Shown here: one piece after another, positions 1 through 64,000 of the stretch
How the letters are laid out: each line of letters starts with the position of its first letter
Numbering within the stretch: position 1 is the first letter of the stretch
DNA from: Pantoea coffeiphila
GTDB lineage: Bacteria > Pseudomonadota > Gammaproteobacteria > Enterobacterales > Enterobacteriaceae
Assembly (NCBI RefSeq): GCF_016909495.1
Contig: NZ_JAFBFW010000003.1
Span: forward strand, 310,001 to 374,000
Reading direction: 5' to 3'
DNA length: 64,000 bases
Notes under the pieces: model-generated
Told to the model about the DNA's origin: nothing
Seen by the model: only the letters and a program-made list of their open reading frames with translations
Databases searched by the model: none
Translations under genes and position numbers: made by a program

Positions 1-1
1 C

Positions 2-1327
2 ATCAGCCACGCGCTGGCGATTGAGTGGCAGCATGGTGAACTGGCGCTGCGCGGCTGGGTTGCCGATCCCGCCGGGTCTAAGGTGCTGAGCGAGCTACAG
101 TATTGCTATGTTAACGGTCGCATGATGCGCGATCGACTGATTAATCACGCTATTCGTCAGGCCTATCAGGATAAGCTGGGCGATCAGCACCAGCCCGCCT
201 ACGTGCTGTATCTTGAAATCGATCCGCATCAGGTCGATGTCAACGTTCACCCGGCCAAGCATGAGGTGCGCTTCCACCAGTCGCGGCTGGTGCATGATTT
301 TATTTATCAGGGCGTGGTGAGCGTGTTGCAGGAAACTGGCCAGGAAACGCTGGCGGATCTTGAACCCGGTACGCCTGCCGATCGCTGGCAGCCTGAAAAT
401 CGCCAGGCGGCGGGTGGAAATCATTTCTCCACGCCTGCACCATCGGATGCAGACTATTCTGCGGGTGCGGGTGCGGGATTCAGTCTGGACCACGCTGCAA
501 CAGAGGTTCCTCGTTCATCTGTCGGCCCGTCACCCTCTTCAGCAGATAATATGCGCAGCGCTTCTGGCGGAGGTTCTTCAGAACGCGCATCCGGTGGTCT
601 GGCAGGCGCAATGTTCCCGCACCGGCGGCAGGAGCCGGTTTATCAGAAACGTGAGGGTGCCGCTTATCAACAGCTGATGAATACGCCGCCAGCGCGATGC
701 AACGAACCTGCTTTGCCCGCGCCGGAAAAAAGGACTCCGCAACCGCTAGCTGAAACACCGCTTAGCGGCCATACGCACAGCTTTGGCCGCGTGCTAACGG
801 TGTTACAGCAGCATTACGCGCTGGTTGAAAGTTCAGAACGCTTATCGCTGGTCGCCCTCGCCGTTGCCGAACGCTGGCTGAAGCAGGCGCAGCTTGAACC
901 TGGAACGGAAGGACTTAAACCGCAGCCGCTGTTGATCCCGGTACGACTCAAGCTCGATAAAGCCGAGCGAGAGGCGATGGGCCATTCGGCCACATTGCTA
1001 AATCAGCTGGGTATTGAACTGCTTGCGGAAGGCCAGCATGTGATGCTGCGCGCGGTGCCTTTACCATTACGCCAACAAAATTTACAAAACTTGATTCCAG
1101 AACTGTTAGGCTACTTGGCCCGGCAGCAGGATGTTTCAGCCAGTCAGATTGCGCAGTGGTTAGCGCGTCAATCGGTTTCTGAACATCAGCACTGGAATCA
1201 CTCGCAGGCGATTGCCCTGCTGGCCGACGTTGAACGACTTTGCCCGCAGTTAGTGAAATCGCCACCTTCTGGATTAGTGCAAATTATTGATATTAATACG
1301 GCGATGAACGCCCTGAAGTATGAGTGA
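2..1327 (+). CDS. mutL: DNA mismatch repair protein MutL (3' part)
   Basis: The reading frame is open from the first bases of the window, so the gene is cut off at its 5' end; about 441 of roughly 615 residues remain. MutL couples MutS mismatch recognition to MutH nicking and UvrD unwinding. Visible are the YVNGR segment and the [13 protein letters not shown] block that close the GHKL ATPase/transducer region, then a low-complexity Ser/Ala/Pro-rich linker (about residues 100-230 of the fragment), then the C-terminal dimerisation domain. The N-terminal ATPase motifs lie outside the window. As in other enterobacterial MutL, no DQHAxxExxE endonuclease motif is seen. The stop overlaps the miaA start by 8 bases, indicating translational coupling. 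Confidence 0.97.
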
Positions 1328-2270
1328 ACAATCCACGGCTGGCCTGCCTAAGGCAATATTTTTGATGGGGCCTACGGCCTCCGGCAAGACCGCGCTGGCG
1401 ATAGCCCTGCGTCAGGCGCTGCCGGTAGAGCTGATTAGCGTAGATTCCGCACTGATTTATCGCGGAATGGATATCGGCACCGCCAAGCCTTCAGCAGAAG
1501 AGCTGGCATTGGCGCCTCATCGTTTGCTGGACATCCGCGATCCCGCTGAAAGTTATTCAGCGGCAGAGTTTCGTCGCGATGCGCTGGCTGAAATGGCGGA
1601 GATTACCCAACGCGGGAATATTCCGTTGCTTGTTGGTGGCACCATGCTTTATTACAAGGCGTTACTGGAAGGATTATCCCCACTGCCCGCGGCCGATCCT
1701 GAAGTGCGTCAGCGTATAGAGCAAATGGCGAGTGAGAAGGGCTGGGAAGCACTTCATCGCCAGTTATGTGATGTTGATCCCGTTGCAGGACGTCGTATTC
1801 ATCCGAATGATCCCCAGAGACTTTCGCGAGCACTGGAAGTTTTTTTTATTTCGGGTAAAACTTTAACGGAACTGACAAAAACGTCTGGAGACGCGCTGCC
1901 GTATGATGTTCACCAGTTTGCTATCGCGCCAGCGAGTCGTGAACTGATCCATCAGAGAATAGAGCTGCGTTTTCAACAGATGCTGGCGTCAGGATTTGAA
2001 GCGGAGGCTCGGGCGCTCTTTGCACGAGGTGATTTGCATACGGATATGCCTTCCATTCGTTGTGTTGGTTATCGCCAGATGTGGTCATTTTTGTCCGGTG
2101 AAATTGATTACGATGAAATGGTTTATCGGGGAATTTGCGCAACCCGGCAGTTAGCTAAACGTCAGATAACCTGGCTACGCGGTTGGAAAGATGTCCACTG
2201 GCTTGACAGTGAACAGCCCGAAGAAGCGTATTCCAGAGTGTTACACGTTCTTAGTGCGAAGCCTGGGTGA
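1320..2270 (+). CDS. miaA: tRNA dimethylallyltransferase MiaA
   Basis: MiaA transfers the dimethylallyl group to A37 of tRNAs reading UNN codons, the first step of ms2i6A formation. The 316-residue product has the Walker A motif GPTASGKT at residues 17-24, followed by the [16 protein letters not shown] substrate-binding segment, and matches the family length. It starts inside the last codons of mutL (ATGAGTGA overlap), the conserved enterobacterial arrangement, and is followed 102 bases later by hfq. The 3' part of this gene often carries hfq promoters in relatives, but I could not define one here. Confidence 0.97.
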
Positions 2271-2372
2271 TTGTGTACAATTGGTGCGTTATCGCGCGCA
2301 AATTTTTTACGTCGTATTTCGAATCGCAAGGTTCTTAAGTTACAAACAACAAGCATATAAGGAAAAGATAGA

Positions 2373-2684
2373 ATGGCTAAGGGGCAATCATTGCAAGATC
2401 CGTTCTTGAACGCACTGCGTCGTGAACGTGTTCCGGTTTCGATTTATTTGGTGAATGGCATCAAACTTCAGGGTCAGATTGAGTCGTTTGATCAGTTTGT
2501 CATTCTTTTGAAAAATACGGTTAGCCAGATGGTGTATAAGCACGCGATCTCAACCGTTGTTCCGTCCCGTCCCGTTTCCCATCACAGCAATAATGCGGGT
2601 GGCGGTAGCAGCAACTATCATCATGGCGGAAGTAACCAGGGGGCATCTTCTCAGCCTCAGCAAGACAATGATGACGCTGAATAA
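2373..2684 (+). CDS. hfq: RNA chaperone Hfq
   Basis: Hfq is the hexameric Sm-like RNA chaperone that pairs small RNAs with mRNA targets. The 103-residue product has the conserved Sm core, with proximal-face residues Q8, D9, F42, K56 and H57 in place (the YKHA segment). The C-terminal tail from about residue 66 is a disordered stretch rich in Gly, Asn, Ser, His and Gln that ends in DDAE. The start follows AAGGAAAAGATAGA, a good ribosome-binding site. It sits between miaA and hflX as in other Enterobacterales. Confidence 0.98.
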
Positions 2685-2705
2685 ATAGCGCCGCTGTCTA
2701 TCCAT

Positions 2706-2726
2706 GACGGGGAGTTGTTCCCCGTC
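2706..2726 (+). terminator. Hairpin downstream of hfq
   Basis: An 8-bp perfect stem (GACGGGGA/TCCCCGTC) with a 5-base loop lies 21 bases after the hfq stop. No T-tract follows, so it may be a processing or pausing hairpin rather than an intrinsic terminator. hflX follows after a 199-base gap. Confidence 0.45.
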
Positions 2727-2883
2727 CTGGCATAACGTTTTATCCTGATTTTCTCATCTCGTTTTGGCGGGATGATATCGCGTAGAAATGCCGTTTATTG
2801 AGCTGGCGCGCCATGTTTAAGCTGATTTTGATGCAGTATGGCCATCGGGTAGCAGGTTCAACCAGGTTCTGAGAGGTTTAAGT

Positions 2884-4164
2884 TTGTTTGACCGTTATGA
2901 TGCCGGTGAGCAGGCCGTACTGGTACACATCTATTTTTCGCAAGACAAAGATATGGAAGATCTACAGGAGTTTGAAACTCTGGTTTCTTCCGCTGGCGTT
3001 GAAGCGCTCCGTGTCGTTACCGGTAGCCGTAAAGCACCGCACCCTAAATACTTTGTCGGTGAAGGAAAAGCTGTAGAAATTGCCGAAGCGGTTAAAGAGA
3101 GCGGGGCTTCCGTGGTGCTTTTTGACCACTCGCTCAGCCCGGCGCAGGAGCGTAACCTTGAAGCGCTCTGTGAGTGCCGCGTGATTGATCGTACCGGACT
3201 TATTCTGGATATCTTCGCCCAGCGCGCGCGAACTCATGAAGGCAAATTACAGGTAGAACTGGCGCAGCTGCGTCATCTTGCGACCCGTCTTGTACGCGGC
3301 TGGACGCACCTTGAGCGCCAGAAAGGCGGTATCGGTTTGCGTGGCCCGGGCGAAACCCAGCTCGAAACCGACCGTCGGTTATTAAGAAATCGTATTACGC
3401 TTATTCTTTCTCGTCTTGAGCGCGTTGAGAAACAGCGCGAACAGGGCAGGCAGGCGCGCAGCAAAGCCGATGTGCCGACCGTTTCGCTGGTGGGCTATAC
3501 CAACGCCGGTAAGTCCACCCTGTTTAACCGTTTGACGTCTGCCGATGTTTACGCAGCCGATCAGCTGTTTGCTACGCTGGACCCGACGCTGCGCCGGGTG
3601 AATGTTGCCGACGTGGGCGAGGTTGTGCTGGCGGATACGGTGGGTTTTATCCGCCATCTTCCCCATGACCTGGTTGCTGCGTTTAAAGCCACGCTGCAGG
3701 AAACGCGTCAGGCGACGCTTCTGCTGCATATCATTGATGCTGCCGATGTCCGTCTTGATGAAAACATTGAAGCGGTAAACGTCGTGCTGGAAGAGATCGA
3801 GTCTGATGAGATCCCCAGCCTGCTGATTATGAATAAGATTGATATGCTGGAAGATTTCGTCCCGCGTATCGATCGTGATGAAGAAAACCTGCCGATCCGC
3901 GTCTGGCTGTCCGCACAAACCGGCGAGGGGGTTCCGCTACTGTTCCAGGCTCTGACTGAGCGTCTGGCCGGTGAAATTGCGCAGTATGATTTGTGTTTGC
4001 CGCCGGAAGCGGGGCGGCTGCGCAGTCGTTTTTATCAGCTTCAGGCGATAGAAAAAGAGTGGAATGAGGATGATGGTAGCGTAGGTTTACACATACGCAT
4101 GCCGATCGTTGACTGGCGACGTCTGTGCAAGCAGGAGCCGGAGCTGGTGAATTACATTGTTTGA
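2884..4164 (+). CDS. hflX: Ribosome-associated GTPase HflX
   Basis: HflX is a GTP-binding protein that splits stalled 70S ribosomes after heat stress. The 426-residue product has the HflX N-terminal domain with the [18 protein letters not shown] segment, then a G domain with the P-loop GYTNAGKST at residues 204-212, DTVGF (G3) and NKID (G4), and a C-terminal domain. I place the start at TTG because the resulting [18 protein letters not shown] matches the family N-terminus and no upstream ATG fits. It is followed by hflK after 68 bases. Confidence 0.96.
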
Positions 4165-4232
4165 CTGATTTTGCCTGACACGCGTATCCCGGCTTGGGAT
4201 ACCACCGCACACACAATTAATGGAGCATAAAC

Positions 4233-5486
4233 ATGGCGTGGAATCAGCCCGGAAATAACGGACAGGACCGCGACCCGTGGGGAAGCAGCAATAATCAAGG
4301 CGGCAACTCTGGGGGAAATAAGGGAGGACGTGATAAAGGTCCTCCTGATTTGGATGATATCTTCCGTAAACTGAGCAATAAGCTTGGTGGTCTGGGCGGT
4401 GGCAAAAAAGGTGGCGATGGCGGCAATGGTAACGATCAGCGTCGTTCCGGTAACACCGGGCGTCTGGTCAGCATCGCGGCAGCGGCTGTAGTGGTCATTT
4501 GGGCCGGTAGCGGCTTCTATACCATCAAAGAAGCCGAACGTGGTGTGGTAACTCGTTTTGGTAAATTCAGCCATCTGGTTGAACCCGGCCTGAACTGGAA
4601 GCCAACCTTTATCGATCAGGTCCGTGCAGTTAACGTTGAGGCGGTGCGCGAGCTTTCTGCCTCCGGTACGATGCTGACCTCCGATGAAAACGTCGTGCGC
4701 GTTGAAATGAACGTGCAGTACCGCGTCACCAACCCTGAACGCTATCTGTTCTCGGTGACCAGCGCGGATGACAGTCTGCGTCAGGCAACCGACAGCGCCC
4801 TGCGCGGCGTGATTGGTCGCTCAACGATGGACCGCATTCTGACCGAAGGCCGTACCGTTGTGCGTAGCGATACCCAGCGCGAGCTGGAAGAAACCATTCG
4901 CCCTTACGATATGGGGATTACGCTGCTGGACGTTAACTTCCAGACTGCGCGTCCACCGGAAGAGGTGAAGGCCGCATTTGACGATGCGATTGCCGCACGT
5001 GAAAACCGCGAGCAGAAAGTGCGTGAAGCGGAAGCCTACGCGAACGGAGAAATCCCGGTAGCCCGCGGTAAAGCGCAGGAAACGCTGGAACGAGCCCGTG
5101 CTTATAAAGCGCGTGTGACGCTGGAAGCGCAGGGTGAAGTGGACAGCTTCGCACGTATTCTGCCGGAGTATAAAGCTGCACCGCAGATTACCCGTGAACG
5201 TTTGTATATCGAAACCATGGAACGCGTGCTGGGCCATACGCGTAAAGTACTGGTAAACGACAAAGGCAACAGCCTGATGGTTCTGCCACTGGACCAGCTG
5301 ATGCGTGGCCAGTCTGGAAACGCTCCGGCGAGCAGCGGTGACAGCAGCAATCTGATGCGTCTGCCCCCTGCCAGCAGCGGCAGCGAACGCGCCAGCAGCA
5401 GTACGTCGTTCAGCCCGGACGACATCATGGATCAGCGCAGGGTGAACTCCCAGCGTAACGATACCCAGCGCGAAGGGAGAGAGTAA
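4233..5486 (+). CDS. hflK: FtsH protease modulator HflK
   Basis: HflK, with HflC, forms a large membrane cage around the FtsH protease and limits its access to membrane substrates. The 417-residue protein begins with a Gly/Asn/Asp/Lys-rich cytoplasmic segment of about 80 residues, then has one transmembrane helix (about residues 84-101), an SPFH/band-7 domain in the periplasm, a coiled-coil region rich in Ala, Glu and Arg, and a Ser-rich C-terminus. Its stop is 3 bases before the hflC start, so the two are co-translated. Confidence 0.97.
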   Translation: MAWNQPGNNGQDRDPWGSSNNQGGNSGGNKGGRDKGPPDLDDIFRKLSNKLGGLGGGKKGGDGGNGNDQRRSGNTGRLVSIAAAAVVVIWAGSGFYTIKEAERGVVTRFGKFSHLVEPGLNWKPTFIDQVRAVNVEAVRELSASGTMLTSDENVVRVEMNVQYRVTNPERYLFSVTSADDSLRQATDSALRGVIGRSTMDRILTEGRTVVRSDTQRELEETIRPYDMGITLLDVNFQTARPPEEVKAAFDDAIAARENREQKVREAEAYANGEIPVARGKAQETLERARAYKARVTLEAQGEVDSFARILPEYKAAPQITRERLYIETMERVLGHTRKVLVNDKGNSLMVLPLDQLMRGQSGNAPASSGDSSNLMRLPPASSGSERASSSTSFSPDDIMDQRRVNSQRNDTQREGRE

Positions 5487-5489
5487 TCG

Positions 5490-6494
5490 ATGCGTAAGCC
5501 ATTAATCGTATTATTGATTGTTGTGCTGGTGGTGCTGTACGCGTCACTGTTTGTTGTACAGGAAGGGCAGCGTGGCATTGTGATGCGCTTCGGTAAAGTT
5601 CTGCGTGATGATGAGAACAAGCCGCTGGTCTATGAACCAGGCCTGCACTTTAAGATCCCATTCCTGGAATCTATGAAGCCGCTTGATGCCCGTATCCAGA
5701 CCATGGATAACCAGGCCGATCGCTTCGTGACCAAAGAGAAGAAAGATCTGATCGTTGACTCCTATATCAAATGGCGCATCAGCGATTTCAGCCGTTACTA
5801 CCTCGCTACCGGCGGTGGCGATGTATCCCAGGCTGAAGTTCTGCTGAAACGTAAGTTCAGTGACCGTCTGCGTTCTGAGATTGGTCGCCTGGACGTAAAA
5901 GATATCGTCACCGACTCACGTGGTCGCCTGACTACCGACGTTCGCGATGCGCTGAACACCGGTAGTGCCGGCCAGGATGATGAAGTTGCCACACCGGCAG
6001 CGGACGATGCGATTGCTTCGGTTGCGGCGCGCGTTGAGCGTGAAACGTCAAGCAAAGAACCGTCGATCAACCCAAACAGCATGGCTGCGTTAGGTATTCA
6101 GGTGGTGGATGTTCGCATCAAGCAGATCAACCTGCCGACCGAAGTCTCTGACGCGATCTTTGCCCGTATGCGTGCCGAACGTGAATCCGTTGCCCGCAGT
6201 CAGCGTGCGCAGGGTGATGAAGAAGCAGCAAAAGTGACCGCGCAGGCGGATTATGAAGTTGCCTTCATCGGTGCTCAGGCAGAACGTCAGGCGCGTATCA
6301 CCCGCGGTGAAGGTGATGCTGAAGCAGCAAAACTGTTTGCCGATGCCTTCAGCCAGGATCAGGATTTCTATGCGTTTATGCGTAGCCTGCGTGCCTACGA
6401 GAACAGCTTCAAGAGCAATCAGGACGTGATGGTGCTCAGCCCGGATAGCGACTTCTTCCGCTTTATGAAGAATCCGTCTACCACGACGCGCTGA
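5490..6494 (+). CDS. hflC: FtsH protease modulator HflC
   Basis: HflC is the partner of HflK in the FtsH-regulating SPFH complex. The 334-residue product opens with MRKPLIVLLIVVLVVLYASLF, an N-terminal membrane anchor, then the band-7 domain starting at VQEGQRGIVMRFGKV, and an Ala/Glu/Arg-rich helical region near residues 230-290. It directly follows hflK and is closed by a strong intrinsic terminator. Confidence 0.97.
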   Translation: MRKPLIVLLIVVLVVLYASLFVVQEGQRGIVMRFGKVLRDDENKPLVYEPGLHFKIPFLESMKPLDARIQTMDNQADRFVTKEKKDLIVDSYIKWRISDFSRYYLATGGGDVSQAEVLLKRKFSDRLRSEIGRLDVKDIVTDSRGRLTTDVRDALNTGSAGQDDEVATPAADDAIASVAARVERETSSKEPSINPNSMAALGIQVVDVRIKQINLPTEVSDAIFARMRAERESVARSQRAQGDEEAAKVTAQADYEVAFIGAQAERQARITRGEGDAEAAKLFADAFSQDQDFYAFMRSLRAYENSFKSNQDVMVLSPDSDFFRFMKNPSTTTR

Positions 6495-6512
6495 TAATCT
6501 GTTATAACTGCG

Positions 6513-6540
6513 AAAGGCCGGATTTATCCGGCCTTTTTTT
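6513..6540 (+). terminator. Intrinsic terminator after hflC
   Basis: A 10-bp stem (AAAGGCCGGA/TCCGGCCTTT) with a 4-base loop is followed by a run of seven T. It ends the hfq-hflX-hflK-hflC transcription unit. Confidence 0.92.
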
Positions 6541-6594
6541 ATGGCCGGAATTTGCCCGGCAGCGGCTGGCAGAACAGTAACGAGATCGACGAAG

Positions 6595-6795
6595 ATGAAT
6601 GCAATTGTGTGGATGGCGCTGGGCCTGGTGCTGGTTTTTGAAGGGTTGGGTCCGATGCTCTGGCCGCGTATTTGGCGGCGGATGATTTTGTCGATGGCGC
6701 AGCTACCGGATGCATTACTGCGCAGGGTCGGCGGCGGGTTGGTTGTGGCCGGTGCTGTGATCTACTACATGATTAGCGTACGTAACGGTGGCTAA
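6595..6795 (+). CDS. yjeT: DUF2065 small membrane protein YjeT
   Basis: A 66-residue inner-membrane protein of unknown function. Two hydrophobic segments are visible (about residues 2-20 and 43-60), with the family signature EGLGPMLWPRIWRRM between them and LRRVGGGLVVAGAVIYYM in the second. I chose the ATG at 6595 rather than the in-frame ATG at 6541 because the first overlaps the hflC terminator and the later start gives the usual family length of about 65 residues. It lies between hflC and purA, the conserved enterobacterial position. Confidence 0.9.
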   Translation: MNAIVWMALGLVLVFEGLGPMLWPRIWRRMILSMAQLPDALLRRVGGGLVVAGAVIYYMISVRNGG

Positions 6796-6849
6796 ATCCA
6801 CCGTATGTTGTGATATCCGGCCGGTTATGGCGATTGTCGGCAAAAAAGT

Positions 6850-6865
6850 ACGCAATCGTATGCTA
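6850..6865 (+). promoter_or_regulatory. Candidate PurR operator upstream of purA
   Basis: ACGCAATCGTATGCTA matches 12 of 16 positions of the PurR consensus ACGCAAACGTTTGCGT. It lies 65 bases before purA, which is a PurR target in E. coli. A weaker second site (AAGCAATCGGTGATTT at 6910-6925) resembles the second, promoter-proximal operator position. Confidence 0.6.
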
Positions 6866-6871
6866 AAACAG

Positions 6872-6900
6872 CTGAAAGACTAAAATGACGATGGTAGAAT
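6872..6900 (+). promoter_or_regulatory. Candidate purA promoter
   Basis: CTGAAA (6872-6877, 4 of 6 matches to the -35 consensus) and TAGAAT (6895-6900, -10) are separated by 17 bases. Together with the PurR-like boxes on both sides this is a plausible sigma-70 promoter for purA. Confidence 0.5.
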
Positions 6901-6927
6901 CCATTTTTAAGCAATCGGTGATTTTGA

Positions 6928-8229
<1,302 letters not shown>

Positions 8230-8239
8230 TTGTATTTCA

Positions 8240-8258
8240 GGCCGGGCATTGCCCGGCC
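8240..8258 (+). terminator. Hairpin after purA
   Basis: GGCCGGGC/GCCCGGCC forms a perfect 8-bp stem with a 3-base loop just after the purA stop. Only a weak T-rich stretch follows, so termination here is likely but imperfect. Confidence 0.6.
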
Positions 8259-8426
8259 AGATCCTTTCCTGCACTGGTTTCCTGCCGTCCCCGTCAGTTC
8301 GTTTCACCAATGCCGCTTGTTTAAATAAAATCGCCCCTTTGCGGTGGCTGGTTTATTATCATTGCTAACAAAGTCCATTCTTAAGCGGATTACAGCTTCA
8401 ATACGGGTTTTATCCTTGAGGTTACT

Positions 8427-8870
8427 GTGCAGCTAACCAGTTTTACCGATTACGGCTTGCGTGCGCTGATCTACCTTGCCTCTCTGCCAGAGGGCCAGAT
8501 GACCAGCATCACCGAAGTGACAGACACTTATGGCGTGTCCCGTAATCATATGGTCAAAATTATCAATCAACTTAGCCGTGCCGGCTATATCGCGGCGATG
8601 CGCGGTAAAAATGGCGGTATTCGCCTGGGCAGACCGGCTGAGGAGATAGTGATAGGCCAGGTAGTCCGTGATATGGAACCGCTTCAGCTGGTGAATTGCC
8701 ACAGCGATTTCTGCCATATCACCTCTGCCTGTCGCCTGAAAAAGGCGCTGCATGATGCTGTCCAGAGCTTCCTGCGGGAACTGGACAATTACACCCTGGC
8801 TGACCTGGTGGAAGATAACCATCCGCTTTACAAAATTTTGCTGACCGACCGCGTGTCGCTCAGCAGCTGA
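8427..8870 (+). CDS. nsrR: Nitric-oxide-sensing Rrf2 repressor NsrR
   Basis: NsrR is an Fe-S repressor that senses nitric oxide and controls detoxification genes such as hmp and ytfE. The 147-residue product begins [18 protein letters not shown], has the winged-helix recognition region ending in [12 protein letters not shown], and carries the three cluster-binding cysteines at C91, C96 and C102 ([13 protein letters not shown]). The start is GTG, with the family N-terminus. It is followed 16 bases later by rnr, so they are likely co-transcribed. Confidence 0.96.
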
Positions 8871-8886
8871 CAACGGAGGAACCTCG

Positions 8887-11334
8887 ATGTCAAAAGATCC
8901 CTTTCAGGAAAGAGAAGCTGAAAAGTACGAAAACCCGATCCCCAGCCGTGAGTTTATTCTCGCGCACCTGGACAAACGTGAAAAGCCTGCCAGCCGGGAA
9001 GAGCTGGCGGTAGAGCTATCCATTAACGGTGAAGAGCAGACCGAAGCGCTGCGCCGCCGCCTGCGCGCCATGGAGCGCGACGGGCAGCTGGTCTTCACCC
9101 GCCGCCAGTGCTACGCGCTGCCGGAACGCCTCGATCTGTTAAAAGGCAAAGTCATTGGCCATCGTGATGGTTTTGGCTTCCTGCGTATTGAAGGCAGCAA
9201 AGACGATCTTTATCTCTCTGCCGAGCAGATGAAGATGTGCATGCACGGCGATATCATTCTCGCTCAGGCCATGGGCGCCGATCGCCGTGGCCGTCGCGAA
9301 GTGCGCGTGGTGCGCGTAGTAGAACCGCGCAGCGCACAAATTGTTGGCCGCTACTTTACCGATGCCGGCGTCGGCTTCGTTGTTCCCGACGACAGCCGTC
9401 TGAGCTTCGATATTTTGATCCCGGCCGAAGAGCTGATGGGCGCAAAAATGGGCTTTGTGGTGGTGGTGGAGCTGACGCAGCGCCCGACCCGCCGTACTAA
9501 AGCCATTGGTAAAATCGTCGAGGTGCTTGGCGATAACATGGGCACCAGTCTGGCCGTTGAAATGGCGCTGCGCACCCATGATATTCCGCACGTCTGGCCG
9601 CCGGAGCTGGAAAAACAGATCGCTCATCTGAGTGAAGAAGTACCGGAAGAGGCGAAAAAAGGCCGTGTGGATCTACGCGATCTGCCGCTGGTCACCATTG
9701 ATGGTGAAGATGCCCGCGACTTCGATGACGCCGTATTCTGTGAACGTAAGCGCGGCGGCGGCTGGCGTCTGTGGGTTGCCATTGCGGACGTCAGCTACTA
9801 CGTGCGTCCTGGCACGCCGCTGGATGCCGAAGCGATTAACCGTGGTACATCAGTGTACTTCCCGTCGCAGGTTGTACCGATGCTGCCGGAAGTGCTGTCA
9901 AACGGCCTGTGCTCGCTGAATCCGGAAGTGGATCGTCTGTGCATGGTGTGCGAGATGACCGTTTCCTCCACCGGTAAACTGACCGGCTACAAGCACTATG
10001 AAGCGGTCATGAACTCGTTCGCCCGCCTGACCTATAACAAGGTGTGGAACATTCTGCAGGGCGATCAGGAACTGCGCGAGCAGTATCAGCCGCTGGTGAA
10101 AGACCTGGAAGAGCTGCACCGCATGTATCTGGCGCTGGAGAAATCCCGCGAGCAGCGCGGCGGTATCTCGTTTGAAACGGAAGAGGCGAAGTTTATCTTC
10201 AATGCTGAACGCCGTATCGATCGTATTGAGCAGGTTTCCCGCAACGACGCGCATAAGCTGATCGAAGAGTGCATGATCCTCGCCAACATCGCCTCGGCTC
10301 GCTTCGTTGAGAAGAATAATGAACCGGCGCTGTTCCGCGATCACGATCGTCCAAGCGATGACAGCATCAAGAGCTTCCGTTCCGTGCTTAATGAGCTGGG
10401 CCTGACGCTGCCGGGTGGCAACAAGCCGCAGCCGCTGGACTACGCCGAGCTGCTCAGCCAGATTGCGGGCCGTCCTGACCACGAAATGCTGCAAACCATG
10501 CTGCTGCGTTCCATGAAGCAGGCGGTGTACGATCCGGAGAACCGTGGCCACTTTGGCCTGGCACTGGCTTCCTACGCGCATTTCACCTCGCCGATCCGTC
10601 GTTATCCGGACCTGCTGCTGCACCGTGCCATTAAGTATCTGCTGGCGAAAGAGAACAACACACTGCAGGGGAATACCACGCCAACCGGTGGTTTCCACTA
10701 CGATCTGCAGCAGATGCTACAGTTTGGCCAGCACTGTTCGATGACCGAGCGCCGTGCTGACGAAGCGACGCGCGACGTTGCCGACTGGCTGAAGTGTGAC
10801 TTTATGCAGGACCAGGTGGGTGAAACCTTCAGCGGGGTGATTTCCAGCGTGACCGGCTTTGGTTTCTTCGTGCGTCTTGACGATCTGTTTATCGACGGCC
10901 TGGTACACGTGTCGACGCTGGACAACGACTACTACCGCTTTGACGCCGTTGGTCAGCGCCTGATCGGCGAGTCCGGTGGCCGTACCTATCGCCTGGGCGA
11001 TTCGGTGGAAGTACGCGTTGATGCGGTGCATATGGACGAGCGTAAGATTGATTTCGCACTGATCTCCAGCCAGCGTAAGCCGCGCGGTGAAGGGAAAACC
11101 GAGCGTGAACGCGAAAAACGCGGTGTGGCCAAAAACAGCGGTAACCGCCGCCGTGCCCCGCGTCCGGGCAGTAAAAATTTCGAGCCGGACAGCGACTTCC
11201 GCAAAGCGGGCGAGTCAAAAAACGCCCAACCGGCGAAAAAAGAAAAAAAGCCACGCAAGCCGTCGGATAAAACCCGTAAAATCGCCGCCGCCACCAAAGC
11301 GAAACGCGCAGGGAAAAAATCCGACCGCGACTAA
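8887..11334 (+). CDS. rnr: Exoribonuclease R (RNase R)
   Basis: RNase R is a 3'-to-5' processive exoribonuclease that degrades structured RNA and, with tmRNA, faulty mRNA. The 815-residue product has an N-terminal helix-turn-helix-like domain, two cold-shock domains, and the RNB catalytic domain with the metal-binding segment [10 protein letters not shown] at residues 272-281. A C-terminal S1 domain ([21 protein letters not shown]) and a long Lys/Arg-rich tail of about 85 residues follow. A strong ribosome-binding site (GGAGGAA) precedes ATG. It sits between nsrR and rlmB as in E. coli. Confidence 0.97.
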
Positions 11335-11423
11335 CTGAGCGGTGTGAATAACCGGCAGCAGGGGGGCGAGCGTTGACGCGTTTGCCCCTTTCAACTGAAT
11401 GATGACCTTTGAGTAACTGAACC

Positions 11424-12161
11424 ATGAGTGAAATTGTTTTTGGTATCCACGCCGTACAGGCGCTGCTGGACAGCGACCCCCAGCGTTTCCAGGAAGTCTT
11501 TATCCAAAAAGGGCGCGACGATCGCCGCTTACAAACGCTGGTGAAAGCGCTGGAAGCGCAGGGCGTGGTGATTCAGGTGGCGAACAAGCAGATGCTGGAC
11601 AGCAAGTCTGAAGGCGCCGTGCATCAGGGCATTATTGCCCGCATTAAACCGGGCCGTCAGTATCAGGAAGGCGATCTTCCCGATCTGCTGGAGAGCCTGG
11701 AAAGCCCGTTCTTCCTGATCCTCGACGGCGTGACCGACCCGCATAACCTGGGGGCCTGCCTGCGCAGCGCCGACGCCGCAGGCGTTCATGCGGTTATCGT
11801 ACCGAAAGATCGCTCCGCCGCCCTGAATGCGACCGCGAAGAAAGTGGCCAGCGGTGCCGCCGAGCATGTGCCGCTGATCCGTGTGACCAACCTGGCACGC
11901 ACCATGCGCCAGCTGCAGGAATCCAACGTGTGGATCGTCGGCACCGCCGGTGAGGCCGACCACGACCTGTACCAGAGCAAAATGACCGGCCCGATGGCGC
12001 TGGTGATGGGTGCAGAAGGCGAGGGCATGCGCCGCCTGACGCGCGAGCACTGCGATGAACTGATTAGTATTCCGATGGCGGGCAGCGTGTCTTCACTGAA
12101 CGTTTCCGTCGCGACCGGTATTTGCCTGTTTGAAGCGGTACGTCAGCGCAGCGTTAAGTAA
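11424..12161 (+). CDS. rlmB: 23S rRNA (guanosine-2251-2'-O-)-methyltransferase RlmB
   Basis: RlmB methylates the ribose of G2251 in the peptidyl-transferase region of 23S rRNA. The 245-residue SPOUT-family protein has an N-terminal substrate-binding domain, a short linker, and the knotted SAM domain with its three motifs: [32 protein letters not shown] and [17 protein letters not shown]. It follows rnr after 89 bases. Confidence 0.97.
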
Positions 12162-12246
12162 ATTGTTCGGGGCGTGACCTGCGCCCCAGCATTCTTCGCC
12201 CCTCGTTTTATCCTGTCATCTGGCCCGTTTTAAACAGGATGCCGTG

Positions 12247-13878
12247 ATGGACTGGAAAACCCATACTGTTTTCAATCAACCCGCCCCCCTCAGCAATAGC
12301 AATCTGTTTCTTTCCGATATTCCGCTGCGCGACGCCGTGTTGCGTCACGGCGCTGGCTGGGATGCTGAACGCCTGGCTTCCGTCGGACAACAGCTGGGCA
12401 GCGCGGAATCGCTTGAGCTTGGAAGGCTGGCAAACCGTAATCCACCGGAGCTGCTGCGCTACGATGCCACGGGGGAAAGGCTGGATGATGTGCGTTTCCA
12501 TCCTGCATGGCATCTGCTGATGCAGGGGCTGTGTGCGAACCGGGTGCACAATCTGCCGTGGCAGCCCGATGCGCCAGAGAATGCCTTCGTGGCACGCGCC
12601 GCTCGTTTCATCCTGCATGCCCAGGTCGAGGCCGGAACGCTGTGTCCGGTTACCATGACCTTCGGTGCCATTCCGCTGCTACAGCGCCATTTGCCCGCCG
12701 GCTTTCACGCCTGGCTGCCGGGGCTGCTCTCCGATCGCTACGACGCCCATCTTCAGCCAGGTGACCAAAAGCGCGGCCTGTTGATTGGCATGGGCATGAC
12801 TGAAAAGCAGGGCGGAACCGACGTGTTGAGCAATACCACCCGCGCTGAACCCGTCAGCCATCGTGGCCCCGGTGAATGCTACCGGCTGGTCGGGCATAAA
12901 TGGTTTTTCTCGGTGCCGCAAAGCGATGCTCATCTGGTACTGGCGCAGACCCCTGCTGGCCTCTCGTGTTTTTTCCTGCCGCGATTGCTGCCGGACGGCA
13001 CGCGCAATGGGGTACAGATCGAGCGTCTGAAAGACAAACTCGGCAACCGCTCCAATGCCAGTAGTGAAGTGGAGTTCAGGGATGCGCTTGGCTGGCTGAT
13101 TGGCGACGAGGGCGAAGGGGTACGGCAAATCCTGAAAATGGGCGGTTACACGCGCTTTGACTGCGCGCTGGGTAGCCATGGTCAGATGCGTCGTGCATTT
13201 TCAGTGGCGCTGTACCATGCCCATCAGCGGCAGGTGCAGGGGAAAACTCTGGTAGACCAGCCGCTGATGCGCCAGGTATTGGCCTCTCAGGCGCTGGTAC
13301 TGGAAGGGCAAACGGCGCTGCTGATGCGTCTTGCTCGTGCCTGGTCTGATGCCAAAGATGAAGCCGAGCGGGGCTACAGCCGCCTGCTCACCCCCGCTGC
13401 CAAATACGTTATCTGTAAACGCGGAATCCCGTTTGTGGCCGAATCGATGGAGGTACTTGGCGGCATCGGCTACTGCGAAGACAGCGAACTGCCCCGACTC
13501 TATCGTGAGATGCCGGTTAACAGCATCTGGGAGGGGTCTGGCAACGTGATGTGCCTGGACGTGCTGCGAGTCTTACTTAAGCAGCCAGCGATCGGTGAGC
13601 GACTGGATGCGCAGTTTGCCGAGGTGAAAGGGATTAACCGACATTTTGACCAGCAGTGGCGGCAGCTCAGATTATTACTTCGCCAGCCGGATGAAGCGCG
13701 AGCGCGAGGTCTGGTTGAACGGCTGTTCTCACTGGCGACGGCGGAGCAGGTGCTGCGCTATCTTGAGCCGCCGCTGGCGGACGCGTGGTGCCGCCAGCAG
13801 CTGGACTCACGTGGAGGCGCGGCAATCCCCGATGAGGTTTGCCAGCGCCTGCTACTGCGCGCCAGCGGCGTGAGTTGA
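12247..13878 (+). CDS. aidB: AidB, acyl-CoA dehydrogenase-like DNA-alkylation response protein
   Basis: AidB is an FAD-binding acyl-CoA dehydrogenase relative that binds DNA and protects it during alkylation stress in the Ada response. The 543-residue product has the family core, including MGMTEKQGGTDVLSNTT, LVGHKWFFSVPQSDAHLVLAQ and EVLGGIGYCEDSELPRLYREMPVNSIWEGSGN. I use the ATG at 12247, which gives MDWKTHTVFNQP as in E. coli, rather than the GTG one codon upstream. The 3' end overlaps the convergent bsmA by 27 bases. Confidence 0.95.
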   Translation: MDWKTHTVFNQPAPLSNSNLFLSDIPLRDAVLRHGAGWDAERLASVGQQLGSAESLELGRLANRNPPELLRYDATGERLDDVRFHPAWHLLMQGLCANRVHNLPWQPDAPENAFVARAARFILHAQVEAGTLCPVTMTFGAIPLLQRHLPAGFHAWLPGLLSDRYDAHLQPGDQKRGLLIGMGMTEKQGGTDVLSNTTRAEPVSHRGPGECYRLVGHKWFFSVPQSDAHLVLAQTPAGLSCFFLPRLLPDGTRNGVQIERLKDKLGNRSNASSEVEFRDALGWLIGDEGEGVRQILKMGGYTRFDCALGSHGQMRRAFSVALYHAHQRQVQGKTLVDQPLMRQVLASQALVLEGQTALLMRLARAWSDAKDEAERGYSRLLTPAAKYVICKRGIPFVAESMEVLGGIGYCEDSELPRLYREMPVNSIWEGSGNVMCLDVLRVLLKQPAIGERLDAQFAEVKGINRHFDQQWRQLRLLLRQPDEARARGLVERLFSLATAEQVLRYLEPPLADAWCRQQLDSRGGAAIPDEVCQRLLLRASGVS

Positions 13879-14178
13879 TGGCCCGTAGAAGATCGCCGAA
13901 GCGTACCACATGCCCGGAGCCACCGTTTCGCTCACCAGCTGGATCAGGTAGTAGCTGGCCCCGCTGGCGTTGGCTTTTGCCGCCAGCGCCCGCTCGGCGT
14001 CGTCCGGGGAGCCGCGCACTGTGACGCTGGCCGTTCCCAGTCGGGTCAGATTGGTGCTTTGGGCGCGGACGATCTCCTGAGCGTGGTCCGCTGGCGGCGG
14101 TGGTGGCTGGGGCGTGGTTTTCAGCGCGCTGCAGGCGCTCAGCAGCAGGATGACGGATAACGCAATGATCGGACGCAT
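13852..14178 (-). CDS. bsmA: BsmA/YjfO-type biofilm and stress lipoprotein
   Basis: A 108-residue lipoprotein with signal peptide and lipobox LLLSAC (C16), a Pro-rich linker, then a DUF1471-type domain (TASVTVRGSPDDAERALAAKANASGASYYLI). E. coli BsmA (YjfO), at the same place beside aidB, affects biofilm formation and stress tolerance; I infer the same role. The last 9 codons overlap the end of aidB on the opposite strand. Confidence 0.82.
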   Translation of the reverse strand: MRPIIALSVILLLSACSALKTTPQPPPPPADHAQEIVRAQSTNLTRLGTASVTVRGSPDDAERALAAKANASGASYYLIQLVSETVAPGMWYASAIFYGPSTHAAGAQ

Positions 14179-14369
14179 CTTCAGCTCTCTTTGATGGCAG
14201 TGGCATGAGTTTACGTCATTCCACGCCAGAGGGAGACGATTTCACCTGAAATGCCTGCGCCAGATGAGCAAAATTCTGCCCCGGCGGCGGCTGTCGCAGC
14301 GGCTTTGAGCAAGAATTTATCGCCCGTGCTGCGGCCGCGTTTTATTTATCTACGCGAACGATCTTTACC

Positions 14370-14398
14370 TTGTGTTTCCCACCCCTCGCCAGTATGAT
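14370..14398 (+). promoter_or_regulatory. Candidate rpsF operon promoter
   Basis: TTGTGT (14370-14375) and TATGAT (14393-14398) are separated by 17 bases, about 135 bases upstream of rpsF. This is the only good sigma-70-like pair in the 354-base bsmA-rpsF gap. Confidence 0.5.
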
Positions 14399-14469
14399 TA
14401 CGCGTCAATTTTTCAGCCGCATTCTCAAGTTGTAGCCTGCTAATCGTTGGTTACGGCTTATAACGTTCC

Positions 14470-14928
<459 letters not shown>

Positions 14929-14933
14929 TTTCT

Positions 14934-15483
<550 letters not shown>

Positions 15484-15509
15484 CGGCAACTGTCTATTAA
15501 CGACTTTAA

Positions 15510-15974
<465 letters not shown>

Positions 15975-15990
15975 TCGCTTTTAGCAATTA

Positions 15991-16018
15991 AAAACGCCGG
16001 CCTCGTGCCGGCGTTTTT
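15991..16018 (+). terminator. Intrinsic terminator after rplI
   Basis: AAAACGCCGGC/GCCGGCGTTTT forms an 11-bp stem with a 5-base loop and a T-run. It may serve both strands, because ytfB converges from the right. Confidence 0.92.
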
Positions 16019-16068
16019 GTTTCTGCTGAAAGCTGAAGACGCTGTGCATCCCCAGCTTTGCCAACGCG

Positions 16069-16611
16069 TTACTGAGCGCGAATAAACGAACCGTCTGCCT
16101 GACGAGTAAACAGAATTTCCCTGCCCGCTGACTCCAGCGTTAACCCCGTCACAACGCCAGCTGCATTTAGCCGAATCTTCACTCTCTGGCCCGCATTCAA
16201 TGTACTGAGCGGTTTATCACTGCCTTCCACCTGCGCCATCGCAAAGACATCGTTAACCGGCAGATTATTATCGCGGAACAGCTGTGCCAGCGTCTGGCCG
16301 GACGCAATCGTATAGTTGCGCCACTGCCCGCGTGAATCACCCTGCGTGCTGCTGCTTTGTGGGAAATCGTCGGCGATATTCGCCTGTAACGGCACTTCAG
16401 TCCCCTCAGAACCGCTTTGCAGCGGCGTAACCGGTGCTCGCTGCGGGGAAGGGGCTGGCCACAGGAAAGCGAGTAAGATCACCACGACTGCGACGATAAT
16501 ACCGCGACGGTGTGGGGCGGGGAGCGGGTCCATCCAGTGCATCTTATCCGGCAGATGCCAGATATGGCTGAGCCACGCGGGGGAGCGTGAAACTTTCGAT
16601 GCATTTGGCAT
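16069..16611 (-). CDS. ytfB: OapA-domain cell-envelope protein YtfB
   Basis: YtfB is an OapA-family protein; in E. coli it associates with the septum and binds glycans, and overproduction causes filamentation. The 180-residue product has a cytoplasmic N-terminus with the MDPLPAPHRRGIIVAVVV segment leading into one transmembrane helix, a disordered linker, and a C-terminal OapA/LysM-like domain (WRNYTIASGQTLAQLFRDNNLP to FTRQADGSFIRAQ). I chose the ATG at 16611 because AAAGGAGGAAGCT directly precedes it; longer in-frame starts give an atypical Arg-rich extension. Confidence 0.9.
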   Translation of the reverse strand: MPNASKVSRSPAWLSHIWHLPDKMHWMDPLPAPHRRGIIVAVVVILLAFLWPAPSPQRAPVTPLQSGSEGTEVPLQANIADDFPQSSSTQGDSRGQWRNYTIASGQTLAQLFRDNNLPVNDVFAMAQVEGSDKPLSTLNAGQRVKIRLNAAGVVTGLTLESAGREILFTRQADGSFIRAQ

Positions 16612-16988
16612 AGCTTCCTCCTTTCGGCGCACGCTGCGCGCCATAAGTAAGACTCTGGCCATCCAGCTTTTCCATGCGAAAGAGAAACGTGGCTGGCTTT
16701 TCCTGCGCCGGCGGGCAATTTGGCCCATTTATACCTCTGAGTACACTGTAGCTGAACCGGTTACCCCTGGGGTGAAAAAATTCCGCAATCTGGACAAACG
16801 TGGTCTGTTTTTATTCTGGGAACGGGAAAGACACGCTGTGCGGTAACCATTTGAGCATTCTGAATAATTGAAGACATTATTGTTTCTCTTTCGCGATCAA
16901 AAGTCACCAGTAGAAGATGGGATTTTACGCACGTTCTCTGCGCTGTTATGCTTCGGCTTCTGTTTTATCAATGATGAAAGGAAAATCC
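16612..16988 (+). other. ytfB-fklB divergent intergenic region
   Basis: 377 bases separate the two divergent starts. Open frames extend into it from both sides but lack family similarity and are out of place relative to the good ribosome-binding sites. I could not pick a convincing promoter pair by eye, although both genes must be expressed from here. Confidence 0.5.
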
Positions 16989-17609
16989 ATGACAACCCCT
17001 TCTTTTGACAGTGTAGAAGCGCAAGCAAGTTACGGTATCGGTTTACAGGTTGGCCAACAGCTGCAGGAATCTGGTCTGCAGGGTCTGCAACCAGAGGCGC
17101 TACTGGCGGGCCTGCGTGATGCGCTGGAAGGGAATGCCCCGGCTGTTCCTGTTGATGTTGTTCACCGCGCGCTGCGTGAAGTTCATGAGCGTGCTGAAGT
17201 TGTGCGCCAGGAGCGTCAGAAAGCTCTGGCAGTGGAAGGTCAGAAATTCCTGGAAGAGAACGCGAAGCGTGACGGCGTCAGCAGCACCGAAACCGGCCTG
17301 CAGTTTAGCGTGCTGACTCAGGGTGAAGGTGCCATCCCATCCCGTCAGGATCGCGTACGCGTTCACTACACCGGTAAACTGATCGACGGCAGCGTGTTTG
17401 ACAGCTCTGTACAGCGCGGTGAACCGGCTGAGTTCCCGGTCAGCGGCGTGATCCCAGGCTGGATCGAAGCGCTTACCCTGATGCCGGTTGGCTCTAAGTG
17501 GGAGCTGGTTATCCCTCACAACCTGGCCTACGGCGAGCGCGGTGCAGGCGCATCAATCCCGCCATACAGCACGCTGGTATTTGAAGTCGAACTGCTGGAA
17601 ATTCTGTAA
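16989..17609 (+). CDS. fklB: FKBP22 peptidyl-prolyl cis-trans isomerase
   Basis: FklB is a homodimeric FKBP-type prolyl isomerase that assists protein folding. The 206-residue product has the N-terminal dimerisation helices ([20 protein letters not shown] onward) and a C-terminal FKBP domain with [25 protein letters not shown] and [26 protein letters not shown]. The ATG at 16989 follows AAAGGAAAATCC and gives exactly the E. coli length. Confidence 0.96.
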
Positions 17610-17614
17610 TCCCT

Positions 17615-17640
17615 CAGGCGCGCCCTGTGGGGCGCGCCTG
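17615..17640. terminator. Hairpin between fklB and cpdB
   Basis: CAGGCGCGCCC/GGGCGCGCCTG is a perfect 11-bp stem with a 4-base loop between the convergent fklB and cpdB. There is no long T-run on either side, but the position suits a shared terminator. Confidence 0.65.
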
Positions 17641-17653
17641 CTGCTGTTCCCCG

Positions 17654-19591
17654 TTATTGCAGCTTCAGCTGATAAATCGCAAAGCCCGTTTCATCCGTTG
17701 CCACCTGCTTCAGCGGATACTGGGCGTGAGTGCGAATAAACTCAGCGGCTTTCTCCCCCGGCGCGGTCTCAAAACGAATATCCAGCGGCGTATTGCTGAC
17801 TATCGGCGCCAGTCGCCAGTTATTGTCTGCCTGCGGCTTCACCTCGCCATCGGCTTTGGTTTGTGCGCTGATGTAGGCGGCAAGCACTGAACGGTTCTCA
17901 TCCGGTGAGGCAAACGCTATCTGCTTTTCACCCGTGCCGGCAAATTTCCCACCGTAAGCGCGATAGTTATTCGTGGCAACGAGGAAAGTTGCTTCTGGAT
18001 CGATGGGCTTTCCGTTGAAGGTTAAATCACGAATACGCGAGCTTTCCGGATTGATCAGCTGGCATTCGCTGTCATAGCGTGCAGGTTGGGTGATATCGAT
18101 CTGGTAGTTCACACCGTCAATCACATCGAAATTATAGGTACGGAAGTCCCAGTTAATCAGCGACTGCGGGCTGCTGTTATGAATATCAATCTGATTAAAC
18201 TGCCCGGCGGAGCACTCCAGCCACTCTTTCACCTGGGCACCGCTGACCTTCATCACCACCAGCGTGTTGGGATAAAGATAGAGATCGGCGGCGTTACGGA
18301 ACGTCAGCTGGCCTTTATCCACTTCTACATAGCTGGCGGGATCGTTTTTACGGCCTCCGGCCTTGAACGGCGCAGCGGCCGAGAGTACCGGTAGACGAGC
18401 AAGATCGGGATCGCCCTGGATAAAGCGCTCGGTATAGTCGCGCTGGGCATTATTAACGATCTGTACGGTCGGATCGTCCTGCACCAGCGACAGATAGCTG
18501 GCCATCACGTCGGCGGATTTGCCAATCGGCTGGCTGACAAACTCACGCGTACCGTTATGATCGTCGGCCAGCACTTTCACCAGCGCCGGATCTTCCGCCG
18601 CCAGCGACTTTTTCGCTGCCTTATCATAAACTGGCCGCGCTTCTGCTTTGGCGCCGATCACCTTCCAGCTGCCACTCTCGTTATTCAGCACCAGATCGAC
18701 CACGCCGAGATGATCGCCCCACATCCCGGGCATCACTGCCGGAATGCCGTTGAGCGTCCCCTGCTTGATGTCAGCGCCCTTAATGGCGGCGAAGTCGGCG
18801 CTGGGGAATACGGCGTGCGCGTGGCCAAACATAATGGCATCAATGCCCGGAACCTGGCTGAGGTAGTACACGGAGTTTTCCGCCAGCGCGTGATACGGCT
18901 CGCTGGAAAGGCCGGAGTGCGGGATCGCCACAACGATATCGGCACCCTGAGCGCGCATCTCCGGCACCCATTTTTTCGCGGTGGCGGTGATGTCATCCAC
19001 CGTGACCTTACCGCTGAGGTTCTTTTTGTCCCAGACCATAATCTGCGGTGGCACAAAACCGATATAGCCGACCTTCAGAGTATGTTCTTTACCTGTGCGA
19101 TCGCGCACCTTCACCGGTTCAATCAGGAAAGGCGTAAATAGCGGCCTACCGCTGGCAACGTCAATAATATTGGCGTTAATGTAGGGGAAACGCGCGCCGG
19201 CGATCGCCTTTTGCAGATAGTCGAGGCCGTAATTAAACTCATGGTTACCCAGATTGCCGACGCTGTAGTTCAGGGTATTCATCGCTTTATAAACAGGATG
19301 AGTCTCTCCCTTATTCAGCCCCTTCGCCGCCATATAATCCCCCAGCGGGCTGCCCTGAATCACGTCACCGTTATCGACCAGTACGCTATTCGTAACCTGC
19401 TGGCGCGCTGCGGCGATCAGCGAAGCGGTGCGCACAAGGCCATATTTATCGGTGGGCTGATCTTTGTAGTAATCGAAGTCCATCATATTACTGTGCAGAT
19501 CGGTGGTTTCCAGAATGCGAAAATCGACCGTGGCGGCCTGTAGTGTGCCGCTGACCAGCAGTGTGAGCAGCGTAATGCCAGGTTTAAACAT
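17654..19591 (-). CDS. cpdB: 2',3'-cyclic-nucleotide 2'-phosphodiesterase / 3'-nucleotidase
   Basis: CpdB is a periplasmic enzyme that hydrolyses 2',3'-cyclic nucleotides and 3'-nucleotides, allowing growth on them. The 645-residue product has a signal peptide ([19 protein letters not shown]), a calcineurin-like metallophosphatase domain with [30 protein letters not shown] and GHAHAVFP, and a C-terminal 5'-nucleotidase domain. I use the ATG at 19591, preceded by AGGGAGACAAC, rather than upstream in-frame codons. It is divergent from cysQ as in E. coli. Confidence 0.95.
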
Positions 19592-19905
19592 GTTGTCTCC
19601 CTTTCTGATGCCTGACTGAATTTCGATAACCTTCGCAGAAAAATATGAAAATTTGTCGTTATGCTGCAAAAAAATGTGATCGAAAGCCGGTAATTAGCCG
19701 TAATTTTCCGCAAAAACCCGAACTGTGAGGATCGAATGGCACGATGGCAGAAAATAATCAGAACGGTGTCATCGTGGGGGGGGCTACGCTATGCTTTTGA
19801 AAATTAATGGCTAACCAGGTAAGCGGCGAACTGCTATTCTCAGTAGAGTGTTTTGGCGTTTGCTCGGTGTAGCAGGCCAATATGAATCCGATCGGGAGGT
19901 GGAAA
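19592..19905 (+). other. cpdB-cysQ divergent intergenic region
   Basis: 314 bases hold the divergent promoters. No repeat or clear operator was seen. The in-frame ATG at 19882 falls here but is not favoured as the cysQ start. Confidence 0.5.
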
Positions 19906-20652
19906 GTGTTAGAACAAATTTGCCAGCTGGCACGTGAAGCGGGTGACGCCATTATGCAGGTGTATAACGCACCCACGCCGGTGGATGTGGCACGCAAATC
20001 CGATGATTCCCCGGTAACGGCGGCGGACATTGCGGCGCATAAAATTATTGTTGCCGGGCTGCAGGCGCTTTCCCCGCAGATCCCGGTGCTGTCAGAAGAA
20101 GATCCGGCTGACTGGCCGACCCGTCAGAGCTGGGAGAGCTACTGGCTGGTGGACCCGCTGGACGGAACGAAAGAGTTTATCAAGCGCAACGGTGAGTTTA
20201 CCGTCAATATTGCGCTGATTGAGGGGGGGAAACCGGTTCTGGGCGTGGTGTATGCGCCGGTGCTGGACGTGATGTACTCCGCAGCGAACGGTAAGGCGTG
20301 GAAAGAAGAAGGCGGACAGAAAGCACAGATTCAGGTCCGTGAAGCCCATCCTCCGCTGGTGGTGATCAGCCGTTCACACGCGGCATCCGATCTGGAGCTG
20401 AAAGAATACCTCGATCAGATGGGTGAGCATCAGACTACGGCAATTGGTTCATCATTGAAGTTTTGCCTGGTTGCAGAAGGTAAAGCGCAGCTTTATCCGC
20501 GCTTCGGGCCGACCAACATCTGGGATACCGGTGCAGGACATGCTGTAGCCCTGGCGGCGGGCGCGCACGTTAACGACTGGCAGGGGAAAACGCTGGACTA
20601 CACGCCGCGTGAATCCTTCCTCAATCCGGGGTTCCGCGTCTCAATCTTTTAA
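19906..20652 (+). CDS. cysQ: 3'(2'),5'-bisphosphate nucleotidase CysQ
   Basis: CysQ hydrolyses 3'-phosphoadenosine 5'-phosphate to AMP, removing a toxic by-product of sulfate assimilation. The product (248 residues) is an inositol-monophosphatase-fold protein with the metal-binding DPLDGT at residues 83-88 and [15 protein letters not shown] near the C-terminus. I prefer the GTG at 19906 because GGGAGGTGG precedes it and the product then begins (M)[16 protein letters not shown] as in relatives; an upstream ATG at 19882 would add eight unconserved residues. Confidence 0.94.
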
Positions 20653-20719
20653 TCGTTTCTGGTGCTACCGGATATTGACAGCAGCTACAGCGCAGCGATA
20701 AATGTCTGACGGTTGTTAG

Positions 20720-20754
20720 CCCGGCCTGAGGAGGCATTGCCCTTTCAGACCGGG
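20720..20754 (-). terminator. Imperfect hairpin after ytfJ
   Basis: CCCGG-CTGA pairs with TCAG-CCGGG across a 15-base loop, with one unpaired base on each arm. It lies just downstream of ytfJ and between convergent cysQ and ytfJ. There is no clear T-run, so the call is weak. Confidence 0.35.
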
Positions 20755-20763
20755 ATGTAATCT

Positions 20764-21321
20764 TTAGTTTAAAAGCTCCTGCAGTAGCGCCATGACCTGC
20801 TTAACCTCATCCTGTGTCAGCGCGCCATCCTTAACGAAGCGGACCTTGCCCTCTTTATCCAACACGGCAATCGCCGATCCACCGCTCTGTAGCTGCCATG
20901 CCTTCAGCACGCTGCCATTGCTGTCGATAATAAACTGCGACCATGGGAACTGCTTCTTATTGCTCTCAATGCTGCTGCGCACAAACATGCCGGTGCCAGG
21001 AATCGCATCATCGGTATTCACAATAGTGGTGGTTTGATAACGATCGTGCGGTAACTTCGCAGCTTTGATCGCCTCAACCAGCGCAGCATTTTGCTCTTTA
21101 GCGGACGAGCGACCGGCAATATGTTGGAGCACACGCACTTTTCCCACCAGCTGCGCGCTATTCCAGTTTTTATAGCTAAACTTATCTTGTTGATACATCA
21201 GCTCCCCTTTGTCGGCGATGCCGACAGGAGGAACGCGCTGGTTCTCAGCCAGATTATGCGCTCCAGCCATAAACGGCAGCAGCAGGCAGGTCAGCGCAAG
21301 GAAATGTCGAACTTTGATCAT
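20764..21321 (-). CDS. ytfJ: YtfJ family periplasmic protein
   Basis: A 185-residue exported protein of unknown function. It has a signal peptide (MIKVRHFLALTCLLLPFMAGA), then the family core LVGKVRVLQHIAGRSSAKEQNAALVEAI, TTTIVNTDDAIPGTGMFVRSS and PWSQFIIDSNG, which suggests a thioredoxin-like fold without CxxC. I use the ATG at 21321; the longer frame upstream has no family match. It is divergent from ytfK. Confidence 0.88.
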   Translation of the reverse strand: MIKVRHFLALTCLLLPFMAGAHNLAENQRVPPVGIADKGELMYQQDKFSYKNWNSAQLVGKVRVLQHIAGRSSAKEQNAALVEAIKAAKLPHDRYQTTTIVNTDDAIPGTGMFVRSSIESNKKQFPWSQFIIDSNGSVLKAWQLQSGGSAIAVLDKEGKVRFVKDGALTQDEVKQVMALLQELLN

Positions 21322-21639
21322 AATGGCTCCAACGGAATGTGATCGGACCAGTTGTTCACGCAGATGTAATAATAAGTGTGGATGATGCTGCTGTCGCATC
21401 GAAATAACATCTTTGCAACACACTGCACAAAACCCTGTGGATTGAAGGTTTATACTGTGACTTGTCGTTCAAATGACATAGTGCTCTGTAATGATGTGTA
21501 AACGTAGTAAAAAAATTGGGAATTAAGGACATAGAAAGCAATCAGTGTTCTATAGTCTAATCACTTTGCGCTTCACGGATTCGTCTCTGATTTGGTTACG
21601 GACGGAGCGTACGTTAAATATTCAGGAGTACAATCAACA
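21322..21639 (+). other. ytfJ-ytfK divergent intergenic region
   Basis: 318 bases with AT-rich stretches typical of promoters. E. coli ytfK is PhoB-regulated; I looked for a Pho box and found only poorly matching TGTAA/TGACA elements near 21460-21510, so no operator is claimed. Confidence 0.4.
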
Positions 21640-21846
21640 ATGAAAATATTCCAACGCTATAACCCACTTCAGGTTGCTAAGTACGTTAAGACTCTGTTTC
21701 GTGGCCGGTTGTATATTAAGGATGTTGGCGCGTTTGAGTTCGATAAAGGTAAGATTTTGCTGCCGCGCGTGAAGGATAAGCAGCATTTTAGTGTGATGTC
21801 TGAAGTGAACCGCCAGGTTTTGCGCCTCCAGTCAGAGTTTAACTGA
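21640..21846 (+). CDS. ytfK: YtfK, stringent-response modulator
   Basis: The 68-residue YtfK (DUF1107) is nearly identical to E. coli YtfK, which binds SpoT and favours (p)ppGpp synthesis during phosphate and fatty-acid starvation. The sequence [20 protein letters not shown] and the [21 protein letters not shown] core are intact. Start at ATG 21640 follows CAGGAG; an upstream in-frame ATG at 21592 would add 16 unconserved residues. A terminator follows, then the repeat-rich interval. Confidence 0.93.
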
Positions 21847-21894
21847 TGTAAGAGAAGGCGCCCTGTGGTGTGATGTTTGTCTGTCGAGAGTTTG

Positions 21895-21927
21895 AAGCCG
21901 CTATCTTGTTGAGAGGGCGGCTTTTTT
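21895..21927 (+). terminator. Intrinsic terminator after ytfK
   Basis: AAGCCGC and GCGGCTT pair, with extra internal TCT/AGA pairing, followed by TTTTTT. It lies about 50 bases after the ytfK stop. Confidence 0.8.
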
Positions 21928-21957
21928 GTTGGCTGGTGGCTGGTGGTTTCGGGGATC

Positions 21958-22163
21958 GGGGTTCAGCCTCTGCGGCTACCGGGCGGTCCTCGCGCCACGC
22001 TTTGCGTGGTGCCTTCGTTTACGGCTGCGGGCCTTGCGGATCGGCATGGAGCGGGCGTCCTGCCCGCGCCACGCCTGAGCCCCGCGTCCATGCGGGTCTC
22101 TCCGGTCCCGCCGCCTGCACCTCAGCGCTGTGGATTGCCCGGTAGCCGCAGAGGCTGAACCCC
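21958..22163. repeat. 206-bp element with perfect 26-bp terminal inverted repeats
   Basis: Positions 21958-21983 and 22138-22163 are exact reverse complements over 26 bases. Inside are three further perfect small hairpins: CCACGC/GCGTGG at 21995-22009, GCGGGC/GCCCGC at 22051-22067, and CCCGC/GCGGG at 22081-22096. The whole would fold as a long closing stem with branches. It is far more GC-rich than the flanking DNA and encodes no credible protein. It may be an interspersed non-autonomous mobile or palindromic repeat; the family is not recognised. Confidence 0.75.
22099..22124 (+). repeat. 26-bp direct repeat, copy 1
   Basis: This 26-base segment (ending CTGCACCTCA) recurs exactly at 22205-22230, 106 bases later. 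Downstream similarity continues with mismatches (GATT, then a GCCG-AGAGGCTGA core), so a block of about 70 bases is duplicated and diverged. Confidence 0.8.
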
Positions 22164-22400
22164 TTGCAGCAAAATCATCGCTTCCTGGAAGGGGCTAATC
22201 GGTATCTCCGGTCCCGCCGCCTGCACCTCATAGCTACGATTATCTCGGCCGTAGAGGCTGACTCGTTGCCAGAGATAAGACTCCTCAATCAGACGCGTTT
22301 TTCTTATATCTGGCATCGGGGTTAAAAAAATCAGGCCAACGGGAATAGCGATTTTAACGAAGCTAGCTGAGAGAAAGAAAGTGAACAGCACTTCGAACAA
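22122..22400 (-). CDS. Doubtful 92-residue hypothetical ORF
   Basis: I do not recognise this frame. It starts with TTG and has no clear ribosome-binding site. The first 28 residues are hydrophobic (FFLSASFVKIAIPVGLIFL), but the C-terminal half is translated from the duplicated repeat arms (EVQAAGPEIP and GVQPLRLPG). It may be a chance frame or the decayed end of a gene interrupted by the repeat. Included only because its N-terminal part lies outside the repeats. Confidence 0.2.
   Translation of the reverse strand: MFEVLFTFFLSASFVKIAIPVGLIFLTPMPDIRKTRLIEESYLWQRVSLYGRDNRSYEVQAAGPEIPISPFQEAMILLQGVQPLRLPGNPQR
22205..22275 (+). repeat. Direct repeat copy 2 with diverged extension
   Basis: The first 26 bases match 22099-22124 exactly. 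The remainder resembles the right arm of the 206-bp element (AGAGGCTGA and TTGC shared) but with several changes. This indicates an older, decayed second copy beside the intact element. Confidence 0.65.
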
Positions 22401-22494
22401 TATTCAGAGTGCAATCCTTCGGATAAACAACAAATTGAGAAAGCGGGTTTTTCTAACCGTTGCTTCTAACAGGCATCACTAACTCTTAAAAGCG

Positions 22495-22516
22495 GACTGG
22501 TCGGGGGCGGCTACGG
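22495..22516. repeat. Inverted arm of the 99-bp repeat
   Basis: These 22 bases are the exact reverse complement of 22768-22789 inside the second tandem unit, and match 22669-22690 in the first unit with one mismatch. The arm marks the left boundary of the GC-rich block. Between it and the tandem units lies a perfect 7-bp hairpin (CGCCAGC/GCTGGCG near 22557-22575). Confidence 0.75.
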
Positions 22517-22622
22517 ACAATCCGCAGTGCTGAACGCAGAGAGGAGGCCAGGATTCGCCAGCAGGACGCTGGCGAAAGGCTCGGTCGGGCCAGGGATGGA
22601 CCGTCTGAGCCGGTCCGACAGG

Positions 22623-22860
22623 CTGACGAACGGAGTGAAGGCAACCGCGAAGCGGCGCGAGGACCGGCCCGTAGCCGCCCCCGGCCAGTCAGCGCTGGCA
22701 CGATCTGCCAGAAGAATTGAACTGACGGACGGAGTGAGGGCAATCGCGAAGCGGCGCGAGGACCAGCCCGTAGCCGCCCCCGACCAGTCAGCGCTGTCAC
22801 GGTTCAGTCAGAAAACCAGGCTGACACCCACCATTCAGCGCTGGCACGAACCGCCAGAAC
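22623..22860 (+). repeat. 99-bp tandem repeat, two full units and a partial third
   Basis: Units begin with CTGACG/CTGACA at 22623, 22722 and 22821, a constant 99-base period. Units 1 and 2 share long near-identical blocks (GCGAAGCGGCGCGAGGACC, CCCGTAGCCGCCCCCG and CAGTCAGCGCTG). Unit 3 is internally deleted to about 40 bases, keeping TTCAGCGCTGGCACGA. The third unit ends six bases before the 3' end of paeA, so the array lies immediately downstream of that gene. Confidence 0.8.
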
Positions 22861-22865
22861 TAAAA

Positions 22866-24200
22866 TTACTCTTCGGCACCCGCTTCAGGCGCGCGAGGCA
22901 ATACCGGTGCCGCCGGGCGGGCATCCACACGGGTCACCAGCAGCTGATCGATACGGTAGCTATCGATATCCACCACCTCAAACTTATAGCCGTGGAACTT
23001 CACAAAATCGGTACGCTTCGGAATCTTACGCAGCATAAACATCATAAAGCCGCCAATCGTCTCGTAGTTACCGGACTGCGGGAACTCATCGATATCCAGC
23101 ACGCGCATCACGTCATCAATCGGCGTACCGCCCTCAACCAGCCATGAATTCTCGTCGCGGGCCACAATCTGCTCTTCCATACCCTGGCCGACCAGATCGC
23201 CCATCAGCGTGGTCATCACGTCATTCAGCGTAATGATCCCCACCACCAGCGCATACTCGTTCATGATCACCGCAAAGTCTTCACCCGCGGCTTTAAAGCT
23301 CTCCAGCGCTTCAGACAGCGTCAGCGTATCCGGCACAATCAGCGCCGAACGGATCTGCACGCCGCTGTTCAGCGTCATACTCTGATTGCCCAATACGCGC
23401 AGCAGCAGCTCTTTGGAGTCAACATAGCCGACGATATGGTCGATATCTTCATTACACACCAGGAACTTGGAGTGCGGATGCTGGGCGATTTTCCCCTTGA
23501 GGCTGGCCTCATCCTCATGCAGATCGAACCAGACCACGTTTTCACGCGAGGTCATCGACGACGGCACGGTACGGGATTCCAGCTCAAACACGTTTTCAAT
23601 CAGCTCGTGTTCCTGCTTGCGCAATACCCCGGCCAGCGCACCGGCTTCCACCACCGCGTAAATATCGTCAGAAGTGATGTCGTCTTTACGCACCAGCGGG
23701 ATCTTAAACAGGCGGAAGATAATGTTGGCGCCGCCGTTAAAGAACCACACCAGCGGGCGGAACAGGAACAGGCAGAAACGCATCGGGTTGATGATTCTCA
23801 GCGCCACGCTTTCCGGTGCAATCATCCCCAGGCGTTTCGGGAACAGATCGGCAAACAGAATAAACAGGCTGGTCACCAGCGTGAAGGAGCAGATAAAACT
23901 GAGGCGCTCCGCCAGTTCCGGCTCCACCATCCGTTCAAACAACGAGCGGAAAGCCGGAGAGAAGGCCGCATCGCCGACGATACCACCGAGGATCGCCACG
24001 GCGTTCAGGCCAATCTGCACGACGGTAAAGAACATCCCCGGCGTTTCCTGCATTTTCAGCACGCGCTGGGCGTTGATGTTGCCTTCATCCGCCATGATTT
24101 TCAGTTTGATTTTACGGGCGGCTGCCAGAGAGATTTCTGAAAGGGAGAAGAATGAGCTGATCGCAATCAGCAGTAAAATGACAAGCAAGCTGTCTAACAT
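22866..24200 (-). CDS. paeA: Polyamine exporter PaeA (YtfL), CNNM/CorC family
   Basis: PaeA (formerly YtfL) is an inner-membrane protein that exports cadaverine and putrescine in E. coli and Salmonella. The 444-residue product has an N-terminal DUF21/CNNM domain with several membrane segments (MLDSLLVILLLIAISSFFSLSEIS, MFFTVVQIGLNAVAILGG, FICSFTLVTSLFILFADLFPKRLGM), two CBS domains (about residues 205-330), and a C-terminal CorC/HlyC domain (WLVEGGTPIDDVMRVLDIDEFP). The 3' end abuts the tandem repeat array. Confidence 0.92.
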   Translation of the reverse strand: MLDSLLVILLLIAISSFFSLSEISLAAARKIKLKIMADEGNINAQRVLKMQETPGMFFTVVQIGLNAVAILGGIVGDAAFSPAFRSLFERMVEPELAERLSFICSFTLVTSLFILFADLFPKRLGMIAPESVALRIINPMRFCLFLFRPLVWFFNGGANIIFRLFKIPLVRKDDITSDDIYAVVEAGALAGVLRKQEHELIENVFELESRTVPSSMTSRENVVWFDLHEDEASLKGKIAQHPHSKFLVCNEDIDHIVGYVDSKELLLRVLGNQSMTLNSGVQIRSALIVPDTLTLSEALESFKAAGEDFAVIMNEYALVVGIITLNDVMTTLMGDLVGQGMEEQIVARDENSWLVEGGTPIDDVMRVLDIDEFPQSGNYETIGGFMMFMLRKIPKRTDFVKFHGYKFEVVDIDSYRIDQLLVTRVDARPAAPVLPRAPEAGAEE

Positions 24201-24659
24201 ACACTATCCATACAATGGCTCATCTCTTATGGCATTCAGTTTTATCACTGCGCGAATGAAGAGGGGCCGGGTTAATTACTTGTCATTTTTGGCCTGGGCA
24301 GCGCGCGGGATTCTGCATCATTCTACGTATTGAGCGTACAGGGCTATCCGTGCCAAAAATGTCTGCGCCAGTTCGGCAAAGTACGCCGGGGCAGAAGGGT
24401 TATCAGGTTGTGAAAAAGCCTGTGCAGCGATTATAGCTGCGCCGACGAGCGCTTACAATTCCGGCGGAGGGAGGATCGCCACTTTACGGCGGGTGTTTGA
24501 TGGCAGATACCGTGAAAAGCAATCCGAACTGGAATCATTCCGTAAATACAGCGTTGAAACTTGTTTGATACGGAGAGCGCGTTAAACTCCATTAAGTCTA
24601 TTGAATAATTACAGATTAAGCCCGGTGGATGGTGGGCTGGCAAAAAAACGGGAGTACGC
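24201..24659 (+). other. paeA-tamA divergent intergenic region
   Basis: 459 bases between divergent starts. In E. coli msrA occupies this position, but no MsrA motif (GCFWG) is present in any frame. I see no repeat here and no convincing operator; tamA and paeA promoters must lie here. Confidence 0.6.
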
Positions 24660-26399
24660 GTGCCACGAATTCATGTCTATTGCATGTCTTGTTTGCTGAT
24701 CGCCGCACCTGCCGCAGAGGCGGCGAATGTGCGTTTACAGGTGACAGGATTATCCGGGGAACTACAGAAGAACGTCAGGGCGCGTTTATCCACGATTACT
24801 AACGATGAAGTGACCTCCGACGGGCGCTTCCGTTCGCGCGTGAGCGTGGCGGTAAAAGAGGGCCTGAAGGCGCTGGGATATTATGAGCCGCAGATCGACT
24901 TTGAACTGCGCCCCGCTCCGGCAAAGGGCGGCCGACCGGTACTGCTGGCCAAGGTGACTCCTGGCGAGCCGGTTAAAATCGCCGGTGAAACCATTATCTT
25001 ACGCGGCGGTGCGCGCACCGATAGCGACGTGCAGCAGCTGGTGCGTGACGGAAAGCCAAAGATTGGCAGCGTGTTGAATCACGGCCAGTACGACAAATTT
25101 AAAAGCTCTCTTTCAGGCCTGGCGCTGCGCAAAGGCTACTTTGATGGTGAATACCGCAAAAGCCAGCTCGGCGTATCGGTTGAGCGGCGCGAAGCCTTCT
25201 GGGATATCGACTACGATAGCGGCCAGCGCTATCGCTTCGGCCCGGTGACCTTTGAAGGCTCGCAGATTCGTGAAGAGTATCTGCAAAACCTGCTGCCGTT
25301 TAAGCAGGGTGATTACTACACCTCGCGCGATCTGGCCGAGCTGAACCGCCGCCTGTCCGCGACGGGCTGGTTTAACTCGGTGGTCGTGGCACCCGAGTTT
25401 GATAAAAGCCGCGAGAACAAAATTTTACCGTTGCACGGCGTTGTAACGCCGCGTACGGAAAACACCATTGAAACCGGCGTGGGCTACTCGACCGACGTGG
25501 GGCCGCGCGTTAAAGCAACCTGGAAAAAACCGTGGGTTAACTCCCGAGGGCACAGCTTCTCTACCAGTGCCAATGTTTCTGCACCCGAACAGCAGCTGGA
25601 TTTCAGCTACAAGGTGCCTTTACTGAAAAGCCCGCTGGAGCAGTATTACCTGCTGCAGGGCGGTCTGAAACGCACCGATCTTAACGATACCAAAGCCGAC
25701 TCCACCACCCTGGCCGCCTCACGCTACTGGGACAGTTCCAGCGGCTGGCAGCGGGCGATTAACCTGCGCTGGAGCCTCGATCACTTTACCCAGGGTAGCG
25801 TCACCAACACCACTATGCTGCTCTATCCGGGCGTTAGCGTTAACCGCACCCGTTCGCGCGGTGGCCTGATGCCGACGTGGGGTGACTCGCAGCGCTACTC
25901 GCTGGATGTATCCGATACCACCTGGGGATCGGACGTTGACTTCGCGGTGGTGCAGGCGCAAAACGTCTGGATTCGTACGCTGGAAGATAAACATCGCTTT
26001 GTGGTGCGCGGCAATCTCGGCTGGATTGAAACCAACGATTTCGAAAAAGTACCGCCCGATCTGCGCTTCTTCGCCGGTGGCGACCGCAGCATTCGTGGCT
26101 ACAAGTACAAAGGCATTTCGCCGCGCGATGACGACGGCAAGCTGACCGGTGCCTCCAAGCTGGCGACCGGATCGCTGGAGTACCAGTACAACGTGACGGG
26201 CAAATGGTGGGGCGCGGTGTTTATCGATTCGGGTGAAGCCGTTAACGATATCAAACAGAGCAACTTTAAGACCGGCGCGGGCTTCGGCGTGCGCTGGCAG
26301 TCGCCGGTGGGGCCAATCAAGGTTGATATAGCCCGCCCAATCGGCGACCAGGACGATCGCGATATTCAGTTTTACATTGGACTGGGGCCTGAACTATGA
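24660..26399 (+). CDS. tamA: Translocation and assembly module subunit TamA
   Basis: TamA is an Omp85-family outer-membrane protein which, with TamB, helps assemble some outer-membrane proteins and is implicated in phospholipid transport. The 579-residue product has a short signal peptide (about 21 residues ending PAAEA), three POTRA domains (to about residue 265), and a 16-strand barrel with the Omp85 motif [13 protein letters not shown]. It ends in a typical barrel C-terminus. The start is GTG with a good site (CGGGAG). The stop overlaps tamB by four bases (ATGA). Confidence 0.95.
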
Positions 26400-29300
26400 A
26401 GTGGTGGAAAAAGGGCCTGATTGGCATAGTGATATTTATTGTGCTGCTGCTGGGTGGCATTGCGTTTCTGCTGGGTACCACCAGCGGACTGCATCTGGTG
26501 CTGAACTCCGCCGCTCGCTGGGTGCCGGGGCTGGAAATCCAGCAGGTCAACGGCGGCTGGCGAGATCTGACGTTGAAGGGCGTCAAATACGAGATGCCTG
26601 GCGTATCGGTTAACGCCGGAGAATTTCATCTGGCGCTGCGGCTGGGCTGCCTGAAGCAGAGCGCATTCTGCGTTAACGATCTGTCACTGAAGGACGTCTA
26701 TGTAGCGGTGGACAGCAAACAGCTGGCCTCTGCTGAGAACCCACCGGTCGAGGACGAGTCCACAACCGGCGAAATCAGCACGCCGTACCCGCTGACGCTC
26801 AGCCGACTGGCGCTGCATAACATCAATGTGAAGATTGACGACACGGCGGTTTCACTGGCGGACTTTACCAGCGGCATGCACTGGGAAGGGCGCGGTATGA
26901 CGCTGACGCCAACTCACATTCAGGGGCTGCTGATCGCCCTGCCGAAAGCCGCGAAAGTGGCCAATGAAGAAGTGGTTCAGCCGAAGATTCAGGACCCGCA
27001 GCCGGAAGAAAAACCGCTGGGGGAAACGCTGAAAGCGATGTTCGAGCAGCCGCTGCTGCCGAATCTGCCGGAGTTTACGCTGCCGCTGGATGTCAATGTG
27101 CAGCAGATCCTCGGTGAACAGCTGCGTCTGACCGGCGATACCGATATCACCGTCAATCGCCTGCTGGTGAAAGCCAAAACTGAGAATAATCATCTGGCGC
27201 TGCAAACGCTGGATGTCGACGCGGTTCAGGGGCAGCTCAACGCGCAGGGCGAAGCCACCCTGAGCGGCAGCTGGCCAATGAACTTCACCCTTAACGGCGA
27301 GATGAATATCGATCCGCTGAAGGGGGAAAAGATCAAAATGATCCTCGGCGGCGGTCTGCGTGAAACGCTGACTCTGGCGCTGAATCTTTCCGGCCCGGTG
27401 CGGGCACAGCTGGATGCCGACACCCGTCTTGCCGAAGCAGGCCTGCCGCTGAATATGACGCTGCAAAGCCCGCAGCTGCGCTGGCCGCTGGAGGGGGAAA
27501 CGCAGTATGAAGCGGATAACTTTAACTTCAGCTTCAAGGGAAAAGCGACCGACTATGTGATGTCGCTGAAGGCGGCGCTACAGGGGCAGGGCGTACCGCC
27601 CGCCACGGTCACCCTGGACGGTAAAGGTAACGTTGAGCAGTTCGCTATCGAAAAACTGAGGCTGGCCGCACTGCAGGGCACCGCCGATCTGAAAGCGCTG
27701 GTGGACTGGAGCAAGGCGATCAGCTGGAACAGCGAGCTGACTCTGACCGGCATTAACACCGCTAAGCAGTACCCGGACTGGCCGGCGAAGCTGGACGGTA
27801 AAATCACCACCCGCGGCAGCCTGTACGGCGGCAGCTGGCAGATGCGCGTGCCGGAGCTGAAGCTACGTGGCAACGTGCGTAATAACGCCATCAGCGCCGA
27901 CGGCACGCTGTACGGCAACAGCTACAACCAGTGGGATATTCCCGGCATCAAGCTGATTCTGGGGCGTAACAACGTCAATCTGAAAGGTTCGCTGGGCGAG
28001 AAGCTGAATCTGGATGCGGATATCGACGCCCAGCATCTGGATAATGCGTTGCCGGGCCTCGGCGGGGTGGCGAAAGGCACCATCCGCGCGCGCGGCGATC
28101 TGAAAACCCCGCAGCTGCTGGCCGACCTGACCGCCAGCGGACTGCGCTGGCAGGCGCTCAGCATTGGTCGCGTGCTGCTGAAAGGCGACGTCAGCTCCGG
28201 TGAGCAGATTCAGGGCAAGCTGAATCTGCGTGTCGATCAGGTGAAGCAGGATGCGTTGTCGATCTCGCAGCTGACGCTGGATGCCAGCGGCAGCGAGAAG
28301 CAGCACCAGCTGAAGCTGAATATGCAGGGCGAACCGGTGTCCGGCCAGCTGGCGCTGAACGGCAGCTTTGACCGCGCCACGCAGCGCTGGCAGGGCACGC
28401 TCAACAATACCCGCTTTGACACGCCGGTCGGTGAATGGCGCTTAACCCGTGCGATTGCCCTCGACTACCTCAATACGAAGCAGACCATCAGCATCGGGCC
28501 ACACTGCTGGCAGAACCCGAACGCCGAGCTGTGCGTTCCGCAGACGGTGGAAGCCGGTCCGTCCGGCCGCGCGCGAGTGGTGTTGAACCGCTTTGATCTG
28601 GCGATGATCAAACCGTTTATGCCGGAAGAAACGCAGCTTAACGGTTCATTCAGCGGGGATGCCGACGTCAGCTGGACCGCCGACGGCGCACTGCCGACCG
28701 GGCGCATCTCGCTGAAAGGCAACGGCGTGAAAGTGGCGCAGGACGTGCAGGGGAACACGCTGCCGATCGCCTTCGATACGCTGAACCTGAACGCGGCGCT
28801 GAAAAATGGCCGCGCGCAGCTCGACTGGCTGATCCGCATTGCCAACAACGGCCAGCTGGACGGCAACGTGCAAATAGCCGATCCGCAGGGCCGCCGTACG
28901 CTCTCCGGCAACGTCAATATCACCAACCTGTCGCTGGCGATGCTCAATCCGGCGCTGATGCAGGGCGAGAAAGTCTCCGGCGTGCTGAACAGTAATCTGC
29001 GCCTGGGCGGTAATCTGCAAAAACCGCAGGTCTTCGGCCAGCTTGGCCTGCGGAATGTGGATGTGGAAGGCAGCTTTATGCCGGTGGATCTCACCACCGC
29101 GAACCTCTCGATGCTGTTTAACGGTATGAGCTCTACGCTGGAAGGGGTAATTCAGACCTCGCAGGGGCAGATTACGCTTAACGGTAACGCCGACTGGAGC
29201 CAGCTGAATGCCTGGCGGGCACGCGTCGCGGCCAAAGGCGATCGCGTGCGGGTGACCGTGCCGCCGATGGTGCGGATGGACGTTTCACCGGACCTGGTGT

Positions 29301-30169
29301 TTGAAGCCACGCCGGAGCTGTTCAATCTTGATGGCCGGGTGGATATCCCGTGGGCGCGTATCACGGTGCAGGAAGTGCCGGAAAGCGCGGTGGGCGTCTC
29401 GTCGGATGAAGTGCTGCTGGATAAAAACCTGCAGCCGATTGCGCCGAAATCGACCTCAATCCCGATCAACAGCAACCTGATTATCCACGTTGGTGATGAT
29501 GTACGCCTCAGCGCCTTTGGCCTGAAGGCGAAGCTGAACGGCGATCTGAAACTGGTGCAGGATAAACGCGGGCTGGGGCTGAACGGCCAGATTAACATTC
29601 CGTCCGGGCGCTTCCACGCCTATGGCCAGGATTTGATCGTCCGTAAGGGCGAGCTGCAGTTTGCCGGTCCGCCGGACCAGCCGTATCTCAACATCGAAGC
29701 GATTCGTAACCCGGAAGCCACCGAAGATGACGTGACCGCAGGCGTGCGCGTCACCGGCCTGGCCGATGAGCCGAAGGCGGAAGTGTTCTCCGACCCGGCG
29801 ATGTCGCAGCAGGAAGCGCTCTCCTACCTGCTTCGCGGGCAGGGTCTGCAAACCTCCGGCAGCGACAGCGACGCATTAACTTCCGCTCTGGTTGGATTGG
29901 GGGTTGCACAAAGTGGTCAAGTTGTGGGTAAAATCGGCGAGACCTTCGGTGTCAGCAACCTGGCGCTGGATACTGCAGGGGTTGGCGACAGCCAGCAGGT
30001 GCAGGTCAGCGGCTATGTGCTGCCGGGTCTACAGGTAAAATACGGTGTTGGCATATTTGATTCACTGGCGACGTTAACTCTGCGTTATCGCCTGATGCCC
30101 AAACTCTATTTGGAAGCAGTGTCTGGCATAGATCAGGCTCTGGATGTGCTTTATCAGTTTGAGTTCTAG
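26396..30169 (+). CDS. tamB: Translocation and assembly module subunit TamB
   Basis: TamB is a very long, inner-membrane-anchored AsmA-like protein that spans the periplasm as a beta-taco groove and partners TamA. The 1257-residue product starts with one transmembrane segment (about residues 7-28), then repeated beta-strand-rich segments, and ends in the conserved TamB C-terminal domain (about residues 930-1257), with [19 protein letters not shown] and [26 protein letters not shown]. It is translationally coupled to tamA and is followed by ytfP after 2 bases. Confidence 0.96.
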
Positions 30170-30171
30170 CA

Positions 30172-30519
30172 ATGCGAATAATTGTCTACGGCAGTCTGCG
30201 ACGCAAGCAAGGTAACAGTCACTGGATGACGAACGGGCAGTGGTTGGGCGATCATCTGATCGACGGCTACGAGCTCTACAGCCTTGGTCATTACCCGGGC
30301 GTGGTCCCGGGTGAGGGGCAGGTCTATTGTGAAGTTTATCGGATCGATGCCTCAACCCTGGGGGAGCTGGATGCTCTGAGAGAAACCGGCGGGGAGTACA
30401 AGCGTGAGCTGCTACAAACCCCGTACGGCAGTGCGTGGCTGTACGTGTATCAGCGTTCCGTCTCAGGCAGAAAGCGCATCGTTAGCGGTGACTGGCTGCA
30501 AAGAGAGGCCGGTGAATAA
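30172..30519 (+). CDS. ytfP: Gamma-glutamylcyclotransferase-like protein YtfP
   Basis: A 115-residue protein of the AIG2/GGCT family, with the signature MRIIVYGSLRRKQGNSHWM, LYSLGHYPGVVPG and the acidic GELDALRETGGEY segment holding the usual catalytic Glu region. Biochemical role in enterobacteria is not settled. It lies two bases after tamB, so the three genes form one operon closed by a bidirectional terminator. Confidence 0.9.
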   Translation: MRIIVYGSLRRKQGNSHWMTNGQWLGDHLIDGYELYSLGHYPGVVPGEGQVYCEVYRIDASTLGELDALRETGGEYKRELLQTPYGSAWLYVYQRSVSGRKRIVSGDWLQREAGE

Positions 30520-30540
30520 CCGCTCTTTCCTGAAAACAAA

Positions 30541-30568
30541 AACACCGCTCAGTGAGCGGTGTTTTTTT
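30541..30568. terminator. Bidirectional terminator between ytfP and ppa
   Basis: AACACCGCTC/GAGCGGTGTT is a 10-bp stem with a 3-base loop. A T-run follows on the plus strand, and the minus strand is also T-rich beyond the stem (TTTGTTTTC). Confidence 0.9.
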
Positions 30569-30587
30569 ACTTTAAAGCGCGCAAAGA

Positions 30588-31118
30588 TTACTTCTTAGCA
30601 GCACGCTCGAAAGAAGAGACGATCTCAGCTTTAGCGGCTTCAACGCCTTCCCAACCGTCAACCTTAACCCATTTGCCTTTTTCCAGCGCTTTATACTGCT
30701 CGAAGAAGTGGGTGATCTGGCCGCGCAGCAGCTCAGGCAGGTCGTTCACATCCTGGATGTGCTCGTATTCTTTGCTCAGCTTGCTGTGTGGTACTGCAAC
30801 AACTTTGGCATCTTCACCAGACTCGTCGGTCATTTTCAGCACGCCAACCGGACGGCAGCGAATCACTGAACCAGGCTGCAGTGGGTACGGGGTCGGTACC
30901 AGCACGTCAACCGGGTCCCCATCCAGAGACAGGGTGTTGTTGATGTAGCCGTAGTTGCACGGATAGAACATTGCTGTCGCCATAAAGCGGTCAACGAACA
31001 GAGCGCCAGACTCTTTGTCTACTTCGTATTTGATCGGAGAGGCGTTAGCCGGGATCTCAATAACAACGTAGATATCGTCTGGCAGGTCTTTGCCCGCTGG
31101 TACATGGTTCAGGCTCAT
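30588..31118 (-). CDS. ppa: Inorganic pyrophosphatase
   Basis: Ppa is a cytoplasmic, Mg-dependent family I pyrophosphatase that hydrolyses PPi and drives biosynthesis forward. The 176-residue product equals the E. coli length and has the signature segment with active-site aspartates (DGDPVDVLV) and the YGYINNTLS block. Upstream is a good site (AGGAACTCAGA before ATG). It converges on ytfP. Confidence 0.97.
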
Positions 31119-31240
31119 TCTGAGTTCCTTAAATCATATTAGGTTGAGTGCCGGCTATTATAGCCAGGTCAACTTTAAAGTCCTGCCCTTTTTCAGCGTT
31201 TAAGAATACGTCGGAGCGATAGCAGACTGTTCTGACCCGG

Positions 31241-32350
31241 CTAGCGGCTTATCTTCTGCTGTAAACGATTGAGCGCCTCGCGCTGGAACGCAATGAAGGC
31301 TTCACGCGGCTGCTGTAGTTTAATAAATTCCAGTAACGGATCGGTAACCTCGGTGCGGATACCGCTCAGCGTTTCCATCACTGCCAGCCCACAAAACGGC
31401 ACATAGGCTTCGGCATAACCCCCTTCATGCACCATCACCAGCCTGCCGTCACAAAGGTGGTCTGCGGTTTCCATTATTCGCGCGGTCATTTCACGGAAGC
31501 TGTCGCTGTGCAGCTGCATGCGCGCGAGCGGGTCCAGCGCGTTGGCATCATAGCCGCAGGCGATAACAATCAGCTGCGGGCGGAATTGTTCCAGCTGCGG
31601 TATAACGATGCGATCCAGCGCATAGAGATAAGCGTCATGGCCACCACCGGCTTCCAGGGGAATATTCAGATTGTAACCGTAGCCTTCGCCCTCGCCGCGA
31701 TCGTCCTCGCCGGAATAACCTGGAGGGAAGCAGCGATCCTGATGTAGCGAAATAGTCAGTACATCGCGGCGCTGACGGTAAATATATTGGGTGCCGTTAC
31801 CGTGGTGCACGTCCCAGTCTATCACTGCCACCCGTTCCACATCGAAGCGGGCTTTCGCCTGTTCGATCGCAATCGGGATATTCGCCAGAAAGCAAAATCC
31901 CATTGCCTGGTCCGGCAAGCAGTGGTGTCCGGGCGGGCGCGAAAGTGCGTAGGCGTTATCCAGTTCGCCCTGCAACACGGCGGCTACCGCTGCGCTTGCC
32001 AGTCCGGCAGAAAGGCGTGCGATTTCGTAACTGCCGGGCCCCATTGGTGCATCCTCACCAAACATACCGCCACCGTTATCGCTGATTTGCTTAAAGCGCT
32101 GCAAATAGTGAGCCGGGTGAACCCGCAGCAGATCTTCTTCACTGGCAGGGCTGGCACTGCGCAAATGAAGCTGCGCTGAGAGGCCGGATACGTCCATCAG
32201 GTTCTTCATCCGCCGCTTGGTTTCGGCAGATTCTGCGTGGCCGCTGCCGCTGGGCGGCTGCACCCAGCCACCAATCGGTAAGATAGCGGCATGCAGCCCG
32301 GTGCTGTGCCAGAAACAACGTTCATCATGAAAAAAGCCGGTATTGCGCAT
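31241..32350 (-). CDS. Class II histone-deacetylase-like amidohydrolase
   Basis: A 369-residue arginase/deacetylase-fold enzyme. Catalytic histidines H142-H143 (RPPGHH), zinc ligands D180 and H182 (DWDVHHGNGT) and D268 (CGYDANALDP), and the transition-state tyrosine Y312 (HEGGY) are all in place, so it should be active. Bacterial relatives remove acetyl groups from polyamines, small amides or sometimes proteins; the substrate here is unknown. It sits between ppa and a divergent MoaF gene where E. coli has ytfQRT-yjfF, so it is an accessory gene. Confidence 0.88.
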   Translation of the reverse strand: MRNTGFFHDERCFWHSTGLHAAILPIGGWVQPPSGSGHAESAETKRRMKNLMDVSGLSAQLHLRSASPASEEDLLRVHPAHYLQRFKQISDNGGGMFGEDAPMGPGSYEIARLSAGLASAAVAAVLQGELDNAYALSRPPGHHCLPDQAMGFCFLANIPIAIEQAKARFDVERVAVIDWDVHHGNGTQYIYRQRRDVLTISLHQDRCFPPGYSGEDDRGEGEGYGYNLNIPLEAGGGHDAYLYALDRIVIPQLEQFRPQLIVIACGYDANALDPLARMQLHSDSFREMTARIMETADHLCDGRLVMVHEGGYAEAYVPFCGLAVMETLSGIRTEVTDPLLEFIKLQQPREAFIAFQREALNRLQQKISR

Positions 32351-32526
32351 GGTGTTTCTCTCCGCTGCGTCACTGGTCGGTTTTCTACTTTAGGTGAAGA
32401 CAGGCGGGTTTATCTTCGTCCTTAAGGACGATGGAGCGTGCGTAAGAAACGATGAACACTGCTTTTTGGGCCTGGTGCTTGTCGGTTCAGGGCACCGCGA
32501 CCCTATAAAAAACCATGGAGGTTATG

Positions 32527-33327
32527 ATGAGCAATGAAGCAGTTTATATCCCGGTTGGCGAACTTGCGGACGGGTTTGCCAGGGAGAGTTATGTATTACC
32601 GGCGGTTGCGCCTCATAAATCGGCCCTGCTACTGCACTTCCCCGTCGGCGGCAAGTTAAGCTGTCGTTTTACCGGTGATGCCATGCTGGAGTGGAATCAC
32701 CAGCCAGCGGTTCCATGCCGGATCACGGCCATTCGTGATGGTATTGAGTTTATCGATTTTGTCGATAACCAGCGCCGCAGCAGTACGCTGACGCTGATTT
32801 GCGATCATCATCGTGGCTGCTTTTCCCTTGTTTCTGGCCAGCTGCCCAGCGAGCAGCAAATTCGCCTGGCCGCCTTCAGCCGCATTGAACAGGGGCTGCC
32901 GCTGACCGGGGTTCGGGTTGAAATACGCTGCGGGCGGCTTGACGGCCCATGCAACCCCGATTCGCCGCTTCACGGCATCAGCCCGGATCTGATTGGCATG
33001 CGTAATCAGTACCGTTACAACCCGCATGAATGCTATGAGCATGTCTACCTCAATGCGAATAACTACGCCTGGCACTGCCTCGAGGGGGTTGAAAAAGGAC
33101 TGGCGGATGTTGATCGCTGCCATACGATAAAAATCACCGAGCGGCTGTATCTGTTTATCTGGCAGGAAAAAATCGTGCCGACGCTTGGCGTCGTGCTGAT
33201 CGACATGGCGCAGTTGCGGAGCGACGGAAAGATCCTCGGCTATCAGCAGCACAATTTGCGGGAAATCACTAACTTTGCGATGGGGGCGCAGGTATCGGTG
33301 CTGAACGTCACCCGGCATAGCGGATGA
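32527..33327 (+). CDS. MoaF family protein
   Basis: A 266-residue protein resembling MoaF, named from the Klebsiella moaEF monoamine regulon. The recognised features are the N-terminal VGELADGFA segment and the C-terminal ECYEHVYLNANNYAWHCLEGVEKGLADVDRCH block, followed by LYLFIWQEKIVPTLGVVLIDM. The fold is lipocalin-like; the molecular function is not established. I choose the ATG at 32527 because GGAGG lies five bases upstream; ATGs at 32515 and 32524 are also in frame. It is divergent from the deacetylase with 176 bases between. Confidence 0.75.
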   Translation: MSNEAVYIPVGELADGFARESYVLPAVAPHKSALLLHFPVGGKLSCRFTGDAMLEWNHQPAVPCRITAIRDGIEFIDFVDNQRRSSTLTLICDHHRGCFSLVSGQLPSEQQIRLAAFSRIEQGLPLTGVRVEIRCGRLDGPCNPDSPLHGISPDLIGMRNQYRYNPHECYEHVYLNANNYAWHCLEGVEKGLADVDRCHTIKITERLYLFIWQEKIVPTLGVVLIDMAQLRSDGKILGYQQHNLREITNFAMGAQVSVLNVTRHSG

Positions 33328-33336
33328 ACAAAAGAA

Positions 33337-33360
33337 CAGGGCGGTCGTATGACCGCCCTG
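33337..33360 (-). terminator. Terminator downstream of fbp
   Basis: CAGGGCGGTC/GACCGCCCTG is a 10-bp stem with a 4-base loop. On the minus strand it is followed by TTCTTTTGTT, so it fits fbp best, but it also lies just after the moaF-like gene. Confidence 0.8.
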
Positions 33361-33368
33361 ATTAACCG

Positions 33369-34367
33369 TTAGTTATCCGGGAATTCACGCAGGAAACGTT
33401 CGGTATCATCCACCATATGGTCGTTGCCGACGAAGAACGGTGAACGCTGGTGCAGCGTTTCTGGAATCAGATCCAGAATGCGGTTTTTACCGTCGCTGGC
33501 CTTGCCGCCCGCCTGCTCGGCGAGGAAGGCCATCGGGTTGCACTCATACAGCAGGCGCAGTTTACCTTTCGGGTGGCTGGCCGTGCTTGGGTACAGATAA
33601 ATTCCGCCTTTCAGCAGGTTGCGGTGGAAGTCCGCCACCAGAGAACCGATATAGCGCGAGGTGTAAGGACGATGGGTGTCCAGATCCTCTTCCTGACAGA
33701 ACTTGAGGTACTTCTTCACGCCCTGCGGGAAACGAATGTAGTTACCTTCGTTAATGGAGTAGGTATAACCCTTCTCCGGGAAGGTCATCTTCTCGGCGCT
33801 GAGGCAGAATACGCCCAGTGACGGATCGTAGGTAAAGGCGTGAACGCCATAGCCAGTGGTGTACACCAGCATGGTGGACGAACCGTAAACCACATAGCCT
33901 GCTGCGACCTGCTGGCTACCCGGCTGCAGGAAGTCTTCTTCGGTTACCGGCGTACCCGGAGGGGTGATACGGCGGTAAATAGAGAAGATCGTTCCAACGG
34001 AAACGTTTACATCGATATTTGAAGAACCGTCGAGAGGGTCCATCAGGACCACGTACTTACCGTTTTCCACACCTTCAAAGATAACGATCTCGTCTTCTTC
34101 TTCAGATGCGATACCGGCAACGATACCCCTGGCCTTCAGCGCGGCTTTCAGTTTTTCGTTCGCGTACAGATCGAGCTTCATTTGTTGCTCGCCCTGCACA
34201 TTTTCAGCGCCGCTTGCGCCAAGAATATCAACCAGGCCTGCTTTGTTGATATCGCGGTGGATGATTTTTGCGCCCAGCTTGATCGCGGAGATCAATGAGG
34301 TCAGTTCACCCGTTGCGTGCGGAAAGTCGTGTTGCTTCTCGACGATAAATTCGCCTAACGTTTTCAT
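33369..34367 (-). CDS. fbp: Fructose-1,6-bisphosphatase class I
   Basis: Fbp hydrolyses fructose 1,6-bisphosphate to fructose 6-phosphate in gluconeogenesis. The 332-residue product matches the E. coli length and has the metal-site segment [22 protein letters not shown] and the family signature around [21 protein letters not shown]. It is transcribed divergently from mpl, 166 bases away. Confidence 0.97.
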
Positions 34368-34533
34368 AACACAATCCCTGAATCTGCGGTTGAGTAGCAG
34401 CCTGTTTTACAAACTGCAACGTATGCGTACGCAGTTTAGCCGATTGAACGGTAAAGAACATAGGGTAAATCCGTTTCTTCCGCACGATGGGGGCGTTACA
34501 CTGTGCGACGAACTAATAAGGAACAGACCTTCT

Positions 34534-35898
34534 ATGCGTATTCACATTCTCGGTATCTGTGGCACCTTCATGGGCGGCCTGGCGATGCTGGCCCGTTCGC
34601 TGGGGCACGACGTCACCGGCTCTGATGCTAACGTCTATCCGCCAATGAGCACGCTGCTGGAGAAGCAGGGCATTGATTTAATTCAGGGTTATGATGCATC
34701 GCAGCTCGATCCGGCCCCGGATCTGGTGATCATCGGCAACGCAATGAGCCGGGGAAATCCCTGTGTTGAAGCGGTGCTGGAACGTAATATTCCGTACCTG
34801 TCCGGACCTCAGTGGCTGCATGATTTTGTGCTGCGTGACCGCTGGGTCATTGCGGTAGCAGGAACCCACGGAAAAACCACCACGGCGGGCATGACAGCGT
34901 GGATTTTACAGGCCTGCGGCTATGAACCGGGCTTTGTGATCGGTGGGGTGCCGGGCAATTTTGAGGTTTCGGCAAATTTAGGAAAAAGCCCATTTTTTGT
35001 TATTGAAGCGGACGAGTACGACTGTGCGTTTTTTGACAAGCGATCTAAATTTGTTCACTACTGCCCGCGCACGCTGATCCTCAACAACCTCGAATTCGAT
35101 CACGCAGACATCTTTGACGATCTGCGGGCGATCCAAAAGCAGTTCCATCATCTGGTGCGCATCGTGCCGGGTCAGGGGAAAATCATCCTGCCGGAAAACG
35201 ACGCGAACCTGAAGCAGGTGATGGCGATGGGCTGCTGGAGCGAGCAGGAGATCATCGGCGATAACGGCCACTGGCAGGTGAAAAAACTGACGCCGGACGC
35301 TTCCCACTGGGAAGTCTATCTGGACGGTGAACGCGTTGCTGAGGTGAACTGGTCGCTGGTGGGCGAGCACAACATGCATAACGGCATGATGGCAATTGCC
35401 GCCGCGCGACACGTCGGCGTGAAACCGGAAGATGCCGGCCGCGCGCTTAACGACTTTATCAACGCTCGTCGCCGCCTGGAACTGCGTGGTGAAAGCAACG
35501 GCGTTAAAGTCTATGACGATTTTGCCCATCACCCTACGGCGATCCTCGCTACGCTGGCGGCGCTGCGCAGCAAGGTCGGCGGTACCGCACGCATTCTCGC
35601 CGTGCTGGAGCCGCGCTCTAACACCATGAAAATGGGCATCAGCAAGGACGATCTGGCTCCGGCGCTGGGCCGCGCCGACGAAGTGTTCCTCTTCCAGCCG
35701 CACCACATTCCGTGGCAGGTAGTTGAAGTCGCCGAAGCCTGCGTGCAGCCTGCGCAGTGGAGCGCGGATGTCGATACGCTGGTTGAGATGATTGCCAAAA
35801 AAGCTCAGCCGGGCGACTACATCCTGGTCATGAGCAACGGCGGGTTTGGTGGCATTCACCAGAAGCTGCTGGATCGTCTGGCTAAAGTGGAAAAGTAA
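34534..35898 (+). CDS. mpl: UDP-MurNAc:L-alanyl-gamma-D-glutamyl-meso-diaminopimelate ligase Mpl
   Basis: Mpl re-attaches the recycled murein tripeptide to UDP-MurNAc. The 454-residue Mur-ligase-fold protein starts MRIHILGICGTFMGGLAMLA, with the P-loop GTHGKTT at residues 110-116 and a C-terminal Mur ligase domain. The ATG at 34534 follows TAAGGAACAG; the frame extends far upstream without family similarity. Position between fbp and darP is conserved. Confidence 0.96.
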   Translation: MRIHILGICGTFMGGLAMLARSLGHDVTGSDANVYPPMSTLLEKQGIDLIQGYDASQLDPAPDLVIIGNAMSRGNPCVEAVLERNIPYLSGPQWLHDFVLRDRWVIAVAGTHGKTTTAGMTAWILQACGYEPGFVIGGVPGNFEVSANLGKSPFFVIEADEYDCAFFDKRSKFVHYCPRTLILNNLEFDHADIFDDLRAIQKQFHHLVRIVPGQGKIILPENDANLKQVMAMGCWSEQEIIGDNGHWQVKKLTPDASHWEVYLDGERVAEVNWSLVGEHNMHNGMMAIAAARHVGVKPEDAGRALNDFINARRRLELRGESNGVKVYDDFAHHPTAILATLAALRSKVGGTARILAVLEPRSNTMKMGISKDDLAPALGRADEVFLFQPHHIPWQVVEVAEACVQPAQWSADVDTLVEMIAKKAQPGDYILVMSNGGFGGIHQKLLDRLAKVEK

Positions 35899-35932
35899 CC
35901 CAGGGGGACGGTCGCATTGCGAAAGCAACGGG

Positions 35933-35987
35933 CCGGTGTCCGTAAATGCGTTCGTAACCCGTGTCTTATTAATCAGCGGGACACCGG
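35933..35987 (+). repeat. Inverted repeat after mpl
   Basis: CCGGTGTCC (35933-35941) and GGACACCGG (35979-35987) are perfect 9-base complements with a 37-base loop. Could be an mpl terminator-like or REP-like element; no T-run follows. Confidence 0.4.
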
Positions 35988-36067
35988 TGCCTCTGAGTTA
36001 AATCGCGAAGCACGGCCTGAATGGGATTGATTGATCGGGGCGGAAAATGCAGTGCCCGGAGATATCA

Positions 36068-36097
36068 GGACAGGGTGCAAGAGTTGCAGCCCTGTCC
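36068..36097 (-). terminator. Long hairpin downstream of darP
   Basis: GGACAGGG-TGCAA pairs with TTGCA-CCCTGTCC, 13 bp with a single bulged G and a 3-base loop, 7 bases after the darP stop on the minus strand. No T-run is present, but stability makes it a likely 3' end. Confidence 0.6.
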
Positions 36098-36104
36098 AAA
36101 CCGA

Positions 36105-36647
36105 TTACGCTTCGGCCAGCTCGCGCAAATACTGGAAGATTTGACGATAGGCTTTAGGCGGCTTGTTATCCGCTTTCTCTTTCTGCGCGTTACGAATCAT
36201 CGTGCGCAGCTGCTGGCGGTCTGCATCCGGGTACAGATTCAGCACATCCGGTACGGCATCATCGCCCAGTTCAACCAGACGATCGCGCAGCACTTCCAGT
36301 TTATGGAACAGCGCAACCTGCTGGTTGTGGCGATTTTTCAGCTTGTCCAGCGCGGTGCGGATCGGTTCTTCATCACGTGAGCGCAGCATCTTGCCGATCA
36401 GCTGCAGCTGACGGCGACGGCCCTCTTTTTTGATCTTCTGCGCCAGCTCGATCGCGGCACGCAGATCTTCATCCAGCGGGATACGGTCCAGGGAGTTTTT
36501 CCCCAGCTCTACCAGCTCGGCACCGAGGCGTTTCAGCTCTTCGGCGTCGCGTTTAATTTCACTTTTACTGACCCAGATAATCTCTTCGTCTTCTTCTTCT
36601 TCGTTATCGGGTACGTCATCGAGCCAGTCTTCGGGCTGCTTGGTCAT
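36105..36647 (-). CDS. darP: Ribosome biogenesis factor DarP (YjgA)
   Basis: DarP (YjgA) associates with late 50S precursors and helps maturation of the peptidyl-transferase region. The 180-residue product is highly charged and helical: an acidic N-terminus ([32 protein letters not shown]) followed by basic stretches. Conserved position between mpl and pmbA, and divergent from pmbA with 186 bases between. Confidence 0.93.
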
Positions 36648-36833
36648 GGTTAGGCTCCAGAAAAAGAGGCTAATGCTATCAGGAAACGCTGGCTACTGCG
36701 AAATTGTTCTCTGAGTCTGTTAGACTCAAATTAACCCTTATCACCCATGCGCGGTTTTGCAGGTGGTTTAAAGCTCAGGATATGAACGAGTTAGGCCACA
36801 GGGAAACCGCACTGTTAATTATACGGCAGGTCG

Positions 36834-38174
36834 ATGAAATTACTCTCCCAAGTTGCAGAACAGCGAAAAATCCTGGAACAGGCGGTCGCGACGGCACTCG
36901 AGCTGGCAAAAGCCGGTTCTGATGGGGCGGAAGTCGCGGTAAGCAAAACTACCGGCATCAGCGTGAGCACGCGCTATGGTGAAGTGGAAAACGTTGAATT
37001 CAACAGCGACGGTGCGCTGGGCATTACCGTTTATCATCAGAATTGCAAAGGTAGCGCCTCATCGACCGACCTTAGCCCTGAAGCGATTAAACGCACCGTT
37101 CAGGCGGCGATCGATATCGCCCGTTACACTTCGGCGGACCCGTATGCGGGCGTTGCCGACCGCGATCTGCTGGCGTTTGAGGCGCCGGATCTGGATCTGT
37201 TCCACCCCGCCGAGATCGATGCGGATCGCGCTATCGAGCTGGCCGCGCGAGCGGAACAGGCTTCCCTGAACGTCGACAAACGTATTACCAATACCGAAGG
37301 CGGCAGCTTCAACAGCCACGTGGGCATCAAAGTCTTTGGCAACAGCCACGGCATGCTGCAGGGCTACTGCTCAAGCCGCCACTCCCTTTCCAGCTGCGTG
37401 ATTGCAGAAGAGAACGGCGACATGGAGCGTGATTACGCTTACACCATCGGGCGGGCGATTACCGATCTGAGTTCACCGGAGTCCGTCGGTGAAGAGTGCG
37501 CCCGCCGTACGCTGTCGCGCCTGTCTCCACGCAAACTTTCCACCATGAAAGCGCCGGTGCTGTTCGCCGCCGAAGTGGCGACCGGCCTGTTTGGTCACCT
37601 GGTCGGGGCAATCAGCGGCGGCAGCGTCTACCGTAAATCGACCTTCCTGCTGGACTCGCTTGGCCAGCAGATCCTGCCGGACTGGCTGACGATCCAGGAA
37701 CAGCCACATTTGCTGAAAGGGCTGGCCTCCACGCCGTTCGACAGCGAAGGTATTCGTACTCAGCAGCGCGACATCATCAAAGACGGCGTACTGCAAACCT
37801 GGCTGCTGACCAGTTACTCCGCGCGCAAACTGGGGCTGAAAAGCACCGGCCATGCGGGCGGTATTCACAACTGGCGTATTGCCGGGCAGGGCCACAATTT
37901 TGAGCAGATGTTGAAGCAGCTGGGCACCGGTCTGCTGGTAACCGAGCTGATGGGGCAGGCGGTGAGCGGCATCACCGGCGACTACTCGCGCGGTGCCTCG
38001 GGCTTCTGGGTTGAAAACGGCGTGATTCAGTATCCGGTCAGTGAAATTACCATCGCCGGTAATTTAAAAGATATGTGGCGCAATATGGTCAGCGTCGGTA
38101 GCGATATTGAAACCCGCAGCAATATTCAGTGCGGTTCCGTTTTGTTACCAGAAATGAATATTGCCGGACAATAA
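36834..38174 (+). CDS. pmbA: Metalloprotease PmbA (TldE)
   Basis: PmbA (TldE) forms a heterodimeric protease with TldD that matures microcin B17 and degrades the antitoxin CcdA. TldE supplies the partner subunit and lacks the HExxxH zinc motif of TldD, as here. The 446-residue product has [25 protein letters not shown] and [17 protein letters not shown], both typical. The tldD partner is not in this window. A strong terminator follows. Confidence 0.95.
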
Positions 38175-38198
38175 TTTAACAATTTACGCGTAATATAG

Positions 38199-38226
38199 AA
38201 GGCGACTGCAAAGTCGCCTTTTTTTT
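38199..38226 (+). terminator. Intrinsic terminator after pmbA
   Basis: AAGGCGACT/AGTCGCCTT forms a 9-bp stem with a 4-base loop followed by a run of T. Confidence 0.92.
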
Positions 38227-38262
38227 GCAGCATGATACCCGTTTATAAAAATAGGATCTGAT

Positions 38263-38649
38263 ATGCGTAAATTATTGATTGCAATGTTGAGCTCTGCCCT
38301 GTTGTGCGCCGCCTCCCCGCTGCTGGCGCAGGATCTTGAAGGCGACATGGACGTTTTGAAAGGTGCCTTACGGACGGTACAGAAAACCGATGATAAGGCA
38401 GAGATGGTTCGCGCCTTAAGCGATATGCGCACCGCTGCCAGCGATGCGAAAACTCATACGCCGGACAAGCTGGAGGGCCAGCCCGCCGACAGCGCGCAGG
38501 TGAAGGACTATCATGCTGAACTGGATAAGCTGATTGGCCAGATTGACGATAGCCTGAAGCTGGCGAATGCCGGTGATTTAGCCGGAGCAAAGGAACAGGC
38601 GAAGCAATTTGCCGCAACTCGTGACGAAGGCCATAAGAAATTTCGCTAA
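38263..38649 (+). CDS. cybC: Soluble cytochrome b562
   Basis: A periplasmic four-helix-bundle haem protein. The 128-residue precursor has a 22-residue signal peptide (to SPLLA), giving a 106-residue mature protein that equals the E. coli mature length. Haem ligands fall exactly at mature Met7 (QDLEGDM) and His102 (DEGHKKFR). No CxxCH is present, so haem is non-covalent. Its electron partners are unknown. It is the last gene of the 95-min-type block. Confidence 0.93.
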   Translation: MRKLLIAMLSSALLCAASPLLAQDLEGDMDVLKGALRTVQKTDDKAEMVRALSDMRTAASDAKTHTPDKLEGQPADSAQVKDYHAELDKLIGQIDDSLKLANAGDLAGAKEQAKQFAATRDEGHKKFR

Positions 38650-38997
38650 TCGCTGGCGTTATTCACCATCATAAATAAAGACAGGGCCCCGCAGTGGGCC
38701 CTTTTTCCGCCATAAGTTTTTCTTCTTCTTCCATTAAAGTCTTCTCACGAACGTGTCGCTTTTATTCCTGTAACGCATGGATTGCGCAGCGGATTACTGA
38801 TAATGCGCCGTAATTTTCATAGTTAAATTAAAAATGCACGAATTAACGTTTTTGCGAGCCGGATCGCTCTTGTTGGCATTATTTCCGTTTCGAAGTGGAA
38901 AAAGTCGTTCTCCACAGAAAAGCGCTCCGGCGGTACTTTATTCGCATCAGCAAAAAGGTTTCTGGTATTAGCCGAAACGTAACACAGGGGGATCGAT
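38650..38997 (+). other. cybC to accessory operon intergenic region
   Basis: 348 bases holding the cybC terminator (38683-38706) and the presumed control region of the accessory operon. Two imperfect palindromes stand out: TTTCC/GGAAA around TTCGAA at 38882-38901, and GTTTC-GG/CC-GAAAC at 38958-38978, close to the first start codon. Either could be the operator of the PRD regulator. No clear sigma-54 promoter was found. Confidence 0.5.
38683..38706 (+). terminator. Intrinsic terminator after cybC
   Basis: AGGGCCC/GGGCCCT stem with a 6-base loop followed by TTTTT. Confidence 0.85.
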
Positions 38998-39330
38998 GTG
39001 AGTAATGGAACGTTGTCGGCCACAGAACGCAGCGACGAAATTCAGGCTTTGGCAGAGCAGGTGATGGCGCAAATTGCCGGACTGTTTGCAGAACGAGCCA
39101 TTGTGCCTAACGCGGTTCAGCAACAGATGCTGACTTCGCACGTTAAGGCGATGGCACTGCGATCGCTCACCGGCGAACCGCTGCCGGAGGTGGAGGCAGA
39201 ACTGTTTGAAGATATTTCAGCAGCGTCGATGACGTTGGCGCAGCAGGTGGTGGATCTGTTTGGCAACCTGCCCAAAGAGGAAGCCTGGCTCCTCTCCGTA
39301 CATTTTGAAGTGGCGAAAGAAAACGCCTGA
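38998..39330 (+). CDS. Stand-alone PRD-domain protein
   Basis: A 110-residue protein consisting of one PTS regulation domain. The two conserved PRD histidines are present at H48 (TSHVKAMALR) and H102 (LLSVHFEVAKEN), so it could be phosphorylated by HPr or an EII component. It has no DNA- or RNA-binding domain. The start is GTG after AGGGGGA. It heads the operon and matches the small PRD proteins (EF_0829/AHA_3910 type) known only from this conserved gene cluster. Role unknown; perhaps a phosphorylation decoy or partner of the regulator encoded at 44788-46698. Confidence 0.75.
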   Translation: MSNGTLSATERSDEIQALAEQVMAQIAGLFAERAIVPNAVQQQMLTSHVKAMALRSLTGEPLPEVEAELFEDISAASMTLAQQVVDLFGNLPKEEAWLLSVHFEVAKENA

Positions 39331-39421
39331 TTAGCCCGGTTAGCTTGTCATTTTGGGGTTGGGAAACTGACAGCACCACCGAGGTTACGCGTAGTAACTC
39401 ATTCAATTTAAGGAACACAGC

Positions 39422-39781
39422 ATGTCTCAAATTATTGTAGTGATCGGCGATCGTTTAGGTAAAGGCCAGAAAGTTGCTGCGGGCGTCGAGAAAGCTGGCG
39501 GTAAAGCCATTGTGGTACCGGGCGTAGCGGCAGATATGAAGCTGGGCGATGTGATGAAAGCGGAAAATGCCACCTTCGGCATCTCGTTCTGCGGCAGCGG
39601 CGGTGCCGGTGCGATCACCGCGCAGACCAAGTATGGCTATAAAGCGAAATACGGCATGCGTTCCGTCGATGAGGGCGTTACCGCCATCAACGAGGGGGCG
39701 AACGTGCTGGGCTTCGGCTTTATGGATAAAGAAGAGCTGGGCGAGCGTCTGGTTCTGGCCTGGCAGAAGAAGCACGGCTGA
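39422..39781 (+). CDS. SFCGS-family glycine-rich protein
   Basis: A 119-residue soluble protein of unknown function, named for its motif (GISFCGSGGAGAITAQTKYGYKAKYGMRSV). A Rossmann-like start (IIVVIGDRLGKGQKVAAGV) is visible. The CGSGGAG loop recalls the Cys-containing phosphate loop of PTS EIIB proteins, but this is only a visual resemblance. Its stop codon overlaps the next start by one base (TGATG), so it is translated together with the DUF4312 protein. Confidence 0.75.
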   Translation: MSQIIVVIGDRLGKGQKVAAGVEKAGGKAIVVPGVAADMKLGDVMKAENATFGISFCGSGGAGAITAQTKYGYKAKYGMRSVDEGVTAINEGANVLGFGFMDKEELGERLVLAWQKKHG

Positions 39782-40080
39782 TGAAAGAGCAATTCACCAC
39801 GACGGTGACCGTCAGCGGTAAAGGCGACAGCAAGGGCAAAGCCTTTGCTGATGCCCTCAGCCGGGTACAAAACACGGTACTGAAATCCACCAGCAAAATC
39901 CTGCTGCGCATTGAACCGGTTGATGTTCAGGTGCTGCGGGCCACGCAGAGCGTTAAAACCGAGAAGTTTTTGTTCTTCTTCCTCGCGCGCGAACGACGGC
40001 TGTACAGCGTGGATCTGGCGATTACCGTCAATGTCTCGGTGGTTGATGCCGAGCAGGTGGATTTCTCCTCGAAAAGCTAA
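39781..40080 (+). CDS. DUF4312 family protein
   Basis: A 99-residue soluble protein of unknown function that occurs only with the genes around it. The sequence alternates short strands and helices (FTTTVTVSGKGDSKGKAFADAL, DLAITVNVSVVDAEQVDF) and has no transmembrane segment. It starts on the last base of the SFCGS gene stop and ends 33 bases before the DUF4311 gene. Constant co-occurrence with two membrane proteins suggests a soluble subunit of the same complex. Confidence 0.75.
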   Translation: MKEQFTTTVTVSGKGDSKGKAFADALSRVQNTVLKSTSKILLRIEPVDVQVLRATQSVKTEKFLFFFLARERRLYSVDLAITVNVSVVDAEQVDFSSKS

Positions 40081-40113
40081 AAACGTTGGGCAATAAAACT
40101 AAAGGAAAAGCTA

Positions 40114-40890
40114 ATGTTTTTAATCATTTTATTTAAATCGCTGATTATCGGCGGGCTGGTTGGGGTCGGCGTTGGCGCCGGTGCCGCCCGCATGTTTCAC
40201 GCCCCGACGTCTCAGGGAATGGGCGCATTTCGTACACTGGGTGAGCTGAACTCCTGTGAAGGCGATCCGGCCTCTCACTTCTCGTTCGGACTGGGCTTCT
40301 TCTTTAACGCCTGGGCGTCATCGGTTGCCGCCGGCTCCTTCACCCAGGACGTTGATCACCGCATTATCCCGAACTGGGGTGCGGCCGCGCTGATGGTGAA
40401 GAACCGCAACGTGGCGGAAACGCTGCATAACCCGAAAAAGATGGCGATTGCCTGCGGCATCATCGGCATGATCGTCGTCGCTTTCCTCAACTCTACCGCC
40501 TCAGCCGTACCGGCAGCGCTACAGGTCACGGCGGTTAAAGTACTGGTTCCGGCCGCAAACCTGCTGGTGAATACCGTCATGCCGGTGATCTTCTGGCTGG
40601 CGGCAATCGATGCCGGTAAGAAATCCGGTTTCTGGGCAACCATTTTCGGCGGCCTGGCGCAGTTGATCATGGGCAACGCCGTACCGGGCCTGGTACTGGG
40701 CATCCTGATTGGTAAGGGTGTGGAAGAAGCGGGCTGGAATCGCGTCACCAAAGTGATGATGGTCGCCATTGTGCTGCTGTTCGTGCTGAGCGGTTTCTTC
40801 CGTGGTTTCGATATGAAGATGCTGGAATCCTTCCAGCTCGGCGTACCGGGCTGGCTGGAGATGATCCACAACTCCCTGAGCGGCAAATAA
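40114..40890 (+). CDS. DUF4311 integral membrane protein
   Basis: A 258-residue polytopic membrane protein of unknown function. Hydrophobic stretches include LIILFKSLIIGGLVGVGVGAG, MAIACGIIGMIVVAFLNST, LLVNTVMPVIFWLAAI, LVLGILIGKG and VMMVAIVLLFVLSGFF, about six to seven helices. The acidic/Cys segment ELNSCEGDPASHFSFGLGFFFNAW is a likely functional site. It pairs with the DUF4310 gene 13 bases downstream; together they are the probable membrane channel of an uptake system. Confidence 0.78.
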   Translation: MFLIILFKSLIIGGLVGVGVGAGAARMFHAPTSQGMGAFRTLGELNSCEGDPASHFSFGLGFFFNAWASSVAAGSFTQDVDHRIIPNWGAAALMVKNRNVAETLHNPKKMAIACGIIGMIVVAFLNSTASAVPAALQVTAVKVLVPAANLLVNTVMPVIFWLAAIDAGKKSGFWATIFGGLAQLIMGNAVPGLVLGILIGKGVEEAGWNRVTKVMMVAIVLLFVLSGFFRGFDMKMLESFQLGVPGWLEMIHNSLSGK

Positions 40891-40903
40891 GAGGACGATG
40901 GAA

Positions 40904-41548
40904 ATGGAAGAGTCAAAACGCGGTTTTTGGTACGACGACTGGTCATTCCCGATCTTTGTCGGCCTGCTTTCTGCCGGGGTGTTCGCCGGTACACACATGT
41001 ATTACGTCTATGGCCTGGGTGCCTTTAACGAAGTGGCCTTTGTTTCGATGCTGCGTTCGGGCATGGAAACCGGCGTTTATGGTGCGGTAGCGGCCTTCGG
41101 TGCCAGCTTCCTGTTTGCCCGCATCATTGAAGGCTCGCTGGTGGGGATTCTTGATATCGGCGGCGCTATCCAGACCGGTATCGGCCTGGGCGTTCCCGCG
41201 TTGCTGCTGGGCGCGGGCTTCGTTTTCCCCGTGGCGAACTTTGCCGCGTCGCTGGTTACCGGCATGGTGCTCGGGCTGGCGGTGGGCTACATCATTATTC
41301 TGGCACGTAAATTCACCATCAATAACAGCGACTCCACCTACGGTGCGGATGTGATGATGGGCGCGGGTAATACCTCAGGCCGCTTCCTCGGGCCGTTGAT
41401 TATCCTCTCCGCGATGACCGCATCGATTCCGATTGGTCTGGGTTCGCTGGTGGGTTCACTGCTGTTTTACCTTTGGGGTAAACCGATTACCGGCGGGGCT
41501 ATTCTCGGTGCGATGGTGCTGGGTGCCATCTTCCCGATCGCCCTGTAA
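40904..41548 (+). CDS. DUF4310 integral membrane protein
   Basis: A 214-residue polytopic membrane protein of unknown function. Hydrophobic segments include FPIFVGLLSAGVFAGTHMYY, GAVAAFGASFLFARIIEGSLVG, IGLGVPALLLGAGFVFPV and the Gly-rich C-terminus (LVGSLLFYLWGKPITGGAIL). I choose the ATG at 40904, 8 bases after GAGGA; the ATG at 40898 is also in frame but too close to that site. It always accompanies DUF4311 in this cluster type. Confidence 0.78.
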   Translation: MEESKRGFWYDDWSFPIFVGLLSAGVFAGTHMYYVYGLGAFNEVAFVSMLRSGMETGVYGAVAAFGASFLFARIIEGSLVGILDIGGAIQTGIGLGVPALLLGAGFVFPVANFAASLVTGMVLGLAVGYIIILARKFTINNSDSTYGADVMMGAGNTSGRFLGPLIILSAMTASIPIGLGSLVGSLLFYLWGKPITGGAILGAMVLGAIFPIAL

Positions 41549-41593
41549 TCACTCAACGTGGCGGCCAGCGCCGCCACGATCCGGAGGTTCACC

Positions 41594-42727
41594 ATGTATG
41601 ACCTGATTATCCGCAATGCCCGCCTCAGCGATGGTTCGTTAAGCGATGTGGCGTTACAGGCGGGGAAAATTGCCGCAGTGGGTGCCGTCACCGGCCCGGC
41701 AGCGCGGGAGTGGGATCTGGCCGGGCGCTACTGGCTGAGCGCGGGCTGGATTGATTCACACGTCCACTGCTATCCCAAATCACCGATCTACCACGATGAA
41801 GCCGATCGCATCGGCGTTGATACCGGTGTCACCACGGTGATCGATGCGGGCAGCACCGGTGCCGACGACGTGGATGATTTCTGGCAGCTTACGCGCGACT
41901 GCACCACCCGGGTTTATGCGCTGATGAATATCGCCCGCAGCGGCATTCTGACCCAGAACGAGCTGGGCGATATGGCGAGGATCGATGGCCCCGCGCTGAA
42001 AGCAGCGTTACAGCGCCGTCCGGACTTTATCGTCGGCCTGAAGGCGCGCATCAGCAGCAGCGTCGTTGAGCAAAACGGCATTAAACCGCTGGAGCGGGCC
42101 AAAGCGCTGCAGAAAGAGAACGGCGGTCTGCCACTGATGGTTCACATCGGCAATAACCCACCGAATCTGGATGAAATCGCCGATCTGCTGACCTCCGGCG
42201 ACATCATCACCCACTGCTACAACGGCAAGCCAAACCGCATCCTGACGCCGGAAGGCCAGCTGCGTGCGTCGGTCAGCCGGGCGATCCAGCGCGGCGTGCG
42301 GCTGGATGTGGGACACGGCACCGCCAGCTTCAACTTTGAGGTGGCGCGGGTAGCAATTGCTCAGGGCATTCTGCCGCAGACCATCAGTTCCGATATTTAC
42401 TGTCGTAACCGCATTAACGGTCCGGTACACAGCCTGGCGCACGTGATGTCGAAGTTCCTGCACGTCGGCATGACGCTGTCGCAGGTGATCGACTGCGTGA
42501 CCGTTCACGCCGCAGACGGACTGAAGCTTCAGGGCAAAGGTCGTCTGGAGGTGGGATACGAGGCCGATCTGACCATTTTTGACCTGCAGCAGCAGCCGTG
42601 CGTGTTTACCGATTCTGACGGCCACACGCTGGCTGGTGAAACGCAGCTGGTACCGCTTGCCGCGATGGTGGGCGGGCAGGGATTCCTCACCGATGAAGGG
42701 AAAAAACGTAATGACTTCAGTTTATGA
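41594..42727 (+). CDS. Amidohydrolase/deacetylase family metallohydrolase
   Basis: A 377-residue amidohydrolase-superfamily enzyme of the EF_0837/AHA_3915 type. Visible metal ligands are H56 and H58 (DSHVHC), the lysine expected to be carboxylated K150 (VGLKARISS), histidines in MVHIGN and THCYNG, and the late aspartate in TISSDIYCR. It should hydrolyse an amide or N-acyl bond, plausibly deacylating the imported compound before the PLP enzyme. The ATG at 41594 lies 6 bases after GGAGG. The end overlaps the next gene by 17 bases. Confidence 0.82.
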   Translation: MYDLIIRNARLSDGSLSDVALQAGKIAAVGAVTGPAAREWDLAGRYWLSAGWIDSHVHCYPKSPIYHDEADRIGVDTGVTTVIDAGSTGADDVDDFWQLTRDCTTRVYALMNIARSGILTQNELGDMARIDGPALKAALQRRPDFIVGLKARISSSVVEQNGIKPLERAKALQKENGGLPLMVHIGNNPPNLDEIADLLTSGDIITHCYNGKPNRILTPEGQLRASVSRAIQRGVRLDVGHGTASFNFEVARVAIAQGILPQTISSDIYCRNRINGPVHSLAHVMSKFLHVGMTLSQVIDCVTVHAADGLKLQGKGRLEVGYEADLTIFDLQQQPCVFTDSDGHTLAGETQLVPLAAMVGGQGFLTDEGKKRNDFSL

Positions 42728-43832
42728 GAAATATGGCCTGAAACAGGTGATTAACGCCTCGGGCCGCATGACCATTCTGGGTGTTTCCACCCCGGCGGCA
42801 GACGTGGTGGAGACGGTAAAATACGGTCTTAACCACTACTTTGAGATGAAAGACCTGGTCAACAAAACCGGCGCGTACATCGCCGGGCTGCTGAACTGCG
42901 AAGCGGCGGTAGTGGTTTCCTGCGCCTCCGCCGGTATTGCACAGTCCGTGGCTGGCGTGATCGTTAAGGACAACGACTGGCTGCTGGAAAACCTGCACGC
43001 CGCGCCGCTGACCGTGCCGCACGATATCGTGTTGCCAAAAGGGCACAACGTGAACTTCGGCGCGCCGGTCGGCACTATGGTGACGCTGGGCGGCGGCCGT
43101 CTGGTTGAAGCGGGCTACGCCAATGAATGCTCACCGGAGCAGCTGTCGGCGGCGGTCACGCCAGACACGGCGGCGATCCTCTATATCAAATCCCACCACA
43201 GCGTGCAGAAAAGCCACCTTAGCGTGGAGCAGGCGGTGGCCGTGGCACGCAAGCACGATGTTCCACTGATTGTGGATGCCGCAGCGGAAGAGGATCTGCT
43301 GGCCTACACCGCGCTGGGTGCGGATCTGGTGATCTACAGCGGTGCTAAAGCTATCGAAGGCCCAACCAGCGGGCTGGTGATCGGCAAAAAGCAGCAGGTT
43401 GAGTGGGTTAAGCGCCAGTCGCTGGGCATTGGCCGGGCGATGAAGGTGGGTAAAGAGGGCATTCTTGGCCTTACCCAGGCGATTGAAAACTATCTGGTGC
43501 AGGAAAAAACCAGCGGCGCGCAGATGGTTGAGAAAATGACGCCGTTTATCACCAATCTCAACGGCCTGAACGGCATTCAGGCGCGCGTGGTGTGGGATGC
43601 CGCCGGGCGCGATATCGCTCGTGCGGAGATCCACTTCGATGAGTCGTGCATCGGCATGAGCACCGGCGAGATGGTACAGGCGCTGAAGACCGGCGAGCAG
43701 GCGATCTATTTCCGTGGCTACAAGGCCAACGAAGGTATTGTTGAAGTTGACGTACGCAGCGTCTCCGCCGGGCAGCTGCACCAGATTTTTACCGCTATTC
43801 AGGATTTATTAGCCAGGGGAAAACAGGCATGA
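42711..43832 (+). CDS. DgaE-like PLP-dependent ammonia lyase
   Basis: A 373-residue fold-type I PLP enzyme of the SelA-like family that includes DgaE, the Salmonella D-glucosaminate-6-phosphate ammonia lyase. The PLP-binding lysine is K213 in YSGAKAIEGPTSG, and the aspartate pairing with the cofactor nitrogen lies in PLIVDAAAEED. The expected reaction is elimination of ammonia from a phosphorylated amino sugar acid to give a 2-keto-3-deoxy acid. It starts within the amidohydrolase gene and overlaps the aldolase gene by four bases (ATGA), so the three enzymes are tightly coupled. Confidence 0.83.
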   Translation: MTSVYEKYGLKQVINASGRMTILGVSTPAADVVETVKYGLNHYFEMKDLVNKTGAYIAGLLNCEAAVVVSCASAGIAQSVAGVIVKDNDWLLENLHAAPLTVPHDIVLPKGHNVNFGAPVGTMVTLGGGRLVEAGYANECSPEQLSAAVTPDTAAILYIKSHHSVQKSHLSVEQAVAVARKHDVPLIVDAAAEEDLLAYTALGADLVIYSGAKAIEGPTSGLVIGKKQQVEWVKRQSLGIGRAMKVGKEGILGLTQAIENYLVQEKTSGAQMVEKMTPFITNLNGLNGIQARVVWDAAGRDIARAEIHFDESCIGMSTGEMVQALKTGEQAIYFRGYKANEGIVEVDVRSVSAGQLHQIFTAIQDLLARGKQA

Positions 43833-44569
43833 AACTGACACCAAAATTCTATCGCGATCGTGTATGTCTTAACGTCCTGGCCGGTTCTAAACAGAACGCC
43901 AGAGATATCTGGGAAGCCGCTGAAGGCCACGTGCTGGTCGGCGTCCTGTCTAAAAACTACGACAGCGTGGACAGCGCGGTAAAAGATATGCGCGAGTATG
44001 CGGCGCTGATCGACAACGCGCTTTCCGTCGGGCTGGGCGCGGGCGATCCGAACCAGTCAGCGATGGTTAGTGCGATTTCGGCACAGGTTCAGCCGCAGCA
44101 CGTGAACCAGGTGTTCACCGGCGTGGGCACCAGCCGCGCACTGCTGGGCCAGACGGAAACGGTGGTCAACGGTCTGGCATCACCTACCGGGCGTCCCGGC
44201 ATGGTGAAAATCTCTACCGGTCCGCTGAGCTGCAAAGAGGAAGACGGCATTGTGCCGGTCGCTACGGCGATCGCGATGCTGAAAGATATGGGCGGCAGCT
44301 CGGTCAAGTTCTTCCCGATGGATAAGATGGTGGATATTAACGAGTTCCGCGCGCTGGCCGAAGCCTGCGCCGCGAACGACTTCTGGCTGGAGCCAACCGG
44401 CGGCATCGATCTGAACAACTACGAGACGATCCTGCGCATTGCGCTGGATGCCGGGGTAAGCAAAATTATTCCGCACATCTACAGCTCGATCATTGATAAA
44501 GCCACCGGGCTGACCCGTCCGGCGGATGTCGCCACGCTGATGGCGATCACCCGCAAAGTGATGGCGTAA
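43829..44569 (+). CDS. DgaF-like 2-dehydro-3-deoxy-phosphogluconate aldolase
   Basis: A 246-residue aldolase of the DgaF type, expected to split 2-keto-3-deoxy-6-phosphogluconate into pyruvate and glyceraldehyde 3-phosphate. The likely Schiff-base lysine is K160 (GGSSVKFFPMDK), and the C-terminal phosphate-binding region is WLEPTGGIDLNNYETI. It is the last enzyme of the operon, coupled to the PLP gene by an ATGA overlap. The exact substrate depends on the unverified upstream steps. Confidence 0.85.
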   Translation: MKLTPKFYRDRVCLNVLAGSKQNARDIWEAAEGHVLVGVLSKNYDSVDSAVKDMREYAALIDNALSVGLGAGDPNQSAMVSAISAQVQPQHVNQVFTGVGTSRALLGQTETVVNGLASPTGRPGMVKISTGPLSCKEEDGIVPVATAIAMLKDMGGSSVKFFPMDKMVDINEFRALAEACAANDFWLEPTGGIDLNNYETILRIALDAGVSKIIPHIYSSIIDKATGLTRPADVATLMAITRKVMA

Positions 44570-44578
44570 GCCGGATTT

Positions 44579-44618
44579 CCCGCCGTTGGACGATCGTTTT
44601 TGATCTTACAACGGCGGG
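44579..44618. promoter_or_regulatory. Nested inverted repeat between dgaF-like gene and regulator
   Basis: CCCGCCGTTG (44579-44588) and CAACGGCGGG (44609-44618) form a perfect 10-bp stem; inside it, GATC at 44592-44595 and 44602-44605 form a second short stem around a T-rich loop. An A-run rather than a T-run follows on the plus strand, so it is not a standard terminator. It may slow transcription into the regulator gene or be a protein-binding site. Confidence 0.5.
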
Positions 44619-44787
44619 GAAAAATCTATTCTTTCCGAAACAAAATCTCGCACTTTTTGAATAAATTGCGATATCTGTCAAATGAAAATTTGCAGAGGCT
44701 GCTACGCTATTTTTTCGGCGCGAATAAAGGTAGGCTGAGTATAAAAACACCCCATAAAACGCTTCAATTTGATGATAATGGTACCCC

Positions 44788-46698
44788 GTGAGATTCCCCA
44801 ACCAACGACTGGCACAGCTGTTTGACCTTCTGCAAAATGAAATCCTGCCGCAGGATGAACTGGCGCGCCGACTGGCCGTTTCCACCCGCACTGTACGCAC
44901 CGACGTTACCGCCCTCAATGAACTGCTGGCCGACCACGGCGCCAGTTTTGTCCTTAGCCGCGGCGAAGGCTACCAGTTAAAGATTGATGATGCCGGGCGC
45001 TATGACCGCCTGCTGCAACAGTCAACGTCGAGCCTTCGTGTGCCGCGAACCTCAACGGAACGGGTCCATTACCTGTTAACCCGTTTTCTTACCTCGGCTT
45101 TTTCCCTCAAGCTGGAAGACCTGGCAGATGAATGGTTTGTCAGCCGCACCACGCTGCAAGGTGATATGGCAGAGGTGAGAGAATGGCTAAGCCGTTACGG
45201 CCTGGAGATTGAAACCCGGCCACGTTACGGCATGAAGCTGTTCGGCAGTGAAGCGGCGATGCGCACCTGCCTGACCGATCTGCTCTATCAGCTGGCGCAG
45301 GAGGATGCCGACAGCCCGCTGCTCAAGCTGGAAGCGCTGAACCGGGGTATGCTGGCCACGCTGCAGCCGATGCTGCTGGATTGCCTGTCGCGCTTTAATA
45401 TCCGCCTGGCCGACGATGCCGAGCTGTATCTGCGTCTCTACTGCGCGGTGGCGGTGCGCCGCATCGCCGAGGGTTATCCGCTGTCTGATTTTATTGCCGC
45501 AGACGTCGCCGACGACGTGCGTGATGCGGCTCGCCACATTATTAACCTGATGCGACCGATTACCGGTAAAAGTATCTCTCCGGCGGAAGAGGCCTGGCTA
45601 CAGGTGCATATTGCCGCCAGGCGCATTGAAGAATCCGCACCCAGCGCCATCAGCCCGGACGATGGCGAATCGCTGGTGGATTACATTCTCAACTACATCA
45701 ACAGCCATTACGGTTTTAATCTGCAAAACGACCCGCAGCTGCGTGCCGATCTGCTGACGCATATTAAAACCATGATTACCCGGGTGCGTTACCAGATTAA
45801 TATCCCCAATCCGCTGCTGGCGAATATCAAACAGCACTATCCGATGGCGTACGACGTCACGCTGGCGGCGGTCTCCAGCTGGGGTAAATATACCCCCTAT
45901 GCCATCAGCGAAAACGAAGTGGGATTCCTGGTGCTGCATATCGGCGTCGGGCTGGAGCGCCACTATAACGTTGGCTATCAGCGCTATCCGCTGGTGCTGC
46001 TGGTCTGCGATACCGGCAATTCGACGGTACGGATGATCCAGGCGATGCTGATGCGTAAATACCCGCAGATTGAAGTGCGCCGCATCATTTCCCTGCGTGA
46101 ATACGAACAGCTGGCGGCGGTGGAAGAAGACTTCGTGATTTCCACCGCGCGGCTCAGCGATAAAGATAAGCCGGTGGTGGTGATGTCGCCGTTCCCTACC
46201 GATTTTCAGCTCGAACAGCTGGGCAAGCAGGTGCTGCTGGATCGCACCCGTCCTTACATGCTGGAGAAGTTTTTTGACGCCAGCCACTTCTGCATTATCG
46301 ATCGTGAGATCGATCGTTCCGAGCTGTTCCGCCAGCTGTGCGATCGGCTGGAACAGGAAGGGATCGTAGACGAGACATTTTACCCGTCTGTCGAGGAGCG
46401 CGAGGCGATTGTCAGCACCATGCTGGGCGAGGGGATTGCGCTGCCGCACTCTCTTGGCCTGCTATCGAAGAAGACCTGCGTTTATACGGTGCTGGCCCCA
46501 CAGGGGATTAAATGGGGCGATGAAACCGCCTATGTCATTTTCCTGCTGGCGATCAGCAAAAGTGAGTATGAAGAGGCGATGGCGATCTACGATCTGTTCG
46601 TGACGTTTATGCGTGAACGGGCGATGACGCGGCTGCGGGACAGCAAGGATTTTGACAGTTTTAAAGCGGTGGCGATGGACTGTTTGAGTCGGCTGTAG
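44788..46698 (+). CDS. PRD/EIIB/EIIA-containing transcriptional regulator (BglG/MtlR type)
   Basis: A 636-residue regulator. Order of domains: N-terminal DeoR-type helix-turn-helix (QDELARRLAVSTRTVRTDVTAL), a second Mga-like helix-turn-helix (SLKLEDLADEWFVSRTTLQGDM), PRD1 (about 180-290), PRD2 (about 295-400), an EIIB-like domain with C407 (LLVCDTGNST), and a C-terminal EIIA-like domain with H554 (GEGIALPHS). PRD2 keeps both histidines (THIKTMITR, LVLHIGVGLER); PRD1 has tyrosine (Y218) at its first histidine position. This fits a DNA-binding activator that reads PTS phosphorylation. Start GTG with a weak site. Presumably it controls the operon at 38998-44569. Confidence 0.85.
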   Translation: MRFPNQRLAQLFDLLQNEILPQDELARRLAVSTRTVRTDVTALNELLADHGASFVLSRGEGYQLKIDDAGRYDRLLQQSTSSLRVPRTSTERVHYLLTRFLTSAFSLKLEDLADEWFVSRTTLQGDMAEVREWLSRYGLEIETRPRYGMKLFGSEAAMRTCLTDLLYQLAQEDADSPLLKLEALNRGMLATLQPMLLDCLSRFNIRLADDAELYLRLYCAVAVRRIAEGYPLSDFIAADVADDVRDAARHIINLMRPITGKSISPAEEAWLQVHIAARRIEESAPSAISPDDGESLVDYILNYINSHYGFNLQNDPQLRADLLTHIKTMITRVRYQINIPNPLLANIKQHYPMAYDVTLAAVSSWGKYTPYAISENEVGFLVLHIGVGLERHYNVGYQRYPLVLLVCDTGNSTVRMIQAMLMRKYPQIEVRRIISLREYEQLAAVEEDFVISTARLSDKDKPVVVMSPFPTDFQLEQLGKQVLLDRTRPYMLEKFFDASHFCIIDREIDRSELFRQLCDRLEQEGIVDETFYPSVEEREAIVSTMLGEGIALPHSLGLLSKKTCVYTVLAPQGIKWGDETAYVIFLLAISKSEYEEAMAIYDLFVTFMRERAMTRLRDSKDFDSFKAVAMDCLSRL

Positions 46699-46814
46699 AA
46701 AAAGCAGGAAGGGCAGGAATTTGCCACCCGCCAGCGGGTGAACGACAGATTGTCACGCTGAATCCGCTGAACGGCAGAGCCCGGTGGGTTCCAGAGTCGT
46801 GCTGTGAAAACTGC

Positions 46815-46834
46815 AGGCGGGTTCCTTCCCGCCT
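46815..46834. terminator. Hairpin between the regulator and dolP
   Basis: AGGCGGG/CCCGCCT with a 6-base loop lies between two convergent genes. The minus strand continues GCAGTTTT, so it probably ends dolP transcription. Confidence 0.6.
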
Positions 46835-46858
46835 TCAATCACGCTCTCAATACGGACT

Positions 46859-47431
46859 TTACTTCAGAATCGTAAACGCCGTGGTGACGTGCTTAACGCC
46901 GCTGACCCGGCTGGCGATATCCGCTGCCGCTTTTGCTTCTTCGTTCGTCACCAGACCCAGCAGGAACACCTCGCCGTTCTCGGTGGTCACCTTCACGTTA
47001 GATGACTTAACCTGGTCGCTGCCCAGTAGCTGAGAGCGCACTTTGGTGGTGATCCAGGTATCGGAAGAGGCGGTGCCAAAGCTGACTTTACTGGCGGTGC
47101 GGATCTCGTTATAGACCTCGGTTGCGCCATCAACGCCCACGGCGATCTGTTTAGCCCGCGTGGCCAGCTCTGCGTTCGGCGACTGGCCGGTCAGCAGCAC
47201 TTTGCCCTGGTAAGCGGTGGCTACGATATGGGTGTTCTGTTTGATCTGTTCATCTTTCGACAGCGCATTGCTGACGCGCAGTTCCAGCGTGCCGTCATCC
47301 ACCTGAGTACCAACGGTACGCGGGTCCGTGGCGCTCTTCGTCGCGACGGCGGCGCTACCCACGACTGCGGCGACGCAGCCCTGTAACATCAATGCGGTGA
47401 GAATAACTGCCGTTGCAGATAATGCCTTCAT
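46859..47431 (-). CDS. dolP: Outer-membrane lipid-binding lipoprotein DolP (YraP)
   Basis: DolP is an outer-membrane lipoprotein with two BON domains that binds anionic phospholipids at division sites and supports BAM function. The 190-residue precursor has lipobox LQGC (C19). BON1 (ELRVSNALSKDEQIKQNTHIVATAYQGKVLLTGQ) and BON2 (ITTKVRSQLLGSDQVKSSNVKVTTENGEVFLLGLVT) are both complete. It is 10 bases downstream of diaA in the yraN-diaA-dolP order. Confidence 0.95.
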   Translation of the reverse strand: MKALSATAVILTALMLQGCVAAVVGSAAVATKSATDPRTVGTQVDDGTLELRVSNALSKDEQIKQNTHIVATAYQGKVLLTGQSPNAELATRAKQIAVGVDGATEVYNEIRTASKVSFGTASSDTWITTKVRSQLLGSDQVKSSNVKVTTENGEVFLLGLVTNEEAKAAADIASRVSGVKHVTTAFTILK

Positions 47432-47441
47432 TTAAGCTCCT

Positions 47442-48032
47442 TTAGACATCCTGGTGGGGAAATAAAGTGTTATCTATCAAATCGCACAGGCAATTCACGG
47501 TCAGCATATGCATCTCCTGAATCCTGGCGCTGCGATGCGAGGGAATACGGATCTCCACATCCTGCGGGCCCAGTAAACCGGCGAGCTCTCCGCCATCGTA
47601 ACCGGTAAGCGCGATGATAGTCATATCGCGCGTTACCGCGGCTTCTACTGCTTTCACGATATCGCGGCTGTTGCCGCGGGTTGAAATGGCCAGCAGGATA
47701 TCTCCTGCATGGCCCAGTGCACGAACCTGCTTGGCGTAAATCTCGTCGTGCAGACGATCGTTACCAATCGCCGTCAGCAGCACATTATCGGCGCTGAGGG
47801 CAATTGCAGGCAGGCTCGGGCGTTCGGTCTCAAAACGGTTGATCATACTGGCAGCAAAATGCTGGGCATTGGCACTGGAGGTTCCGTTGCCACAACTCAG
47901 GATTTTGTTCCCATTCAACAGCGACTGCACGATGGTCATCGCAGCGCGGGAAATCGCATCGGGAAGCGCTTCCGCTGCGGCGATTTGTGTTTGAATACTC
48001 TCAGTAAAACAGACTTTAATTCTTTCCAGCAC
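47442..48032 (-). CDS. diaA: DnaA initiator-associating protein DiaA
   Basis: DiaA is a tetrameric SIS-fold protein that binds DnaA and promotes initiation at oriC. The 196-residue product is very close to E. coli DiaA throughout ([44 protein letters not shown]). I place the start at the GTG at 48032 since AGGTGA is correctly spaced and the length then equals E. coli exactly; a GTG three codons upstream (48041) is too close to that site. Confidence 0.94.
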
Positions 48033-48082
48033 GTCATTCACCTGGTTAGTTTTCGCGGTCTTCGACCTGTCATTCAGCGCCG

Positions 48083-48475
48083 TTACTCAGCGGTAAACGC
48101 ATTGGGCAGCCATTCCACCTGTTCTCCGGTGATGGCGACCACATCAAAACGGCAGTCAACAGTGTCAAAGCTTTGACCACGGCTATGCAGCCAAAGTGCT
48201 GCCGCTCGCAATAGTTTTTGTTGTTTACTGCGGGTGACGCTGGCTACTGCCCCACCAAAATGGTCAGAACGGCGATAGCGAACCTCAACAAAAACCCATA
48301 TTTGCCGGTCACGCATAATCAGATCGAGTTCCCCCGATCGGTAGCGAACATTCGCGGCGACAAAGCGCAGACCGGCTGTTTCCAGCAGGCGGCGCGCCTG
48401 TTTTTCACGCATCGCCCCCTGCTGCTGTCGACTCAGGATGCCGGAACGATTTGCCCCTGACGATACTGGCTCCAT
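48083..48475 (-). CDS. yraN: UPF0102 endonuclease-fold protein YraN
   Basis: A 130-residue protein of the UPF0102 family with a restriction-endonuclease-like core: [23 protein letters not shown], giving the E...D...ExK-like pattern. No biochemical function is settled in enterobacteria. Its first 43 bases overlap the end of lpoA on the same strand, so they are probably translationally coupled. Confidence 0.9.
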
Positions 48476-50472
48476 GCTAACTTCCTGTTAATCACGCAGT
48501 CCTGTGTTGCGCTCAGATTGCCGGTATTGCCTTTCAGCTGGAAGCCCGGCAGCTGGCGCATTTCACTGAAGTGGTTGGCCAGAGACCAGGCATCAATGCC
48601 CATCGCATACAGACGAACCAGTGAGTAGTCATTGTTAAACTTCTTCGCCGCCTGCTGCATCAGCGCGGTGTTTGCGCCGGAGAGCAGCGGAACATCGCTG
48701 AACTGCAGGCCGTCCAGCTCCAGACGATAGTCCGGGCCGGCACCGGCCTGGTTGCTGCGCGAACTCGCGTACAGGCTGACGTTATCACGGCTGCTGACGC
48801 GCATCGCGATCATTGGCTTAATCAGCGTCAGCTCGCTCTGCGTAGCGATAATATAGACAGAGTCCACGCTGCCGCCGGAGCTGGCGGTATCCGCAGCCGG
48901 GGCATCGCTCACCGGAGCCGGAATATTCAGACCGGCAATGGTCACGCCCTGAGGCTGGGCTGGCTGCACGTTAACCGGGGTTCCGCTCAGGCGAATACCC
49001 GCGCCGCTGTTGATGCCCTGCTTCAGTTCAGCGGTAGAACCAAACTGCTGCTGCAGTACAGTGCCACCACCCAGCTGCTGCCACTCCGTAGCGAAGGCTT
49101 TGATGACGCGGTCGCCCAGCGAGCTGCGTGGCACCAGCAGCAGCGGAGAGCGTTTGCCCTGATCCCACATATGATGCGCGGCATCGCGCGCTTCGTCTTC
49201 AGGAGAAAGCGCAAAGTAGCAAATATTCGGACGGTTCTGGATCGTTTCCGGCTCGTTAAGCGCCAGCACGTTAAGCGCTGTCGGGCTGGCGACCACCTGC
49301 TCAACCTGATTTTTCAGCAGCGGACCCACAACCAGCGTGGCACCGTCGTTCTGTGCCAGGGTCAGCAGCTGATCCACCGGCTGGGTGCTGGTGTCATAAA
49401 CCTGAACCTGGGTGTTGCCTGACGGGGCTGCTGTTTCCACGTTGCTGGACGCCACCGGCTGTGGCTGTGCGGCATCCGGTTGAGCCGTGCCGTCCGTCGG
49501 TGCGGCTGACGGACTGACCACCGCATTGGCATCGGTTGCCGCAGCGTCAGGATTGGCTGTGGCATCAGGTGCCTGAATCGGAGCCGCAGGCGCAGCGGAC
49601 TGCATCAGCGTACCGTTCTTCGCGTCGTTAAAACCCTGCTGAATGGCGTTGGCGAAGACCTGCGCCTGGCCGCTCAGCGGCAGCAGCAGAGCGATTTTAC
49701 CGGTAGAACCCTGCTGGAAGTTCTTTACCTGGCTCAGCGCCGACGGCAGCATTTTTGCTGCCGGGTTGTACGGATAGCGGTTCTGCCAGTCACTGATACC
49801 GGCCTTCAGCATATCAGGATCGTTGCTGTTGGCTTTATACACGCCCAGCAGATCCAGCCACCCTTGCAGCACGTTCTCGTTTGCATTGATGGTCACGTTG
49901 TTCAGCTGATCCTGCGTCATCTGGCTCAGTGCCTGCCAGGTGGCATCGATATTTGCCTGCTTCTCAGCCGGGTTGGCGAGCAGCGGTTCCTGAGCAATAT
50001 AGGCACGCAGCACGTCCAGCGTCGGGCGGCCCTGGCCAATAGCGATCTGTAACTGGTAGTAGCGGGCCTGCTGATCTTTCGAGAGCGATGCGACATCAAC
50101 CTGCTTCAGCCTGTCGGCCGCCAGCGGGAAATTCTGCTCAATCACGTGCAGCTGCGCCTGCAACAGCAGCTGTTCCTGGCTCTGGGTGGCATCAAGCTGC
50201 TGCGGCAGCTGGGAGAGCTGCTGATTAGCCTGCGGCAGTTTGCCTTCATTCAACAGTGCTCTGATTGCGAGTAATTGCCAGCCAACCTTGTTATCATCTG
50301 AGCTTTGCTGCATCTGCTGCAGATAATAGTCAGAGGTGCCGGTGGCAGCGCCCTGGACATTCGCCGGTGGCGTTTGCGGTGCCTGGCCGGTACATCCGGC
50401 AAAAATCAGGGCGGCCAGCAGAAGCGGCAGGCTACGCCCGGCTTTGCTACGAACTACTTTCGAAGGAAGCAT
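48433..50472 (-). CDS. lpoA: Penicillin-binding protein activator LpoA
   Basis: LpoA is an outer-membrane lipoprotein that reaches through the periplasm to activate the peptidoglycan synthase PBP1A. The 679-residue precursor has lipobox LIFAGC (C27), an N-terminal TPR-like domain (to about residue 250), a low-complexity Ala/Pro/Asp/Gln-rich insert (about 300-375), and a periplasmic-binding-protein-like C-terminal domain. I use the ATG at 50472, after CGAAAGTAGTTCGTA-type codons; the frame extends upstream without signal-peptide logic. It is divergent from rsmI by 62 bases. Confidence 0.94.
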
Positions 50473-50534
50473 ACTGTATCCAGTGATGTTTTTTTCAAGA
50501 TGCTCAATATTAAATCGGCTATTCGGATCAAACA

Positions 50535-51398
50535 ATGAAACAACACGATCGGGCAGATATTTCTGCCAGCACGCTCTATATCGTTCCAACACCGATTGGT
50601 AACCTGGGCGATATCACCCAGCGGGCACTGACGGTGCTTGCGAGCGTCGATCTGATCGCTGCGGAAGATACACGTCATACCGGACTGTTGCTACAACATT
50701 TCGCCATCAATGCGCGGCTCTTCGCATTGCACGACCATAACGAACAGCAGAAAGCAGAATCGCTGTTGGCGAAGCTCCGTGAGGGACAAAGCATAGCTTT
50801 AGTTTCCGACGCCGGCACGCCGCTGATCAACGATCCGGGCTATCACCTGGTACGTTTATGCCGCGAAGCGGGGATTCGCGTAGTGCCGCTGCCGGGAGCC
50901 TGTGCAGCGGTAACAGCATTAAGTGCTGCGGGGTTACCGTCCGATCGATTCTGTTACGAAGGTTTTCTGCCCGCCAAAAGCAAAGGCCGCTGCGATACCC
51001 TGCGCGATCTGGAGCAGGAGCCGCGCACGCTGATTTTTTATGAATCCACCCACCGCTTGATCGACAGTTTGCAGGATATGGTGACGGTACTGGGGCCGGA
51101 CCGCTATGTGGTGCTGGCGCGTGAAATCACCAAAACCTGGGAGTCGATTCAGGGCGCGCCGGTGGGCGAACTACTGGCGTGGGTGCTGGAAGATGAGAAC
51201 CGCCGCAAGGGCGAAATGGTGCTGATCGTGGAAGGTTATCACGCCGAAGAGGATGCACTGCCGCCGGAAGCGCTGCGCACGTTGGCGCTGTTGCAGGCCG
51301 AACTGCCGCTGAAAAAAGCCGCAGCGCTGACCGCCGAAATTCACGGGGTGAAAAAAAATGCCCTGTATAAGTACGCCCTTGAGCAGCAGGGTGAGTGA
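50535..51398 (+). CDS. rsmI: 16S rRNA (cytidine-1402-2'-O)-methyltransferase RsmI
   Basis: RsmI methylates the ribose of C1402 in the decoding centre of 16S rRNA. The 287-residue tetrapyrrole-methylase-fold protein has [48 protein letters not shown] and [21 protein letters not shown], and ends [15 protein letters not shown] as in E. coli. The rnpB gene begins 32 bases after the stop. Confidence 0.96.
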
Positions 51399-51430
51399 CA
51401 ACTCATAGAAAACGCTATACACTGCGCGCC

Positions 51431-51810
<380 letters not shown>

Positions 51811-51820
51811 TCTTCGATAA

Positions 51821-51846
51821 AAAACCCGCTTCGGCGGGTTTTTTGC
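51821..51846 (+). terminator. Intrinsic terminator after rnpB
   Basis: AAAACCCGC/GCGGGTTTT with a TTCG tetraloop and a T-run. Confidence 0.93.
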
Positions 51847-51854
51847 TTTGCGGC

Positions 51855-51932
51855 AGATGAATGACTGTCCACGACCCTCTCTATGAAAAGAACGCGGCTT
51901 AACGGTCAGCTTCGACTCATTCGATAAAACCC
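51855..51932 (+). repeat. Partial duplication of the rnpB 3' end
   Basis: Bases from AGATGAATGACTGTCCACGA through CGGCTTAACGGTCAGCTTC and TCGATAAAA repeat 51761-51822, with a short replaced segment in the middle. It lies after the rnpB terminator and cannot form a functional RNA alone. E. coli also has partial 3' rnpB repeats downstream of its gene. Confidence 0.88.
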
Positions 51933-52055
51933 TTCTCAACACTTGATGGCACCTCCCAACCGCCGCAGGATTTCACCCTTACAGATTATGCCATCGCTCT
52001 ATAATCGCCCCATAGTCGATAACTTCAGGATTTTTTTAGCAAAAGGAAGCTGCAA

Positions 52056-52652
52056 ATGATGAAGCTCAAAACGATCTATAGCGCATTTTTGGGTGTGGGG
52101 TTTTTGTTTACCATCACCGGCTGTGCGGATATCCCCCATGCGATCAGGGGCAACGATCCCCAATTAAGCACCATGACCTGGACGAAGGTCATGAACGATC
52201 CTGCGCTGTATAAAGGCCAGCAGGTTCGGTTTGGTGGGATGGTGGTCAATGTGATTAATCACGAACGAGAAACGCTGCTGGAAGTCGCCGTGCAGTCGCT
52301 GGATTCATCGGCTAAACCTGAACTCGATAAACCCTACCTCGGGCGAGTCATTGCACGCTATCCAGGCTACCTCGAACCGCTTTCATTCCGTAACCGGTTG
52401 GTCACTCTGCTTGGTACAGTAACCGGCACCACGAGCGGTAAAATTGGTTCTGCTAATACTCGCTTTCTGCAGATGGACCTGATCGGATACCAGATATGGC
52501 ATGTTAGCGATCGGCTGATCACCACGGGCTATTGGGATTATGGCGTAGGGCCATACTGGGACAACGGCTGGGATACCCCGGGTTATCCGTATGGCTGGGG
52601 ATGGTATCCGCAGGATTCAACGACGATTGTCCAGCCGGTAGTAACGCGCTAG
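52056..52652 (+). CDS. Slp-family outer-membrane lipoprotein (YeaY-like)
   Basis: A 198-residue precursor with lipobox TITGC (C23) and the Slp domain (NDPALYKGQQVRFGGMVVNVINHERETLLEVAV, LGRVIARYPGYLEPLSFRNRLVTLLGTVTG). The C-terminus is Gly/Tyr/Trp-rich (GVGPYWDNGWDTPGYPYGWGWYPQD), as in YeaY. Slp proteins are starvation- or acid-induced outer-membrane lipoproteins without known activity. ATG at 52056 follows AAAGGAAGC; the next codon is also ATG. Converges on yhaK. Confidence 0.87.
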   Translation: MMKLKTIYSAFLGVGFLFTITGCADIPHAIRGNDPQLSTMTWTKVMNDPALYKGQQVRFGGMVVNVINHERETLLEVAVQSLDSSAKPELDKPYLGRVIARYPGYLEPLSFRNRLVTLLGTVTGTTSGKIGSANTRFLQMDLIGYQIWHVSDRLITTGYWDYGVGPYWDNGWDTPGYPYGWGWYPQDSTTIVQPVVTR

Positions 52653-52686
52653 GAACTCGGCCGGGCGGCGAACTGCCCGGCAGAAT

Positions 52687-53391
52687 TTATATCGGTAGAT
52701 CAATCACCAGCGCCCGCAGCGGCGTTTCTGCCGTCAGCAGAACGCTCTCTTCTTCCCGCAGAAATGCGCCATCGCCGCAGGTGAGGGCTTCCTGCTCGTG
52801 CGAGTGGGTAACTGCCGTAAATGCGCCGTGGATCGACTGCAAATACGCGCGCGGCCCGTGCAGGGGAACCTGATAGCGTTCACCCGGCTGTAATACCACC
52901 TGGTGAATCCACACCTGCTGCCGGAGCTGCAGGCTGCCTTCGCTACCGTCGGGGGAAGCCAGCAGGGTGCAGGTTTTATCTTCCGGTACCGCAATCCGCT
53001 GTACGCGATTATTTTCTCTTTCCGGGCAGGCATCCAGCCACAGCTGAAGCCGCGTCAGGCTGCTCTCTTTGCTGATGTTATGTTCGCTGTAGCTGATCCC
53101 CGGCTGGGTAGCCAGCAGCAACGCCTCACCGGCACGCGCCGTTTCGTGATTGCCTTCGCTGTCGCGATATTCTGCTTCACCCTGCAATATCAGGTTCAGC
53201 ACATCGACTTTCGGATAGGCTCTGGGTTGAAAGGAAGCCCCTGGTGCCAGCACTTCCTGATTAAGTACGCGAAGTGAAGCGTACCCCAGTAGTTTAGGAT
53301 CGAAATAGTGACCGAAGGAGAAGGTATAGCGAGCCTGAAGCCAGCCGTAATCGGCTTTGCCACACTGTTGCGCTGTACGACTAACGATCAT
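52687..53391 (-). CDS. yhaK: Pirin-like protein YhaK
   Basis: YhaK is a cytosolic bicupin of the pirin family; the E. coli protein is a redox-sensitive marker of nitrosative stress and is NsrR-regulated there. The 234-residue product is almost collinear with E. coli YhaK (YGWLQARYTFSFGHYFDPKLLGYASLRVLNQE, LHGPRAYLQSIHG, LTCGDGAFLREEE). It is divergent from yhaJ by 128 bases. An nsrR gene is also present in this window. Confidence 0.93.
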   Translation of the reverse strand: MIVSRTAQQCGKADYGWLQARYTFSFGHYFDPKLLGYASLRVLNQEVLAPGASFQPRAYPKVDVLNLILQGEAEYRDSEGNHETARAGEALLLATQPGISYSEHNISKESSLTRLQLWLDACPERENNRVQRIAVPEDKTCTLLASPDGSEGSLQLRQQVWIHQVVLQPGERYQVPLHGPRAYLQSIHGAFTAVTHSHEQEALTCGDGAFLREEESVLLTAETPLRALVIDLPI

Positions 53392-53519
53392 GCTGTTCTC
53401 CTTATGTAAATCGGGGCTGGCCCGACCATTTATTATTCGGTTATGGTAAGTTTCTGGACTGGTGAATGCCAGCCAGTTAATCTGCTCGGCATATTCAAAT
53501 TTCCTGACAGAGAAAAGCT

Positions 53520-54422
53520 ATGGCTAAAGATCGTGCTCTGACGCTTGAAGCGCTACGTGTAATGGATGCCATCGATCGCCGCGGCAGTTTTGCTGCCGCA
53601 GCAGATGAGCTGGGCCGCGTCCCCTCTGCGTTAAGCTACACCATGCAGAAACTGGAAGAGGAGCTGGACGTGGTGTTGTTTGACCGATCCGGTCATCGCA
53701 CCAAATTTACCAACGTTGGGAGGATGCTGCTTGAACGCGGGCGCGTGCTGCTGGAAGCCGCCGACAAGCTGACTACCGATGCGGAAGCGCTGGCTCGCGG
53801 CTGGGAAACGCATCTGACGATTGCCACCGAAGCGCTGGTTTCCACCGAGCTGCTATTCCCGCTGGTGGAAAAACTGGCAGATAAAGCCAACACTCAGGTT
53901 TCGCTGATGACCGAGGTGCTCGCCGGGGCGTGGGAACGGCTGGAGCAGGGCCGCGCCGATATTGTGATTGCGCCCGATATGCATTTTCGCGCCTCTTCCG
54001 AGATCAACACCCGCAAGCTTTATTCACTGATGAGCGTCTACGTTGCCAGCCCCGATCATCCGATTCATCAGGAGCCGGAGCCGCTTTCCGAAACCACCCG
54101 GGTGAAATATCGCGGTATTGCGGTGGCGGATACCGCGCGTGAAAGGCCGGTATTAACCGTAACCCTGCTGGATAAACAGCAGCGCCTGACCGTCAGTACC
54201 ATTGAAGACAAACACCGTGCTTTACTGGCGGGCCTGGGCGTTGGCACCATGCCATACAGTATGGTTGAGCAGGATATTGCCGAAGGGCGTCTGCGTGTGG
54301 TCAGCCCTGAGTATACGCGGGAAGTGGATATTATTATGGCCTGGCGGCGCGACAGTATGGGGGAAGCCAAGGCCTGGTGCCTGCGGGAAATCCCGAAACT
54401 GCTGGCGAAGCGTCAGGGATAA
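53520..54422 (+). CDS. yhaJ: LysR-family regulator YhaJ
   Basis: A 300-residue LysR-type regulator. The N-terminal helix-turn-helix is clear (LEALRVMDAIDRRGSFAAAADELGRVPSALSYTMQKLEEEL), followed by a periplasmic-binding-like effector domain. E. coli YhaJ activates yqjF-type genes and virulence loci in response to aromatic compounds (including 2,4-dinitrotoluene products); yhaK, yqjF and yqjG lie beside it here too. Highly conserved overall. Confidence 0.93.
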   Translation: MAKDRALTLEALRVMDAIDRRGSFAAAADELGRVPSALSYTMQKLEEELDVVLFDRSGHRTKFTNVGRMLLERGRVLLEAADKLTTDAEALARGWETHLTIATEALVSTELLFPLVEKLADKANTQVSLMTEVLAGAWERLEQGRADIVIAPDMHFRASSEINTRKLYSLMSVYVASPDHPIHQEPEPLSETTRVKYRGIAVADTARERPVLTVTLLDKQQRLTVSTIEDKHRALLAGLGVGTMPYSMVEQDIAEGRLRVVSPEYTREVDIIMAWRRDSMGEAKAWCLREIPKLLAKRQG

Positions 54423-54444
54423 AGCCCGCAGGCACGGTATTCCT

Positions 54445-54585
54445 TTACGGCGCTGGGTTAGCCGAGCTTTCCTGAGAGTGTTCGATGCCGTTAAACGTTG
54501 AGAACGTTTCGTAGTAGTAGTGGCCCACGAAAGCAACGTAGCACAGCATCACGACGGCGAGGCAGAAAGAGACAGTCTTGATCAT
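54445..54585 (-). CDS. Small membrane protein (46 residues)
   Basis: A short frame with good signs of being a gene: ATG preceded by CTGGAGTTGAACC (GGAG at proper spacing), one hydrophobic helix (VSFCLAVVMLCYVAFVGHYYY, about residues 5-25) and a polar tail ending NPAP. I do not recognise it. It lies on the minus strand between yhaJ, whose end is 22 bases away and convergent, and the yqjG 3' hairpin, so it needs its own promoter or readthrough from yqjG. Confidence 0.6.
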   Translation of the reverse strand: MIKTVSFCLAVVMLCYVAFVGHYYYETFSTFNGIEHSQESSANPAP

Positions 54586-54701
54586 GGTTCAACTCCAGGA
54601 AGTTGGCTTCCGGTTAATCCGCATTTGCGTTCACATCAGTAAAGATACGTAAGTGCGAATTGGGAGAATTTGTTCCAGATCAATAAAGGGTGTTGAACGT
54701 C

Positions 54702-54725
54702 CGGGGCGAAAAGAAAATCGCCCCG
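54702..54725 (-). terminator. Hairpin downstream of yqjG
   Basis: CGGGGCGA/TCGCCCCG with an A-rich loop lies 18 bases after the yqjG stop. There is no terminal T-run on the minus strand. Confidence 0.55.
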
Positions 54726-54742
54726 AATGTTAACGGGCAGGA

Positions 54743-55729
54743 TCAGGGAAAGCGTTCGTCGCGCCCGTGCGGTTCGTCCCAGTTAAATGCCGGGCCTACC
54801 GAAATCACCCCGCTCGGGTTGATGGTTTTATGGCTGCGGTAGTAGTGATGGCGAATATGCGGCAGATTCACCGTACCCGCAATGCCCGGCAGCTGATAAA
54901 TCTCGCGCAGGAAGCCGCTCAGATTGAGGTAGTCGCCAATGCGGTGCTTATCGCATTTGAAATGCGTGACATACACCGGATCGAAGCGTACCAGCGTGGT
55001 CCACAGGCGTAAATCGGCTTCGGTCAGACGATTGCCGGTCAGATAGCGCCGCTGCCCCAGAATCTGCTCCAGACGGTCCAGCGAGCTGAAAAGCGCCGTC
55101 ACCGCTTCATCATAGGCCGGCTGACTGGTGGCAAAACCCGACTTATACACGCCGTTGTTTACCGTATCGTAGATCCAACCGTTCAGTTCATCGATCTCAT
55201 CGCGCAGTTCAGCCGGGTAATAATCCCCGGCGCGGGCACCAACACCGTCAAATGCGCTGTTAAACATGCGAATAATGTCGGCGGATTCATTACTGACGAT
55301 GGTGTGCTGATGTTTGTCCCACAGCACCGGCACCGTAACGCGGCCGGTGTAGGTTGGGTCGGCATGCAGATACAGCTGATAGAGATATTCGTTCTGATAC
55401 AGGCTGTCGCCGGTGACATCGGGGAAATCTTCGTCAAACGTCCAGCCGTTCTCCAGCATCAGTGGATGAACAACCGAAACTGAAATCATCGACTCCAGCC
55501 CTTTCAGCTGGCGCATAATCAGCGTGCGGTGTGCCCACGGGCAGGCGAGGGACACATACAAATGGTAGCGGTCGGCTTCGGCGCGGAAGCCACCTTTGCC
55601 GTGTGGACCGGCGCTGCCGTCGGCCGTCACCCAGTTGCGAAATACCGCTTCTGAACGTTTAAAGCGGCCGCCGGTAGACTTGGTGTCGTACCAGTTATCG
55701 TGCCATACGCCATCAATTAGCTGTCCCAT
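54743..55729 (-). CDS. yqjG: Glutathionyl-hydroquinone reductase YqjG
   Basis: YqjG (Xi-class glutathione transferase) reduces glutathionyl-hydroquinones to hydroquinones with glutathione. The 328-residue product has the catalytic cysteine in LACPWAHRTLIMRQLKGLE, the N-terminal thioredoxin-like half with PVLWDKHQHTIVSNESADIIRMF, and the C-terminal helical domain. Length equals E. coli YqjG. It is downstream of yqjF with a terminator between them. Confidence 0.95.
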   Translation of the reverse strand: MGQLIDGVWHDNWYDTKSTGGRFKRSEAVFRNWVTADGSAGPHGKGGFRAEADRYHLYVSLACPWAHRTLIMRQLKGLESMISVSVVHPLMLENGWTFDEDFPDVTGDSLYQNEYLYQLYLHADPTYTGRVTVPVLWDKHQHTIVSNESADIIRMFNSAFDGVGARAGDYYPAELRDEIDELNGWIYDTVNNGVYKSGFATSQPAYDEAVTALFSSLDRLEQILGQRRYLTGNRLTEADLRLWTTLVRFDPVYVTHFKCDKHRIGDYLNLSGFLREIYQLPGIAGTVNLPHIRHHYYRSHKTINPSGVISVGPAFNWDEPHGRDERFP

Positions 55730-55750
55730 CTTTCCTCCCTAAAAATGAAA

Positions 55751-55773
55751 GGGCGAGGATATGCTCCTCGCCC
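55751..55773 (-). terminator. Intrinsic terminator after yqjF
   Basis: GGGCGAGGA/TCCTCGCCC is a 9-bp stem with a 5-base loop, followed on the minus strand by TTTCATTTTTA. It separates yqjF from yqjG. Confidence 0.8.
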
Positions 55774-55804
55774 CGGATTCTTCACTGTTGTAAGTGTAGT
55801 GGAA

Positions 55805-56197
55805 TTACCACTTTTTACCCAGCAGACGGTCGATGCTGTATGCGCCAGGTCCTACCAGGCCCAGCAGCAGGTAGCCACCGGAGATTGACAGGTTTTTCAT
55901 AAACATAATGGAGTTCGGGCCTTCCGCAAAGTTGGTGTGGAAGATAAACGCCGTCAGCAGCGTAAAGGCTGCGGTGAACAGCGCGGTGAAGCGGGTCAGG
56001 AAGCCGAACAGAATGGCCAGGCCGCCGCCGAACTCAAGCAGAATGGTCAGCGGCAGGAAGAAGCCCGGCACGCCCATTGCTTCCATATACTGCTGCGTAC
56101 CGGCGTAACCGGTGATTTTTCCCCAGCCTGCAACGATAAACAGAATTGGCATCAGGATGCGAGCCACTAAGAAACCGGTATCTTCTAATTTTTTCAT
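55805..56197 (-). CDS. yqjF: DoxX-family membrane protein YqjF
   Basis: A 130-residue DoxX-family inner-membrane protein with four hydrophobic segments (VARILMPILFIVAGWGK, FFLPLTILLEFGGGLAILFGF, ALFTAAFTLLTAFIF, ISGGYLLLGLVGPGAYSI). In E. coli it responds to nitroaromatic breakdown products through YhaJ. The ATG at 56197 gives the standard length; the frame continues five codons upstream without support. Function in electron transport or quinone chemistry is inferred. Confidence 0.92.
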   Translation of the reverse strand: MKKLEDTGFLVARILMPILFIVAGWGKITGYAGTQQYMEAMGVPGFFLPLTILLEFGGGLAILFGFLTRFTALFTAAFTLLTAFIFHTNFAEGPNSIMFMKNLSISGGYLLLGLVGPGAYSIDRLLGKKW

Positions 56198-56397
56198 AAT
56201 CATCCCCAACAAGAATTTTATGGGCCGTGCTATCAGGCGGACCCTGTTTTACTGTGGCCTGGCGCTGCTTTAGCGCTCAGTGCCGTTCGTTGCTGGAGAT
56301 AATAGACGGGGAGTCTGGCTATTGTAAGCGAGATAATCTGTCGAAGTTGTTCAAGAAAATTGGAAAGGATGGCCGCAAAGGGCGATGCGGCCATAAT

Positions 56398-56685
56398 TTA
56401 GCGTTTTGGCAGGGCGTTACGCACCATGCGCCAGGTGCTCCAGGCTCCAATACCGCGTTTCGCCCAGCGGGTCAGAAAGCGTGGATTACGCACCGACCAG
56501 ATGGCAAAAACGCCGCTGCCAATTGCCAGATAGCGTTTGGCATTAACCAGGCTCAGCCAGCCCCGATCGTAACGATCTGTGGCTTCCAGCCACTCTTTGC
56601 GCCCGGCGCTTAAATCCAGACGCTGCTGTTGAATAAGCCGCAGCAGATCGGCGGTACGTTTTTCACGGTCGCGGCGGCTCATCAA
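56398..56685 (-). CDS. yqjK: YqjK-like protein
   Basis: A 95-residue protein of the YqjK family: a charged N-terminal helix (SRRDREKRTADLLRLIQQQRLDLSAGRKEWLEATDRYD), one weakly hydrophobic segment (LAIGSGVFAIWSV) and a basic C-terminus. Function unknown. Its start overlaps the yqjE stop by four bases, so it is the last gene of the yqjDEK unit. Confidence 0.88.
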   Translation of the reverse strand: MMSRRDREKRTADLLRLIQQQRLDLSAGRKEWLEATDRYDRGWLSLVNAKRYLAIGSGVFAIWSVRNPRFLTRWAKRGIGAWSTWRMVRNALPKR

Positions 56686-57074
56686 TCATCCTCCAGCAGC
56701 TGGCGATCGCTGGCAAGTTCCTTACGGGTGGCGCTGAGAAGGGTAGAACGCCGCGATTTTGCCAGCGTCCACAGGCCGAAAATCAGCGCCAGCGCAAACA
56801 GGACCCCGGTCGTGATTGCCATTGCCATCAGGCGGTATTGCGCATCAACGGCCCAGATAACCAGTACCATCAGGCTCATCAGACCAAATGCAGTGAACAG
56901 TAGGGTCAGCCCTACCATGATCATCATCTGAATCAGGTTGGCTTTTTCCGCTTCCAGCTCAACTACCGCCAGACGCACGCGGGTTTCAACAATGCCCACC
57001 AGCGTGGTGATGATCCGCTGTCCGATATTAATGACCCCTTTACCGGGGCCATGATTTTGCTGATTATCTGCCAT
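56682..57074 (-). CDS. yqjE: Phage-holin-superfamily membrane protein YqjE
   Basis: A 130-residue inner-membrane protein of DUF1469 with two transmembrane helices (MMIMVGLTLLFTAFGLMSLMVLVIWAV and MAMAITTGVLFALALIFGLWTL) flanked by amphipathic, charged segments. Function unknown; it is always linked to yqjD-type ribosome-binding tail-anchored proteins. It starts 1 base after yqjD and overlaps yqjK by four bases. Confidence 0.9.
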   Translation of the reverse strand: MADNQQNHGPGKGVINIGQRIITTLVGIVETRVRLAVVELEAEKANLIQMMIMVGLTLLFTAFGLMSLMVLVIWAVDAQYRLMAMAITTGVLFALALIFGLWTLAKSRRSTLLSATRKELASDRQLLEDD

Positions 57075-57075
57075 A

Positions 57076-57381
57076 TTAACGACGGGTCAGCAGAACGCCC
57101 AGTACCACACCGACCGCTGCGCCAATCCCTACGCTGGTCCACGGATTATCACGGACGTAAACATCGGCACGGTCCGCCGCCTCACGGGTGGTTTGTGCAA
57201 TACGCTCACCGGAATCACCCAGGCGTGCGCGAGTATTTTTCAGGGCGCTTTGCGCTTTATTGTGCAGTTTTTCCAGCTCGGTTTTAGATTTTTCACTGGA
57301 GGTACTGAGCACTTCTTCCAGCGTATCGGCCAGGGTTTTCAGCTCGGCGCGCAGATGTTCTGACGTGGTATCTTTAGACAT
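57076..57381 (-). CDS. yqjD: Tail-anchored ribosome-binding protein YqjD
   Basis: A 101-residue ElaB/YqjD/DUF883 protein: a long charged amphipathic helix (about residues 5-75) and a C-terminal membrane anchor (PWTSVGIGAAVGVVLGVLLTRR). E. coli YqjD is RpoS-dependent, sits in the inner membrane and binds stationary-phase ribosomes. The ATG at 57381 follows AAGGAGTCTTCC, giving exactly the E. coli length. Confidence 0.92.
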   Translation of the reverse strand: MSKDTTSEHLRAELKTLADTLEEVLSTSSEKSKTELEKLHNKAQSALKNTRARLGDSGERIAQTTREAADRADVYVRDNPWTSVGIGAAVGVVLGVLLTRR

Positions 57382-57426
57382 GGAAGACTCCTTACTTATG
57401 ATTAATGTCATGGCAGATTGCCGACC

Positions 57427-57798
57427 TTAATAGGGCGCAGCCTGCACTTCCTTCAGCTCACGTTGAGCGTCAGCCAGTTTCTTTTCCCGTTTGGCGATTT
57501 TCTTGCTGTCGCCACCCTCGTTTCGCTCCTGCTGCAGTTCCTGTTCCCGCTCGGTCACTTTTTTCTGATGCTGCTGAATCTTTTCCTGATGGGCTTTGCG
57601 GACGTTTTCATCCGAGCAGTTAGCACGCGTTTCGGTCAGCGCACGCTCCAGGCCATTAATCTGGCGCTGGTTATTGTGCTGGCGGGCGAAATCGATTTCT
57701 TTCTGAATAGCCTGCTCTTTCTGCTGACAAAGCGGCCCGGCCTGTGCCAGTGATGTCGCAGCCAGCAGGCTGATAGCAAGCGTTAAGCGGTATTTCAT
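57427..57798 (-). CDS. yqjC: DUF1090 periplasmic protein YqjC
   Basis: A 123-residue exported protein: signal peptide MKYRLTLAISLLAATSLAQA, then a highly charged coiled-coil-like region with two cysteines (GPLCQQKEQAIQKEIDFARQHNN ... RANCSDENVRKAH) that may form a disulfide. Function unknown. It heads the yqjC-yqjD-yqjE-yqjK group, as in E. coli. Confidence 0.91.
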   Translation of the reverse strand: MKYRLTLAISLLAATSLAQAGPLCQQKEQAIQKEIDFARQHNNQRQINGLERALTETRANCSDENVRKAHQEKIQQHQKKVTEREQELQQERNEGGDSKKIAKREKKLADAQRELKEVQAAPY

Positions 57799-57922
57799 AT
57801 GATGGTGACCTTCCTTTGCAATGACAGCCGGTTAGGGCTATCGATTTCCTGAACACAGGGCGGCGTAGGGATTTTTAAGCATAGACAGAAAACTGGAAAA
57901 GCTCAAAACAGAACGGGAATTT

Positions 57923-57950
57923 CCCCTCGCCTCTCTGAGGGGGCGAGGGG
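57923..57950 (-). terminator. Hairpin downstream of mzrA
   Basis: CCCCTCGCC/GGCGAGGGG is a 9-bp stem with a 10-base loop. No T-run follows on the minus strand. Confidence 0.5.
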
Positions 57951-57953
57951 CAG

Positions 57954-58343
57954 TTACGTTCGCAGACTGATGCGATTCACCCAGTTTGCCGCGCCGTGGC
58001 CTTCCTGACGGGCAATATCGAAGCCATAAGGCAGCAGTTCACGCAGTACTTTTTCCGCCGCGTCGCTTTGTTCCTGTGAATCGAACCTAATTACCAGTGA
58101 ATCGTGGTCCGGGGTGATACTTTTAATGCGAATCCCCTGGGCGGTGAGCGACTGATAGACATAAAAGCCGTCGGGCAGGCTGTTGCCCTGGCGCAGAGTG
58201 CGGATCTGCAGTGCGGCTTCGCTGCGAAACAGCGCGGGCAGCAGCGTAACGACCAGCGTCAGCGTCAGCAGCGAAGCGGCCAACAGCCCAATCCAGGGCA
58301 CGATGCGCAGGAGTCTGGCCGGAAGTTTGAACAGAGAGGACAT
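57954..58343 (-). CDS. mzrA: EnvZ/OmpR modulator MzrA
   Basis: MzrA is a small inner-membrane protein that connects the CpxAR and EnvZ/OmpR systems by binding EnvZ. The 129-residue product has one transmembrane helix ([23 protein letters not shown]) and a periplasmic domain with [40 protein letters not shown]. The ATG at 58343 lies 2 bases after the yqjA stop and follows GGAGG; a longer frame would overlap yqjA. The pair is conserved. Confidence 0.88.
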
Positions 58344-58345
58344 GG

Positions 58346-59011
58346 TTACTGGCCTCCCTGCGACGTTTTTTTCCGCCACAGTACGTATAAAGAGCCACAG
58401 AGGCCGAAGACCAGCAGCACCAGCGGCAGCAGCATCAGGCAGAACATCAGCTGATCTTCATATTTACGGAACAGCGGCGTTTTGCCCAGCGCAAAGCCCA
58501 TCACGGTCAGAATCAGCACCCACAGCAGGCCGCTCATCCAGTTAAAGAACTGGAAGCGGGCATTGCTCAGGCCGGAAAGCCCGGCGATGGTGGGTAACAG
58601 CGTGCGAACAAACGCGATAAATCGCCCAATGAGCAGCGCCGACAGGCCGTGGCGGTGAAACAGCTGGTGCGCCCGCTGATGGTACTGCGCGGGTAGATGC
58701 GAAAGCCATTTTTGTACCAGCGGCGTATTGCCGAGCCACTTGCCCTGAATATAGCTGACCCAGCAGCCCAGGCTGGCGGCGGTGGTAAGGATAAACAGTG
58801 TGAGCGGAAAATTCATCGTGCCTTTCGCTATCAGCACGCCGACCAGAATCAGCAGGCTGTCACCGGGCAGGAAAGCCGCCGGAAGCAGGCCATTTTCCAG
58901 AAACAGAATCATAAACAGGATGAAGTAAAGCGCCCAGACCAGCGTCGGGTCGGCCAGCGTGACGTAATCTTGCTGCCATAAGGCGTGGATTAAATCTTTA
59001 AAAATATCCAT
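58346..59011 (-). CDS. yqjA: DedA-family membrane protein YqjA
   Basis: A 221-residue DedA-family inner-membrane protein; E. coli YqjA is needed, with YghB, for membrane-potential homeostasis, division and drug or alkaline resistance, probably as a proton-dependent transporter. Key DedA motifs are visible: [18 protein letters not shown] with E and D residues, and [23 protein letters not shown] with conserved arginines. Start at ATG 59011 follows AGGACTATTG; a TTG one codon upstream is less likely. Confidence 0.94.
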
Positions 59012-59307
59012 CAATAGTCCTGAACATCATAGTTGGCCCGATTTAACGCAATTCTACATGCTGAATTCATCGTTTTAGTGATGCAGATGCTGCGGGCGGC
59101 TGAACAGCGTGGCCAGAAAAAGCATCGAAAGCTTAAAGCTTTTTACAAAGGGTAAAAAAAGAAGATAACTGTAACAAAGTTAAGCAGGTCTGGACAGGAA
59201 GAAACACCGGACCAGGGATGTTTTACCGTTGCAGCGGTCCGGCGTGAAGGAGTTTTACACTGGCTGACATAAGTGAACGAAAGCTGACTCAATCTACTAA
59301 GAAAGAC

Positions 59308-60084
59308 CTACTTTTCGTCGTTGGCGATGCTATCCAGAGCGATAACCGGATTTTCAGCAAACATGTAGCGGTCTACGTTAAATTCAAAGTCATCTGTCGT
59401 GGCGTTGAACAGCATCTGGCGGGTATTCTCCAGGTGCTGCCACATTGCCAGCTTGCTCCCTGCCGGGTCCTTGCGGATCAGCGCCTTGAGGATGTTATCG
59501 TGATCTTCGCACCAGCTCTCTATCGAGCGCTCGTCGATATGTTCATGCAGTTTTAGCCAGTACGGGTTGTACAACCGATGCAACCACATTTTTTCAACAA
59601 TTGCCGCCAGCGCGCTGTTCTGCGTAGAGAGCGCAATCTGCACGTGGAATTTCATATCCCACTCGGAGTCACGGAAGCGATCTTCCTGCCGCGCCTGCTC
59701 CTGAATAGACATCAGTTGCACGATATCCTGCCGGGTCACCTGGGTGGCGGCAAATTCAGCAACGTTGCTTTCAATCAGCTGCCGGGCCTGCAGCAACTCA
59801 AAGGGACCGAAGCTGGCAAACTCCAGCTGGCTATTGGTGGTTACGCTTTTCTTTTGCTGCTGTGACACCACATGTATGCCGGAACCTTTACGCACTTCTA
59901 CATAGCCTTCCACTTCCAGCATGATGATCGCCTCGCGCACCACGGTCCGGCTGACGCTCATCTCTTCCGCAATAAAGCGCTCGGCGGGCAGCTTTTCGCC
60001 AATCTGATACTGGCCCTGTTCAAGGCGCAGTTTTAACTCAGCTGCCAGCTGCTGATAGAGACGACGTGAGTCGATCTGTTGCAT
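59308..60084 (-). CDS. exuR: Hexuronate regulon repressor ExuR
   Basis: ExuR is a GntR/FadR-type repressor of galacturonate and glucuronate catabolism, released by hexuronates. The 258-residue product has the winged helix ([54 protein letters not shown]) and the FCD ligand-binding domain. It is divergent from uxaB, with the operators in the 367-base gap between them. Confidence 0.96.
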
Positions 60085-60119
60085 GGTTCACGCTCCGATA
60101 CACAATGATTTGCTGAAAC

Positions 60120-60131
60120 CTGTTATACCAC
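60120..60131 (-). promoter_or_regulatory. Candidate ExuR operator near exuR
   Basis: TGTTATACCA, about 35 bases upstream of exuR, contains the TTATACC half of the hexuronate operator (TTGGTATACCAA-like consensus); probably autoregulation. A similar TGTTATACC lies at 60214-60222. Confidence 0.5.
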
Positions 60132-60357
60132 TTTCCCCGTGCTAAAAAAACAGACGCTCGTTAAGGTCTTGAATCCCCGATTACCCTGCATGGTGCTGAA
60201 CGGGTTATAAAGATGTTATACCTTTTTATCTGAGATTAAGACCGCGATACTGAGAATGAAGCAATCATCAACATTCTTACATTTGCATATAAAACATATA
60301 GTTAAATTTAATTTTTTGATTAGATGACGCTAATCACCCGCAGTTGATAGTGTTTTT

Positions 60358-60373
60358 TGTGATCTGTTTCTCA
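60358..60373 (+). promoter_or_regulatory. Candidate CRP-binding site
   Basis: TGTGA-TCTGTT-TCTCA matches 9 of 10 conserved half-site bases of the CRP consensus (TGTGA-N6-TCACA). It lies just upstream of the ExuR-like operator, consistent with catabolite control of uxaB. Confidence 0.6.
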
Positions 60374-60394
60374 CTATTTATTCAGCACTCGACA

Positions 60395-60413
60395 TAATTG
60401 GTATGATAACTTT
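60395..60413 (+). promoter_or_regulatory. Candidate ExuR operator at uxaB
   Basis: AATTGGTATGATAACTTT has the AATTGGTAT half-site typical of ExuR/UxuR operators and a diverged second half. It sits 40 bases before uxaB, where binding would block transcription. Confidence 0.65.
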
Positions 60414-60451
60414 GCTGGTATTGAAACACAGAACTTTCCAGGGGATACCAG

Positions 60452-61900
60452 ATGCAGACGCTGAACCGTGATAATTTTCCCGGCCGCCAGGATGCCGAAC
60501 GCGTAATCCAGTTTGGTGAGGGCAATTTTCTTCGCGCCTTTATCGACTGGCAGTTAGACCTGTTAAACGAGCATACCGGCCTTGATGCTGGCGTGGTGGT
60601 GGTCAGGCCGCGTAACAGCGCGGCTAAGCGCAGCCTGAACAGCCAGCAGGGGCTATATACCACGCTGATCCGCGGTATTAACGATGAAGGGAAAGTGGTC
60701 AGCGAAAGTCGACTGATCCGCTCGGTTAATCGCGAGATTCATCCCGTAGAAGATTACGAAGGGTTTCTGGCGCTGGCGCGTAACCCGGAGATGAAATTTG
60801 TCTTCTCCAATACCACTGAAGCGGGCATCAGCCTGGATGCTGCCGACACGCGGGACAGCGCTCCCCCGGTCAGCTTCCCGGCCAAACTGACGCGGCTGCT
60901 GCTGGAGCGCTGGCAGCATTTTGATGGCGCGGCGGATAAAGGTTGGGTGATCCTGCCCTGCGAACTGATTGACGATAACGGTGCCGCGCTGCGTGAGCTG
61001 GTGCTGCGGCTGGCCCGCGAATGGCAGCTGCCGGCGGCGTTTGCTCAGTGGATCGAGCAGAGCAACACCTTCTGCTCGACGCTGGTGGACCGCATCGTGA
61101 CCGGCTACCCCGATAATGCTGCCGATCTGCACGCTGAGCTGGGCTATCGCGACGACTATCTGGCGGCGGGTGAAGTTTACTACCAGCTGATTATTGAAGG
61201 GCCGGAATGGGTGGCCCAGGCATTGCACCTGGACCAGCTGCCGCTGAATATTCGCATGGTTGACGATATTGCCCCGTATAAGGCGCGCAAAGTGGCGATC
61301 CTCAACGGCGCACACACAGCGATGGTGCCGGTCGCGTTTCTCGCCGGACTGGATACCGTCGGTGAAGCGATGGACGACGCTGAGGTGGCCGCCTTTATTG
61401 ATGCCACGCTGCGCCAGGAGATTATCCCAACGCTGGAGCAGTCCCCGGAAGAGCTGAATGCCTTTGCCGATGCGGTGCTCAACCGTTTCCGTAACCCGTT
61501 TATCCGCCATCAGCTCAGCGCGATTGCGTTAAACGGCATGACGAAGTTCCGCACCCGACTACTGCCCGCGCTGCTGACGCAGGTTGAACAGCAGGGCGCT
61601 CCGTCTCCGCGCCTGAGCTTTGCCTTTGCAGCCCTGCTGGCGTACTACCGCGGCGAGCGCAGCGGCACCCGCTACGCGTTACAGGACGACGCCCACTGGC
61701 TGGAGCGCTTCACTACGCTGTGGCAGCTGGCGGAGGCACACGATATTCCCCTCAGCCAGCTGGTCAGCGACGTGCTGGCTGATGCAGTCCACTGGGGGCA
61801 GGATCTGAACCGTCTTCCGGGCCTGACGGCGAGCGTGACCGCTCAGCTGGAGCAGATTATTACCGTTGGTATGCGCGCCGCGCTGGCGCAGATTAAGTAA
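60452..61900 (+). CDS. uxaB: Tagaturonate reductase (altronate oxidoreductase) UxaB
   Basis: UxaB reduces D-tagaturonate to D-altronate with NADH, the second step of galacturonate breakdown. The 482-residue product is a mannitol-dehydrogenase-family protein with the N-terminal nucleotide-binding domain ([22 protein letters not shown]) and the C-terminal catalytic domain ([24 protein letters not shown]). It is followed 10 bases later by uxaA. In E. coli uxaB is unlinked to exuR; here it has joined the regulator. Confidence 0.95.
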
Positions 61901-61910
61901 GGTATTCGCG

Positions 61911-63401
61911 ATGCAAAGTCTGATAAAAATTCACGATCTGGATAATGTTGCCGTCGCGCTGCGCGACCTGGAAGAGGGTGAGCAGGTCACTATCGGCCAG
62001 CATTCCGTCGTGCTGGCCCAGCCGGTGGGGCGCGGGCACAAATTTGCCCTTCAGCCGCTGGAAACCGGCGATCTGGTGATGAAGTATGGCCTGCCGATCG
62101 GGCACGCTACCCGCCCCGTTGCGCCCGGCGAAATCATCCACTCACAGAACGCGCGTACGAATTTGAGCGATCTGGATGAATATGAATATCTGCCCGACTT
62201 CGCTACCGTGCCGCCGCAGGCTGCTGACCGCGAGGTGCAGATCTTCCGACGTGATAATGGTGATGTCGGCATCCGCAACGAGCTGTGGATACTGCCAACG
62301 GTTGGCTGCGTCAACGGTATCGCCCGGCAGATCCTGCAGCGCTTCCTGAAGGAGACCAACCAGGCGGAAGGCATCGACGGCGTGCATCTGTTCAGCCATA
62401 CCTTTGGTTGTTCACAGCTGGGGCAGGACCATGAAAACACCCGAACCATGCTGCAAAACATGGTGCGCCATCCGAACGCCGGTGCGGTGCTGGTGATCGG
62501 CCTCGGCTGCGAAAATAACCAGGTGGATGAGTTCCGCCAGACGCTGGGCGCGTATGACGACAGCCGCGTGCGCTACATGATTTGCCAGCAGCAGGACGAT
62601 GAAGTGGAAGCGGGGCTGGAGCAGCTGCACGCGCTGTACGAAATGATGCGGCACGACCAGCGCCAGCCGGGCAAACTCAGCGAGCTGAAGTTCGGCCTGG
62701 AGTGCGGCGGCTCGGACGGCCTGTCCGGCATCACCGCCAACCCGCTGCTGGGCCGCTTCTCGGACCAGATGATCGCCAACGGCGGCACCACGGTGCTGAC
62801 CGAGGTGCCGGAAATGTTCGGCGCGGAGCGTATTCTGATGAGCCGCTGCCGCGATGAAGCGACCTTCGACAAAACCGTCAGCATGGTCAACGACTTTAAG
62901 AAATACTTTATCGCCCACAACCAGCCGATCTATGAAAACCCGTCACCGGGCAACAAAGCGGGCGGTATCACCACGCTGGAAGAGAAGTCGCTGGGCTGCA
63001 CGCAAAAAGCCGGGCAGAGCCAGGTGGTGGACGTGCTGAAGTACGGCGAGCGGCTGAAGGAGCCGGGCCTGAACCTGCTGAGCGCCCCGGGTAACGATGC
63101 GGTGGCGACCAGCGCGCTGGCCGGTGCGGGCTGCCATATGGTGCTGTTCAGTACCGGGCGCGGCACGCCGTACGGCGGATTTGTACCGACGGTAAAACTG
63201 GCTACTAACAGCGAGCTGGCGAAGAAGAAGCCGCACTGGATCGACTTCGATGCCGGTCAGCTGATTCACGGTACCGAAATGCCGGAACTGCTGGCGAGCT
63301 TTGTGGATACCATCGTTGAGATTGCTAACGGGCGACCGGCGCGCAACGAGGTAAACGAGTTCCGCGAGCTGGCGATCTTTAAAAGTGGTGTGACGCTATA
63401 A
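61911..63401 (+). CDS. uxaA: Altronate dehydratase UxaA
   Basis: UxaA dehydrates D-altronate to 2-keto-3-deoxygluconate, an iron-dependent step. The 496-residue product has the N-terminal SAF domain (about residues 1-95) and the large C-terminal UxaA domain with GCENNQVDEFRQTL, ECGGSDGLSGITANPLLGRF and FSTGRGTPYGGFVPTVKLATN. ATG at 61911 gives the E. coli-like N-terminus; the frame continues upstream into uxaB. Transcribed with uxaB. Confidence 0.95.
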   Translation: MQSLIKIHDLDNVAVALRDLEEGEQVTIGQHSVVLAQPVGRGHKFALQPLETGDLVMKYGLPIGHATRPVAPGEIIHSQNARTNLSDLDEYEYLPDFATVPPQAADREVQIFRRDNGDVGIRNELWILPTVGCVNGIARQILQRFLKETNQAEGIDGVHLFSHTFGCSQLGQDHENTRTMLQNMVRHPNAGAVLVIGLGCENNQVDEFRQTLGAYDDSRVRYMICQQQDDEVEAGLEQLHALYEMMRHDQRQPGKLSELKFGLECGGSDGLSGITANPLLGRFSDQMIANGGTTVLTEVPEMFGAERILMSRCRDEATFDKTVSMVNDFKKYFIAHNQPIYENPSPGNKAGGITTLEEKSLGCTQKAGQSQVVDVLKYGERLKEPGLNLLSAPGNDAVATSALAGAGCHMVLFSTGRGTPYGGFVPTVKLATNSELAKKKPHWIDFDAGQLIHGTEMPELLASFVDTIVEIANGRPARNEVNEFRELAIFKSGVTL

Positions 63402-63510
63402 GGCTGAAGGAGGGATGCTGCGGACTGTGGCAGGAGGCATTGACGGTCTGCGGCGAGTTCAGCATTGATAGCCGATTAAACTTGTACGCCGCCTGTTGCG
63501 GGCGTTACGG

Positions 63511-63539
63511 CCTGGTTTCCCACAGAGAGGGAAACCAGG
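63511..63539. terminator. Hairpin between uxaA and sstT
   Basis: CCTGGTTTCCC/GGGAAACCAGG forms a perfect 11-bp stem with a 7-base loop between convergent genes; a shared terminator without long T-runs. Confidence 0.75.
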
Positions 63540-63549
63540 CCAGTCGGGA

Positions 63550-64000
63550 TCAATCTTGAGTCTGTGATTTCACCACGCCAGCGCGGCGATCTTCCGCCAT
63601 ACAGGCCGCTGCTGTAAACAGAATATCCGCCGATGAGTTCAGCGCGGTTTCCGCAGAATCCTGCAGCACGCCGATAATAAAGCCGACCGCCACCACCTGC
63701 ATCGCAACCTCATTCGGAATACCGAACATATTACAGGCCACCGGGATCAACAGCAGCGAGCCGCCGGCCACGCCGGATGCACCGCAGGCGCAGATCGACG
63801 CCACCAGGCTCAGCAGAATGGCCGTGCCGACATCGACATGAATCCCCAGCGTATTCACCGCCGCCAGCGTCAGCACGGTAATGGTAATTGATGCCCCGGC
63901 CATACTGATATTGGCCCCGATCGGGATCGAGACGGAGTAGGTGTCTTCATCCAGATTCAGTTTTTTCGCCAGCGCCATATTCACCGGGATATTCGCCGCC
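63550..64000 (-). CDS. sstT: Sodium:serine/threonine symporter SstT (C-terminal part)
   Basis: The 3' part of sstT, cut off by the window end (about 150 of 415 residues). SstT takes up serine and threonine with sodium. The DAACS-family signature is clear: [39 protein letters not shown], the helical hairpin [22 protein letters not shown], and [27 protein letters not shown]. Convergent with uxaA. Confidence 0.95.

What the first reader, a model, noticed from the sequence alone, without database searches (positions are those of the whole stretch)
38998..46698. Nine-gene accessory operon: candidate uncharacterised uptake system coupled to a DgaE/DgaF-type pathway
Seen: PRD protein, SFCGS protein, DUF4312, DUF4311 (membrane), DUF4310 (membrane), amidohydrolase, DgaE-like PLP lyase, DgaF-like aldolase and a PRD/EIIB/EIIA regulator, in one direction, with overlaps of 1, 17 and 4 bases between several genes. 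Known: the same set occurs in a conserved cluster of Enterococcus faecalis and Aeromonas (EF_0829-EF_0839/AHA_3910-3917 families) with no assigned function; Salmonella DgaEF degrade D-glucosaminate 6-phosphate after uptake by a mannose-type PTS. Inference: DUF4310/4311/4312/SFCGS replace the PTS permease as a novel transporter, and the amidohydrolase deacylates an N-acyl amino sugar acid before ammonia loss and aldol cleavage to pyruvate and glyceraldehyde 3-phosphate.
Basis: partly seen in the sequence, partly recalled or inferred. Interest (0 to 1): 0.88.

Follow-up and report, generated by a model that had tools for sequence, protein, structure and literature searches.

The report
Amino-sugar-acid cassette, possible new transporter
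Nine neighbouring genes in an Erwinia-like bacterium appear to take up and break down an acylated amino-sugar acid, and four of them look like an uptake system of a kind nobody has characterised, which may add phosphate to its cargo as it imports it.

Summary
In detail: nine genes, one strand, overlaps of 1, 17 and 4 bases. Eight proteins meet curated NCBIfam models of the EF_0829-EF_0839 cluster or the DgaE subfamily; the ninth (regulator) was typed by Pfam domains. The set is a widespread, uncharacterised unit: all 99 DUF-module loci not cut by a contig end carry all nine genes, 98 in the same order.

The catabolic reading is well supported in outline; the substrate is not shown, and the lyase fails the strict D-glucosaminate-6-phosphate model.

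The transport reading is partly supported, by comparison only. Around the same enzymes other bacteria carry a gluconate symporter, a lactose-type PTS or a mannose-type PTS. A kinase accompanies the first two but was not found beside the DUF module in 98 complete proteobacterial loci, and the lyase keeps the proposed phosphate-binding arginines. This suggests a phosphorylated substrate is delivered.

New here: SFCGS looks like a degenerate RpiB/LacAB-type protein, and SFCGS, the PRD protein and (weakly) DUF4310 resemble YhfU, YhfY and YhfT of the uncharacterised E. coli yhf operon. A general link to the cell's own chitin-oxidising LPMO was tested and not supported. AlphaFold models were unusable.

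The parts
38998..39330 (+). small stand-alone PRD protein (EF_0829 family, 110 aa, GTG start)
   Evidence: TIGR03582 134.3 bits vs cut-off 69.35; H48 and H102 at least 98% conserved in 117 aligned sequences
39422..39781 (+). SFCGS glycine-rich protein (EF_0830 family), degenerate RpiB/LacAB-type protein with conserved Cys57
   Evidence: TIGR03577 219.7 bits vs 141.1; weak matches to TIGR02133 (E 7.7e-4) and PF02502 (E 0.023); profile comparisons and alignment
39781..40080 (+). DUF4312 protein (EF_0831 family), small soluble-looking subunit, role unknown
   Evidence: TIGR03578 133.6 bits vs 89.65
40114..40890 (+). DUF4311 membrane protein (EF_0832 family), candidate permease subunit
   Evidence: TIGR03580 512.5 bits vs 301.1; hydropathy
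40898..41548 (+). DUF4310 membrane protein (EF_0833 family), candidate permease subunit; short, weak similarity to YhfT
   Evidence: TIGR03579 379.4 bits vs 215.45; hhalign P 3.3e-4, 2.5e-3 with a larger alignment; controls
41594..42727 (+). amidohydrolase/deacetylase (EF_0837 family; cog3964 by recall), candidate N-deacylase
   Evidence: TIGR03583 541.3 bits vs 432.15; aligned to PDB 8wzy, 2ics, 2ogj, 8je0
42711..43832 (+). DgaE-like PLP ammonia-lyase
   Evidence: TIGR01437 574.5 bits vs 385.3; strict NF047797 not met; R304, R335, R349 and HH162-163 match DGL residues
43829..44569 (+). DgaF-like KDPG-type aldolase
   Evidence: NF047796 376.4 bits vs 300; TIGR03581 385.3 vs 222.4; PDB 3m0z, 3lm7, 3nzr
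44788..46698 (+). HTH_11/Mga/PRD/EIIA-2 transcriptional regulator, presumed activator
   Evidence: Pfam matches

Best explanation
The cassette encodes uptake and breakdown of an N-acylated 2-amino-2-deoxy-aldonic acid, most likely N-acetyl-D-glucosaminate or a close isomer. DUF4311 and DUF4310 form the membrane part of an uptake system; SFCGS and DUF4312 are its cytoplasmic subunits; the small PRD protein and the PRD/EIIA regulator tie it to the phosphotransferase (PTS) chain. The substrate becomes phosphorylated during or right after import. The amidohydrolase removes the acyl group, the DgaE-like enzyme releases ammonia to give 2-keto-3-deoxy-6-phosphogluconate, and the DgaF-like aldolase splits that into pyruvate and glyceraldehyde 3-phosphate. 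Shown: gene set, families, conserved order, exchange of transport modules around the same enzymes, no kinase found beside the cassette. Inferred: substrate, transport, phosphorylation step, roles of SFCGS and DUF4312.
For: Families. All nine genes in 99 of 99 uncut DUF-module loci, 98 in the same order. Amidohydrolase (over cut-off) and DUF4311 in the same 12 of 398 genomes. The amidohydrolase-lyase-aldolase core occurs elsewhere with a gluconate:H+ symporter plus kinase (Priestia) or a PTS with MupG-type hydrolase plus kinase (C. difficile; Niallia); lyase and aldolase without the amidohydrolase occur with a mannose-type PTS and no kinase (L. paracasei). A cassette-type kinase was found in 0 of the 101 DUF-module loci other than E. 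faecalis, within the stretches held, and in all 4 loci with a symporter or EIIC. The three arginines near which the DGA-6-P phosphate was placed by manual docking in DGL (R301, R332, R346; PMC9529869) are kept in the window enzyme and in all 12 other DgaF-linked lyases aligned; the one Aminobacter relative, with no aldolase nearby, lacks the third. A Bartonella plasmid copy has an HPr-EI fusion gene directly downstream. Of 32 DUF-module genomes searched, 4 show no KdgK-like kinase of 56% identity or more, one a single-contig genome whose full cassette was fetched. A lactonase relative is present in 31 of 106 loci, as expected if the acid arrives as a lactone.
Against: No function of the DUF module was tested, and neither membrane model is usable (pLDDT 63.9 and 51.6). 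E. faecalis has DUF module, EIIC, MupG-type hydrolase and kinase together. The three arginines are also kept in lyases from kinase-bearing clusters and in PDB 8t7j, so they do not separate substrate forms cleanly. 28 of 32 genomes do have KdgK, so a KDG kinase outside the cassette could serve. No Pfam EIIB match and no separate EIIA subunit is in the cassette; DUF4312 of the window has no histidine. The module-exchange argument rests on few independent clusters: I opened 7 of the 14 plasmid-collection records with an aldolase relative, and Alicyclobacillus and two Listeria records were not opened. Two amidohydrolase relatives that I opened (Thermomicrobium, Rhizobium) stand without lyase or aldolase.
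Confidence: 0.55

Rival explanations
1. The DUF module is an ordinary secondary transporter that imports the free acid; deacylation and deamination run on unphosphorylated intermediates, and chromosomal KdgK phosphorylates KDG before the aldolase, as in the Ong pathway of marine bacteria.
For: 28 of 32 DUF-module genomes searched have a KdgK relative of 56% identity or more. In the Ong pathway deacetylation and deamination precede phosphorylation (PMC9537276 passages). Priestia pairs the same enzymes with a symporter and a kinase.
Against: Two complete cassettes lie in genomes with no such KdgK relative (G445/L170, one contig; G668/L173, about 250 contigs). No kinase was found beside 98 complete proteobacterial cassettes although one stands in all four symporter/EIIC clusters. 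The lyase keeps the DGL arginines.
Confidence: 0.3
2. The DUF module is not a transporter but a membrane-bound enzyme or sensor complex, and uptake is by an unlinked permease.
For: SFCGS resembles an isomerase superfamily; E. faecalis has a separate EIIC in the cluster; no transporter fold was recognised.
Against: I recognised no other transporter gene among the nine; a known transporter is present in all 4 DUF-free clusters with lyase and aldolase that I opened. SFCGS lacks the RpiB histidines and C-terminal arginines (residue roles recalled).
Confidence: 0.15
3. The pathway serves mainly chitin oxidation products made by the cell's own LPMO (GlcNAc1A), i.e. a non-homologous counterpart of the Ong pathway.
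For: Same chemistry as OngB-OngC-KdgK. In A. rivuli and A. bestiarum LPMO, KdgK and KdgA homologues were found but OngB/OngC only distantly or not (PMC11653859 passages); an A. caviae record carries this cassette (the two studied species were not checked). All 17 DUF4311 genomes of one family (f103, one genus) have an LPMO. Lactonase linkage.
Against: LPMO in 27 of 62 DUF4311 genomes and 78 of 332 others, an excess carried by that one genus; within the window's family 8 of 25 against 2 of 9; none of 17 in family f105; none in the window's own genome (taking the two 394-genome draws as the same, as their handles suggest).
Confidence: 0.25

Closest known systems
Salmonella Dga system (DgaABCD PTS, DgaE, DgaF) for D-glucosaminate
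   Same: DgaE-family lyase and DgaF-family aldolase; likely the same last two steps
   Different: no mannose-type PTS; adds an amidohydrolase, the DUF module and PRD proteins; the lyase fails the strict DGL model
Ong pathway of Pseudoalteromonas (OngB, OngC, KdgK, OngIT) for N-acetylglucosaminate
   Same: proposed deacetylation, deamination, entry as KDPG
   Different: OngB is a subtype V, D-aminoacylase-like amidohydrolase, OngC a putative D-amino acid deaminase, OngIT an SSS-family transporter (passages); the window proteins fall in other families
E. faecalis EF_0829-EF_0840 cluster
   Same: all nine gene families (regulator only 28% identical)
   Different: regulator first; extra EIIC, small membrane protein, MupG-type hydrolase and kinase
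E. coli yhfSTU-php-yhfWXYZ operon
   Same: PRD protein (YhfY), small RpiB-like protein with Cys loop (YhfU), membrane protein (YhfT), PLP enzyme (YhfS)
   Different: no DUF4312 or DgaF gene annotated; DUF4310-YhfT similarity is short and weak and DUF4311 shows none; function of yhf not found
cog3964 amidohydrolases (2ics, 2ogj, 8wzy)
   Same: sequence relatives of the amidohydrolase
   Different: 2ogj is, by recall, Atu3266, reported to hydrolyse acetyl-(R)-mandelate; substrate of the window enzyme untested

Membership tests
EF_0829-EF_0839 / AHA_3910-3917 conserved cluster | members of TIGR03582, 03577, 03578, 03580, 03579, 03583, 03581 over curated cut-offs | tested here: met
EF_0829-EF_0839 / AHA_3910-3917 conserved cluster | same gene order | tested here: met
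   98 of 99 complete loci share the window's order; E. faecalis has the regulator first and extra genes
[quoted passage not shown]
   363.7 bits
DgaE family lyases (TIGR01437 subfamily) | curated cut-off 385.3 bits | tested here: met
   574.5 bits
DgaE family lyases (TIGR01437 subfamily) | DGL arginines 301, 332, 346 and His 162/163 | tested here: met
   R304, R335, R349 and HH162-163, by counting along the alignments
DgaF-type KDPG aldolase (NF047796) | curated cut-off 300 bits | tested here: met
   376.4 bits
PTS permease | membrane EIIC of a known fold | tested here: inconclusive
   models of low confidence; no Foldseek match at E<=0.001
PTS permease | separate EIIA and EIIB subunits or domains of known families | tested here: not met
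   only the regulator has an EIIA domain; no EIIB Pfam match at E<=1 in any of the nine
PTS permease | PEP-dependent phosphorylation of cargo | not testable with these tools
   needs biochemistry
RpiB/LacAB isomerases | over Pfam PF02502 cut-off | tested here: not met
   15.1 bits vs 24.7
RpiB/LacAB isomerases | active-site Cys, two His, C-terminal Arg (roles recalled) | tested here: not met
   Cys kept; His positions read as R11 and M79; C-terminal arginines absent
Ong pathway | OngB-type D-aminoacylase-like deacetylase with Cys/His/His metal site | not tested
   no direct comparison with OngB made; the enzyme belongs to the EF_0837 family

The most novel reading that the evidence does not exclude
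DUF4311, DUF4310, DUF4312 and SFCGS, with the small PRD protein, form a new class of PTS permease: an RpiB-fold protein with a phosphorylatable cysteine in the EIIB role, a PRD domain as phosphate carrier, and a two-chain membrane part unrelated to known EIIC. The E. coli YhfT/YhfU/YhfY set is a second branch of the same class.
Probability: 0.25. Interest if true: 0.88.

Novelty: new variant of a known kind. Interest (0 to 1): 0.62.

Why it matters
Seven of the nine proteins belong to family models typed 'hypoth_equivalog', yet the set is spread through Enterobacterales and reaches Enterococcus and a Bartonella plasmid. If the reading holds, it gives a substrate class, a complete catabolic route and a testable new uptake machine. 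It would also offer candidates for the deacetylase and deaminase that a 2024 Aeromonas study looked for and did not find as close OngB/OngC homologues, provided those strains carry the cassette, which I did not test. And it would give a first handle on the uncharacterised E. coli yhf operon.
Full report
Observation. NCBIfam assigns proteins 1-6 and 8 to the EF_0829, 0830, 0831, 0832, 0833, 0837 and 0839 families and protein 7 to the DgaE subfamily, all over curated cut-offs. Protein 9 has HTH_11, Mga, PRD and EIIA-2 domains; its EIIB part is not confirmed. Those seven EF models are typed 'hypoth_equivalog'. The nearest genome-contig hit is Erwinia sp. JUb26 (100% identity for DUF4311).

Distribution. 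A genome-contig scan found 498 encoding stretches and kept the best 80. In 394 genomes of the window's order 62 have DUF4311 over cut-off; two more (G435, G508) have only matches under it and were dropped. In 398 Pseudomonadota genomes 12 have it, all in the window's family. Six plasmid-collection records add Aeromonas caviae, Klebsiella pneumoniae (2), Bartonella (2) and Enterococcus faecalis; the Aeromonas and one Klebsiella record are chromosome-sized. I compared 106 loci with the nine proteins: 102 carry the DUF module; 3 of these are cut by a contig end; the other 99 have all nine genes, 98 in the same order and strand. E. faecalis has the regulator first, and its regulator is only 28% identical. 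Most loci are close Enterobacterales relatives, and at least one genome is probably in twice (L075 and L177 come from contigs of equal length), so these are not independent events. DUF4311 and the over-cut-off amidohydrolase occur in the same 12 of 398 genomes; 27 further genomes have more distant amidohydrolase relatives.

Module exchange. The amidohydrolase-lyase-aldolase core exists without the DUF module. Priestia megaterium: core, sugar kinase, GntR regulator, gluconate:H+ symporter. Clostridioides difficile: EIIB, lactose/cellobiose-type EIIA, GntR, EIIC, MupG-type hydrolase, core, kinase. Niallia taxi, read by tblastn because the record is unannotated: EIIB fragment, EIIC, MupG-type, GntR, core, kinase. 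Lacticaseibacillus paracasei: sigma-54 regulator, mannose-type PTS, lyase and aldolase, no amidohydrolase, no kinase, which resembles the Dga arrangement of Salmonella. E. faecalis: DUF module, EIIC, a small membrane protein without Pfam match, MupG-type hydrolase, core, kinase. Cassette-type kinases were found in 4 loci (E. faecalis, Priestia, Niallia, C. difficile) and in none of the other 101 DUF-module loci, within the stretches held. The pattern is that clusters whose uptake route would leave the sugar acid unphosphorylated carry a kinase, whereas mannose-PTS and DUF-module clusters do not. It rests on few independent clusters: I opened 7 of 14 records with an aldolase relative. Two amidohydrolase relatives, in Thermomicrobium and Rhizobium, stand without lyase or aldolase.

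Where phosphate enters. In DGL, DGA-6-P was docked by hand with its phosphate near Arg301, 332 and 346 (PMC9529869, part 1 of 3 of the text read). The window lyase keeps all three (R304, R335, R349) and the His pair. All 13 DgaF-linked lyases aligned, window included, keep the arginines; Bartonella has lost the first of the two histidines; the Aminobacter relative, which has ABC transporter genes, RidA and no aldolase annotated nearby, lacks the third arginine. This favours a phosphorylated substrate, but kinase-bearing clusters and PDB 8t7j share the triad, so it is not decisive. KdgK: of 32 DUF-module genomes that I searched (of the 62), 28 have a relative of 56% identity or more; 4 do not, one of them a 75%-complete assembly. 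Two of the other three (G445, G668) have complete cassettes in hand.

PTS link. The regulator has PRD and EIIA-2 domains; the small PRD protein keeps H48 and H102 in at least 98% of 117 sequences; on a Bartonella plasmid an HPr-EI fusion follows the regulator (one of two Bartonella records opened). The regulator alone could need this phosphate flow, so it does not prove a phosphorylating permease.

SFCGS and the yhf operon. Single-sequence searches hint at ribose-5-phosphate isomerase (TIGR02133 E 7.7e-4; PF02502 E 0.023; both far under cut-off). Profile comparison gives P 0.001-0.003 for SFCGS-RpiB, SFCGS-YhfU and YhfU-RpiB; the reversed profiles of these pairs give 0.062 or worse and 27 comparisons with unrelated soluble families 0.069 or worse. 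These P values are for single comparisons, and hhalign's own probabilities are low: 10% for SFCGS-YhfU, 20% for SFCGS-RpiB. In the joint alignment the CGxG cysteine loop is shared, but the RpiB histidines read as R11 and M79 and the C-terminal arginines are missing, so SFCGS is unlikely to be an ordinary isomerase. The small PRD protein resembles YhfY (one sequence; P 0.001, then 7.5e-5). The lyase resembles YhfS (P 7.5e-6, 84%), as two PLP enzymes may. DUF4310 resembles YhfT over 40 columns (P 3.3e-4, 38%), weakening to P 2.5e-3 over 59 columns with a larger alignment; the best of 30 membrane-family controls against YhfT is 0.0091. DUF4311 does not match YhfT. YhfT is in 12 of 295 genomes of the order and not in the window's genome.

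Substrate. The enzymes fit an N-acyl 2-amino-aldonate. A lactonase-family gene lies between aldolase and regulator in 28 of 81 loci and a relative is found in 31 of 106; the one that I read in full (L072) starts like a signal peptide. This fits a lactone precursor. N-acetylglucosaminate from oxidised chitin is attractive: the Ong pathway does the same chemistry with other proteins (PMC9537276 and PMC12017989, passages), and in two Aeromonas strains OngB/OngC were not found as close homologues although LPMO, KdgK and KdgA homologues were (PMC11653859, passages). But LPMO co-occurrence is 27 of 62 against 78 of 332, driven by one genus; 8 of 25 against 2 of 9 in the window's own family; 0 of 17 in family f105; and none in the window's genome. 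The acid may come from other sources, or be another isomer.

Literature. No paper in the library holds DUF4310, DUF4311 or DUF4312. A search for SFCGS, KDGP aldolase, DgaE family, EF0830 and EF0839 led to PMC7701990 (passages), where EF0839 is said to be possibly linked to amino-sugar metabolism and to fitness; PMC2912369 (passages), where a fragment with the putative ef_0839 or ef_2975 promoter came up in a urine screen; PMC7396535 (passages), which notes duplicated dgaEF genes in E. faecalis; and PMC9019972 (passage), which lists an L. plantarum PTS IIC, DUF871 and DgaE-family gene with near-consecutive tags. No functional assignment of the DUF module was found in these searches; most subscription papers are not held, including Miller et al. 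2013, so a published assignment could be missed.

Verdict. A real, conserved, uncharacterised cassette. The enzymology is probable, the uptake role of the DUF module likely but unproven, and the phosphorylating PTS-like role an open and testable proposal.

Noticed in passing
L099:4936-12345 (E. coli K-12 yhf operon): yhfSTU-php-yhfWXYZ shares a PRD protein, an RpiB-like Cys-loop protein, a membrane protein and a PLP enzyme with the window cassette; function not found.
   Followed up: partly
L098:14504-15658 and 27 further loci: A lactonase-family gene is inserted between aldolase and regulator in Klebsiella, Serratia, Yersinia and others, not in the window.
   Followed up: partly
window 44572-44637: Very stable hairpin (-32.2 kcal/mol, z -5.2) between aldolase and regulator, without a canonical U run; may separate an eight-gene transcript from the regulator.
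   Followed up: partly
L097:8047-10062: HPr-EI fusion gene directly downstream of the cassette on a Bartonella plasmid, beside type VI secretion genes.
   Followed up: partly
L098:8215-8601 and window 38263-38649: In Klebsiella the cassette lies just downstream of cybC (cytochrome b562), and the window's upstream gene looks like cybC too (by recall), while the right-hand neighbours differ, suggesting a shared insertion site.
   Followed up: no
L218:6335-10185: Aminobacter plasmid cluster of ABC transporter, EF_0837-like amidohydrolase, RidA and a SelA-like PLP enzyme: possibly a relative of the same chemistry without phosphate.
   Followed up: partly
L096:18573-19300: The aldolase of this E. 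faecalis record matches in two pieces and no CDS is listed there; it may be interrupted or merely missing from the incomplete gene table.
   Followed up: no
L051:15114-17329 and L066:14669-15991: Other ORFs of unknown function between aldolase and regulator in single genomes.
   Followed up: no
NZ_AP026896.1 and CP125156.1 in the plasmid collection: Records of 4.9 and 5.4 Mb that look like chromosomes filed as plasmids.
   Followed up: no
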